41,491 bases of DNA from contig JAUXAN010000020.1 in the NCBI GenBank assembly GCA_030619885.1, forward strand, positions 1-41,491, given 5' to 3'. The position numbers and the translations under genes were made by a program. Shown here one piece after another: positions 1 to 41,491 of the stretch (positions are counted from its first letter, which is position 1; each line of letters starts with the position of its first letter). The notes beneath the pieces are model-generated. The model was not told the DNA's origin. It did not search any database and saw only the letters and a program-made list of their open reading frames with translations. The stretch is from a bacterium (GTDB taxonomy: Bacteria > Hydrothermota > DG-26 > JAUXAN01).

Positions 1-1001
1 GTATCAAAAAACTTGGAACAGTTTCTCTATTTGGATTAGCATTCAAAACGGCTCTGTTTGAAGATATAGATGTTATCCATTGTGGGCATGTTGTTACAGG
101 GCTTATAGGATTGATTTTCAAGAAATTTTTAAATAGACCATACATAGTCTGGACTCACGCTCTTGAAATTATGCAGAACAGGTTTTCCCATTTAAGGTGT
201 TTTATCTTGAAAAATGCCGACAGGGTTATAACGAATAGTGAATTTACAAGAAGGCGGTTACTGGAGATTGGGGTAAAACCAGCAAACATTCTCAAAGTCC
301 ACCCAACTGTAGACATAACGAAGTTTAACCCTTATGTTAATGCTTCTTCGATTGTAAGAAAATACAAATTAGAGAAAAAGAGGGTACTTTTAACGGTTGC
401 ACGTTTAGAGGTTGGCCAGCACTATAAGGGGCAGGATATGGTTATAAAAACTCTACCGCAACTATTACATACCTTTCCAAATTTAGTATATCTTATAGTA
501 GGAGATGGTCCGGATATCTCTCGGCTTCAGTCACTGGCAAGAAAGTCAAATGTTGAAAAAAGTGTCATTTTTACAGGAGCGGTTTCTGACGAAGATATTC
601 CGAAATTTTATGTCGCTTCTGATCTTTATATTATGGCCAGCAGGAAGATTCGGAACGAAACAGGAGTAAAAGCAGAAGGATTTGGTATTGTCTTCATAGA
701 AGCAAATGCCTGTGGTAGGCCTGTGATTGGCGGCAGAGCTTGTGGAATTGAGGATGCGATAGTTGATGGTGTGACCGGACTATTGGTCAATCCCGAAGAT
801 ACAGAAGAGATAAGGAACGCTGTAGTGAGATTACTCTCTGATAGAAAACTTTCTCGTAGGTTTGGTCAGAACGGAAGGGCAAGAGTTTCGAAAGAAATGA
901 TTCCTGAAAAGGCAGTCGAAAAACTGAAAATATTGTACAGAGAGATCAACAGGAAGAAAGATATTGTTGAGTCGGTGAGAGAAAAAGGGGGATATAATTG
1001 A
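1..1001 (+). CDS. GT4-family glycosyltransferase, 5'-truncated by window edge
   Basis: Retaining glycosyltransferase of the GT4 / GT-B fold, expected to move a sugar from a nucleotide-sugar donor to a growing surface glycan at the cytoplasmic face of the membrane. The frame is open from base 3 with no start, so the N-terminal acceptor domain is partly missing; a TTG at 111 is probably internal, because the residues before it (…IHCGHVVTGLIG) align with the middle of the next gene. The donor-binding domain is complete and carries the family EX7E-type region EGFGIVFIEANACGRPVIGG, then DGVTGLLVNPED. It overlaps the following gene by four bases (TTGA) and is its close paralogue. Acceptor and donor sugars cannot be read from sequence. 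Confidence 0.93.
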   Translation, partial: IKKLGTVSLFGLAFKTALFEDIDVIHCGHVVTGLIGLIFKKFLNRPYIVWTHALEIMQNRFSHLRCFILKNADRVITNSEFTRRRLLEIGVKPANILKVHPTVDITKFNPYVNASSIVRKYKLEKKRVLLTVARLEVGQHYKGQDMVIKTLPQLLHTFPNLVYLIVGDGPDISRLQSLARKSNVEKSVIFTGAVSDEDIPKFYVASDLYIMASRKIRNETGVKAEGFGIVFIEANACGRPVIGGRACGIEDAIVDGVTGLLVNPEDTEEIRNAVVRLLSDRKLSRRFGQNGRARVSKEMIPEKAVEKLKILYREINRKKDIVESVREKGGYN

Positions 1002-2149
1002 AAGGTTTAAAGAAAAAACTGCTACTAATTACACCAGATTTCCCCCCACAAATTGGGGGAATCCAAAACATACTATACAATATCTGTAGAGAAGTGAACA
1101 AATCCAAAATAAGTGTTATTGCACCCAGAAGTAAGACTTTAACAAATTTTGACAGCCATCAAAATTTCAGAATCTACCGCACTCGCACATTTTCAGATTC
1201 CACAAAATTTCTCATCCCGTTTATGTTGATGAAAGGTCTCTCAGTCATCAAAAAGGAGAAACCGAAGTTGGTTATCTGTGGACATATATATGCAGGACCT
1301 ATCTGTCTCCTTTTTAAGAAGATTTTTAATATACCTTACTTGGTCTTTACCTATGCACTCGAAATTATGGATAGAAGATATGTAAATATGATTAAATTCA
1401 TATTGAAAAACGCGGAGAGAGTTGTAGTTTTAAGTGATTTTGTTGGAGAATACTTGGTAAATCTTGGACTAAAAGAGAAAATAGTGAAAATACCACCGAG
1501 TATTGATACTACTTTGTTCCATCCGGATGTAGATCCTATCCCAGTCATACGCAAGTATCATCTGGAAGGAAAGAAGATTATTCTGACCGTAGGAAGGTTA
1601 GATGCAAGGGAACAATACAAGGGGCATGATATAGTTATCAGAACACTCCCAACTGTGCTTGAATCTATTCCGAATTTGAGATATTTGATAGTGGGAGGAG
1701 GAACCGATGAGGTTCGACTCAAAAGGATTGTAAAAAAACTGCATCTGGAGGATATTGTGGTCTTCACAGGTTCTATACCTCATATACAGATAGCGCAGTT
1801 TTATACCGCATCCGATCTGTTCATTATGATGAGTAAAAAAATTGTGACGGATAGAAAGGTCAAAACAGAAGGGTTCGGCATCGTTTTTGCAGAAGCAAAT
1901 GCCTGTGGAAAACCTGTAATTGGGGGGAAAAGTGGAGGGGTTAGCGATGCTGTTTTGGATGGAGTCACAGGGCTATTGGTAGATCCAGAGAGTCAGAAAG
2001 AAATCGCCAATGCTATCGTTCAATTACTTAAAGATAGAAAACTTTCAAAGGGACTGGCGAAGAGAGGAAGGGAAAGAGTTTTGCAGGAACTCAGTCTTGG
2101 AAAAATTGCAGAGAGGGTAACTCTTCTCATTGAGGGGGTAATATCGTGA
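998..2149 (+). CDS. GT4-family glycosyltransferase
   Basis: Complete 383-residue GT-B glycosyltransferase, a normal length for GT4. The N-terminal domain opens with LLLITPDFPPQIGGIQN, the usual GT4 glycine-rich loop, and the C-terminal domain has KTEGFGIVFAEANACGKPVI followed by GGVSDAVLDGVTGLLVDPES, the nucleotide-diphosphate-sugar site. The TTG start at 998 sits inside the stop of the previous gene and behind a purine-rich AAAAAGGGGG ribosome site, so translational coupling is likely. It is strikingly similar to the upstream gene along the whole shared length (for example YALEIMDRRY against HALEIMQNRF), suggesting a tandem duplication whose products add successive sugars. The context (epimerase, AsnB) points to O-antigen or exopolysaccharide assembly. 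Confidence 0.95.
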   Translation: MKGLKKKLLLITPDFPPQIGGIQNILYNICREVNKSKISVIAPRSKTLTNFDSHQNFRIYRTRTFSDSTKFLIPFMLMKGLSVIKKEKPKLVICGHIYAGPICLLFKKIFNIPYLVFTYALEIMDRRYVNMIKFILKNAERVVVLSDFVGEYLVNLGLKEKIVKIPPSIDTTLFHPDVDPIPVIRKYHLEGKKIILTVGRLDAREQYKGHDIVIRTLPTVLESIPNLRYLIVGGGTDEVRLKRIVKKLHLEDIVVFTGSIPHIQIAQFYTASDLFIMMSKKIVTDRKVKTEGFGIVFAEANACGKPVIGGKSGGVSDAVLDGVTGLLVDPESQKEIANAIVQLLKDRKLSKGLAKRGRERVLQELSLGKIAERVTLLIEGVIS

Positions 2150-3189
2150 AAGTTCTGATTACAGGAGGAGTAGGGTTCATTGGCTGTAATGTTGCAAAGA
2201 GATTTATGGATGATGGCCACAAGGTAATCATTTTTGATAATCTTTCGAGAATTGGTTCTGAATCGAATCTCAAGTGGCTGCGATACAAGGGTGAATTCAT
2301 CTTTGTAAAAAGTGATATAAGAAATCGTGAACTTCTCGACAAGTTATTCATTGAACATAGAGAATTTGATGTGGTGATTCATTTGGCTGCGCAGGTTGCC
2401 GTCACGACATCGGTAACTAACCCCCAAGAAGACTTTGAGGTGAACACAATGGGGACTTTCAATATTTTAGAAACCATAAGAAAATCAGGTGCGAATCCAA
2501 TTTTGATATTCGCGTCTACGAACAAGGTTTACGGTAAAATGGACGAGATTAAAGTTGTTAAGAGGAAGAAAAGATACGAGTATAGAGACCTGCACAATGG
2601 GGTTTCAGAGAATGTGGGGCTTGATTTCTATTCTCCTTATGGGTGTTCAAAGGGGGCTGCTGACCAATACATCCGTGACTACTCGAGAATATACGGTCTC
2701 AGAACAGTGGTGCTGAGGCAATCTTGTATCTATGGCTACAGACAATTTGGCGTAGAGGATCAGGGTTGGGTTGCATGGTTTGTTATTGCGTCAATTTCAG
2801 GTAGGAGAATCACCATATATGGAGATGGAAAACAGGTAAGGGATATACTCTTCATTGATGACCTGGTTGATCTCATTATGAAAGTAATCTCTAAAATAGA
2901 AATAGCAAAAGGGAAAGTTTACAACGTTGGTGGTTCCATAAAAAACAGCATCTCTTTGTTAGAATTGATTGACATACTGGAATCTATTATGGATAAAAAG
3001 ATTGCTTATATCTTTAGTGATTGGCGTCCCGGAGATCAAAAAATTTATGTTTCTGATATTAGAAGAGCAAAGAAGGCTCTCAAATGGACACCCACGGTTG
3101 ATGTTAAAACCGGGGTCAAGAAATTGTTGAACTGGGTCGTTTCAGAAAGAAAAGAGATTGATAAGGTGTTAAGAGAAAAGGAAGGATGA
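2146..3189 (+). CDS. NAD-dependent epimerase/dehydratase, CDP-paratose 2-epimerase-like
   Basis: Extended short-chain dehydrogenase of 347 residues acting on a nucleotide sugar. The NAD-binding Rossmann motif TGGVGFIG lies at residues 6-13 (usual form TGGAGFIG), and the catalytic YxxxK is Y165-G-C-S-K169. The segment FGVEDQGWVAWF and the preceding YGYRQ are typical of the CDP-paratose 2-epimerase (tyvelose-forming) branch, so a 2-epimerase of a dideoxyhexose is my best guess; UDP-glucose/galactose epimerase or dehydratase activity is not excluded. It starts with GTG at 2146, overlapping the upstream stop as GTGA, behind TGAGGGGG. It belongs to the glycosyltransferase operon and probably prepares a donor sugar for it. 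Confidence 0.9.
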   Translation: MKVLITGGVGFIGCNVAKRFMDDGHKVIIFDNLSRIGSESNLKWLRYKGEFIFVKSDIRNRELLDKLFIEHREFDVVIHLAAQVAVTTSVTNPQEDFEVNTMGTFNILETIRKSGANPILIFASTNKVYGKMDEIKVVKRKKRYEYRDLHNGVSENVGLDFYSPYGCSKGAADQYIRDYSRIYGLRTVVLRQSCIYGYRQFGVEDQGWVAWFVIASISGRRITIYGDGKQVRDILFIDDLVDLIMKVISKIEIAKGKVYNVGGSIKNSISLLELIDILESIMDKKIAYIFSDWRPGDQKIYVSDIRRAKKALKWTPTVDVKTGVKKLLNWVVSERKEIDKVLREKEG

Positions 3190-3190
3190 G

Positions 3191-5068
3191 ATGTGTGGGA
3201 TATGTGGGACTGTAAGGCTCTGTAGTGAGTCGTTGATAAAACGGATGTGTGATGTGATGAGACATCGAGGGCCCGATGATGAGGGGTACTACCTTGATAA
3301 GGTGAATAAAGTTGCTCTTGGTGTGAGAAGGTTGAGCATCATCGATGTGGAAGGCGGGCATCAACCTATTCATAATGAAGATGGATCTGTATGGCTCGTC
3401 TTTAATGGTGAGATATATAACTACAAAGAGTTGAGGATTGAATTAGAAAAGAAAGGTCATAGATTTTATACCAGGACCGATACGGAAACGATAGTTCACT
3501 TGTATGAAGAAGAGGGGGAAGACTGTGTCAAGAAATTGGATGGGATGTTCGCATTTGCAATATGGGATAGAGAGAGAAAAAAGATGTTCATTGCTCGAGA
3601 TCGATTAGGTATAAAACCTTTCTATTATACCAATAATAGAGGAAGGTTTATATTTGCATCAGAGATCAAAGCAATATTAGAATATCAAGGTATGGATAGA
3701 GAAACAGATACAGAGGGTCTCCTTTCCTATCTTACCCTTCAATATGTTCTCGCACCTATGACGATGTTTAAAGGGATTAAGAAACTTTTACCAGGACACA
3801 TACTGAGTATCCATAATAATAAAGTTGAAGATAGGTGTTACTGGGATTTGGATTTCTTTAATAATACCCGTGTTGAAGATGAAGAGATTTGTGTAGAGAA
3901 GATTGAAGAGATGTTTAAAAAATCTGTCGAGTCCAGGCTTATATCCGATGTTCCTCTTGGAGCATTATTGAGTGGTGGTATTGACTCGAGTATAGTAGTA
4001 GCGATGATGAGCAGCATCTTGAATCGACCTGTGGAAACCTTTACGGTCGGCTTCACTGTGAAAAAGGATTACGATGAGACAAAATATGCACGAGAAGTAG
4101 CAAGTTTTTTGGGAACCACTCATCACGAGTTGATTCTCCACCCGAAAACTGCAGAGATACTCCCAAAGATTATCTGGCACTTGGATGAACCGATAGCTGA
4201 CCAGGCTGCCCTTCCTACTTATCTGATCTGCCAGTTGGCAAAGAAACATGTAACCGTACTTTTAACTGGAGAAGGTGGAGATGAACTCTTTGCAGGCTAT
4301 CCCAGGTATATCCTTGACAGATTTGCAGAGTTTCTCCATCAGTTCCCTCATATCTCCAATAAATCAATGATAAAAAGATTAATAAATCCCCTTCCGTTTG
4401 GATCAACTTTAAAGAGAAGGATGATTAAACTCTTCTCTTCGGAAAGTGACGCATTTGATAGGAATGTTGAGTGGCTATCGATTTTCAACAAAGAAGAGCT
4501 AAATGCTCTTCTCTCACCTCATCTGAAGCAGATTCTCAACAACAGACATCCTGTAGAGGATGTGCGTAAATATTTTAAGGGGAAAGAATCTCTTGACAGA
4601 TTGATACATATTGATATGAAGACCTGGCTTGTCGATGACATACTTGCAAAGGTGGACAAGATGAGTATGGCTACATCGGTTGAAGCCCGAGTTCCGTTTC
4701 TTGACCATAAACTGGTCGAATATGTGCTTACCCTTCAACCATATATGAAATTGAGAGAGTTAACCACCAAGTATGTCCTTAAGAAAATCGCTTACAAATT
4801 TCTCCCAAAGCAGATTATAAGAAGGAAGAAGCAGGCATTCAGAATTCCTACTGAAAGATGGTTCAGAGAGGAATTGAGAGATATGGTGTGTGATTTTTTA
4901 TTGTCTCGGAAAAGTCTTAACCAGGGTTATTTCGTTCCCGAATATATACAACACATTGCAAAACAACATTTCGATGGAAGAGAAGATAACTCGCAGAAAC
5001 TGTGGAATCTGTTGTGCTTTGAACTGTGGCATAGAATTTATATTGAAAATGATAAATCTCTGCTCTGA
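3191..5068 (+). CDS. asnB: asparagine synthase (glutamine-hydrolysing)
   Basis: Class II glutamine amidotransferase of 625 residues, the normal AsnB length. The protein begins MCGICG, so Cys2 becomes the N-terminal nucleophile that releases ammonia from glutamine; RHRGPDDEG and NGEIYNY follow in the glutaminase domain. The C-terminal synthetase domain carries the ATP-pyrophosphatase loop S261-G-G-I-D-S266 and later EARVPFLDH. The start codon lies directly after the stop of the epimerase gene with AGGA upstream. AsnB paralogues inside glycan clusters often amidate sugars or other acceptors rather than make free asparagine, so the true acceptor is open. It closes the polysaccharide operon; I see no obvious terminator after it. 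Confidence 0.95.
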   Translation: MCGICGTVRLCSESLIKRMCDVMRHRGPDDEGYYLDKVNKVALGVRRLSIIDVEGGHQPIHNEDGSVWLVFNGEIYNYKELRIELEKKGHRFYTRTDTETIVHLYEEEGEDCVKKLDGMFAFAIWDRERKKMFIARDRLGIKPFYYTNNRGRFIFASEIKAILEYQGMDRETDTEGLLSYLTLQYVLAPMTMFKGIKKLLPGHILSIHNNKVEDRCYWDLDFFNNTRVEDEEICVEKIEEMFKKSVESRLISDVPLGALLSGGIDSSIVVAMMSSILNRPVETFTVGFTVKKDYDETKYAREVASFLGTTHHELILHPKTAEILPKIIWHLDEPIADQAALPTYLICQLAKKHVTVLLTGEGGDELFAGYPRYILDRFAEFLHQFPHISNKSMIKRLINPLPFGSTLKRRMIKLFSSESDAFDRNVEWLSIFNKEELNALLSPHLKQILNNRHPVEDVRKYFKGKESLDRLIHIDMKTWLVDDILAKVDKMSMATSVEARVPFLDHKLVEYVLTLQPYMKLRELTTKYVLKKIAYKFLPKQIIRRKKQAFRIPTERWFREELRDMVCDFLLSRKSLNQGYFVPEYIQHIAKQHFDGREDNSQKLWNLLCFELWHRIYIENDKSLL

Positions 5069-5120
5069 TTGAAGATGAGAAGGTAAATACTCAGTGAACC
5101 CCGTTATGCAAGCTAAGTTA

Positions 5121-5181
5121 TGGAGTGCAACAACCGTGTTGTTGTCTATCCAAAAAGCATTGACACGGTCAATGCACTCCA
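5121..5181. repeat. nested three-hairpin palindromic element
   Basis: Outer arms TGGAGTGCA (5121-5129) and TGCACTCCA (5173-5181) are perfectly complementary. Inside them sit two perfect hairpins: CAACAAC-CGT-GTTGTTG (5128-5144) and GCATTGAC-ACG-GTCAATGC (5157-5175), whose trinucleotide loops are themselves complementary. The structure can fold as a cruciform or a clover-like RNA. It resembles MITE-like or REP-like intergenic palindromes; there is no transposase nearby and no poly-T tail of a terminator. Confidence 0.75.
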
Positions 5182-5199
5182 GACAAAGAAGTTTTACTC

Positions 5200-5284
5200 A
5201 ATCCGTGCAATCTGTTATACGACCCGTAGGGGTGGCTTGGAATAGATTATATAAAAATTTAAATGTGGTTAAGTGAATATTTAC
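5200..5284 (+). repeat. dispersed leader repeat, copy 1
   Basis: Blocks shared in the same order with 22336-22399: AATCCGTGNAATCTGT, then GGCTTGGAATA, then GTGGTYAAGTGAATATTTAC. Both copies end immediately before an ATG. This copy carries extra bases between the first two blocks. It suggests the GTG at 5273 belongs to the repeat rather than to the gene. Confidence 0.65.
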
Positions 5285-6163
5285 ATGAGAAGTAGATGTC
5301 CATTCTGCTCTGAGGTTATGTACCATTTTTATACCTGGGGAGATCAAGAATATGTGAGATGCAGGCATTGTGCGTTTGTCCGTCTTCTAACTTCTCGTGA
5401 GGGTATAACCAGGATACATCAGAAATCTATCGATCCCCCTTCTGTCCTATCCGAACGGAGCTCTCATCGAACCCCTGTTTTTCATGCGCTGGCTGAAAAG
5501 ATAACCAGTCTGATTACTGATGGAAAGGTATTGGATATAGGATGTTCAACAGGAGATTTTCTGCGCATAATGAAGGGGTATGGGTATGACTGCTATGGTG
5601 TAGAATTGAATAAGCCTCTTGCAGAATATGCCAGAGAGAGTTTTGGAGCAAATATTCGTATAGCCCCCGTTGAGAAAGCAAATTTTCCTGAAGATTTTTT
5701 TGATTTAGTAACTCTGTGGGAAGTGATAGAACACACAGCAAATCCGGGTGTGGTTTTAAAAGAGTGCTTTCGCATACTGAAAAAAGGTGGGCTGCTCTGT
5801 ATGATAGTTCCAAATTTCACTTTCAGTTTTCCCAAGGAGAGACTGATACTGGCGATTTTAAGAACTTTCACCAGGGAAAGAGCGAAAAGGCATAGGTTCT
5901 TACAGGGGGAGACGCATCCTAACTGGTTCACCACATCATCTCTTGTGAAAGTGGTGGGGGGGACTGGATTCAAGATTTTCGATTCAGGCCCCACAGACTA
6001 TTCGTATCCATCTGGCATTTTAATAAATTTAGGATTGCAGAACCTATGGTTGAATAAGTTCCTGGGTTGGTTCCGTCTTTTCTACAATTCTATTGCCAGA
6101 ATATTCTATAGAATTTCCAAGATAAATATTGGAACCAACATCACTCTATACGCCTTCAAATGA
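5285..6163 (+). CDS. class I SAM-dependent methyltransferase with N-terminal zinc ribbon
   Basis: Predicted methyltransferase of 292 residues. Four cysteines in two CxxC pairs (C5, C8, C26, C29) form a small zinc ribbon at the N-terminus, as in C-methyltransferases acting on nucleotide-linked deoxysugars. The SAM-binding motif VLDIGCSTGDFL starts near residue 82, followed by the acidic motif II region GVELNKP and the post-loop DLVTLWEVIEH. I chose ATG 5285 over GTG 5273 because the bases just before it are part of a repeat also found before meaB. Position downstream of the glycan operon suggests sugar or glycolipid methylation, but the substrate cannot be deduced. The C-terminal third contains hydrophobic stretches that might contact the membrane. 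Confidence 0.85.
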   Translation: MRSRCPFCSEVMYHFYTWGDQEYVRCRHCAFVRLLTSREGITRIHQKSIDPPSVLSERSSHRTPVFHALAEKITSLITDGKVLDIGCSTGDFLRIMKGYGYDCYGVELNKPLAEYARESFGANIRIAPVEKANFPEDFFDLVTLWEVIEHTANPGVVLKECFRILKKGGLLCMIVPNFTFSFPKERLILAILRTFTRERAKRHRFLQGETHPNWFTTSSLVKVVGGTGFKIFDSGPTDYSYPSGILINLGLQNLWLNKFLGWFRLFYNSIARIFYRISKINIGTNITLYAFK

Positions 6164-6179
6164 AATATCCAAAATAGAT

Positions 6180-6569
6180 ATGTTTAATCTTACATCTTCA
6201 GAGAGGACGGTTGTGATTTTTCTTGTTGTTACCCTGCTTGTTGGAAATGTTGTTCTGTTCATTAAATTTAAAAAAAAGGACTTTGCTGAGGAGATAAAGT
6301 TTGTGGGTGAAGAAAGACCCTCACTGGATGATGTCATTGAGGAGACAGAAAGATTTGTTAAAGAGAATAGAAGGAATCTCATAGTTGATATAAATACCGC
6401 ATCCGAAGAGGAGTTGCAGTTTCTTCCTGGAATTGGACCATCTATTGCAAAAAGAATCATTGACTATAGAAAAAATAGAAGATTTGGAACCAAAGAGGAG
6501 ATTATGCGAGTCAAGGGTATTGGAAAGGTAAAGTATGAGAGATTAAAAGATTATATTAAAGTGAGATAA
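6180..6569 (+). CDS. ComEA-like helix-hairpin-helix protein with membrane anchor
   Basis: Small protein (129 residues from ATG 6180) with one N-terminal membrane segment (VVIFLVVTLLVGNVVLFI), a charged linker, and a C-terminal pair of helix-hairpin-helix motifs: DINTASEEELQFLPGIGPSI and later IMRVKGIGKVKYERL. This is the layout of ComEA-type DNA-binding proteins, which hold double-stranded DNA at the cell surface during uptake; many bacteria keep short versions without a proven competence role. An upstream TTG at 6129 would overlap the methyltransferase by 35 bases, and ATG 6180 leaves a 16-base gap, so I prefer the latter. No other competence gene is visible in the window. Confidence 0.85.
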   Translation: MFNLTSSERTVVIFLVVTLLVGNVVLFIKFKKKDFAEEIKFVGEERPSLDDVIEETERFVKENRRNLIVDINTASEEELQFLPGIGPSIAKRIIDYRKNRRFGTKEEIMRVKGIGKVKYERLKDYIKVR

Positions 6570-6633
6570 AGAGAGGTTGGGCTACTTTTTGTAAAATTGT
6601 GAGAGGGAAGGTACATGGTACCCTGGTACCAGT

Positions 6634-7163
6634 AGGATTAAGCCAAGAATTATATTTGACAAAATCAAACCTTATTTTGATGCTCCAGAGGCAATTGTCA
6701 TTACTGGGATGAGAAGAACCGGTAAAACCACTCTCCTTAATTTTATTTATGAACAAATTGATTAAAAAAATTAACCGTTTCTGGATTTAGAGAATCCACT
6801 AAATAGAAGATATTTTGAAGAATCTAACTATGAACGAATCAAGATTTCATTTGAGGCATTGGGAATTGACTTTACTCGTAAGCCAATCATCTTGCTAAAC
6901 TCGGTGAGGGTGGTCTCTTCGAAAACAGTATTTTCCAAAATCTCAGATTAAAAGGCGAACTTAACTACTATCAAAGAAAAAGTGGCACTGAGATTGACTT
7001 CATTCTGGATAAAAAAAGGGCCTATGAGGTCAAATCGAATCCTCGAGAATCTGATATTAAAAAACTAAAAGATATGGCTATGAAATTAAATTTGGAAGAA
7101 TTTAAAATCATCTCGAAAAATTATTGCAAGTTAAAAAACATTATATATGGTTTTATGCTGTGA
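6634..7163 (+). pseudogene. decayed AAA ATPase (DUF4143-type) gene
   Basis: Remnant of a P-loop ATPase of the AAA_14/DUF4143 family. Frame 1 (6634-6765) encodes RIIFDKIKPYFDAP and then the Walker A region VITGMRRTGKTTLLNF, ending in TAA. A second frame (from 6778) continues FLDLENPLNRRYFEES. A third frame (6891-7163) gives LAKLGEGGLFENSIFQNL and the DUF4143 tail GTEIDFILDKKRAYEVKSNP, ending in TGA. Intact relatives are around 400 residues, so roughly half the gene, including the Walker B region, is deleted as well as frameshifted. It cannot make an active ATPase. A perfect palindrome TGGTACC-CT-GGTACCA (6616-6631) lies just upstream. Confidence 0.8.
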
Positions 7164-7262
7164 TTATGAATACGAGTCCTCAGAGCGCATTGAAAAGATA
7201 CCTTATTATCGCATGAGTGTTAGGGATATGGATTAAGGAGACAATATTAAAATATAAGAGAC

Positions 7263-7296
7263 TTGGGGTTATAAGTTAAAAAGGACTTGACCCCAA
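7263..7296. repeat. TTGGGGT/ACCCCAA inverted repeat
   Basis: Arms TTGGGGT (7263-7269) and ACCCCAA (7290-7296) flank a 20-base loop. The right half (GGACTTGACCCCAA) resembles the 'ACCTGACCCCAAA' tag at 14273-14285; both may be degenerate REP-type tags. There is no T-run, so I do not call it a terminator. Confidence 0.4.
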
Positions 7297-7356
7297 CAAC
7301 AGAGACAATCTGTCGTTAGGCGAAATTGCCTCAATAATAAAAAGGGGCTGGAGCCT

Positions 7357-8055
7357 ATGAAGCAAAAAATAAAATTATTTGTTAAATTTCTTCTTTCCAA
7401 GTTTGGTTTCCAAATTCAACGCATACCTTCTAGCAAGCCTAACCCGATTCATTTAGAAAACGATGATGAAACATTTGGTTCTTTAATGAAACAAATTGAA
7501 GGCTACACCATTGTGAGCCGAGCAAGATGCTTTATCCTTTACCAATTTGCAAAACAGGCTAGAACTATGAACGCTGACGTTTCTGAAATTGGTGTCTATA
7601 GGGGTGGAACCGCAAAGTTAATCTCAAAAGTAGTTGCTGGAAATGCTCAAACCGTCCATCTTTTTGATACGTTCTCAGGGATGCCACCAACTGATTCCAC
7701 TAAAGACCTTCATAAGGAGGGAGATTTTTCGGATACGATGATTGACGAGGTCAAGAAATATCTAAAAGATTGTAACAATGTTCGGTTTTATCAAGGCTTT
7801 TTCCCAGACACTTCTGGCCCCGTAATCAATCTGCAATTCTGCTTTGTTCATATTGACGTTGATATTTATAAATCGGTACTAGATTGTTGCGAGTTCTTTT
7901 ACCCACGAATGATAAAGGGCGGCATAATGGTCTTTGATGACTATGGCTTTTTGAGTTGCTTTGGTGCAAAAATGGCAGTTGATGAATTTTTCTCAGATAA
8001 GGTAGAATCCCCTTGCTACCTCCCAACGGGACAATGTTTCGTCATTAAACTTTAA
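7357..8055 (+). CDS. TylF/MycF-family O-methyltransferase
   Basis: Predicted SAM-dependent O-methyltransferase of 232 residues in the macrocin O-methyltransferase (TylF) family, whose members methylate sugar hydroxyls and are common in surface-glycan loci. Visible family marks are the SAM-site segment EIGVYRGGTAKLI, HLFDTFSGMPPTD, the metal-binding region FVHIDVDIYKS with its paired aspartates, and GGIMVFDDYG. Length is normal. The ATG start follows GGAG with suitable spacing. The gene stands alone between a decayed ATPase and a repeat-rich gap, apart from the polysaccharide operon but likely serving it. The acceptor is unknown. Confidence 0.87.
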   Translation: MKQKIKLFVKFLLSKFGFQIQRIPSSKPNPIHLENDDETFGSLMKQIEGYTIVSRARCFILYQFAKQARTMNADVSEIGVYRGGTAKLISKVVAGNAQTVHLFDTFSGMPPTDSTKDLHKEGDFSDTMIDEVKKYLKDCNNVRFYQGFFPDTSGPVINLQFCFVHIDVDIYKSVLDCCEFFYPRMIKGGIMVFDDYGFLSCFGAKMAVDEFFSDKVESPCYLPTGQCFVIKL

Positions 8056-8248
8056 GAGGAATGGTTAAATTTATAGATGGGTAGGCATACCCGACATCAC
8101 TCTTAATAATTTTATTGGTTATATCTCTATATTTAAAATCTTGTCCATACGGATCTTGTGGAAAAATTTGCATTCATCTGCCTCCCTATTTTTAAAAAGT
8201 AGTTATTTTCTCAATAATATCATCTTCTTCTTTTCCTTCAGCCCCACT
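8056..8248. other. gene-free gap with one CCATACGG copy
   Basis: First part of a 725-base gap before the regulator gene. It holds a single half-palindrome GTCCATACGGATC (core CCATACGG, 8145-8152) and a short GGGTA/TACCC hairpin near 8090. No supported reading frame is seen here. Confidence 0.5.
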
Positions 8249-8493
8249 TTAAAACCTAAATCCTTTCTCAGTAAAAAGTTTCAAGCAAGCATCTACCGCA
8301 TTAGGATCATAGATACCCCTATTCTGTAAGGTTTCCTCTAATGCCTTATCTATACCGCGAGCCGCTTGATAAGGCCGGTAAGAGGACATAGCCTCCGCAA
8401 TATCAGCTAACCCCAAAATCCTTGCTTCCAGGAGAATCTCTCCGTCCGACAGACCTGCAAGATATCCAGAACCAACCATCCTTAAATCCTCTA
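8249..8493 (-). pseudogene. C-terminal fragment of an HD-GYP phosphodiesterase
   Basis: On the - strand a short frame encodes GSGYLAGLSDGEILLEARIL, then DIAEAMSSYRPYQAARGIDK and NAVDACLKLFTEKGF, which is the characteristic end of HD-GYP domains (usual forms GSGYPxGL, VADVVEAM, RPYRPALGIDKALEEI). The metal-binding HD and HHE parts are absent, and the frame runs back only to about 8493 (VEDLRMVGSGY). HD-GYP enzymes degrade cyclic di-GMP; this fragment of about 80 residues has no catalytic centre and is best read as a gene relic. An ATG at 8477-8479 would allow a 76-residue product, but I doubt it is made. Confidence 0.75.
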
Positions 8494-8563
8494 CCCCACA
8501 TTATTTCCCCTAATATCTTCCCGAATCTTCTGTGCCTTACTCTGTTTTAATCTGTCCATTCTG

Positions 8564-8763
8564 CACCTACGGACCGTATGGCAGGATTCGTATGGAACGG
8601 ATACTGAGATGATAATCAGTGGTTTCTTTTCACTTGACAGAGGGTTTTATAGTAGTAGAATTATTGTATTAACAACAGTCCATACGGTCGCCCGACCCGT
8701 TCATACGGTTGCCCCTACGGGATCGTATGACAGACCCGTCCGTTCCGCAGGATCCGTATGGAT
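8564..8763. repeat. cluster of CCATACGG/CCGTATGG palindromic repeats
   Basis: Cores at 8574-8581 (CCGTATGG), 8680-8687 (CCATACGG), 8702-8708 (CATACGG) and 8754-8761 (CCGTATGG). The 8680 and 8754 cores face each other and bound an 82-base unit rich in GACCCGT and ACGGG blocks. On the - strand its beginning (CCATACGGATCCTGCGGAA) closely matches 40906-40924. A promoter candidate for the next gene lies between two cores. Confidence 0.75.
8634..8661 (+). promoter_or_regulatory. candidate sigma-70-type promoter for the regulator gene
   Basis: TTGACA (8634-8639), 16-base spacer, TAGAAT (8656-8661). It lies 119 bases before the regulator start and would give a leader containing the 8680-8761 palindrome. 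Confidence 0.5.
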
Positions 8764-8780
8764 ATGGTTGGATTTTTTGA

Positions 8781-11700
8781 ATGCTTATTGATGCAAAATA
8801 CAGAGTGCTTGCCAATCTTGGTTCAGGAAGCGGTGGAACCGTCTATAAGGTTAAAGACAAACTCACCAATGATATTCTTGCCTTAAAACTCTGCTCTTCA
8901 AAAAAATTTGAAAAGCTAAATCTTCTCAAATCCGACTTTTTCACACTGCGCAATCTGAACCATCCTAATATAGTCAGAGTTGTTGATTTCAAGAGGACAT
9001 CAGATGATAAATGCCATTTTACTATGGAATTTATAGATGGCGAAAACATCTTCAATTTCTTCAAAAAGAGAAAGGAGTTAGACGCCATTTACCCCGTTCT
9101 TGCCCAGGTTCTCAACGGTCTGAGCTACATACACAATAAAGGACTTGTTCACAGCGACATAAAACCGGAGAACATACTCGTATCAATAAGCAAAGACGAT
9201 AAGGCGACCCTAAAGGGCAACTTGGAAGTAAAACTGCTCGATTTCGGTTTAGCGAGAGGACTCACAGCACCTGCTGATATAAGAGGGACTCTTTCCTATA
9301 TCGCCCCTGAAGTCCTTCAATGTGGACGTGGAGACAGGAGGTCAGACCTCTACTCCCTAGGAATGGTCTTGTATGAAATCCTTGCAAATAGAAGAATAGC
9401 CTACACTCTAAATAAGTTGCCACCAGTTGAAAGAGACATCCCAGATGAATTTTTAGCCATTGTTACAAAACTCATTAAAAAAGAGCCGGAGAAAAGATAC
9501 TATTCGGTAGGAGAGGTCATCGAAGACCTGTCTCAGATTTATCCGTCCTTACCGGAGATTGAAGTCAAACCATCAACTTTATCGAGTCCTACGATAGGAC
9601 GAGAAAGAGAACTTTTTAGACTTTATGAACTTGCCGAGGAGGCGAAAACTGAAGGTCAGATAGTCTTTATCTCTGGCGAGCGTGGAATAGGTAAATCGAG
9701 GATTTTACAGGAATTCAAATTTGAATGTCAGAAAAAAGATATCTTTGTAACCTATATCAGGTGCGGAGAAAGAGAAAATAGACCTTTTGCCCTTTTAAAA
9801 CGAATCTTTGAAGAGAGCCAACTACCAATGCGTATATTTACAACAAAAAGTCCACTGTCTGGTGAGTCAGCAAAATTTAAAATCTTTGAAGAAGCATCAA
9901 ACCAGTTGAGAAAACTTTCAAAGAAACACCATCCTTTGACAGTTCTTGTTGATGATATTGAACTTGCTGACAATCTCAGTATCGAATTTCTCGCTTACTT
10001 CTCTTACGAACTGAATGAAAATGGTATTCTCTTCGTTGGAACCTTTGAGGATGAAAAATCGCTCTCTCCAATTTTTGAGAAGATAAAAGGCGAGAAATTC
10101 CTGATAGAGATGGAATTGAAAAAACTCGACCTTTCCCAAACCATCTCTATGGTTTCTTACATACTCTCATCAAAAGATTTAAACAATATCGGAGAATGGG
10201 TATATGGGAAGACAGGCGGTAATCCCCTCTTCATTGAACAGACAGTAGAACATCTTCTCAAATCCAATATCCTCATTAAAAAAATCGATGGGTGGCATTT
10301 GGAAATAGAAAGGCTGGAGGAAATAAGACCTGTGCTTTCTATCGAGGACGCGATAGATGTGATGCTCAAAAATTTAGAGCAAGATGAAATAGAATTTTTG
10401 AAATCTGCTGCCATTATGGGTGAACGTTTCAACATTGATGTTCTTTACAAATTTTTAGGTCTGGACGAACCGACCTTTTTTACTCTACTAAATAGACTCC
10501 GTATTAAAGACTTAATAAGAGAGGACGCCCAGTCAAACTATGCATTCTCGCATGGATGGATGCGTAACATTCTTTATGCTAAAATTGATAATAGAGAAGT
10601 GCTTCATAAGAAGGTATTTTCACTATCAAAGGATGACCCACAAGCCGACAATGTCTCATTAGCATACCAGAGTCTAAAAGGTGGATTGAGAGAGGAGGCA
10701 TACGATTATTTAGTCAAAGCAGGAAAAGAGGCGAAGGGGAATTATGCAAATGAATCTGCCCTCAAATATTTCAAGGAAGCACTGAATATAAAAGAGTCTT
10801 CTACAATCTATGAGAGTATTGGTGATATATGCAGTATAACCGGTGCATACGAGGAGGCACTACGAAATTACAACTTTGCTTTGAAAAACAAACCTGACTC
10901 ACAGATATATCTAAAAATCGGAAGGGTTTACAGGAACAGGGGTGACCTTAAAAATGCGATTTCATATTTTGACAAAGGACTTATAGAATCGCCCTTATCG
11001 AAATCACACATAGAAATTCTGAATGAAAAAGTATGGACATATTTGCAGAAATCTGACTTCCCAAAGGCTCTAAAGTATTGCACTGAGGCAAAAGAAAAGG
11101 CTGAAAAGTTCAAAGATAAACCTTTGCTGGCTGATATATACCATAATATGGGAGAGATCGCATTTAGAAAAAATAATTATGAAGAAGCCGAAGGATACTT
11201 TCGTGAAAGTATAAAGATAAAGAAAACATTTAAAGATGATTATAAAATTGCTCTCTCTTACAATAACCTGGCAATCTTGTTCTGGAGAAAAGGAGATTTA
11301 AAGATTGCGGAGAGATATTATAAGATCAGTCTCGGTTTAATGAGAAAGATTGGACATATTAAAATGACTGCCATTGCTAATAGCAATCTCGGAATTATTT
11401 ACCGAAATATGTGGGAGTGGGATAAAGCTGTTGACTGTTATGAGAAGAGCTGTGATATATTTAAAAAAATTGGCGACAAAAAATCTCTGGCAATTGTGTA
11501 TAATAATATAGCCAGTATATATCATTATAAAACAAATTGGAATAAAGCAATTGAGTGCTATGAAAAAAGTTTGAAAATCAGAGAAGAATTGGAGGATGAG
11601 AGAAGTATCGCTGTGGTCCTCAATAATCTGGCAAATGTGTACATAGAGATAGATGAGCCAGATAAGGTAAAGAGATACATAGATAAAGCATTAAAGTTGA

Positions 11701-13751
11701 GAAAAAAGGCAAACGACCTCAATGGTATGGCATATTCACTTCTCACCCTATCACTTTATTATGAATCAATGAAAGACTGGAAAGACTCTAAAAAAACTCT
11801 GAACCAGAGTTTAAGATTGTTTAAAAAAACCAATAATAAATCGGGGGTTGCATCTGTATACTCTTCTTTTGCCAGAATTTACCAGGATTCTGCCAAATCT
11901 GAAGAATACGCCAAGAAGGCGTATAGACTATTTAAAGACTTGAAAGATGAATGGGAAATTGGAAAAATTAAAAGGATTCGTGGTATGATTTATGCCGAAA
12001 AGGATGAAGGAAATAGAGCAGAGAGTTCTTTTAAAGAGAGCGAAGAAATTTTTAGAAAACTCCGAGTAGAGTATGAATTAGCCAGAACACTTTTTGAATC
12101 TGCCAAATTTAATTTGAAACGATGGGAAAAGAAAAGAGAACCTGCTGAACTCAAAACCGCTTATTCTCATCTAAAAGAAGCAGAGGAGATATTTCAACGA
12201 CTGGAGTTGAATAAAAAGTTCGAAGAGATTCATAGCCTTTACAGGGAAACCCTCGATGAGATTTCATTAGCCTATATACCATCAATTACAAGAAAAGACC
12301 AACTCAATATCCTTTACGAAGTGAGTAAAGTTATAAATTCGATTCTGAACTTGCAGTCTCTTTTTAACACCGTCATAAATCTGGTCATAAACCTGTTTAA
12401 TGCCGAAAGGGGAGTTCTGCTTCTCTTTGATGAAAAAACAGGAACATTGAGGCTCAGAGCAGGTAAAAAGATAGATGATGTTATCATAAAAGATGCTGCC
12501 AGATTGTCAAAATCTGTGATAGAACAGGTAGCAGAAAAGGGAGAGCCTATTATATGTGAAGATGCAAGGAATGACCCAAGATTTAAAAATCGTAAAAGCG
12601 TAATCCTCCATAATATCCGCTCTCTCCTCTGTGTCCCAATAAAAATAAGGGGTAGTATAATCGGCACTATCTACATAGACAGTTCCCTGTCTAAAAATAT
12701 CTTCACTAAAGAAGATAGAGATTTCTTTATAGCACTGGCGAATTTGATTGGCGTTGCCATTGAGAATGCAAGGTTTCACAGAGATTTAGAAAAAGAATCC
12801 ACCTATCTCAAGAGAAAAATGACAAAGAGACATTCGTTTCATAATCTCGTCGGTGGAAGCGAAAAGATGCAGGATTTATACAACACCATTGAAGTGGTTG
12901 CCAATACCGATTCAACGGTTCTCATTGAAGGTGAGACTGGAACTGGAAAAGAATTGGTAGCAATGGCGCTCCACTATTCGAGCAAGAGAAGAGACGATAT
13001 CTTCATCCCTGTCTCCTGCCGTGCCATACCCGAAACCCTTTTAGAATCTGAACTCTTCGGACATTCAAAGGGCGCATTCACAGGGGCGATAAGAGACAGG
13101 AAAGGGCTGTTTGAGGAAGCAACTAACGGGACAATATTTTTAGACGAAATCGGCGATGCACCTCTATCAATACAGGCAAAACTGTTGAGAGTTCTTGAAC
13201 AGAGGGAAATAAGAAGGGTAGGAGAGAATGTATCGAGGAGAGTTGATACGAGGGTGATATGCGCCACAGCAAAAAACCTTGTAGAGGAGATTAAAAAAGG
13301 AAACTTCAGAGATGACATCTTTTTCAGGTTAAATGTGGTGAGAGTAAGAATTCCACCACTGAGGGAGAGGAAGGACGATATTTTACTCCTCGCAAAATAT
13401 TTTCAAAAATTATATTCAAAAAAAATTGGAAGCAGTGTAAGAAGCTTTACCAGTGATGCGATTGAACTACTTTTGAATTATGATTGGCCGGGTAATGTGA
13501 GAGAACTCGAAAAATCTATTGAGAGAGCCTGCATCTTTGCCGAAGGGCCAAAGATAACTGCAAAGGATATAAAATTGGTAGGACTTGAAACGGAAGAACT
13601 GAAAACCTTGAAAGAAGCAAAAGTAACGATCGAAAAAAAGATGGTCAGAAATGCACTCTTAAAGACAAAGGGAAATGTAGCAAAGGCATCCCGTGAACTG
13701 GACATAAAAAGGCAGCAACTTCAGAGACTCATCAAAAGATATGAACTTTAA
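8781..13751 (+). CDS. Ser/Thr kinase-AAA ATPase-TPR-GAF-sigma-54 activator fusion regulator
   Basis: A 1656-residue cytoplasmic regulator with no membrane segment. Residues 1-265: protein kinase with glycine loop GSGSGGTVYKV, the lysine in ILALKL, catalytic HSDIKPEN (Ser replaces the Arg of HRD, a non-RD kinase), LLDFGLAR and IAPE. Residues about 270-630: STAND/AAA ATPase, GRERE then Walker A GERGIGKS (near 300) and LTVLVDDIELAD (near 387). Residues about 640-1130: many TPRs, for example NNIASIYHYKTNWNKAIECY. Residues about 1165-1335: GAF. Residues about 1355-1580: sigma-54 activator ATPase with GETGTGKE (near 1383), GAFTGA (near 1430) and IFLDEIGDA. The C-terminus GNVAKASRELDIKRQQLQRL is a Fis-type DNA-binding helix-turn-helix. 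Family logic: a phosphorylation- and ligand-sensing hub that remodels sigma-54 polymerase. A perfect sigma-54 promoter lies 227 bases downstream. Confidence 0.95.
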   Translation: MLIDAKYRVLANLGSGSGGTVYKVKDKLTNDILALKLCSSKKFEKLNLLKSDFFTLRNLNHPNIVRVVDFKRTSDDKCHFTMEFIDGENIFNFFKKRKELDAIYPVLAQVLNGLSYIHNKGLVHSDIKPENILVSISKDDKATLKGNLEVKLLDFGLARGLTAPADIRGTLSYIAPEVLQCGRGDRRSDLYSLGMVLYEILANRRIAYTLNKLPPVERDIPDEFLAIVTKLIKKEPEKRYYSVGEVIEDLSQIYPSLPEIEVKPSTLSSPTIGRERELFRLYELAEEAKTEGQIVFISGERGIGKSRILQEFKFECQKKDIFVTYIRCGERENRPFALLKRIFEESQLPMRIFTTKSPLSGESAKFKIFEEASNQLRKLSKKHHPLTVLVDDIELADNLSIEFLAYFSYELNENGILFVGTFEDEKSLSPIFEKIKGEKFLIEMELKKLDLSQTISMVSYILSSKDLNNIGEWVYGKTGGNPLFIEQTVEHLLKSNILIKKIDGWHLEIERLEEIRPVLSIEDAIDVMLKNLEQDEIEFLKSAAIMGERFNIDVLYKFLGLDEPTFFTLLNRLRIKDLIREDAQSNYAFSHGWMRNILYAKIDNREVLHKKVFSLSKDDPQADNVSLAYQSLKGGLREEAYDYLVKAGKEAKGNYANESALKYFKEALNIKESSTIYESIGDICSITGAYEEALRNYNFALKNKPDSQIYLKIGRVYRNRGDLKNAISYFDKGLIESPLSKSHIEILNEKVWTYLQKSDFPKALKYCTEAKEKAEKFKDKPLLADIYHNMGEIAFRKNNYEEAEGYFRESIKIKKTFKDDYKIALSYNNLAILFWRKGDLKIAERYYKISLGLMRKIGHIKMTAIANSNLGIIYRNMWEWDKAVDCYEKSCDIFKKIGDKKSLAIVYNNIASIYHYKTNWNKAIECYEKSLKIREELEDERSIAVVLNNLANVYIEIDEPDKVKRYIDKALKLRKKANDLNGMAYSLLTLSLYYESMKDWKDSKKTLNQSLRLFKKTNNKSGVASVYSSFARIYQDSAKSEEYAKKAYRLFKDLKDEWEIGKIKRIRGMIYAEKDEGNRAESSFKESEEIFRKLRVEYELARTLFESAKFNLKRWEKKREPAELKTAYSHLKEAEEIFQRLELNKKFEEIHSLYRETLDEISLAYIPSITRKDQLNILYEVSKVINSILNLQSLFNTVINLVINLFNAERGVLLLFDEKTGTLRLRAGKKIDDVIIKDAARLSKSVIEQVAEKGEPIICEDARNDPRFKNRKSVILHNIRSLLCVPIKIRGSIIGTIYIDSSLSKNIFTKEDRDFFIALANLIGVAIENARFHRDLEKESTYLKRKMTKRHSFHNLVGGSEKMQDLYNTIEVVANTDSTVLIEGETGTGKELVAMALHYSSKRRDDIFIPVSCRAIPETLLESELFGHSKGAFTGAIRDRKGLFEEATNGTIFLDEIGDAPLSIQAKLLRVLEQREIRRVGENVSRRVDTRVICATAKNLVEEIKKGNFRDDIFFRLNVVRVRIPPLRERKDDILLLAKYFQKLYSKKIGSSVRSFTSDAIELLLNYDWPGNVRELEKSIERACIFAEGPKITAKDIKLVGLETEELKTLKEAKVTIEKKMVRNALLKTKGNVAKASRELDIKRQQLQRLIKRYEL

Positions 13752-13863
13752 CCACCCTCGACACCACTCTTGCATATTACATTTCTTCATATTTCATAAT
13801 ATATAATCCTGTTCATCCCGTCAAATTTTTAATATTTCTCCTATGTCTTTTAATCTGCATCCT

Positions 13864-13886
13864 AAGTGCAACTAATTGTTGCACTT
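13864..13886 (+). terminator. perfect hairpin: regulator-gene terminator or activator site
   Basis: Arms AAGTGCAAC (13864-13872) and GTTGCACTT (13878-13886) pair over 9 bp around a 5-base loop; the right arm runs into TTTTT and then a further T-rich stretch, which fits a Rho-independent terminator. The same palindrome, TGCAAC-N5-GTTGCA, has the architecture of sigma-54 activator (NtrC-like) operators and is centred about 130 bases before the predicted sigma-54 start site, so it may have either or both roles. Confidence 0.7.
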
Positions 13887-13925
13887 TTTAATTTTTAGTA
13901 AAAAATACCGAAAAACAACTTTGTC

Positions 13926-13954
13926 TATAACTCCTTGATAATTAAAGAGTTATA
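13926..13954. promoter_or_regulatory. inverted repeat upstream of the sigma-54 promoter
   Basis: TATAACTC (13926-13933) and GAGTTATA (13947-13954) are perfect inverted arms 13 bases apart, centred about 65 bases before the predicted start site. A dimeric regulator could bind here; whether it is the neighbouring Fis-type protein is inference. Confidence 0.45.
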
Positions 13955-13977
13955 TGAATTGAAATTCTTTCATCACT

Positions 13978-13994
13978 TTGGCACAGAATTTGCT
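13978..13994 (+). promoter_or_regulatory. sigma-54 (-24/-12) promoter
   Basis: TTGGCAC-N4-TTTGCT, i.e. TGGCAC-N5-TTGCT, matches the sigma-54 consensus exactly with the required 12-base distance between the GG (-24) and GC (-12) elements. The predicted start site is near 14005, 18 bases before the peptide gene. It is the only perfect match I noticed in the window and lies directly after the gene for a sigma-54 activator. Confidence 0.85.
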
Positions 13995-14022
13995 ATTATA
14001 AAATAATAAAAGGAGGGATAGT

Positions 14023-14163
14023 ATGAAAAAGTTAATTCTTTCTTTAGTGGCAGTTCTGTTCGTTCTCACTGCCTATGCGTTTGCAGGGCTCCAACCTAAT
14101 CAGGAGGAAGAACCGATACCTATGCCGCCGGCATCTGGTAATGTGTGGTTGAATCCACAATAA
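14023..14163 (+). CDS. 46-residue secreted peptide precursor under sigma-54 control
   Basis: A short gene with an ideal AAAGGAGGG ribosome site 5-6 bases before ATG. The product begins with a classic Sec signal peptide: two lysines, a hydrophobic core (LILSLVAVLFVLTAY) and an AFA cleavage site at residues 19-21. The remaining 25 residues (GLQPNQEEEPIPMPPASGNV and five more, ending LNPQ) are acidic, proline-rich and free of cysteine. The gene has its own sigma-54 promoter and terminator, so it is a dedicated single-gene transcript. I recognise no family. Roles as a signalling peptide, secreted stress peptide or envelope factor are all open; regulation by the upstream fusion protein is inferred from position. 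Confidence 0.82.
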   Translation: MKKLILSLVAVLFVLTAYAFAGLQPNQEEEPIPMPPASGNVWLNPQ

Positions 14164-14228
14164 GATTTAGCATGGAGGAATGATGTTGGGAGATTATTCT
14201 CCTACAATACTACCCTCCATACCCTCCG

Positions 14229-14260
14229 GGGGATGGGAAAAACTCCATCCCCTTTTTTTT
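14229..14260 (+). terminator. Rho-independent terminator of the peptide gene
   Basis: GGGGATGG (14229-14236) pairs perfectly with CCATCCCC (14245-14252) around an 8-base loop and is followed by eight T. A very strong terminator, 65 bases after the peptide stop codon. Confidence 0.93.
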
Positions 14261-14289
14261 GTGAACTTGAAGACCTGACCCCAAAACCC

Positions 14290-14428
14290 AAACATAGAGA
14301 TAAAGATTTTAATAGACACTGATTTACACTGATGGCCACAGAAGAACTATAGTCATTAGTGAGAATAAAAATACCAATGACTTGCAACGAATATCTGTCC
14401 ATTCCATACGGTCGCAGACCCGTATGGG
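14290..14428 (+). repeat. composite intergenic repeat, copy D
   Basis: Bases 14390-14428 (39 bp) are the exact reverse complement of 27483-27521 and contain the CCATACGG (14404-14411) / CCGTATGG (14420-14427) palindrome. At the other end AAACATAG (14290-14297) and TAAAGATTTTAATAGACA (14301-14318) are also matched, inverted, at 27558-27587. The middle differs in length and sequence. It looks like a non-autonomous element with conserved ends and a variable core. Confidence 0.8.
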
Positions 14429-14442
14429 TGTTTTCTTTTTTC

Positions 14443-14471
14443 TTGACACTTTGAAAAAGATTTTATATTTA
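14443..14471 (+). promoter_or_regulatory. candidate sigma-70-type promoter of acyl-CoA dehydrogenase
   Basis: TTGACA (14443-14448) followed by overlapping -10 options TATATT (14464-14469, 15-base spacer) and TATTTA (14466-14471, 17-base spacer). It begins 15 bases after the composite repeat. Confidence 0.6.
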
Positions 14472-14490
14472 ACAGAAGAAAGGAGGTTTT

Positions 14491-15633
14491 ATGGATTTTG
14501 ATTTGAATGCAGATCAGAAGATGATTCAGGATATGGTGAGAAAATTCGCTGACACTGAACTGGAACCTTTTGCAGCTGAAATAGATAAAACACAGGAATT
14601 CCCATGGGAAAATCTGAAAAAGATGGCAAAACTTGGACTTTTGGGGATAGTGATTCCAGAAGAGTATGGTGGTGCAGGTTCCGATTTTGTATCCCTGGCT
14701 GTTGCCGTCGAAGAGATATCGAGGGTATGTGCGAGTACAGGCGTAATAGTAGCGGTGAACAACTCCCTCACAGCATATCCAATTCATCATTTCGGGAATG
14801 AAGAACAACGGAAGAAATATTTGCCGCTGTTATGTAAGGGCGAGAAACTTGGTGCGTTAGGCATCACCGAACCGAATGCAGGTTCTGATGTGGTTGCGAT
14901 GGAGACCACAGCAAAATTAGAAGGCGACCACTATATCTTGAACGGGACGAAGAGGTTCATTACCAATGGGGGAGAGGCTGGGATTTTCGTTATCTTCGCC
15001 TATACAGATAAGGAGAAAGGACACAAGGGTATAGATGCATTCATAGTTGAGAAAGATGCCCCTGGATTCAGTGTTGGAAAACACGAAGATTTGATGGGCA
15101 TAAGGGCAACTGCGAACTGTGAGTTGATGTTCGATGACTGTAAGATTCCAAAAGAAAATCTTCTTGGAGAAGAGGGGCAGGGATTCAAGATATGTATGCA
15201 CACACTGGATGTTTCGAGAATCGATATCGGTGCACAGGCAGTAGGACTTGCCCAGGGTGCACTCGATGCTGCAGTTAAATATTCGAAAGAGAGAAAGGCA
15301 TTTGGAAAACCAATCTGTGAATTCGAGATGGTTCAATCTATGCTTGCGGAAATGGCAACACAGATCTCCGCTGCACGCTTTTTGGTTTACTACGCTGCAT
15401 TTGTGAAAGATAAAGGCGTGCCAAGGTTCTCAAAAGAAGCGGCGATGTCCAAGTGGTTTGCATCGGAAATGGTGGTGAATGTGACAAGAAAGGCAACCCA
15501 GATTTATGGGGGGTATGGATATACAAAAGATTATGCGGTTGAGAGGTATTACAGAGATGCGAAAATTATGGAACTCTATGAAGGAACATCGGAGATACAG
15601 AAGATAGTGATAGCGCGAAGCCTCCTGGCGTAG
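14491..15633 (+). CDS. acyl-CoA dehydrogenase (short-chain/butyryl-CoA type)
   Basis: FAD-dependent acyl-CoA dehydrogenase of 380 residues, the normal length for the short-chain branch. It oxidises an acyl-CoA to the 2-enoyl-CoA and passes electrons to ETF. Family marks are GALGITEPNAGSDVVAMETT, the flavin-region KRFITNGGEA, YSKERKAFGKPICEFEMVQ, and the C-terminal IYGGYGYTKDYAVERYYRDA. The catalytic base is probably Glu364 in ELYEGTSEIQK. AGGAGG precedes ATG. It heads a run of electron-transfer genes (Fe-S protein, EtfBA, HdrA fusion), so its electrons probably go through that chain. Exact chain-length preference cannot be fixed; butyryl-, isobutyryl- or branched acyl-CoA are all compatible. 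Confidence 0.96.
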   Translation: MDFDLNADQKMIQDMVRKFADTELEPFAAEIDKTQEFPWENLKKMAKLGLLGIVIPEEYGGAGSDFVSLAVAVEEISRVCASTGVIVAVNNSLTAYPIHHFGNEEQRKKYLPLLCKGEKLGALGITEPNAGSDVVAMETTAKLEGDHYILNGTKRFITNGGEAGIFVIFAYTDKEKGHKGIDAFIVEKDAPGFSVGKHEDLMGIRATANCELMFDDCKIPKENLLGEEGQGFKICMHTLDVSRIDIGAQAVGLAQGALDAAVKYSKERKAFGKPICEFEMVQSMLAEMATQISAARFLVYYAAFVKDKGVPRFSKEAAMSKWFASEMVVNVTRKATQIYGGYGYTKDYAVERYYRDAKIMELYEGTSEIQKIVIARSLLA

Positions 15634-15718
15634 AAACACATAAGTAGATCACTTTAATTTTTAGCCTTTTTAGACATCCCCATACTTGCTCTGTGAGTAA
15701 TGTCCAATTTTTGAAGAG

Positions 15719-16822
15719 ATGTTAAATCTTGTTGAGAAGTATAGTCTCTTGGGTTGTATACAGTGCGGAAGATGCACCGGTGGTTGTCCTGTGGCTCTTA
15801 AATCTTCACTCAATATCAGAGGTATCATCTATAATGCCATTATCGGAGAGGAATTGGGTTTCGCTCCAGAATTCTGGGACTGCACTACCTGTTCTACCTG
15901 CACATCCAGATGTCCTAAAGGGGTGCAGCCCGTAGATGTTATTGTTGGTCTACGCTCAATCCAGATAGAAAGTGGCCGAGTTCAACCTACCATCAAAGAT
16001 ACACTGGAAAGTGTGTTTAAATATGGGAATCCATGGGGAAGAATTAGAGAGAAGAGGTCTGATTGGGCAAAAGAACTCGATATGAAGAATATCGATGAAG
16101 GTGCAGCCATTCTCTGGTTCGTTGGCTGTACACCAGCATACGATCCTCGGGTTCAACAAATTGCAAGGAGCCTCTTCAGCATATTTAAAAAAACTGGGAT
16201 GAACTTCGGAACACTTGGAAATGAGGAGACCTGTTGTGGGAATGAAGTGCGAAGAATGGGTGAGGAGGGGTTGTTTGAAATTCTAGTAGAGGATAATTTA
16301 AAAATTTTCAGAAAATATCAGTTCAAACAGTTGGTAACCACTTCCCCCCATTGTTACAACACCTTCAAGAATGAATATGAGGGATTAGATTGGGATCTCC
16401 ACCACTATACACAGTTTCTCTCATCATTGATTGAGGAGAAGAGGCTCGATTTTTCAAAAGAATTGAACAAGACGGTCACATATCAGGACCCCTGTTTTTT
16501 GGGCAAACAGAATAAGGTCTATGATGAACCGCGAAGTGTCTTAAAAGCAATTCCAGGTATAAAATTTATTGAATTTGATAGATCGAGAGAGAGGAGTCTA
16601 TGCTGTGAGGGTGGAGGTGGAAGGATGTGGATAGAGGCATCTAAGGAAGGGGAGCGACTTTCTGAGATTCGTATAAGGGATGCGGTTGAACTGGGTGCAG
16701 AGATTTTAGCTACCGCCTGTCCTTTCTGTCTTTTAACATTGGAAGATGCGGTTAAGACGACGGGTAGTGAAGGTAAAATTGAGGTCAAGGATATTGCAGA
16801 ATTGGTTGCAGAAGTGATATGA
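15719..16822 (+). CDS. soluble HdrD-like Fe-S oxidoreductase (two CCG domains)
   Basis: Protein of 367 residues resembling fused heterodisulfide reductase subunits C and B (HdrD/GlpC-type). The N-terminus carries two [4Fe-4S] motifs: C13-x2-C16-x2-C19-x3-C23 and C55-x2-C58-x2-C61-x3-C65. Two cysteine-rich CCG domains follow, with ETCCGNE in the first and RSLCCEGGGGRMW in the second, which in HdrB bind non-cubane [4Fe-4S] clusters. No membrane segment is present, unlike the membrane-bound ETF-linked relatives of syntrophs. It lies between acyl-CoA dehydrogenase and EtfBA, so passing electrons between ETF and the HdrA fusion is a reasonable inference. The start lacks a clear ribosome site (GAAGAG only). 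Confidence 0.9.
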   Translation: MLNLVEKYSLLGCIQCGRCTGGCPVALKSSLNIRGIIYNAIIGEELGFAPEFWDCTTCSTCTSRCPKGVQPVDVIVGLRSIQIESGRVQPTIKDTLESVFKYGNPWGRIREKRSDWAKELDMKNIDEGAAILWFVGCTPAYDPRVQQIARSLFSIFKKTGMNFGTLGNEETCCGNEVRRMGEEGLFEILVEDNLKIFRKYQFKQLVTTSPHCYNTFKNEYEGLDWDLHHYTQFLSSLIEEKRLDFSKELNKTVTYQDPCFLGKQNKVYDEPRSVLKAIPGIKFIEFDRSRERSLCCEGGGGRMWIEASKEGERLSEIRIRDAVELGAEILATACPFCLLTLEDAVKTTGSEGKIEVKDIAELVAEVI

Positions 16823-16830
16823 AGAGATTG

Positions 16831-16864
16831 CTGAAAAAGTCTTTCTCCACAACGGGTTTTTCAG
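16831..16864. repeat. CTGAAAAA/TTTTTCAG hairpin
   Basis: Perfect 8-bp arms (16831-16838, 16857-16864) with an 18-base loop, straight after the Fe-S protein gene. The stem is AU-rich and lacks a T-run beyond it, so it is a weak terminator at best or a palindromic repeat. Confidence 0.45.
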
Positions 16865-16882
16865 AACTCTCAAGGAAGGATA

Positions 16883-16911
16883 TTGACAAATGGGTTTAAT
16901 GTATGTAGTAT
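16883..16911 (+). promoter_or_regulatory. sigma-70-type promoter of etfBA
   Basis: TTGACA (16883-16888), 17-base spacer, TAGTAT (16906-16911), 46 bases before the etfB start. Confidence 0.7.
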
Positions 16912-16956
16912 ATAAAAATATACGGAAATTGAATAAAAATTAGCAAAGGAGATGTT

Positions 16957-17745
16957 ATGGATATAATAGTCTGTATCAAAAGGGTGCCTGAAACTGCAGA
17001 GGCAGCCCTCATCATAAACGAGACCAATAGGGGCATAAAAGAAGAGAATCTTACCTTCGATATCAATGAGTCGGATAATTACGCCCTCGAAGAGGCAGTC
17101 CTTTTGAAAGAGAAATTGGGGGGGACTGTTACCCTCGTTACCGTTGGTCCACAACAGTCGGATGAGATATTGAGGATGGGAATGGCAAAAGGTGCTGATA
17201 CGGCAATTAGACTTACAGATGAAAAGTTCGCTCACTCCGACGGGTATGCAATAGCAAATCTTCTCGCAAAGGCGATTAGAGATTTAAAATACGACCTCAT
17301 ATTAACCGGCTGTATGGCAACCGACGACGGCTATACACAGGTTGGCACAACTCTGGCTGAACTCCTCGGGATCCCTCATGCGACTCTTGTATCGGATGTG
17401 GAGATAGAAGACAGTAAGGTAAAGGTTCAGCGTGAACTCGAGGGAGGTCTCTATGAAGCATTGGAGATCGGCCTCCCTGCCCTCCTCACCATCCAGACAG
17501 GTATCAATGAACCCAGATATGCCTCACTTTTGAGTATAAGAAAGGCTGCGAGTAAGGAGATAAAAACTTTGAACTTGCAATCACTTTCTCTGAAAGAAGA
17601 GGATGTTGGTGAAAGCGGGTCAAAAACGAAGATTGAGGTAGTGAACTATCCTCCTGTTGGAAAGAAAGCCGAGCTACTTGAAGGCACACTTGATGAGGTA
17701 TCAACAAAACTTGCGGGTATCTTCAAAGAAAGGGGGCTTCTATGA
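16957..17745 (+). CDS. etfB: electron transfer flavoprotein, beta subunit
   Basis: Beta subunit of ETF, 262 residues, normal length. It opens MDIIVCIKRVPETAEA and has the beta-subunit nucleotide-site segment TDDGYTQVGTTLAELLGIPH, a variant of the usual QAxDGDTxQVG, followed by the LEGGLYEALEIGLPALLTIQ region. With EtfA it forms a soluble FAD heterodimer that accepts electrons from acyl-CoA dehydrogenase. Whether it is an electron-bifurcating ETF, with a second FAD replacing AMP in this subunit, cannot be settled by eye. AAAGGAGA precedes ATG, and the end overlaps etfA by four bases (ATGA), so the two are coupled. Confidence 0.95.
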   Translation: MDIIVCIKRVPETAEAALIINETNRGIKEENLTFDINESDNYALEEAVLLKEKLGGTVTLVTVGPQQSDEILRMGMAKGADTAIRLTDEKFAHSDGYAIANLLAKAIRDLKYDLILTGCMATDDGYTQVGTTLAELLGIPHATLVSDVEIEDSKVKVQRELEGGLYEALEIGLPALLTIQTGINEPRYASLLSIRKAASKEIKTLNLQSLSLKEEDVGESGSKTKIEVVNYPPVGKKAELLEGTLDEVSTKLAGIFKERGLL

Positions 17746-18716
17746 AACAGGTATTCGTAGTCGTTGAACATAGAAGAGGTGAGTTGAGAGACACTACTTA
17801 TGAAACACTAACTCTGGGCAAAAGACTGGGTTCAAAAATCGGAGGAGAACTGACGGCTGTCTTATTAGGTAAGGATGCTGAAGACTTTGCCCGAACACTC
17901 AGTTCTTATGCAAATAAGGTATTCTATGTTGAGGATGAGCAGCTAACCAATTTCAACTCCGAGGTATATCAGATTGTTTTATCTGAACTCATCAAAAAAG
18001 AGAACCCGACTGTTACCATTATGGGACACACGGCATTTGGGATAGACCTCTTACCTGCTCTCGCTACTGAATTAAATTTTCCACTCGCCACAGACTGTGT
18101 GGGTCTCGATTTTGAAGACTCGAAACTCTATGCCACCAGACAGATGTATGGAGGCAAGTTAAATACAAAGATCTTACTCAAAGAGTCACCATCATATTTA
18201 GCAACCATCCGTCAGGCCTCTTTCCCTGCTGAAGAGGGAACATTCAAGGGGGAGGTAGTTCGAGTAGATTCACCTCTAACAGAGGAGATAAAATATCGCA
18301 AGTTTGTAGAGTATGTGGAAGCTGCTGTTGGTGAGGTGGATATAACCCAGGCTGATATTGTGGTTGCAGTTGGTAGAGGCATAAAGGAGAAGGGGAATCT
18401 ACCAATCGTTGAGGAACTCGCCAGTTCTTTAGGTGGTGTTGTCGCCTGTTCCCGTCCTATAGTGGATGCGGGTTGGCTACCCAAGGACAGACAGGTCGGC
18501 TCATCAGGAAAGACCGTCAAGCCGAAACTCTATATCGCAATCGGTATAAGCGGAGCTTTCCAGCACATATCTGGAATGAAGGGTGCAGAGACCATTGTAG
18601 CAATCAATAAAGACCCGAATGCACCCATATTTGGTGAAGCGGATTATGGCATCGTTGGAGATCTATTCAAAATGATGCCTGCTATAAAGGGGAAAATAAG
18701 TGGGCTGAAGGGATAA
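17742..18716 (+). CDS. etfA: electron transfer flavoprotein, alpha subunit
   Basis: Alpha subunit of ETF, 324 residues. The N-terminal domain opens KQVFVVVEHRRGELRDTTYE; the C-terminal FAD domain has VVAVGRGIKEKGNLPIVEEL, a RPIVDAGWLPKDRQVGSSG loop and the signature LYIAIGISGAFQHISGMKGA, followed by NKDPNAPIFGEADYGIVGDL. These bind the FAD that shuttles electrons. AAGGGGG precedes the ATG, which overlaps the etfB stop. The gap after it is filled by a repeat, after which the HdrA fusion begins in the same direction. Confidence 0.96.
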   Translation: MKQVFVVVEHRRGELRDTTYETLTLGKRLGSKIGGELTAVLLGKDAEDFARTLSSYANKVFYVEDEQLTNFNSEVYQIVLSELIKKENPTVTIMGHTAFGIDLLPALATELNFPLATDCVGLDFEDSKLYATRQMYGGKLNTKILLKESPSYLATIRQASFPAEEGTFKGEVVRVDSPLTEEIKYRKFVEYVEAAVGEVDITQADIVVAVGRGIKEKGNLPIVEELASSLGGVVACSRPIVDAGWLPKDRQVGSSGKTVKPKLYIAIGISGAFQHISGMKGAETIVAINKDPNAPIFGEADYGIVGDLFKMMPAIKGKISGLKG

Positions 18717-18734
18717 TTTCAGATAATGCGTAAG

Positions 18735-18889
18735 GAAAAATCCCAAATCCAAATGCTGCCAATACTACTAAATAAATCAATCCCAGTGAATGCTAATATT
18801 TTACTCTTGGTCGATGGAGATATGCTTTTTGTGATTTGGAGATCGGGATTTACTTTGGATTTTGGATTTGGTAGTATTGGGATTTTTCA
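18735..18889. repeat. inverted-repeat element with TTTGGATTTTGGATTT tract, copy 1
   Basis: The left end has GAAAAATCCCA and CAATACTAC with about 15 bases between them; the right end has GTAGTATTGGGATTTTTC, the inverse of the two joined. The right half (18833-18887) is also repeated directly at 23492-23544 with about six mismatches. It lies wholly inside the etfA-HdrA gap. Confidence 0.7.
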
Positions 18890-18918
18890 GATTAATGCAT
18901 AATCTGGGATAATTTCAT

Positions 18919-21900
18919 ATGGTAAATATTGGTGTCTATATCTGTCACTGCGGGGTAAATATTAGGACCACCGTAGATGTGGAGGGGGTAACAAAATTTG
19001 CTGGACAACTGGATAATGTCGTCATCGCCCGAGATTATGCATATATGTGCTCCGACCCAGGACAGGCACTGATTAAAAAAGATATAGATGAGTTTGGATT
19101 GAACAGGGTGGTAGTTGTCGCCTGTTCCCCCTTGATGCACCAGTCAACCTTCAGAAGGGTGGTAGAGAGTGTAGGGTTGAACCCTTACCTCTTCGAGATG
19201 GCTAATATCAGAGAACAGTGCTCCTGGGTGCATAAAGATAAAGAGATGGCTACGAAAAAAGCGATGACTATTGTGGCGAGTTCTATCGCAAGGGCATCAC
19301 TGCTCAATCCATTGGAAGAAAAAGAGGTCGATGTTATACCAAGCGCATTAGTAGTTGGAGGAGGTATAGCAGGCATCCAGTCTTCTTTAGATATTGCGAA
19401 TGCAGGATTTGATGTACATTTAGTAGAAAAAGAGCCATCAATTGGCGGAAGGATGGCTCAACTCGATAAAACATTTCCCACTTTAGACTGCTCAGCCTGT
19501 ATACTGACCCCGAAGATGACAGAAGTAGGAGAACATCCAAATATAGAATTACACACTTATGCAGAAGTGATGGATGTAGAAGGATGCATAGGAAATTTCA
19601 AAGTCAAAATAAAGAAGAAGTCTACTTATGTTGATTGGAGCAAATGTAATGGATGTGGTGAATGTGAACCGGCCTGTCCTGTGAGTGTGTGGAGTGAGTT
19701 TGATGCACTAATCTCCAAGAGGAAAGCCATATATAGACCATTCCCTCAGGCAGTGCCAAACAAATTTACGATTGAAAAAAAAGGGATTCCACCATGCAGA
19801 ATGGCTTGCCCGGCAGGTGTAAATGTTCAGGGATATATATCATTGATAAGTCAGGGCAAGTTCAAAGAAGCGCTCGCTCTTGAAAGAGAGGCGAATCCAT
19901 TCCCATCCGTCTGCGGACGGGTATGTACTCACCCCTGTGAAGATGAATGTAAAAGGGTTGAATATGATGAGCCGATAGCGATTAGATCTCTAAAACGATT
20001 CATCGCCGATTATGAAAAAGAGAAGGAAGAAGTTGAACTTCCCCCCAAGAGAAAGGAGAGAGTGGCTATAATTGGTTCAGGACCAGCAGGACTTAGCTGT
20101 GCTTACTGGCTTGCAAGGGGAGGTTATAATGTCACCGTGTTCGAATCCCTCCAGGTTATAGGCGGGATGTTATATGCAGGTATTCCAGACTTCAGACTAC
20201 CAAAGAAGATGCTTAAAAGAGATGTGGATTACATACTGGATTATGGGGTAGAAGTTAAGACCAATCAAAAGTTAGTCAGGGATTTTACCTTTTCAGATTT
20301 ATATAATCGAGGGTATTCAGCGATATTACTCGCTACCGGTGCACATAAAGAGAGGAGATTGAACATACCCGGAGAAGATTTGAAAGGAGTATTATACTGT
20401 ATTCAATTCTTACAGGATGTGAATCTTAAAAGAGATGTCGAGATAGGAAAGAGAGTTGTAGTAGTTGGTGGTGGGAATGCAGCTTTTGATGCGGCAAGAA
20501 CCGCCTTAAGATTGGGTGCAGAGGATGTGACGATCGTTTACAGAAGGTCCAGAGCAGAGTTACCAGCAAATGATGAGGAGGTAATAGCGGCTGAAGAAGA
20601 GGGAATAAAAATCAAATATCTTGCCGCACCTACCAGAATTTTGGGAGGGGATGGAAAGGTTATTGGTATGGAATGTGTGCGAATGGAATTGGGTGAAGTA
20701 GATGATACAGGGAGGAGAAGACCCATTCCTGTAGAAGGTTCAGAATTCCAGATAGATGTGGATACGATAATACCCACAATAAGTCAATCACCGGATCTCG
20801 AATTCTTACATGCTGAGACAGGTCTTGAGAAGACTCGATGGGATACACTCGTGGTCGATCCTGTGACCCTTGAAACGACTATACCAGGAACCTTCGCTGC
20901 AGGTGATGTGGTAAGCGGTGCTGCTACTGTGATAGAGGCCATCGCTGGAGGGAAAGAAGCATCGGTTTCGATAGATAGATATTTAAAAGGATTGGATATG
21001 AGAAAAGGGAGAAAATCTGAACTGAAGCCTGTTGAAGAATTCCCAATACCAGAGAAGAGGAAAAAAAAAGTAAATACCCACTCCCTTCCGGTGGAAGAAA
21101 GGGTGAAAAGTTTTAAGGAAGTTGATTTTGGTTACAATTTAGAACATGCAATTGAGGAGGCAGATAGGTGTCTAAATTGTGGTGTATGTTCGGAGTGTGG
21201 TGAGTGTAAGAAAGTGTGCGAACCGGAGGCGATAATTTATGAACAGAAAGAGGAGATCATGGAGGTCGATGTTGGAACGATAGTTGTCGCTACAGGATTT
21301 GACTCCTTCGATGCGAGCTTGAAGCCAGAATTTGGATATGGCCTATACGACAATGTCATTACAGGTTTAGAGTTTGAAAGACTATCATCCCCTTCCGGTC
21401 CAACTAAAGGCGAAATCATCATAAATGGCAAAGAGCCAAAAGCCATTGTATTCATTCATTGCGTTGGTTCCCGTGATAAGAGTGTTGGCAATGAATACTG
21501 TTCTCGTGTCTGTTGTATGTATACCGCCAAACACGCCCATTTGATAAAAGAGAAGATTCCCGATGCGAAAATAACCATATTCTATATGGATATGAGGGCA
21601 TTTGGTAAAGGGTTTGAGGAATTTTATGATAGGGTGAGAGAAGAGGGAATTATATACAGAAGAGGGAACGCTTCGGAAATATATAAGAAGAATGGAAAAC
21701 TTGTAGTAAGGGCGGAGGATACACTTCTTGGCAAACCCATTGAAGTGGAAGCAGACCTCGTCGTTTTAGCAACGGGTATTGTCTCACGAAAAGAGACAAA
21801 AGAAGTGGCGAATCTACTGAAACTTTCACGGTCTTCTGACGGCTTCTTTTTAGAGGCGCATCCAAAACTGCGACCCGTCGATACGGCTACCGATGGCATA

Positions 21901-22284
21901 TATCTGGCAGGGTGCTGTCAAGGACCTAAAGACATTCCAGATACGGTGGCACAGGCAAAGGGTGCTGCATCGTCTGCAATTATTCCGATGTCGCAGGGTA
22001 AGGTCAAGGTTGAGCCCATCACTTCTACCATTGATGAAGATATCTGCTCTGGATGCAGGGTCTGCGAACCATTATGTACATACAGCGCCCTTTTATTCGA
22101 TGAAGGGAAAAAGATTATGTTTGTAAATGATATTATCTGTAAAGGGTGTGGCAGTTGTGGTGCTGCCTGTCCAGCCGGTGCCATATCTATGAACCATTTC
22201 ACCAATGAACAAGTGCTTGCACAGATAGAAGCACTAATTTCAGTACACACGGATTTCACGGAAGCCACGGATTTCACAGATTAG
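18919..22284 (+). CDS. HdrA-like flavoprotein with inserted GltD-type NAD(P)H oxidoreductase
   Basis: A 1121-residue fusion. Residues 1-280 are HdrA: YICHCGVNI, FAD motif VVGGGIAGIQSS (near 144), DCSACILTPKMTEV, and a [4Fe-4S] motif CNGCGECEPACP (near 243). Residues about 290-720 are a GltD/NfnB-type module: CRMACPAGVNVQGYI, GSGPAGLSCAYWLARGGYNV (FAD, near 382), VVVVGGGNAAFDAARTA (NAD(P), near 514) and TFAAGDVVSGAATV. HdrA resumes with CLNCGVCSECGECKKVC (near 751), HCVGSRD and YCSRVCCMYTAKHAH, and ends in two ferredoxin motifs, CSGCRVCEPLC and CKGCGSCGAACPAGA. It probably exchanges electrons between NAD(P)H and Fe-S partners, possibly by flavin-based bifurcation; the ETF and HdrD-like genes just upstream are likely partners. 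The last ~15 residues come from a repeat. Confidence 0.93.
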   Translation: MVNIGVYICHCGVNIRTTVDVEGVTKFAGQLDNVVIARDYAYMCSDPGQALIKKDIDEFGLNRVVVVACSPLMHQSTFRRVVESVGLNPYLFEMANIREQCSWVHKDKEMATKKAMTIVASSIARASLLNPLEEKEVDVIPSALVVGGGIAGIQSSLDIANAGFDVHLVEKEPSIGGRMAQLDKTFPTLDCSACILTPKMTEVGEHPNIELHTYAEVMDVEGCIGNFKVKIKKKSTYVDWSKCNGCGECEPACPVSVWSEFDALISKRKAIYRPFPQAVPNKFTIEKKGIPPCRMACPAGVNVQGYISLISQGKFKEALALEREANPFPSVCGRVCTHPCEDECKRVEYDEPIAIRSLKRFIADYEKEKEEVELPPKRKERVAIIGSGPAGLSCAYWLARGGYNVTVFESLQVIGGMLYAGIPDFRLPKKMLKRDVDYILDYGVEVKTNQKLVRDFTFSDLYNRGYSAILLATGAHKERRLNIPGEDLKGVLYCIQFLQDVNLKRDVEIGKRVVVVGGGNAAFDAARTALRLGAEDVTIVYRRSRAELPANDEEVIAAEEEGIKIKYLAAPTRILGGDGKVIGMECVRMELGEVDDTGRRRPIPVEGSEFQIDVDTIIPTISQSPDLEFLHAETGLEKTRWDTLVVDPVTLETTIPGTFAAGDVVSGAATVIEAIAGGKEASVSIDRYLKGLDMRKGRKSELKPVEEFPIPEKRKKKVNTHSLPVEERVKSFKEVDFGYNLEHAIEEADRCLNCGVCSECGECKKVCEPEAIIYEQKEEIMEVDVGTIVVATGFDSFDASLKPEFGYGLYDNVITGLEFERLSSPSGPTKGEIIINGKEPKAIVFIHCVGSRDKSVGNEYCSRVCCMYTAKHAHLIKEKIPDAKITIFYMDMRAFGKGFEEFYDRVREEGIIYRRGNASEIYKKNGKLVVRAEDTLLGKPIEVEADLVVLATGIVSRKETKEVANLLKLSRSSDGFFLEAHPKLRPVDTATDGIYLAGCCQGPKDIPDTVAQAKGAASSAIIPMSQGKVKVEPITSTIDEDICSGCRVCEPLCTYSALLFDEGKKIMFVNDIICKGCGSCGAACPAGAISMNHFTNEQVLAQIEALISVHTDFTEATDFTD

Positions 22285-22293
22285 TAATCTGTG
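22240..22293. repeat. CACGGATTTCAC repeat forming the gene's 3' end
   Basis: Direct copies CACGGATTTCACGGA and CACGGATTTCACAGA (22248-22280) run into the perfect palindrome CACAGATTA-G-TAATCTGTG (22275-22293). The stop codon TAG of the HdrA fusion lies inside the palindrome, and the translated tail reads VHTDFTEATDFTD. Confidence 0.8.
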
Positions 22294-22335
22294 TTCAGGT
22301 ATAGCAATGAAGATTCATAAAGAGTTTAAAGATAT

Positions 22336-22399
22336 AATCCGTGTAATCTGTGGCTTGGAATATCTTACAAGTTTTAGCCGTGGTCAAGTGAATATTTAC
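22336..22399 (+). repeat. dispersed leader repeat, copy 2
   Basis: AATCCGTGTAATCTGTGGCT, then TGGAATA and GTGGTCAAGTGAATATTTAC, matching 5200-5284 in block order. It ends one base before the meaB ATG and thus forms its whole visible leader; no standard ribosome site is present. Confidence 0.7.
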
Positions 22400-22400
22400 G

Positions 22401-23336
22401 ATGAAATTGGTTGATGATTTACTCAAGGGCAACCGTGTAGCCTTATCAAAGACGATTTCTAAGATAGAGAATGATGGACCTGAGAGTGAAGAGGCTGTGG
22501 GATTGCTTTTCAAACATACAGGCAGAGCTTATTATATCGGTGTAACGGGTCCTCCAGGGGCAGGTAAGAGCACTCTTGTTGATAGACTTGCAAACAGGAT
22601 TTTAGACAGAAAAGAAAAATTGGGTATCATTGCAGTAGACCCAACATCGTCTTTCTCTGGTGGCGCCCTGCTCGGGGATAGAGTCAGGATGTCGGACTTG
22701 AGCACAAGAGAAGGGGTATTTATCAGGAGTATGGCTACAAGAGGAAGTCTTGGGGGACTTGCAACAACTACCAAAGATGTGGCACTCTGTTTTGATGCCT
22801 TCGGTATGGATTATGTAGTTATAGAAACGATAGGTGTCGGACAGGTTGAGCTCGATATAGCAGATACCTGTGATACCACGATAGTGGTGCTTGTTCCGGA
22901 ATCGGGGGATAGTATTCAGGCGATGAAGGCAGGACTGATGGAGATTGCAGACATCATAGTAGTCAACAAGGGAGATAGGGAGGGTGCAGAGCAGATGGTA
23001 GCAGAACTGAAATTCATATCGAGGTTGAGAGAAAGGGACGATGAATGGGAATACCCCATTTTGCAGACAGAGGCAATTAATGACAAAGGTGTGGACGAAC
23101 TCTTAACCGCAATTCTTTCACACAAAAAGCACCTTAAAAAGACCGGTAAATTTGAACTGAACAGAAAAAGGCAGATCAAACTGAGGGTAAAAGAACTGGT
23201 AGAAAAAAAGATCAAGCTACATTTAGAAGAACAGGTCCTCTCTGAAGAGGATTTAAATAGGTATGTACACAGAGCTTACAAAAAGAAGACGACCCCATTT
23301 CAAATAGCCGAAGAGATATTCAAAAAGATAAAATAA
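22401..23336 (+). CDS. meaB: methylmalonyl-CoA mutase-associated G-protein chaperone (MeaB/ArgK)
   Basis: SIMIBI-class GTPase of 311 residues that protects and reloads the B12 cofactor of acyl-CoA mutases. Walker A GPPGAGKST starts near residue 50; the family segments IAVDPTSSFSGGALLGDRVR, RSMATRGSLGGLA, the switch region VIETIGVGQVELDI and the guanine-specificity NKGD follow. Length is normal. The gene lies between the HdrA fusion and the mutase catalytic subunit in the same direction, which supports its role. Its ATG is preceded by a repeat and has no clear ribosome site. Confidence 0.95.
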   Translation: MKLVDDLLKGNRVALSKTISKIENDGPESEEAVGLLFKHTGRAYYIGVTGPPGAGKSTLVDRLANRILDRKEKLGIIAVDPTSSFSGGALLGDRVRMSDLSTREGVFIRSMATRGSLGGLATTTKDVALCFDAFGMDYVVIETIGVGQVELDIADTCDTTIVVLVPESGDSIQAMKAGLMEIADIIVVNKGDREGAEQMVAELKFISRLRERDDEWEYPILQTEAINDKGVDELLTAILSHKKHLKKTGKFELNRKRQIKLRVKELVEKKIKLHLEEQVLSEEDLNRYVHRAYKKKTTPFQIAEEIFKKIK

Positions 23337-23491
23337 ATAGGGACAACCTATCTTCGTTATTTGTTATTCGTTCAATTAGTCGCCGATATTTGCCTCTGAC
23401 AAAAGATCGGCTCCTTTTGGGCATATAGTAAGCAGGACTTGTGGCAGTATGCGCTAACCGCAAACCGATAACCTATAACCGAATATATTTG

Positions 23492-23544
23492 GATTTGGAA
23501 ATTGGGATTTAATTTGGATTTTGGATTTAGCAGTATTTGGATTT
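23492..23544. repeat. TTTGGATTTTGGATTT tract, copy 2
   Basis: Direct repeat of 18833-18887 with about six mismatches; the inverted left half seen in copy 1 is missing here. Confidence 0.7.
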
Positions 23545-23571
23545 AAAAACGCGGTGTTCCCTCTTTTTCCC

Positions 23572-23599
23572 TTGACATCATTGAATATCTGATTAGACT
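23572..23599 (+). promoter_or_regulatory. candidate promoter of the acyl-CoA mutase gene
   Basis: TTGACA (23572-23577), 16-base spacer, TAGACT (23594-23599). The -10 is imperfect. It is followed by GGAGGTGGG just before the gene start. Confidence 0.5.
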
Positions 23600-23642
23600 T
23601 GAAAAAGTTATTGAAAATAGTTAGAATTGGAGGTGGGATAGA

Positions 23643-25301
23643 ATGGATAATTTGAATGAGATTAAAAAAGACTATGAAAAATGGAAGAAGAAAGCAGAAG
23701 AATTTTCTAAAGGGAAGCTAAAAAAGGCTGAGACTGTCTCAGGAGAACCGGTTGATTTATTGTATACACCGCTCGATATAGAAAATTTGGATTACCAAAA
23801 GGATCTGGGTTTCCCCGGGGTATATCCTTATACAAGGGGTGTCTATCCAAATATGTACAGAGGAAGACTGTGGACTATGCGCCAGTTCTCTGGCTTTGGA
23901 ACTCCAGAGGAGACAAATGAAAGATATAAATTCCTTCTAAAACACGGTCAGACAGGACTCTCTGTTGCCTTCCATCTGCCCACTATCTATGGAAGGGATT
24001 CTGACCATCCTTTTTCTAAAGGTGAGGTTGGTAAATGCGGCGTTGCAGTAGATTCTTTGGCAGATATGGAGATTATCTTCGACGGTATCCCCCTTGACAA
24101 GGTATCTACCTCAATGACGATAAATGCGCCCGCTTCTATTCTGCTTGCTATGTATATCGCTGTGGGTGAAAAACAGAGAGTTCCTTCCAAAATCCTTACA
24201 GGAACCATACAGAACGACATATTGAAAGAATACATTGCCCAAAAATCGTGGATATTTCCTCCCAAACCATCTATGAAAATCATTACAGATATTTTTGCAT
24301 ACAGTGCAGAGAATGTTCCAAAATGGAATACCATATCTATAAGTGGATACCATATAAGAGAGGCAGGCTCGACTGCGGTTCAGGAACTTGCTTTTACCTT
24401 AGCAGATGGTCTTGCTTATGTGAAGGCAGGCATTGAGTCGGGACTCGATGTGGATACATTTGCCCCAAGGTTTTCTTTGTTCTTCAACTCTCATTTAGAC
24501 TTTTTTGAGGAGGTAGCGAAGTATCGTGCTGCACGTAGAATCTGGGCGAAACAGATGAAAGAAAAATATGGGGCGAAAGACCCAAAGTCATACCTGATGA
24601 GATTTCATACACAGACAGCGGGATGCAGCCTCACTGCCCAGCAACCTGAAAATAATATTGTGAGGACTGCTTTTCAGGCTTTAGCAGCTGTTTTAGGAGG
24701 AACGCAGAGCCTCCACACCAACTCTATGGATGAGACCTATGCTTTGCCAGCCGAAAAGGCTGTCAAGATAGCCCTCAGAACCCAGCAGTTGATTGCTTAT
24801 GAGACAGGTGTTGCGAATACAATCGACCCACTCGCAGGTTCTTACTATGTCGAAGCCCTGACAGATTATATGGAGAAGAAGACTTACGAATATTTTGGCA
24901 AGATTGAATCGCTCGGTGGGGTAGAAAGTGCGATAGATAAAGGATTTTTCCAGAGGGAGATAGCAGATGCCGCATACAGGTATCAGAAAGCAATAGAAGA
25001 CGGAGACAAGACGATGGTAGGTGTCAATAAGTTTGTTGATGAGGTTGAGCCCGAGATAGAACTTTTGCGAATTGACCCGTCTGTAGAAAAACATCAAATA
25101 GACAGGCTTAAGCAGGTTCGTAAAGAGAGAAACAATACCAGGGTAAAGGAGACCTTAAAAGAGTTAAAAAATGCTGCAAACAATGGTGATAATTTGATAC
25201 CAAGGATACTCGATGCGGTAAAATCTTATGCCACTATTGGTGAAATGATAGATGTTATGAGAGAAGAATTCGGTGAATATAAAGAACCACCGATATTTTA
25301 A
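23643..25301 (+). CDS. B12-dependent acyl-CoA mutase, large (catalytic) subunit
   Basis: Catalytic TIM-barrel subunit of the methylmalonyl-CoA mutase family, 552 residues, lacking the C-terminal B12-binding domain, as in two-subunit enzymes; no small subunit gene is in the window. Conserved blocks include [53 protein letters not shown] and [13 protein letters not shown]. By alignment with the Propionibacterium enzyme, Tyr89 is kept (YPNMY) and the His244 region is kept, but Arg207, which binds the methylmalonyl carboxylate, is Gln ([10 protein letters not shown] instead of the usual ARGTYIFPP). The Tyr/Gln pair is not the methylmalonyl (Tyr/Arg) or isobutyryl (Phe/Gln) signature, so the substrate is uncertain. 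meaB lies upstream. Confidence 0.93.
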
Positions 25302-25334
25302 GTGTCAAGCTTTGAACTTGACAAAGGAGGTTTT

Positions 25335-25691
25335 GTGAAATGGATAATATTGTTTTTAATGCTTGTAACTATTACTAACTGTGCGGTTCGACATCGTCCC
25401 GGACCTCCACCACATGCACCCGCTCACGGCTATCACAAAAAATATGTCTCTTACTATTATCCAGATCTGGAGATCTACTTGTTGCGTGATTCTAAGACAT
25501 ACGCTGTATTGCGGGGTGGGACATGGGTTATTGTGGAGACCCGTCCGGCAATACTTACCCCATCGCATTCTTATGTGATTATCGAAGTTGAATCTAAAAA
25601 ACCGTGGTTAAACCATTCTTACTACAAAAAGATATATCCTCCGGGCAAGGGTAAAAAGAGATCAGGTGGTAAGGGAAAAGGAAAGAAGTAA
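25335..25691 (+). CDS. small predicted lipoprotein
   Basis: A 118-residue protein starting at GTG 25335; AAAGGAGG at 24-30 of this stretch (25324-25330) fixes that start over an upstream one at 25302. The signal peptide KWIILFLMLVTITNC ends in a Cys suitable for lipidation, followed by a Pro/His-rich stretch (RPGPPPHAPAHGYHKKY), a beta-rich segment (DLEIYLLRDSKTYAVLRGGT) and a Lys/Gly-rich tail. It is probably tethered to an envelope membrane facing the periplasm or the outside. No family is recognised. It follows the mutase gene by 33 bases and converges on pyrG with an 8-base gap. Confidence 0.8.
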   Translation: MKWIILFLMLVTITNCAVRHRPGPPPHAPAHGYHKKYVSYYYPDLEIYLLRDSKTYAVLRGGTWVIVETRPAILTPSHSYVIIEVESKKPWLNHSYYKKIYPPGKGKKRSGGKGKGKK

Positions 25692-25699
25692 GAACGGAT

Positions 25700-27424
25700 C
25701 TACGACTTTTCAACCATCGCTTTTACGAACCCATAGAATAGAGGTGCGGGTGAGTCTAACCTCGATTTGAATTCAGGATGCGCCTGGGTCGCTATGAAGA
25801 ATGGGTGCTCTGCGAGTTCTAAAAATTCCATTAGTTTAGTTCCATCCAGGCGTTGATGATACCCACAGAAGACTAAACCATTTCTCTCAAGCGGGTTTAT
25901 GTGTTTTGGAGATACCTCATACCTGTGGCGATGCCTCTCCAATACGACATTCTCGTAGGTCATCAATTTCCCAAGTCTGAATTTCTGATCTTTCTTTAAT
26001 TTCTTGATCTTCTTTCTGTCTGTAACTATTCTCTTTGTCTCTATGTAGAGGTCTAATACCTTGCTCCCCTCTTTCAAAATCGCCGCATAAACACCAAGCC
26101 TCATAGTTCCACCGTATCTGCTCTCTTCGATTAACATTTTCTGTGTTGGGATGATGTCTATGACAGGATGTTTTGTGTGTGGGTCTACCTCACTTGAATT
26201 AGCTCCTTCGAGTCCGCACACATTTCTTGCAAACTCGATTACTGCACACTGCAAACCAAAACAGAGTCCAAGAAAGGGGATATTATTTTCTCTCGCAAAT
26301 TTTATAGCACTGATCTTCCCTTCCGCCCCTGTGACTCCAAACCCACCGGGGATGACGACCCCATCATAACTGCTCAAATCATTTAGTTGAAACTCGCCAT
26401 CTTCTATCTTCTTTGAGTCTATCCAGGATATATCTACACTGCAAGAATGTGCAGCACCTGCGTGGGATAGTGCATGATTTATAGATATGTAAGAATCTGC
26501 GAGGTTATAGTCACCTATATCCACATACTTACCAATCATCGCAACCTTCAAATTTCTTACGGGATGTTCTGCTCTTTTTATAAGTTCTCTCCATTGCGAC
26601 CAGTCTGGTTCTTTCTTAGGCTTGAGCCCAAATTTTGCGAGAACCTTCTTGCCAAGATTTTCCCGTTCGAAATTCAATGGGATGGAGTCGAACATCTTAA
26701 TGTCAGGTGCTGAGATGACATGTTCTGCATCTATATTTGCGTATGTTTCAATCTTCTTCTTTCTCACTCTGTCGAGAGGTCGGCTCGCCCTGCAGAGGAT
26801 GAAGTCAGGAAATATACCATTTTCAGAGAGTTGTTTAATAGCCTGTTGTGTTGGTTTCGTCTTCATCTCATGTATATGATATGGAATGGGTAGATAGGTC
26901 AAAAGAACATATATGATATTTTTTCTTCCAACCTCCATTTCAAGGCTCTTACATGCGAAGAGATACGGTATATTTTCATAATCACCAACAGTTCCTCCTA
27001 TTTCCACCAAAACGAAATCGTAACCCTTACCTGCTTCTTTTATTCTTCTTTTTATCTCATTCGGAATGTGTGGAATGAATTGAACCGTTTCACCAAGATA
27101 TTCACCTTTCCTCTCTCTATCAATTATCGCTTTATAAATTTGTCCTGTAGTGATGTTATTCTTCTTTGGTATATCTATTCCTAAAAACCTCTCGTAACTA
27201 CCAAGGTCCTGGTCTATCTCCCCACCGTCGTCTGTTACCCACACCTCACCGTGTTCAGTTGGTCTCAAAGTTCCGGCATCGAAATTTATATATGGATCTA
27301 TCTTGACCGCAGTTGCAGTATATCCATATTGCTGGAGTATCTTACCTATAGATGCTGTGGCGAACCCCTTCCCAACGCCGCTTATTACTCCGCCCGCAAT
27401 GATGATATATCTACCTTTTTTCAT
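25700..27424 (-). CDS. pyrG: CTP synthase
   Basis: Makes CTP from UTP, ATP and glutamine. The 574-residue protein is slightly longer than usual (about 535-550). The N-terminal synthetase domain has GGVISGVGKGFATASIGKIL, GGEIDQDLGSYERFL and EIGGTVGDYE; the C-terminal class I glutaminase has the nucleophile in GLCFGLQCAVIEFARN (usual GICLGMQ) and the late His/Glu in THPEFKSR-like AQAHPEFKSRL. Extra length lies partly in a Lys-rich insertion (DRKKIKKLKKDQKFRLGK) before NVVLERHRHRYEV. It is downstream of kdsB on the same strand, with a repeat element between; KdsB consumes CTP, so the pairing is functional. Confidence 0.97.
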   Translation of the reverse strand: MKKGRYIIIAGGVISGVGKGFATASIGKILQQYGYTATAVKIDPYINFDAGTLRPTEHGEVWVTDDGGEIDQDLGSYERFLGIDIPKKNNITTGQIYKAIIDRERKGEYLGETVQFIPHIPNEIKRRIKEAGKGYDFVLVEIGGTVGDYENIPYLFACKSLEMEVGRKNIIYVLLTYLPIPYHIHEMKTKPTQQAIKQLSENGIFPDFILCRASRPLDRVRKKKIETYANIDAEHVISAPDIKMFDSIPLNFERENLGKKVLAKFGLKPKKEPDWSQWRELIKRAEHPVRNLKVAMIGKYVDIGDYNLADSYISINHALSHAGAAHSCSVDISWIDSKKIEDGEFQLNDLSSYDGVVIPGGFGVTGAEGKISAIKFARENNIPFLGLCFGLQCAVIEFARNVCGLEGANSSEVDPHTKHPVIDIIPTQKMLIEESRYGGTMRLGVYAAILKEGSKVLDLYIETKRIVTDRKKIKKLKKDQKFRLGKLMTYENVVLERHRHRYEVSPKHINPLERNGLVFCGYHQRLDGTKLMEFLELAEHPFFIATQAHPEFKSRLDSPAPLFYGFVKAMVEKS

Positions 27425-27482
27425 CTTTTTGTCTACTTCAATTCAGACACTGATTGCCATCTCATGATCCGTTGCGCAGCAT

Positions 27483-27587
27483 CCCATACGGGTCTGCGAC
27501 CGTATGGAATGGACAGATATTCACTGATTAAATTTTTTAACAATCTGTGTTCATAATTGTCTATTAAAATCTTTACCACTATGTTTA
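27483..27587 (-). repeat. composite intergenic repeat, copy E
   Basis: Bases 27483-27521 are the exact inverse of 14390-14428 (39 of 39), and 27558-27575 are the exact inverse of 14301-14318. The core between them is about 35 bases shorter than in copy D. Confidence 0.8.
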
Positions 27588-27599
27588 TAATCTGTGTTC

Positions 27600-27630
27600 A
27601 CCCCGTTAGATAGTAAACATCTTACGGGGT
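27600..27630. repeat. ACCCCGT-T-AGAT hairpin
   Basis: ACCCCGT and AGAT on the left pair with ATCT and ACGGGGT on the right, eleven base pairs with one T-T mismatch and a 7-base loop. It lies 14 bases beyond the kdsB stop but has no T-run in the kdsB direction, so terminator function is doubtful. Confidence 0.55.
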
Positions 27631-27643
27631 TCATCTGTGTAAA

Positions 27644-28378
27644 TCAGTTTCTACTCTCTGAATCACAGTTTTGTTTAAGGATTTTTCTCACCCTTTCCAA
27701 ATGTTCTTCTGTATCAACTCCAAGAGTATGATGGGGTGTTAAGACCGTCTTTATTTTATACCCATTCTCAATCGCTCTCAACTGCTCCAGTTCTTCTGCT
27801 AACTCTAATTTTGATGGTGGGAGATTGATAAATTCAAACAGCGCATCTCTTTTGAAACCATATACACCTATATGTCTATAATAGACCCCATTATCTTTTT
27901 TAAAGTAGGGTATAATTGCCCTTGAAAAGTATAGTGCGAAGCCAGATCTATTAATCACCACCTTCGCAATATTGGGGTCGGCGAGTTCTTCTCTGTTCTT
28001 ACATTCACTGATTAATGTCGCTATTTTAATCTCTCTGTCCTGTATCATCGTCTCAATTAAACTGTCTATCGATTCGGGTTTAAGTAAAGGTTCATCTCCC
28101 TGTATGTCCAAGACGATTTCGGTATCGAATTTTTTCACAACTTCTGCTACCCTATCGGTGCCAGAAGAATGGTCTGAAGTCATAACGACTTGGCCAAATT
28201 TCTTGACAACTTCGTATATTCGTTCGTCATCTGTTGCCACAACAACCTTCTCAAGAGAAGATGCTTTCGCGCTTTCCCATACCCATTGAATCATCGGCTT
28301 GCCGTTTATGTCTAAAAGTGGCTTTGCAGGCAGTCTGGTTGAAGCATATCTTGCAGGTATTACGCCGAGGGTTTCCAT
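27644..28378 (-). CDS. kdsB: 3-deoxy-manno-octulosonate cytidylyltransferase
   Basis: Activates Kdo with CTP to CMP-Kdo for lipopolysaccharide inner-core synthesis in the cytoplasm. The 244-residue protein has the family start LGVIPARYASTRLPAKPLLD, the segment QGDEPLLKPESID and the C-terminal GVDTEEHLERV. Length is normal. Its presence is the best evidence in the window for an outer membrane with Kdo-containing lipid. The last codons and stop abut an ATCTGTGTAAATC repeat, so the C-terminus (NCDSESRN) may have been altered by it. pyrG follows on the same strand. Confidence 0.96.
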   Translation of the reverse strand: METLGVIPARYASTRLPAKPLLDINGKPMIQWVWESAKASSLEKVVVATDDERIYEVVKKFGQVVMTSDHSSGTDRVAEVVKKFDTEIVLDIQGDEPLLKPESIDSLIETMIQDREIKIATLISECKNREELADPNIAKVVINRSGFALYFSRAIIPYFKKDNGVYYRHIGVYGFKRDALFEFINLPPSKLELAEELEQLRAIENGYKIKTVLTPHHTLGVDTEEHLERVRKILKQNCDSESRN

Positions 28379-28642
28379 TGAATTGAAGATAAAAAAAACA
28401 GCCGAGTTGTCAAGTAAAAAATCGCAACTACAGAGAACATCTCAGGATCCGTATAGACAGATTAACACAGAGATTGTAGAGCAAGGCTGCTAATGAGATT
28501 ACTTTGGGACTTTGTCCCTTGCAACGACTTGAGCGAACTTGTTATTGCGAGCCTTTTCGAACGGAGCGAGGAATGACCCCAAATTCCTTCTTATTCGAAT
28601 AAGTGAATAACTGAAAAAATTCCCTATTTTGTTATTTTTTTG
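28379..28642. other. gap between divergent kdsB and the XRE/ImmA gene
   Basis: Contains AGGATCCGTATAG (core at 28449-28456), a CAGATTAACACAGA tract, the GAGATTRCTT-type inverted element (28495-28577) and AT-rich sequence leading to a + strand promoter. I see no convincing reading frame. Confidence 0.55.
28495..28577. repeat. degenerate GAGATTGCTTCG...CGCAATGAC-type element
   Basis: Left unit GAGATTACTTTGGGAC…TTGCAACGAC (28495-28528) and inverted right unit GTTATTGCGAGCC…GAGGAATGAC (28541-28577). Both look like mutated forms of a palindromic repeat widely seen in bacterial genomes (GAGATTGCTTCG…CGCAATGAC). Confidence 0.55.
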
Positions 28643-28671
28643 TTGACAAATTCTCTGTTTCATTATATATT
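28643..28671 (+). promoter_or_regulatory. sigma-70-type promoter of the XRE/ImmA-PIN pair
   Basis: TTGACA (28643-28648), exact 17-base spacer, TATATT (28666-28671). The start codon is 18 bases on, after AAGGAGG. Confidence 0.78.
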
Positions 28672-28689
28672 TTACAAAAAGGAGGAAAA

Positions 28690-29814
28690 ATGAAGAAAAG
28701 AGAGGGTATAGGTAAACGGCTAAGAGAAACAAGGAGAAGTATAGAGATGACTCTTAAAGAGGCGGCTAAAAAGGCAGGATTTAGAAATTATCAGACACTT
28801 GCAAAGATAGAGGGTGGTAAGAGGTCTGTCAAAGCAATGGAACTTGCTAGACTTGCTGATATTTACGCACGTGATATTAGTTTCTTTCTCTCACCATCAC
28901 CTGCCAGATATTCCTTCAGCATAAGCTGGAGAAAGTCAAAAGAGACAAAAAAATTGCCAATAATAGAACAGACGCTCAAAACTCTTCTTGAACGATATCT
29001 TTCTTTAGAAGAAAAATTTGGAATGAAAGAGCGTCGTCCCTCACTACCGCTGATTGTAAAAAAACATCTTTCTTATGAATCAGCAGCAGAACTTGGGGAA
29101 GAGTGTGCCAAACTTCTTGGGCTTGGTAAAAGACCAGCGCTCTCCCTTTCTTATACTCTTGAAAAGGACAGGAATATTCCAGTTTTCTATTTAAAACTTC
29201 CAGGAGGGACCTCTGCTGCTACAATCTCTTCAAATGACATTTCTGCAATATGTATAAATTCTAATGAGGCTCCGTGGCGAAGAAATTTTGACATTGCACA
29301 TGAATTCTTTCATATTATCTATCCCTCGAAGAGTGATTCTTCCTGTGGGTTAAATGATACGACGAACATAGAAAAGTGGGCGAATGCTTTTGCATCCGGT
29401 CTACTTTTACCAACTGATGTAGTTCAGAAATTTTTTAACCGATTTAGAACAAAAAAAGAATTAACGGTATTAAACCTCGTAATGGGAGCAAATGATTTAG
29501 GTGTGTCAACCGCTGCACTTGTCTGGAGGATTGTGAATTTAGGTTGGATAAAAAGAATTGACGCAGAGGAACTTCTTCAATCGGACATTCTAAAAGCACA
29601 AGATCGCGAAATTCGTTCTCAAATTTCCTGGGAGTCTCCTCATCTTTCAAATCATTTTGTTCCAATGGTTTTTAAAGCAGTTTCTGAAGGATTTCTATCA
29701 AGAGCAAAGGCAGCAGAATATCTAATGATTAACCTCGCTAATCTTGATACGGTTTTCCTGAAAGAAGGATTTTACACCGATGAAGACTACAGTATTAAAG
29801 TGCCTATTACTTGA
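28690..29814 (+). CDS. XRE-family regulator with ImmA/IrrE metallopeptidase domain
   Basis: A 374-residue protein with an N-terminal helix-turn-helix (RLRETRRSIEMTLKEAAKKA, then TLAKIEGGKRSVKAMELARL) and a C-terminal DUF955 peptidase domain. The zinc site is H204-E-F-F-H208 in FDIAHEFFHIIYPS. Members of this family act as stress- or phage-responsive repressors cleaved in cis or trans, and often as the antitoxin side of two-gene systems. AAGGAGG precedes ATG 28690, with a good promoter just ahead. The 3' end overlaps the next gene by 35 bases, which supports joint expression. A GDGG-containing PIN-like protein is encoded there, so toxin control is the likely role. Confidence 0.9.
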   Translation: MKKREGIGKRLRETRRSIEMTLKEAAKKAGFRNYQTLAKIEGGKRSVKAMELARLADIYARDISFFLSPSPARYSFSISWRKSKETKKLPIIEQTLKTLLERYLSLEEKFGMKERRPSLPLIVKKHLSYESAAELGEECAKLLGLGKRPALSLSYTLEKDRNIPVFYLKLPGGTSAATISSNDISAICINSNEAPWRRNFDIAHEFFHIIYPSKSDSSCGLNDTTNIEKWANAFASGLLLPTDVVQKFFNRFRTKKELTVLNLVMGANDLGVSTAALVWRIVNLGWIKRIDAEELLQSDILKAQDREIRSQISWESPHLSNHFVPMVFKAVSEGFLSRAKAAEYLMINLANLDTVFLKEGFYTDEDYSIKVPIT

Positions 29815-30325
29815 TGCAGATGTGATTATCTACCTCTTTAAGATAGGTTCGTGGAAAGCATTTATGGACAGATTCGATGTATTCGTTTCCAGCACAGTAG
29901 CAAACGAAGTTTGTTTTTATAGAAACAGTATAGGCAACCAAATTTCAATAGACCTCAAAGGTGAATATAAATCAGGAAAAATTAAAATATTAGATATGGA
30001 TGCAGAGAAAGCTTACAATGTCGTTTATTCAACAATTAATAGGGATACTGGTCCAGAGTTACATATGGGTGAGATAGAATCCATTGCCCTTATGATGGAA
30101 AAAGATTACAGCAATCTTATTTTATGTACAGGAGATGGAGGAGCTATCATTGCTGCCTGCCTGCTTGGAATCAAAGAAAGAATTATATCGCTGGAAGAAG
30201 GAATGACAAGAGGTGGTATGAAAAAAGATATTAAAAAACAATTCACGAAGAGATGGATGAGAAAATGGAAAAAGCAAGGTGAAATAAATCTTATTCAAGG
30301 GATCGGCTTACACAAAGGAAAATGA
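29780..30325 (+). CDS. PIN-like domain protein paired with the XRE/ImmA regulator
   Basis: A 181-residue protein that looks like a divergent PIN-fold nuclease: LLLDADVIIYLF (acidic D12, D14) at the N-terminus, VSSTVANEVCFYR with a conserved Glu, HMGEIESIALMMEKD with further acidic residues, and the strand-plus-loop LILCTGDGGAIIAACLLG. The tail is Lys/Arg-rich (KKQFTKRWMRKWKKQ), compatible with RNA binding. PIN proteins are metal-dependent RNases and common toxins. ATG 29780 is required because the first acidic motif begins at residue 10, so the 35-base overlap with the upstream gene is real. The combination resembles a type II toxin-antitoxin pair, without proof. Confidence 0.72.
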   Translation: MKTTVLKCLLLDADVIIYLFKIGSWKAFMDRFDVFVSSTVANEVCFYRNSIGNQISIDLKGEYKSGKIKILDMDAEKAYNVVYSTINRDTGPELHMGEIESIALMMEKDYSNLILCTGDGGAIIAACLLGIKERIISLEEGMTRGGMKKDIKKQFTKRWMRKWKKQGEINLIQGIGLHKGK

Positions 30326-30393
30326 GCAACAGATAGGAGAATCAGACCCAACATCATTTACATGCACACGGTGTCATAGCACCTGTATGAGTT

Positions 30394-30420
30394 GTAGGAA
30401 ACAGGCATGCCTGTTCCTAC
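30394..30420. repeat. GTAGGA...CAGGCATGCCTG...TCCTAC palindrome
   Basis: A perfect 14-base palindrome ACAGGCATGCCTGT (30401-30414) is extended by GTAGGA (30394-30399) and TCCTAC (30415-30420) with one bulged A. It is partly repeated at 40964-40985 (GGGAACAGGCATGC, then CCCTAC). ATCTGTGTAAATCTGCG tracts follow it. Confidence 0.7.
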
Positions 30421-30486
30421 TTTAATCTGCGGTTATCTGTGTAAATCTGCGTCCTATTTTCTCCGTGTTTTTCATGGTTTTGATGG

Positions 30487-30515
30487 TTGACATTTTTTTG
30501 TATTTAATTTAAGAT
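30487..30515 (+). promoter_or_regulatory. promoter for the TPR/SPOR gene, possibly leaderless
   Basis: TTGACA (30487-30492), exact 17-base spacer, TAAGAT (30510-30515). The GTG start codon is at 30523, where transcription would begin, and no ribosome site fits between. Confidence 0.65.
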
Positions 30516-30522
30516 TATCTTT

Positions 30523-31260
30523 GTGAAATTTTTGCTGCTAATTATACTCCTGTTTTTAGATGTCCCCAAAAGTTACAGAAAGGGCGTCGAGTTGTATAAT
30601 GACCACAAATTTGAAGAAGCAGAAGGTTGTTTCAAAGATTTTATAACCACAAACAAAGATGATACCCTAATTCCAAATGCACTCTACTACCTTGCGACAT
30701 TGGAAAAAGATGGGGAGAAGGCGTTCTTTGCATTTATGAAAATTTATATTAAATATTATAACAGTCAGGTTGCAGACGATGCGCTTCTTCGGGTGGCAAA
30801 GTATCACTACGCCAAAGGGGAATTCAAGAACGCAGTGGTGAGGTTTGAAGAACTGATAGGCTGTTATAAAAACTCTGACCTACTTCCTGAGGCAACGTAC
30901 CATTTATCAACCTCTTGCAGGGCTATCGGAGAGTCAAAAAAAGCAAACGCCAATTTTCGAAAGATAATTAGAAAATATCCCAACTCGGACTATGCAAAAC
31001 TTGCTGAAGAAGAATTGCCTCCTCCAAGTTATAAATACGCGGTTCAGATCAAGTCTTACAAAAGAAAGAAAAATGCCGAAAGACTCGGGAGGAAAATTAA
31101 GGAACTCGGATATAAGGTCGTTATCGCAAAGAAAAAAAATACCTACTACATAAGGGCAGGATATTTTGAAAGTGAAGAAGAAGCCCAAAAAGCATTTCTG
31201 GACTTGAAAGACAAGGGCTTCAAAAATATTTATATCCTGAGGAAAAGATGCAGAGACTGA
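30523..31260 (+). CDS. exported TPR-repeat protein with C-terminal SPOR domain
   Basis: A 245-residue protein with a short N-terminal hydrophobic stretch (FLLLIILLFLDV), then four or so tetratricopeptide-like units (GVELYNDHKFEEAEGCFKDF, ALYYLATLEKDGEKAFFAFM, RVAKYHYAKGEFKNAVVRFE) as in CpoB/YbgF proteins, and a C-terminal SPOR domain (YAVQIKSYKRKKNAERLG to IRAGYFESEEEAQKAFLDL). SPOR domains bind peptidoglycan stripped of stem peptides, typically at division sites. It probably works in the periplasm on cell-wall or envelope coordination. The start is GTG at 30523, apparently at the transcript's first base. Its last 13 bases overlap mutS. Confidence 0.85.
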   Translation: MKFLLLIILLFLDVPKSYRKGVELYNDHKFEEAEGCFKDFITTNKDDTLIPNALYYLATLEKDGEKAFFAFMKIYIKYYNSQVADDALLRVAKYHYAKGEFKNAVVRFEELIGCYKNSDLLPEATYHLSTSCRAIGESKKANANFRKIIRKYPNSDYAKLAEEELPPPSYKYAVQIKSYKRKKNAERLGRKIKELGYKVVIAKKKNTYYIRAGYFESEEEAQKAFLDLKDKGFKNIYILRKRCRD

Positions 31261-33827
31261 CCCCACTTTTGAAACAGTATCATAGAATAAAAGAGAAATA
31301 TAAGGACGCTCTGCTTCTTTTCAGGCTTGGAGATTTTTATGAGACCTTTTATGAAGATGCCACTACTACGAGCAGAGTGCTGAACCTTGTTCTCACATCC
31401 CGACCGTGGGGTAAGCATGGGAGGATTCCACTCGCAGGCTTTCCAGAGAAGGCATCTGAAAACTACATTGCGAAGTTGGTGAAAGCAGGTTACAAGGTAG
31501 CGATATGTGAACAGGTGGAAGACCCAAAATTGGCCAAAGCCATAGTGAAAAGAGAGGTTGTGGAAGTGATAACTCCTGGCACCATCTCAAGACCCACATT
31601 GCTGAACGACAGGGACAACAACTACCTGTCTGCTATCTCAACAGATGGAAATAGATGTGGATTCGTCTACTGTGATGTATCAACAGGAGAATTCTATCTT
31701 ACAGAATTGGACAGAGAAGCATTAAACGAGGAGATAAAGAGAATAGAACCGAAAGAGATACTTGTGCCAGAGAGTTTCTCATACAAACTAAATGGAACTG
31801 TCACGAAGTTAGAAGATTATCTGTTCGATTTTTCTTTTGCATACGAAAAGTTAAAATCGCATTTCAAGGTAGCATCGTTAGAAGGGTTTGGATGCGAAGA
31901 TTTAAGACTTGGGGTGGCTGCTTCAGGTGCTGTATTTTCATACCTTGAAGAGACACAGAAACGCACTCTTGCTAATATAAGCAAACTTACACCATATTCT
32001 GTGAATGAATTTATGTTGATCGACTCCACCACAAAGAAGAACCTGGAACTGATAGAAAGAATTAGAGAAGAAGAGAAAGAAGGCACACTGTTTTCTATCC
32101 TCGACCGCACTAATACATCTATGGGAGCAAGGAGGTTGAAGAAGTGGATACTCCTACCACTTTTACACATTGGTGAGATAAAGAAGAGACAGAATGCGGT
32201 CTCTGTACTGACTGAGAATTCTACTCTGCGAAAGAGTGTCCGAGATAAGTTAAAAAACATCTCCGATATTGAGAGAACAGTCTCAAGGCTTGCACTTAAA
32301 AAAGGCACTCCGAGGGATTTAGTCAGTCTTAAAGATTCACTAAAAATATTCCCTGAGTTGAAAAAAATCATAGAAGACTGTTCTTCCGAACTCTTGAAAG
32401 AGATATATTCAAATATCGGTGATTTTTCTGAACTCGTCGATTTAATAGAATCCTCCATAGTCGAATCTCCGCCTGTCCAATTCAAGGAGGGCGGTATCAT
32501 CAAGGCTGGTTTTGATCCCAGGATAGATGAACTGAGAGAGATATCGGGCAAGGGGAAAAATTTCATAGCCAGTATTCAAAAAAGAGAAAGAGAAAAAACG
32601 GGTATCTCCTCTCTGAAGGTTGGTTACAATACGGTATTCGGATACTACATCGAAGTTACAAAACCAAATCTAAAGTTAGTTCCTAAAGATTATATAAGGA
32701 AACAGACGCTGGTTAATGCCGAGAGATTTATAACTGAGGAGTTGAAAGAATATGAGCAGAAGGTTCTTGGTGCTGAGGAGAGACTGAGAGAGATAGAATA
32801 TGAGGTTTTTCAAAAACTGAGGGAGCGGGTTGCGAAGAATACATCGGAGATTCAAAATTCTGCAGCCTCCATATCCGCTCTCGACTGTATCAGTTCTCTC
32901 GCTACTGTGGGTTATGAGAATAATTATACGAAACCAGAAGTGGACGATGAAGATAGAATCAGGATTGTAGCAGGGAAGCATCCGGTTGTTGAAAAATTGC
33001 TCATCGATGAATCTTTCGTTCCAAACGATGTTGAACTTGGGAGGAAAGAAAACCGGATATTGATAATTACAGGTCCCAATATGGCTGGAAAATCTACCTA
33101 TTTGAGACAGGTTGCTTTAATTGTGGTGCTGGCACAAATCGGCTGTTGGGTTCCAGCAGAGAGGGCGCAGATTGGAGTGGTGGATAAAATATTCACGAGA
33201 ATTGGCGCCTCTGATGATTTGTCACGGGGTGTATCTACTTTTTTGGCGGAGATGAACGAAACTGCGAATATATTGAACAATGCTACGGATAAAAGTCTGA
33301 TTCTATTGGACGAGATAGGAAGAGGCACAGCGACCTTCGATGGGTTATCTATCGCATGGGCGGTTGTGGAGTATTTACACAATAACCCGAAGGTTCAGGC
33401 GAAGACCCTGTTTGCGACCCACTATCATCAACTTACGGATTTAGAAAGTGTCCTGCCTGGGGTGAAGAACTACAATGTAGCGTGTAAAGAGGTGGGGGAG
33501 AGGGTCATATTTTTGAGGAAGGTCTTACCAGGTAGTGCTGACAGGAGTTACGGTGTGCAGGTTGCAAGACTTGCAGGTCTGCCATCCTCTGTGATAGAGA
33601 GGGCAAAGGAGGTTTTAAAGAATTTAGAGTCTGACGAATACATCACAGGACACATTCCCAAAATAGCGAGGGGTAGACATGCACCCAAAATCGAGGGTGT
33701 AAATCAATTGAATATCTTCGTCGAGGAGCACCCGATATTAAAAAAACTGAGAGAAATCGACATAAACAACCTCACCCCTGTTGAGGCATTGAAAAAACTC
33801 GATGAATTGAAAAAGAAAATTGAATAA
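31248..33827 (+). CDS. mutS: DNA mismatch repair protein MutS
   Basis: An 859-residue MutS1 that binds mismatches and starts repair. The mismatch-reading Phe-x-Glu is present in RLGDFYETFYEDA near the N-terminus, where LTPLLKQYHRIKEKYKDALL is the typical beginning. The ATPase domain has Walker A GPNMAGKST (residues 609-617), the Walker B region LILLDEIGRGTATFDGLSIA and FATHYHQLTDLE. The C-terminus KNLESDEY and NQLNIF is normal. The gene overlaps the SPOR-protein gene by 13 bases and has no promoter of its own, so it is likely co-transcribed. No mutL is in the window. Confidence 0.97.
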   Translation: MQRLTPLLKQYHRIKEKYKDALLLFRLGDFYETFYEDATTTSRVLNLVLTSRPWGKHGRIPLAGFPEKASENYIAKLVKAGYKVAICEQVEDPKLAKAIVKREVVEVITPGTISRPTLLNDRDNNYLSAISTDGNRCGFVYCDVSTGEFYLTELDREALNEEIKRIEPKEILVPESFSYKLNGTVTKLEDYLFDFSFAYEKLKSHFKVASLEGFGCEDLRLGVAASGAVFSYLEETQKRTLANISKLTPYSVNEFMLIDSTTKKNLELIERIREEEKEGTLFSILDRTNTSMGARRLKKWILLPLLHIGEIKKRQNAVSVLTENSTLRKSVRDKLKNISDIERTVSRLALKKGTPRDLVSLKDSLKIFPELKKIIEDCSSELLKEIYSNIGDFSELVDLIESSIVESPPVQFKEGGIIKAGFDPRIDELREISGKGKNFIASIQKREREKTGISSLKVGYNTVFGYYIEVTKPNLKLVPKDYIRKQTLVNAERFITEELKEYEQKVLGAEERLREIEYEVFQKLRERVAKNTSEIQNSAASISALDCISSLATVGYENNYTKPEVDDEDRIRIVAGKHPVVEKLLIDESFVPNDVELGRKENRILIITGPNMAGKSTYLRQVALIVVLAQIGCWVPAERAQIGVVDKIFTRIGASDDLSRGVSTFLAEMNETANILNNATDKSLILLDEIGRGTATFDGLSIAWAVVEYLHNNPKVQAKTLFATHYHQLTDLESVLPGVKNYNVACKEVGERVIFLRKVLPGSADRSYGVQVARLAGLPSSVIERAKEVLKNLESDEYITGHIPKIARGRHAPKIEGVNQLNIFVEEHPILKKLREIDINNLTPVEALKKLDELKKKIE

Positions 33828-33876
33828 CCCACCGGGAAGCACGAATTCAATCCACATTACCAAGTAATATTTCAAG

Positions 33877-33905
33877 TTGACAAGATGGTCTTATTCTAAT
33901 AGAGT
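33877..33905 (+). promoter_or_regulatory. candidate promoter of the membrane-protein gene
   Basis: TTGACA (33877-33882), 17-base spacer, TAGAGT (33900-33905), 22 bases before the chosen ATG. Confidence 0.6.
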
Positions 33906-33927
33906 ATAGGTCGCGGAGTTGCCTTCT

Positions 33928-35583
33928 ATGTCGCATAGGAAATTTGGATTTATTGTTGCTCTTGTCATTTTGGTTTTTGCAATAGCATCAACATTGAGTA
34001 TAAATCAATATCGTTATGGAATAAGTGACCAATCCATAACAATTCCCTTTCTTAAATCGTTTGTCAGCAATGATTTGTACCCTAACGACTATCTCCTGGC
34101 ACAAAGGTCATACTACTACACTTACCTTTGGAACGCGTTAGGTTTGCTAAACAAGTACCTTGATGTTGATGTCCCTACAGTGTTTTTTTTCAGTTACTTC
34201 ATATCTATCTATATGACCTTTCTTGGGGTATATCTAATTGCTATAACTCTTTTCAGAAAGGGGGAGGTCGCATTCCTTTCCTTGTTCTTTCTTCTATTCG
34301 CTAAGGGAGCGTTTGCTGGTGCATCTACTCTGGATAGAATTTTCTTGACAAGAGTTGCGGTTCTCCCAATTCTTCTCTTTTCCATATATTTCTTTTTTAA
34401 GGAAAGATACTTGCTCTCATTTTTACTCCAGGGGATTGGATTTCTTGTTCATCCACTGACTACAATTTATGTGATTGCGATCATCTTTGCATCTTCTATT
34501 GTCAACTTAAGATATATAGGCATAAGAAAATTTTTACTATGTATTACTGTTCTCATAGTCTCGGCAAGTCCGATACTCATTTGGAAGGTGTTACACTCTC
34601 CTGCTTCCTTGAACTTGCTTTATGCCGATCCCCGATGGATAGAGTTACTAAGATTGAGATCTGCTCACCATAAGTTCCCTTTCTCCTGGAGTAAGGATGC
34701 CTTCTTTCAATTTGGACTGCTTATATATCTGTTTTTTATTAGTTGGAAACATAGACCAAAGCCCAATTATCATCGTAGTGTTGTTACTTTTACAGTCACA
34801 ATCTTTGCAATGTGCATAGTTGGCATAATCTTCTCAGAATTTGTACCTTTATCCATTGTGCTTCTATTTGACTTCCTTAGAAGCGTGCAATTTCTTGTGT
34901 ACTTGGCTATGATTTATTTTGCTAACTACTTTTTTACTGAAATCCGATCCAGAGAGAGTATATTTGACAAGTTAGTGGTCACCTTCGTCTCGATTGGTAT
35001 TTTCTATGGTGCAACAGGATGGAAATATGCGTATGTAGCCTTTCTTGCTCTGGGCGTGTTTTTGATATTCTATCGTTTTGTATATCGGCGAGAGCTCTTG
35101 CCAAAGTACTTTGTTTTGGCTTTAGTCATAATTGTGCTTGTTTTGAGCAGCGGTGCTTACCTGAAGAGAGGTAGTTTCTCCATAGATAATGCTCAAGAAG
35201 GAAAATGGCTGGATGTACAGAGGTGGGCAAAACAAAACACAAATCCTGAAGATGTGTTCATTGTACCACCTACCATTGAAGGTTTTAGGGTTGAATCGGA
35301 CAGAACAATCTATGGTGACTGGAAAGATGGCACTTTAATGAACTTTAATCCTGGTTTTGGAGATGAGTGGTTTAGACGAATGAAAAAGATGGGTTTTAGA
35401 AAAGGATACCCTCTTGAAGAGAGCTTCAAAAATCTCACTGAGACAGATTTTGTCAATCTAACAAATGAAGTGACAAGGAATGATCGTAAGACATTCTTGG
35501 TTATGTTTAGAGAAAGGGACACATTGAATTTTACAATTGTTTATAGGAATGAGAGGTTCATTGTCTATGAAATTGCACAGTGA
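33928..35583 (+). CDS. polytopic membrane protein, possibly DUF6798-like
   Basis: A 551-residue integral membrane protein with about ten hydrophobic segments (for example FGFIVALVILVFAIASTL, VFFFSYFISIYMTFLGVYLI, FVLALVIIVLVLSSGAYL) and a soluble C-terminal part of about 130 residues (VQRWAKQNTNPEDVFIVPP). The layout and the early segment LKSFVSNDLYPNDYLL recall DUF6798-type proteins, and the tail resembles that of glycosyltransferases of the GT-C type, so a glycan- or lipid-linked enzyme is possible but unproven. I chose ATG 33928 because GGAG (33915-33918) is 9 bases before it; an upstream TTG at 33919 would touch that site. Confidence 0.75.
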   Translation: MSHRKFGFIVALVILVFAIASTLSINQYRYGISDQSITIPFLKSFVSNDLYPNDYLLAQRSYYYTYLWNALGLLNKYLDVDVPTVFFFSYFISIYMTFLGVYLIAITLFRKGEVAFLSLFFLLFAKGAFAGASTLDRIFLTRVAVLPILLFSIYFFFKERYLLSFLLQGIGFLVHPLTTIYVIAIIFASSIVNLRYIGIRKFLLCITVLIVSASPILIWKVLHSPASLNLLYADPRWIELLRLRSAHHKFPFSWSKDAFFQFGLLIYLFFISWKHRPKPNYHRSVVTFTVTIFAMCIVGIIFSEFVPLSIVLLFDFLRSVQFLVYLAMIYFANYFFTEIRSRESIFDKLVVTFVSIGIFYGATGWKYAYVAFLALGVFLIFYRFVYRRELLPKYFVLALVIIVLVLSSGAYLKRGSFSIDNAQEGKWLDVQRWAKQNTNPEDVFIVPPTIEGFRVESDRTIYGDWKDGTLMNFNPGFGDEWFRRMKKMGFRKGYPLEESFKNLTETDFVNLTNEVTRNDRKTFLVMFRERDTLNFTIVYRNERFIVYEIAQ

Positions 35584-35848
35584 ACTTTTATTTTCGAACT
35601 TGACAAAACTTAATCTATATTGCCGGGAAGAAAATAGATGTCAGGTTTCTGGATTCGACTTGAACTATAAAGTGTATGAAGACTGCGAAAAGAATACCAT
35701 TTTTGAGTGTTCACTTGACCCAGAAAAAGAGGATCGAATAATCTACCCAGGGATCACGAATTTTTACACAAAAATTTGGATAAGAATTAGGGGTCATGTT
35801 CAACTATTTGCGTATTAGCATTGAAAAACTTGGGGCAAGATTTCTCCC
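35584..35848. other. gap without a supported gene
   Basis: An open frame crosses from within the membrane-protein gene to 35818, but it lacks a ribosome site, overlaps that gene at its start and shows no family features. I see no repeat of the palindromic families here. Confidence 0.5.
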
Positions 35849-35878
35849 TTGACAAAATGCTATTTTTATTGATATAAT
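35849..35878 (+). promoter_or_regulatory. sigma-70-type promoter of the restriction-modification locus
   Basis: TTGACA (35849-35854), 18-base spacer, perfect TATAAT (35873-35878). The start codon is 52 bases downstream with no clear ribosome site. Confidence 0.72.
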
Positions 35879-35929
35879 ATTAAAGCATATGAAATGTGAG
35901 AACTTGGGCAGAACTGACACCATTTACAT

Positions 35930-36898
35930 ATGAGTAAAACAGAAGATAGAATTAAACAACTCGTTGAGAAATACATAGAGGTAAAAGAATCTGGTGATTT
36001 AAAGAAATATGATGAATCGAATACTCGCAAAGACTTTATCCTGCCGTTATTTGAAGCACTCGGCTGGGATGTTTATGACCGAAAAGAAGTAACTGCTGAG
36101 GCACCTGCATCCAGAGGCAAGGTTGACTTTGCCTTTCGTATTGACGGTATTCCAAAGTTCTTTTTGGAAACAAAGGCATTAAAGGTAAATCTGGATGATC
36201 CCCGCTGGGTCGAGCAAGCGATAGACTATGCCTGGCATAAGGGCGTAATCTGGGCAGTTCTCTCAGATTTTGAAAAAATTAAGGTGTTTAATGCCGAGTG
36301 GCTCGGGAAGACATCACAGGAAAATCTCTTCTTTGAAATAGACTGGGGGGAGTATCTATCAAGGATAGGCCAGCTTAAGTTATTATCCAAAGATGCCTTT
36401 CTTGATAATGAGATGGATAAAGAAGCCACAAAATGGGGTAAGAAGAAAAAGAAAATTCCCGTAGATAAAAAACTCCTCAATGATTTAATGGTTTGGCGAA
36501 AAAAACTTGCTAACTCAATCAGAAAATATCCAAGGATTAACAATCTGACTGAAGAAGAAATGGATGAATGTATCCAACGCATTCTTGATCGACTGATTTT
36601 TATTAGAACCTGCGAAGATAGACAAATTGAGTCACCCACACTTATTTCAAATGTCAGAGAATGGCAGCAGAGAAGTAAGGGTAGGTTTCAAGAAACTTTA
36701 AAAAAGATTTTTCGAGATTTCGATAAAGGATATAATAGTAAAATTTTTGAACTACACATATCAGAAGATCTGAGAATCGACGATGAAGTATATATTGAAA
36801 TAATTGAAGGACTATACGAGACAGAAGATAAATCAATTCGTTATGATTTCTCGGCAATTGATGCCGATGTTTTGGGCTCAATTATAAACAGTATTTAG
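35930..36898 (+). CDS. fragment 1: nuclease and helical domain of the type IIG enzyme
   Basis: Open frame of 322 residues. It begins MSKTEDRIKQLVEKYIEVKE and contains the nuclease core: NTRKDFILPLFEALGWDVYD, then GKVDFAFRIDGIPKFFLETK, with the D…ExK catalytic pattern (VDF, FLETKAL). A charged helical linker follows (GKKKKKIPVDKK) and the conserved ILDRLIFIRTCEDRQIE. It ends prematurely after DADVLGSI because of the frameshift. It could in principle make a lone nuclease half, but such halves are not known to act without the methylase domain. Confidence 0.75.
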   Translation: MSKTEDRIKQLVEKYIEVKESGDLKKYDESNTRKDFILPLFEALGWDVYDRKEVTAEAPASRGKVDFAFRIDGIPKFFLETKALKVNLDDPRWVEQAIDYAWHKGVIWAVLSDFEKIKVFNAEWLGKTSQENLFFEIDWGEYLSRIGQLKLLSKDAFLDNEMDKEATKWGKKKKKIPVDKKLLNDLMVWRKKLANSIRKYPRINNLTEEEMDECIQRILDRLIFIRTCEDRQIESPTLISNVREWQQRSKGRFQETLKKIFRDFDKGYNSKIFELHISEDLRIDDEVYIEIIEGLYETEDKSIRYDFSAIDADVLGSIINSI

Positions 36899-36933
36899 GT
36901 CATATACTTAAAAAAACCCCGAAAAGGGCAACT

Positions 36934-37407
36934 TTGAGAGAAAAACATCAACACAGGAAGGAACATGGTATATACTATACACCGAAATATATTGTTGATT
37001 ATATAGTCAAAAATACTATAGGCGCTTTTTTAAAAGAAAAGTCCTATAAAGATTGTATGAATTTGAAAATACTTGATCCAGCTTGTGGTAGTGGCTCTTT
37101 TTCAATTAGAGCATTTGAAGAAATGGATGACTATTTGGCAGAAAAGCGAAGTCAAAAAGGAAAACCGGATTTCGATATATTCCGCAGAAAAGAAATTTTG
37201 GAAAGAAATATCTATGGTGTTGATTTGGACAAACAGGCAGTAGAAATTGCTCAATTAAATTTACTTTTGAAGACGCTTGAAATGAGAGAGCAACTACCGA
37301 TGTTAAAAAATATCCGCCAGGGTAATTCTTTAATATCGGGTTCTAAAGAGGAATTATTGAAATATTTCGGAAAAGACTGGGAAGCCAAACGTCCTTTTAA
37401 TTGGTAA
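36934..37407 (+). CDS. fragment 2: SAM-binding part of the type IIG methylase
   Basis: Open frame of 157 residues from a TTG. It has YYTPKYIVDYIVKNTIG, the SAM-binding motif LDPACGSGSFSIRAF and IYGVDLDKQAVEIAQLNLLL, all standard in Eco57I-type methylases, and ends at the TAA just before the NPPY motif. The frame is open upstream to the frameshift, so it is a gene piece rather than a separate gene. Confidence 0.7.
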   Translation: MREKHQHRKEHGIYYTPKYIVDYIVKNTIGAFLKEKSYKDCMNLKILDPACGSGSFSIRAFEEMDDYLAEKRSQKGKPDFDIFRRKEILERNIYGVDLDKQAVEIAQLNLLLKTLEMREQLPMLKNIRQGNSLISGSKEELLKYFGKDWEAKRPFNW

Positions 37408-37485
37408 CAAGAATTCCCAGAAATATTCACCAAAGGCGGATTCGATATTGTCATAGGAAATCCACCGTATGTTGATGTAAGAAAA

Positions 37486-38607
37486 ATGGAAGAAAATGAA
37501 AAAAGGTTCGCTTTTAAAAATTATACTACTGCCCATAACAGAATAAATACTTTCGGCTTGTTTATAGAGAAAGGAGTATCAATTCTAAATAATCACGGCT
37601 ATTTAGGTTTTATCATACCTAACACTTTTTTAACTCATTCTTCGTATGCGAAACTTAGAAAATTAATATTGGAAGTTTGCAAGATAAAAGATATTGTTAA
37701 TTTTCAAAGCAAAGTATTTGAGGAAGCCATTGTCGAAACCATAATCATAATTTTACAGCGAGAGGATAAGCAAGGTAATAGGAGAAAAAACAAAATTATG
37801 ATTATGAAAGATACTTCTGACACAAACCCAAAAGAAATTATCCAATACGCTTTCTATACAACACTTGACAACGCTTTTCAACTAAAATTAGATGAAAATA
37901 CTTCGAGTTTATTAAGGAAGATAGAAATAGGCACGGTACCTTTAATACAAATTGCATATACTTGGAATGGAATTAATCCTGGCAATGCCACAGATAAATT
38001 TATTGTGAACAGAAAGATCGATCATAGATATAAAAAGGTAATTGATGGAGCAAATGTTAAAAGGTATAAAATCATACATAGTGAATTGTATATCCTTTAT
38101 GATAGAGAAAAACTAGAGCGGGCGAGAAACGAACAAATATTTTTAACTACTCCCAAAATCATTATGCAAAAAATAGGGAAAAAGTTAGTTGCTGCTTATG
38201 ATGATGAGCAATGGTATACCTTGATCAATACAACAATTATTATCCCCAAGGATAAAAAATATAACTTGAAATTTATGTTAGCACTTCTAAATTCAAGTCT
38301 TTTGAATTATTACTACAAAAGCAAATATTTGGGTGTCCAAATTAAAGGCGAATATTTGAAGCAACTTCCTATCCGCAAGATTGATTTTTCAAATCCTAAA
38401 GGAAAGCGGATGCACGATGATTTGGTGACATTAGTGGGTAAAATGCTCGAGTTGAATAAAAAACTTGAAAAAACTACTCCCAACACGGACCGCTGGCGTA
38501 AGATGAAAGGTGAAATTGATAAATCCGATGGAATTATTGACCAAAAGATCTATGAGCTTTATGGACTTACCAATGAAGTTAAAATTATTGAAAGTGCTAA
38601 AGATTGA
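37486..38607 (+). CDS. fragment 3: C-terminal methylase and specificity region
   Basis: Open frame of 373 residues from ATG 37486 in the same frame as fragment 2. It contains NRINTFGLFIEKG, the late methylase region GYLGFIIPNTFLTHSSYAKL, VFEEAIVETIIIIL, and a TaqI-like target-recognition C-terminus (LLNSSLLNYYYKSKYLG, LKQLPIRKIDF). It ends in the TTGA overlap with the TOPRIM gene. NPPY lies upstream of its first ATG and is excluded from this product. Confidence 0.72.
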   Translation: MEENEKRFAFKNYTTAHNRINTFGLFIEKGVSILNNHGYLGFIIPNTFLTHSSYAKLRKLILEVCKIKDIVNFQSKVFEEAIVETIIIILQREDKQGNRRKNKIMIMKDTSDTNPKEIIQYAFYTTLDNAFQLKLDENTSSLLRKIEIGTVPLIQIAYTWNGINPGNATDKFIVNRKIDHRYKKVIDGANVKRYKIIHSELYILYDREKLERARNEQIFLTTPKIIMQKIGKKLVAAYDDEQWYTLINTTIIIPKDKKYNLKFMLALLNSSLLNYYYKSKYLGVQIKGEYLKQLPIRKIDFSNPKGKRMHDDLVTLVGKMLELNKKLEKTTPNTDRWRKMKGEIDKSDGIIDQKIYELYGLTNEVKIIESAKD

Positions 38608-40421
38608 AATACTCCATGAATAAAATGCCAAATTTGAAGTACATAATAGAAAATGAGTTCTTTATAACCTGTCCATTTCTTTCAACAGATCGATTTATTT
38701 CACATTGCAAAGATCGGGGTGTACGAACCTCAAGAAAACAGTTGGAGCAATTTGAAAAGTTAAGAATTTTTTATCCTATTGCACGGGTTCGGTACCCTAA
38801 AATCAAGATTAAAATAGAATATACTGATAATGGTAAACGATATAGACATTTGGGAGTGTTAAAAGATGGAGAAAAGTGGTCTGGAGATATAAAAGAAAGG
38901 TATGCAGATTTCTGGTTTGAAAAGGAATATGCTAAGAATTGGTTTGAGGAAGGACTTTTATGGGAACCATCCTCTCGCCCCTTTCAACCATGGGAAACAT
39001 TCAGGGATAAAAAAAGACATAGACAACAAATAGAAAATTTCTATTCTATTTTTCAATGCTACACTCTTTACAACTTGGTTCAATTAACCAAATGGGAACT
39101 TGGGGCGGAGTGGTGGGCCTCCTATAGCAAGGAAGACATTGATAAAATATCAAGCGAAATTTCAGATTGGGCGAAAACGGTAATCTCTATCCATCAGAAA
39201 AATGGAATCAGGGGAGAAACTGCTGTACCTGTTTGCCAAATCGTATCAAACCGATATTTCCCAAAAACCCAATCAGATCGTAGGTCAATCCAATTTCCAA
39301 TTCCTGGCTATTATTATAACTGGGATTGGGATGAGTATTGCCGTAACTGGGATGCTAAAGTCATGCTTGATGATGTTGACATGAGTATTGATGAGATAAA
39401 AAGACTGCACGAATCGGTGGCCTCAAACGCAAGGTTTGCTGATCCTTTGGTGCGATGGTATGGGCTTATCAGCTTTGTTTCTATGGAACAGAAGAAAAAA
39501 CTGAAGGGCAAGGCCTTGCTTGCTCAAACTCTATATTCAATGGAACAGATGTTGCGTTTGTTCTATGAAGAATTAACAGGTGATAAATTAAATCCACCAG
39601 ATGAATCGCCAAATTGGGGGAAAGATAAGTTTTATGGAAAGGGTGTTACACAAAACGAGTTGCAGTATCTGGAATTTCTCACAAACCAATACAATCTTAA
39701 TCCAAGACCGAAATTAATCCTTGTGGTCGAAGGTGATGGAGAGGCTGAGCAATTCCCTCGTCTTGCCAAGGAATTCTTTGGATATCCTTTTCTACAATTA
39801 GGTATTGAAGTTGTAAACATTCAAGGTGTTGGAAGTTTTACGGGTAAAAAAAATATAGATAGGTGTGGCGCTTTAGAGAAATTTATTGACGATTATCACT
39901 ATAGGCAAACTATTGTTTTTGTTGTTCTGGATAGTGAGGGGCGTGTGACTAAAATTAAAGAAAAACTTCTCCAAGCGACATCCAAGTATGATCCAAAACG
40001 CAGGGTTACTAAAGATGAATATATTCATGTTTGGAAGAAAAATATTGAATTTGGTAATTTTAGTCATGATGAAATTGCTCGGGCAATGACAGAACTCAGT
40101 GAGGGTAGATATACATTTCAAGATACAGAAATAGCGACTTGTGAATCTTGTTTTGATCGGAACGGTGGTGACCAACTAAGTAAATTTTTCAAAGCAAAGC
40201 TCGGTTATGAACTGCCAAAACCCAAGCTGCTGGATAGATTGTTTGGGTTCATTATATCCCATCCCAAAGAGGAATTTGATGCTGATGGCAAGGCAAAGAG
40301 ACCTGTGGTTCAAGTAATACACAAAGTAATTGAATTAGCAGCCAAAAACTATCAACCTATTACATTTGATACTTGGAAAGAAAATCAAGAATCAGGATAC
40401 TTTGGTGATCCTATAGAATAG
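38604..40421 (+). CDS. TOPRIM-domain protein linked to the restriction-modification gene
   Basis: A 605-residue protein of no family I can name. The N-terminus (DRFISHCKDRGVRTSRKQLE, then EKLRIFYPIARV) looks like a MerR-type or other small helix-turn-helix. A long helical middle follows. Residues about 370-460 match a TOPRIM fold of the OLD-nuclease kind: LILVVEGDGEAEQ with E376, VVNIQGVGSF, and VFVVLDSEGRV with D443 and E445. OLD proteins pair such a domain with an ABC ATPase; no Walker motif is seen here. The TTG start overlaps the methylase stop (TTGA), so the two were one transcript and probably one defence system; ATG 38616 is an alternative start. It is intact although its partner is broken. 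Confidence 0.7.
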   Translation: MKYSMNKMPNLKYIIENEFFITCPFLSTDRFISHCKDRGVRTSRKQLEQFEKLRIFYPIARVRYPKIKIKIEYTDNGKRYRHLGVLKDGEKWSGDIKERYADFWFEKEYAKNWFEEGLLWEPSSRPFQPWETFRDKKRHRQQIENFYSIFQCYTLYNLVQLTKWELGAEWWASYSKEDIDKISSEISDWAKTVISIHQKNGIRGETAVPVCQIVSNRYFPKTQSDRRSIQFPIPGYYYNWDWDEYCRNWDAKVMLDDVDMSIDEIKRLHESVASNARFADPLVRWYGLISFVSMEQKKKLKGKALLAQTLYSMEQMLRLFYEELTGDKLNPPDESPNWGKDKFYGKGVTQNELQYLEFLTNQYNLNPRPKLILVVEGDGEAEQFPRLAKEFFGYPFLQLGIEVVNIQGVGSFTGKKNIDRCGALEKFIDDYHYRQTIVFVVLDSEGRVTKIKEKLLQATSKYDPKRRVTKDEYIHVWKKNIEFGNFSHDEIARAMTELSEGRYTFQDTEIATCESCFDRNGGDQLSKFFKAKLGYELPKPKLLDRLFGFIISHPKEEFDADGKAKRPVVQVIHKVIELAAKNYQPITFDTWKENQESGYFGDPIE

Positions 40422-40676
40422 AAATATACAATACAATGTAAATAACGAAGTTTTCTATTACGCACTATTCAGAAAAATATGAAAGTGGTACAACATCATA
40501 TAGCACATATTAAAGGCTCTGTAAAAAATGCACTCCTATAACACAACGACACCTCTATAAAAAAATTTTTGCACCAAAATGCCGTTTTTGTGAGAGAGAA
40601 GGTTCATTCATTATTCAAATTTGTAATTATCTGAAAGTCAAAGCAAAAACAATTGAAATTAAGAGGTGGTAAAAGC
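40422..40676. other. gap after the TOPRIM gene, no gene seen
   Basis: AT-rich sequence with A-runs; no hairpin with a T-run and no supported frame. It leads to the promoter at 40677. Confidence 0.5.
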
Positions 40677-40704
40677 TTGACAAAAAATAAAAAAGGATTA
40701 AAAT
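40677..40704 (+). promoter_or_regulatory. candidate promoter of a small reading frame
   Basis: TTGACA (40677-40682), 16-base spacer, TAAAAT (40699-40704), only 6 bases before ATG 40711, so the transcript would be leaderless or start within the codon. Confidence 0.45.
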
Positions 40705-40710
40705 AAAATT

Positions 40711-40830
40711 ATGTCAGGACAAGCAGGGTTTAACTATGAAGATGACTTTCATCATATAGAGGTGAAAAAGCGTTCAAATAAAAACGAACATGAAGAATAT
40801 ATCTTATATAATACAAAAAAGAGAATATGA
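40711..40830 (+). CDS. hypothetical 39-residue reading frame
   Basis: A short open frame, MSGQAGFNYEDDFHHIEVKK then a charged tail ending YNTKKRI. It is highly charged, has no signal peptide and no ribosome site, but has a promoter-like sequence just ahead. I recognise no family. It could be a small gene, the start of a truncated one, or chance. Confidence 0.3.
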   Translation: MSGQAGFNYEDDFHHIEVKKRSNKNEHEEYILYNTKKRI

Positions 40831-40843
40831 ATAATGAATGAAC

Positions 40844-40873
40844 CGTCCCTATATTTATCGTCCCTATATTTAT
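40844..40873. repeat. tandem 15-base repeat CGTCCCTATATTTAT
   Basis: Two exact copies in a row (40844-40858, 40859-40873), followed by two near copies of TATATTCTCC. Confidence 0.8.
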
Positions 40874-40895
40874 ATTCTCCTATATTCTCCCCGTC

Positions 40896-40985
40896 AGGAT
40901 CCTTTCCATATGGATCCTGCGGAATGGACGGGTCTGTGACCGTATGGAAAGGAGAAATAAAGGGAACAGGCATGCTAATCCCTAC
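40896..40985. repeat. palindromic repeat cluster next to the PIN-toxin gene
   Basis: AGGATCC/GGATCCT arms (40896-40902, 40912-40918), cores CCATATGG (40906-40913) and CCGTATGG (40940-40947), and GGGAACAGGCATGC…CCCTAC (about 40963-40985). It combines two families seen elsewhere in the window (8680-8763 and 30394-30420) and lies directly beyond the stop codon of the - strand toxin gene. Confidence 0.7.
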
Positions 40986-40988
40986 AAC

Positions 40989-41417
40989 CTATCGTTTCGA
41001 CTCAAGGATATTCAGGAATAGTTGTGGCGATACTATCTCAATTCCCTGAAAATCCTTCAATCTCAGTAGATGTTTGTCTCCTGTCACTATGAAATCTGCC
41101 TTACCTTCTATTGCAGCTTCAAGAAACTTGTTGTCCGCAGGGTCTTCTTTTATCTTCTTCACCTTATAAGTACCTTCTACCACCTGTGTATCATAGAAGA
41201 GAGAATTACGGACATTCTTGATATCGGGTTCGGTTAAGTGATACGTCTTTTGTATCTTCGGATAATGCAACACCTTTGTCACTTCTTTTATAATTTTTCT
41301 GGAGGTGATATGGGCAAATTTATTGTTCTCCCATGCTTTTAGAATCTTACACGGAATTCCTCTTGGAGATATTGTGCCGCTTACCACTACATTAGTATCC
41401 AAAACTGCCTTAGTCAT
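40989..41417 (-). CDS. PIN-domain toxin of a VapC-like toxin-antitoxin pair
   Basis: A 142-residue PIN-domain protein of the 'putative toxin-antitoxin system toxin component' kind. It starts MTKAVLDTNVVVSG (catalytic D7), has an acidic residue in SRKIIKEVTKVLHYPKI, EDPADNKFLEAAIEGKADFI with two acids, and the terminal TGDKHLLRL. These form the metal-binding acidic cluster of PIN RNases. The start overlaps the upstream antitoxin frame by 8 bases, the usual coupled arrangement. It is separate from the PIN-like gene at 29780 and belongs to a different PIN branch. Confidence 0.9.
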   Translation of the reverse strand: MTKAVLDTNVVVSGTISPRGIPCKILKAWENNKFAHITSRKIIKEVTKVLHYPKIQKTYHLTEPDIKNVRNSLFYDTQVVEGTYKVKKIKEDPADNKFLEAAIEGKADFIVTGDKHLLRLKDFQGIEIVSPQLFLNILESKR

Positions 41418-41491
41418 TACCAGTTCTTATTGCCTTTATTGCTTTATCTACATCCAATGAGACTTTTTTGGGTGATGCCCGCTTATTTTTT
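41410..41491 (-). CDS. antitoxin C-terminal fragment, cut by window edge
   Basis: The - strand frame entering from the window end reads KNKRASPKKVSLDVDKAIKA then IRTGND and stops at TAA (41410-41412), overlapping the toxin start by 8 bases. A short basic protein ending like this is typical of small antitoxins of PIN toxins. The DNA-binding N-terminus lies outside the window. Confidence 0.65.
   Translation of the reverse strand, partial: KNKRASPKKVSLDVDKAIKAIRTGND

What the first reader, a model, noticed from the sequence alone, without database searches (positions are those of the whole stretch)
13864..13954. Two palindromes placed like enhancer sites for the sigma-54 activator
TGCAAC-N5-GTTGCA (centre about -130) has the spacing of NtrC-like upstream sites, and TATAACTC-N13-GAGTTATA is centred about -65. 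The first also looks like the terminator of the regulator gene, so one sequence may do two jobs.
Basis: partly seen in the sequence, partly recalled or inferred. Interest (0 to 1): 0.6.

Follow-up and report, generated by a model that had tools for sequence, protein, structure and literature searches.

The report
Docking site for a sigma-54 activator
The first of the two mirror-image DNA sequences is almost certainly the landing site of the regulator encoded just upstream, which switches on a tiny proline-rich secreted-peptide gene; the same layout recurs across a whole bacterial phylum with the landing site changing in step with the regulator's DNA-reading helix, while the second mirror repeat is probably incidental.

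Summary
Both palindromes exist exactly as described. Palindrome 1 (AAGTGCAAC-N5-GTTGCACTT, 13864-13886, centre -130) is very probably the enhancer site for the giant kinase-STAND-TPR-GAF-sigma54 regulator encoded just upstream. Alone it is only borderline against chance (P about 0.05). Comparison across the phylum settles it: perfect TGN4-N5-N4CA dyads follow orthologous regulator genes 44 times in 68 loci against 0.7 expected. They lie between the stop codon and a sigma-54 promoter of a short, usually proline-rich peptide gene, at repeated distances (60, 72, 97, 128-132, 143, 214 bp from the -24 element). Each locus uses its own half-site word, repeated in its copies, and that word tracks the recognition helix of the regulator next door (partial Mantel r 0.28-0.42, p <= 0.0006). 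The nearest relative with a readable downstream region has the window's word and nearly its helix. Palindrome 2 (TATAACTC-N13-GAGTTATA, centre -65) has no counterpart in relatives and is within chance; its left half overlaps a full IHF-consensus match, a weak but testable alternative. The terminator double role is possible for this hairpin but is not a property of the family: flanking A and T runs are symmetric. Binding itself is inferred, not shown.

The parts
13864..13886 (.). Palindrome 1: AAGTGCAAC-TAATT-GTTGCACTT; proposed enhancer (upstream activator) site; core 13867-13883
   Evidence: family members
13926..13954 (.). Palindrome 2: TATAACTC-N13-GAGTTATA; present but within chance and not conserved
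13928..13940 (-). Match to the IHF consensus WATCAANNNNTTR (TATCAAGGAGTTA) overlapping the left half of palindrome 2
   Evidence: three HU/IHF-family genes in the genome
13979..13994 (+). Sigma-54 promoter element TGGCAC-N5-TTGCT (perfect consensus)
   Evidence: conserved in relatives; RpoN in the genome
14010..14017 (+). Shine-Dalgarno AAGGAGGG of the peptide gene
14023..14163 (+). 46-aa peptide gene, Sec-type signal and short Pro-containing tail
   Evidence: counterparts; coding signature in relatives
14228..14260 (+). Terminator-like hairpin plus T8 after the peptide gene
8781..13751 (+). 1656-aa regulator: Pkinase, AAA_16, TPR, GAF, Sigma54_activat, HTH_8 (Fis type)
   Evidence: full-length orthologs

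Best explanation
Palindrome 1 is the enhancer site of the regulator encoded at 8781-13751. Two Fis-type HTH domains of a dimer each read a TGCAAC half-site; bound there, the protein assembles its AAA+ ring and, by DNA looping, opens the sigma-54 promoter about 104 bp downstream (dyad centre to -24 element), producing a short mRNA for the 46-aa exported peptide. Shown here: the dyad, the promoter, the phylum-wide recurrence of the arrangement, and the matching of half-site to recognition helix. Inferred: binding, ring assembly, looping, activation, and what signal the kinase/STAND/TPR/GAF part senses. Palindrome 2 is most likely incidental.
For: (1) 44 perfect TGN4-N5-N4CA dyads in 26 of 68 orthologous downstream regions versus mean 0.70, maximum 3 in 200 dinucleotide shuffles; of 65 perfect 6-bp-arm, 17-bp palindromes 44 begin TG and no other dinucleotide exceeds 4; 20 of 44 carry the AAG/CTT flanks the window has. 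(2) None in 48 kb of regulator 3' coding sequence, 2 in 12.7 kb upstream of the regulators. (3) Repeated distances to the -24 element (60, 72-73, 96-97, 128-132, 143-144, 214) and 71-bp or 31-bp steps between copies; a dyad scan without sequence assumptions lands on the same positions. (4) In 13 of 14 loci with two or more perfect copies all copies use the same word. (5) The half-site word tracks the recognition helix of the adjacent regulator: partial r 0.42, p 0.0002 controlling for AAA+ identity; 0.36 and 0.28, p 0.0002 and 0.0006, without the hand-assigned locus and after dereplication; r only 0.06 with AAA+ identity. (6) Same-class relative G001 has helix RQQLQRLMKK (window RQQLQRLIKR) and sites YGCAAC-N5-GTTGCR, three in 3 Mb, two of them at the regulator locus. 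(7) In relatives the same dyads recur at other sigma-54-type promoters with identical spacing: 260/128/97 in f9 genomes, 72 in G108 and G109. (8) The distance is in the normal range of 80-150 bp, and NtrC's enhancer TGCACC(A/T)4TGGTGCA has the same 17-bp dyad form (PMC4987338).
Against: No binding or expression data. The window has only one recognisable site where many relatives have two or three. 42 of 68 loci lack a perfect 17-bp dyad, although many of these show 16-18-bp or single TGCGAC half-site variants by eye. In the nearest relative, G001, the peptide next to the site lacks a clear sigma-54 element and has a sigma-70-like TTGACA...TACAAT instead. The promoter in f9 genomes has TGACAC in place of TGGCAC.
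Confidence: 0.9

Rival explanations
1. Palindrome 1 is mainly the intrinsic terminator of the regulator gene.
For: 9-bp stem, -12.3 kcal/mol, followed by TTTTTAATTTTT, and it passes a consensus terminator scan. It lies about 113 bp after the stop codon.
Against: Family members come in two or three copies per locus with identical half-site words; flanking A and T runs are symmetric (15 versus 17 of 44); the word follows the HTH helix; copies sit upstream of other sigma-54-type promoters that are not behind the regulator gene. None of these is expected of a terminator.
Confidence: 0.05
2. Palindrome 1 is both enhancer and terminator in this genome.
For: Same hairpin evidence; no other terminator-like site was found between the regulator stop and the promoter.
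Against: Not a trait of the family; no transcript data.
Confidence: 0.25
3. Palindrome 2 is a second functional site: a binding site for another regulator, or a bending (IHF/HU-type) site between enhancer and promoter.
For: Perfect 8-bp arms. TATCAAGGAGTTA (13928-13940, minus strand) fits the IHF consensus, about -77 to -65; such matches occur in 6 of 58 loci versus 1.0 expected, 1 of 300 shuffles as high. Three HU/IHF-family genes in the genome.
Against: Arms this long occur in 16% of shuffles. No dyad at this place in relatives and none in same-class genomes. The IHF-like matches lie at varying positions, two of the six are near-duplicates, and IHF specificity is not established outside proteobacteria (general knowledge).
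Confidence: 0.2
4. Both palindromes are chance features of an A+T-rich intergenic region.
For: Shuffle P 0.047 and 0.16.
Against: Palindrome 1 matches a family of sites 60-fold over expectation, in the same place, with the same flanks and length, and with the helix-matched half-site of G001.
Confidence: 0.04

Closest known systems
NtrC enhancer sites (TGCACC(A/T)4TGGTGCA; PMC4987338)
   Same: 17-bp dyad with TG...CA ends, half-site beginning TGCA, about 100-150 bp upstream of a sigma-54 promoter, read by a Fis-type HTH.
   Different: Half-site TGCAAC, not TGCACC; single site; the regulator is a kinase-STAND-TPR-GAF fusion, not a response regulator; the target is a short exported peptide, not nitrogen genes.
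TGT/ACA-type activator sites (half-sites 9, 11 or 12 bp apart in Desulfovibrio vulgaris, PMC4641369; NifA is of this type)
   Same: Most relatives' sites are TGT-N11-ACA dyads; regulator gene and sigma-54 promoter are co-localised.
   Different: The window's site starts TGC; site words differ by lineage and track the helix.
NorR multi-site enhancers (three sites upstream of norVW; PMC4987338)
   Same: Relatives with three copies at fixed steps resemble the three-site NorR layout; GAF plus AAA+ plus Fis HTH.
   Different: Spacing (71- or 31-bp steps), site sequence and target genes differ; the window has one site.
RRNPP-type peptide pheromone systems (TPR receptor with adjacent exported-peptide gene; recalled from general knowledge)
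   Same: A TPR-containing regulator next to a short exported-peptide gene.
   Different: No sequence relation tested; sigma-54 activator; peptides Pro-rich, and in several families only 16-21 aa without a signal sequence.

Membership tests
Enhancer site of a sigma-54 activator (bEBP), NtrC/NifA type | Near-perfect dyad of about 14-18 bp | tested here: met
   Perfect 6-bp half-sites, 17-bp span, extending to 9-bp arms
Enhancer site of a sigma-54 activator (bEBP), NtrC/NifA type | About 80-150 bp upstream of a -24/-12 promoter | tested here: met
   Centre -130; perfect TGGCAC-N5-TTGCT at 13979-13994
Enhancer site of a sigma-54 activator (bEBP), NtrC/NifA type | Cognate activator with sigma-54 AAA+ domain and Fis-type HTH, and RpoN, in the genome | tested here: met
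   Sigma54_activat 1.1e-70, HTH_8 5.4e-8; RpoN 4.9e-50
Enhancer site of a sigma-54 activator (bEBP), NtrC/NifA type | Conservation of the site with its activator | tested here: met
   44 dyads versus 0.7 expected; word tracks helix
Enhancer site of a sigma-54 activator (bEBP), NtrC/NifA type | Binding and activation through the site | not testable with these tools
   Needs footprinting and reporter assays
Intrinsic terminator (palindrome 1) | Stable hairpin followed by a T run | tested here: met
   -12.3 kcal/mol, TTTTTAATTTTT
Intrinsic terminator (palindrome 1) | Directional T tail kept among orthologous sites | tested here: not met
   A>=4 before 15/44, T>=4 after 17/44
Activator enhancer (palindrome 2) | Site shared with copies in the locus or with relatives | tested here: not met
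IHF site (13928-13940) | Match to WATCAANNNNTTR between enhancer and promoter | tested here: met
IHF site (13928-13940) | Conserved position and a true IHF in the organism | tested here: inconclusive
   6/58 loci at varying positions; HU/IHF-family proteins present but not told apart

The most novel reading that the evidence does not exclude
The site belongs to a phylum-wide, so far undescribed (to the extent searched) signalling cassette in which a kinase-STAND-TPR-GAF-sigma54 activator drives a dedicated small Pro-rich peptide that could itself be the signal sensed by the activator: a peptide-pheromone-like loop built on sigma-54, with DNA words and recognition helices diversifying in step so that parallel cassettes stay insulated.
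Probability: 0.2. Interest if true: 0.85.

Novelty: new member of a known kind. Interest (0 to 1): 0.5.

Why it matters
It turns a pattern seen by eye into a predicted protein-DNA pair with a natural series of about 20 helix/half-site pairs, a useful set for reading the Fis-type HTH recognition code. It also fixes the control of an unusual small-peptide gene that recurs across a little-known phylum. The regulator's target is predicted well enough that its unknown signal can be hunted with a single reporter.

Tried and rejected
Palindrome 2 as a second enhancer: no counterpart. Terminator as main role: symmetric flanks. Other targets in the own genome: 7 one-mismatch sites, none in a locus showing a perfect sigma-54 consensus. 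Naming the phylum: no nucleotide match between named contigs (two of them candidate division WOR-3) and my loci, so left open. PDB search with the HTH: no hit. Paper searches for this regulator/peptide pair found nothing.

Full report
Observation. Both palindromes are present at the stated positions. The sigma-54 element TGGCACAGAATTTGCT lies at 13979-13994, which places the dyad centres at about -130 and -65. The upstream gene (8781-13751) encodes a 1656-aa protein with Pkinase, AAA_16, TPR, GAF, Sigma54_activat and HTH_8 domains; the genome has RpoN. Downstream is a 46-aa ORF with a signal-like N terminus followed by a strong terminator-like hairpin. Taken alone, the palindromes are weak evidence: shuffles of the 271-bp intergenic region give arms of 9 bp or more in 4.7% and 8 bp or more in 15.9% of trials.

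Comparison. A search of the phylum (147 genomes) with the regulator alignment found full-length orthologs in many families. I read the DNA after the stop codon in 68 loci. The arrangement recurs: regulator gene, one to three 17-bp dyads, a sigma-54-like element, a ribosome site, and a short ORF that is Pro-rich in most families (for example MDGPIIPILPPPRPAPPMD, MFGVFVPPPPLPCPPK, or a signal peptide followed by ...PPPPPPID). In relatives the peptide ORF shows third-position-biased change (L061 versus L098: 1, 2, 20 differences by codon position), so it is a real gene there. In some lineages the first target is instead a larger secreted protein (L004, L016, L084) or, in L022, a 397-aa protein without a signal sequence.

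Statistics. Perfect TGN4-N5-N4CA dyads: 44 in 26 of 68 loci; 200 dinucleotide shuffles gave a mean of 0.70 and at most 3. The ends are specifically TG...CA (44 of 65 perfect 17-bp palindromes), and the flanks AAG/CTT found in the window are the commonest (20 of 44). The 3' coding ends of the same regulators (48 kb) have none, and 12.7 kb upstream of the regulators has two. Distances from dyad centre to the -24 element fall into classes (60, 72-73, 96-97, 128-132, 143-144, 214; the window's is 104), and copies are often 71 or 31 bp apart. A dyad scan with no sequence assumption finds the same positions.

Who binds. Each locus has its own half-site word, the same in all copies (13 of 14 multi-copy loci), and the word follows the recognition helix of the adjacent regulator rather than general relatedness: partial Mantel r 0.42, p 0.0002; without the hand-assigned locus L003 and with 17-bp sites only r 0.36, p 0.0002; dereplicated to 20 loci r 0.28, p 0.0006. 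The correlation of half-site with AAA+ identity is near zero. The window's helix RQQLQRLIKR goes with TGCAAC; the nearest relative with a readable downstream region, G001, has RQQLQRLMKK and YGCAAC-N5-GTTGCR sites, two at its regulator locus and one elsewhere. RRTI[E/Q]R helices go with TGCGAC, RRTIYKY with TGTATA, RPTLYKK with TGTAAA, RFGLQKK with TGTCAA. Families f13 and f5 (THRRQLQRLI or IHRRQLQRLI) lack the 17-bp dyad but mostly carry TGCGAC half-sites upstream of the promoter.

Other promoters. In five f9 genomes the same dyads were searched genome-wide, and most hold them at further loci. Where I could read the promoter there, the geometry is the same (260/128/97 or 249/128/97) upstream of the same TGACACGCTTTTTGCT element. 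In G108 and G109 a second dyad sits exactly 72 bp upstream of a second, perfect sigma-54 element. This co-occurrence away from the regulator's stop codon argues against a terminator. In the window's own genome the exact core is unique, so here the activator looks dedicated to the peptide.

Palindrome 2 and the terminator idea. Palindrome 2 has no counterpart at its position and none in the two same-class genomes. Its left half overlaps a full IHF-consensus match; such matches are mildly over-represented near these promoters (6 of 58 loci versus 1.0), and three HU/IHF-family genes exist, so a bending site is a fair secondary hypothesis. The hairpin of palindrome 1 could terminate transcription, but A and T runs around the family's sites are symmetric (15 versus 17 of 44).

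Conclusion. Palindrome 1 works like, and by every feature testable here is, an enhancer site of a sigma-54 activator; it shares the 17-bp dyad form of NtrC sites (PMC4987338) and resembles the TGT/ACA-type sites catalogued in Desulfovibrio (PMC4641369). Binding and activation remain inferred. What the activator senses, and what the peptide does, are open; the peptide as its own signal is the most novel reading not excluded.

Noticed in passing
L003 (G001:C46) and L202 (G001:C53:20417): In the nearest relative the dyad precedes sigma-70-like promoters (TTGACA...TACAAT, TTGACA...TATACA) rather than a clear sigma-54 element, with one sigma-54-like TGGCATATTTCTTGCT farther downstream.
   Followed up: partly
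L006, L008, L009, L039, L186-L192: f9 genomes use TGACACGCTTTTTGCT (GA in place of the usual GG at -24) consistently at this regulator's promoters; L004, L016 and L101 have TGTCAT.
   Followed up: no
L010-L013, L015, L017, L045, L051-L053, L056, L057, L085, L088: Families f13 and f5 mostly have 16-21-aa Pro-rich peptides without a signal sequence and TGCGAC half-sites in place of the full dyad; L085 has two near-identical tandem peptide ORFs.
   Followed up: partly
L060, L065, L066, L070, L072, L090 and others: A short inverted repeat such as TTGAAATTTCAA lies about 16.5 bp upstream of the -24 element in several families; function unknown.
   Followed up: partly
L193 (1203-1283), L194 (993-1073): A second dyad plus sigma-54 promoter drives a small protein (MKTAQIYEVKMLDGTRYKGEIAY...), apparently co-regulated with the peptide.
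   Followed up: no
L016, L019 upstream of the regulator: TGTAAAGTTTTTTTACA and TGTAAAAAAACTTTACA upstream of the regulator gene: possible autoregulation or a neighbouring cassette.
   Followed up: no
G000:C76:3278-3685: A second, divergent RpoN DNA-binding-domain match in the genome (29 bits).
   Followed up: no
L103 (Terriglobia MAG), about 440 nt after the regulator-like gene: A related kinase-STAND protein is followed by a 25-aa ORF, MEEILVLEVEELEDKTAPNVIWTGN, which looks like a small peptide precursor.
   Followed up: no
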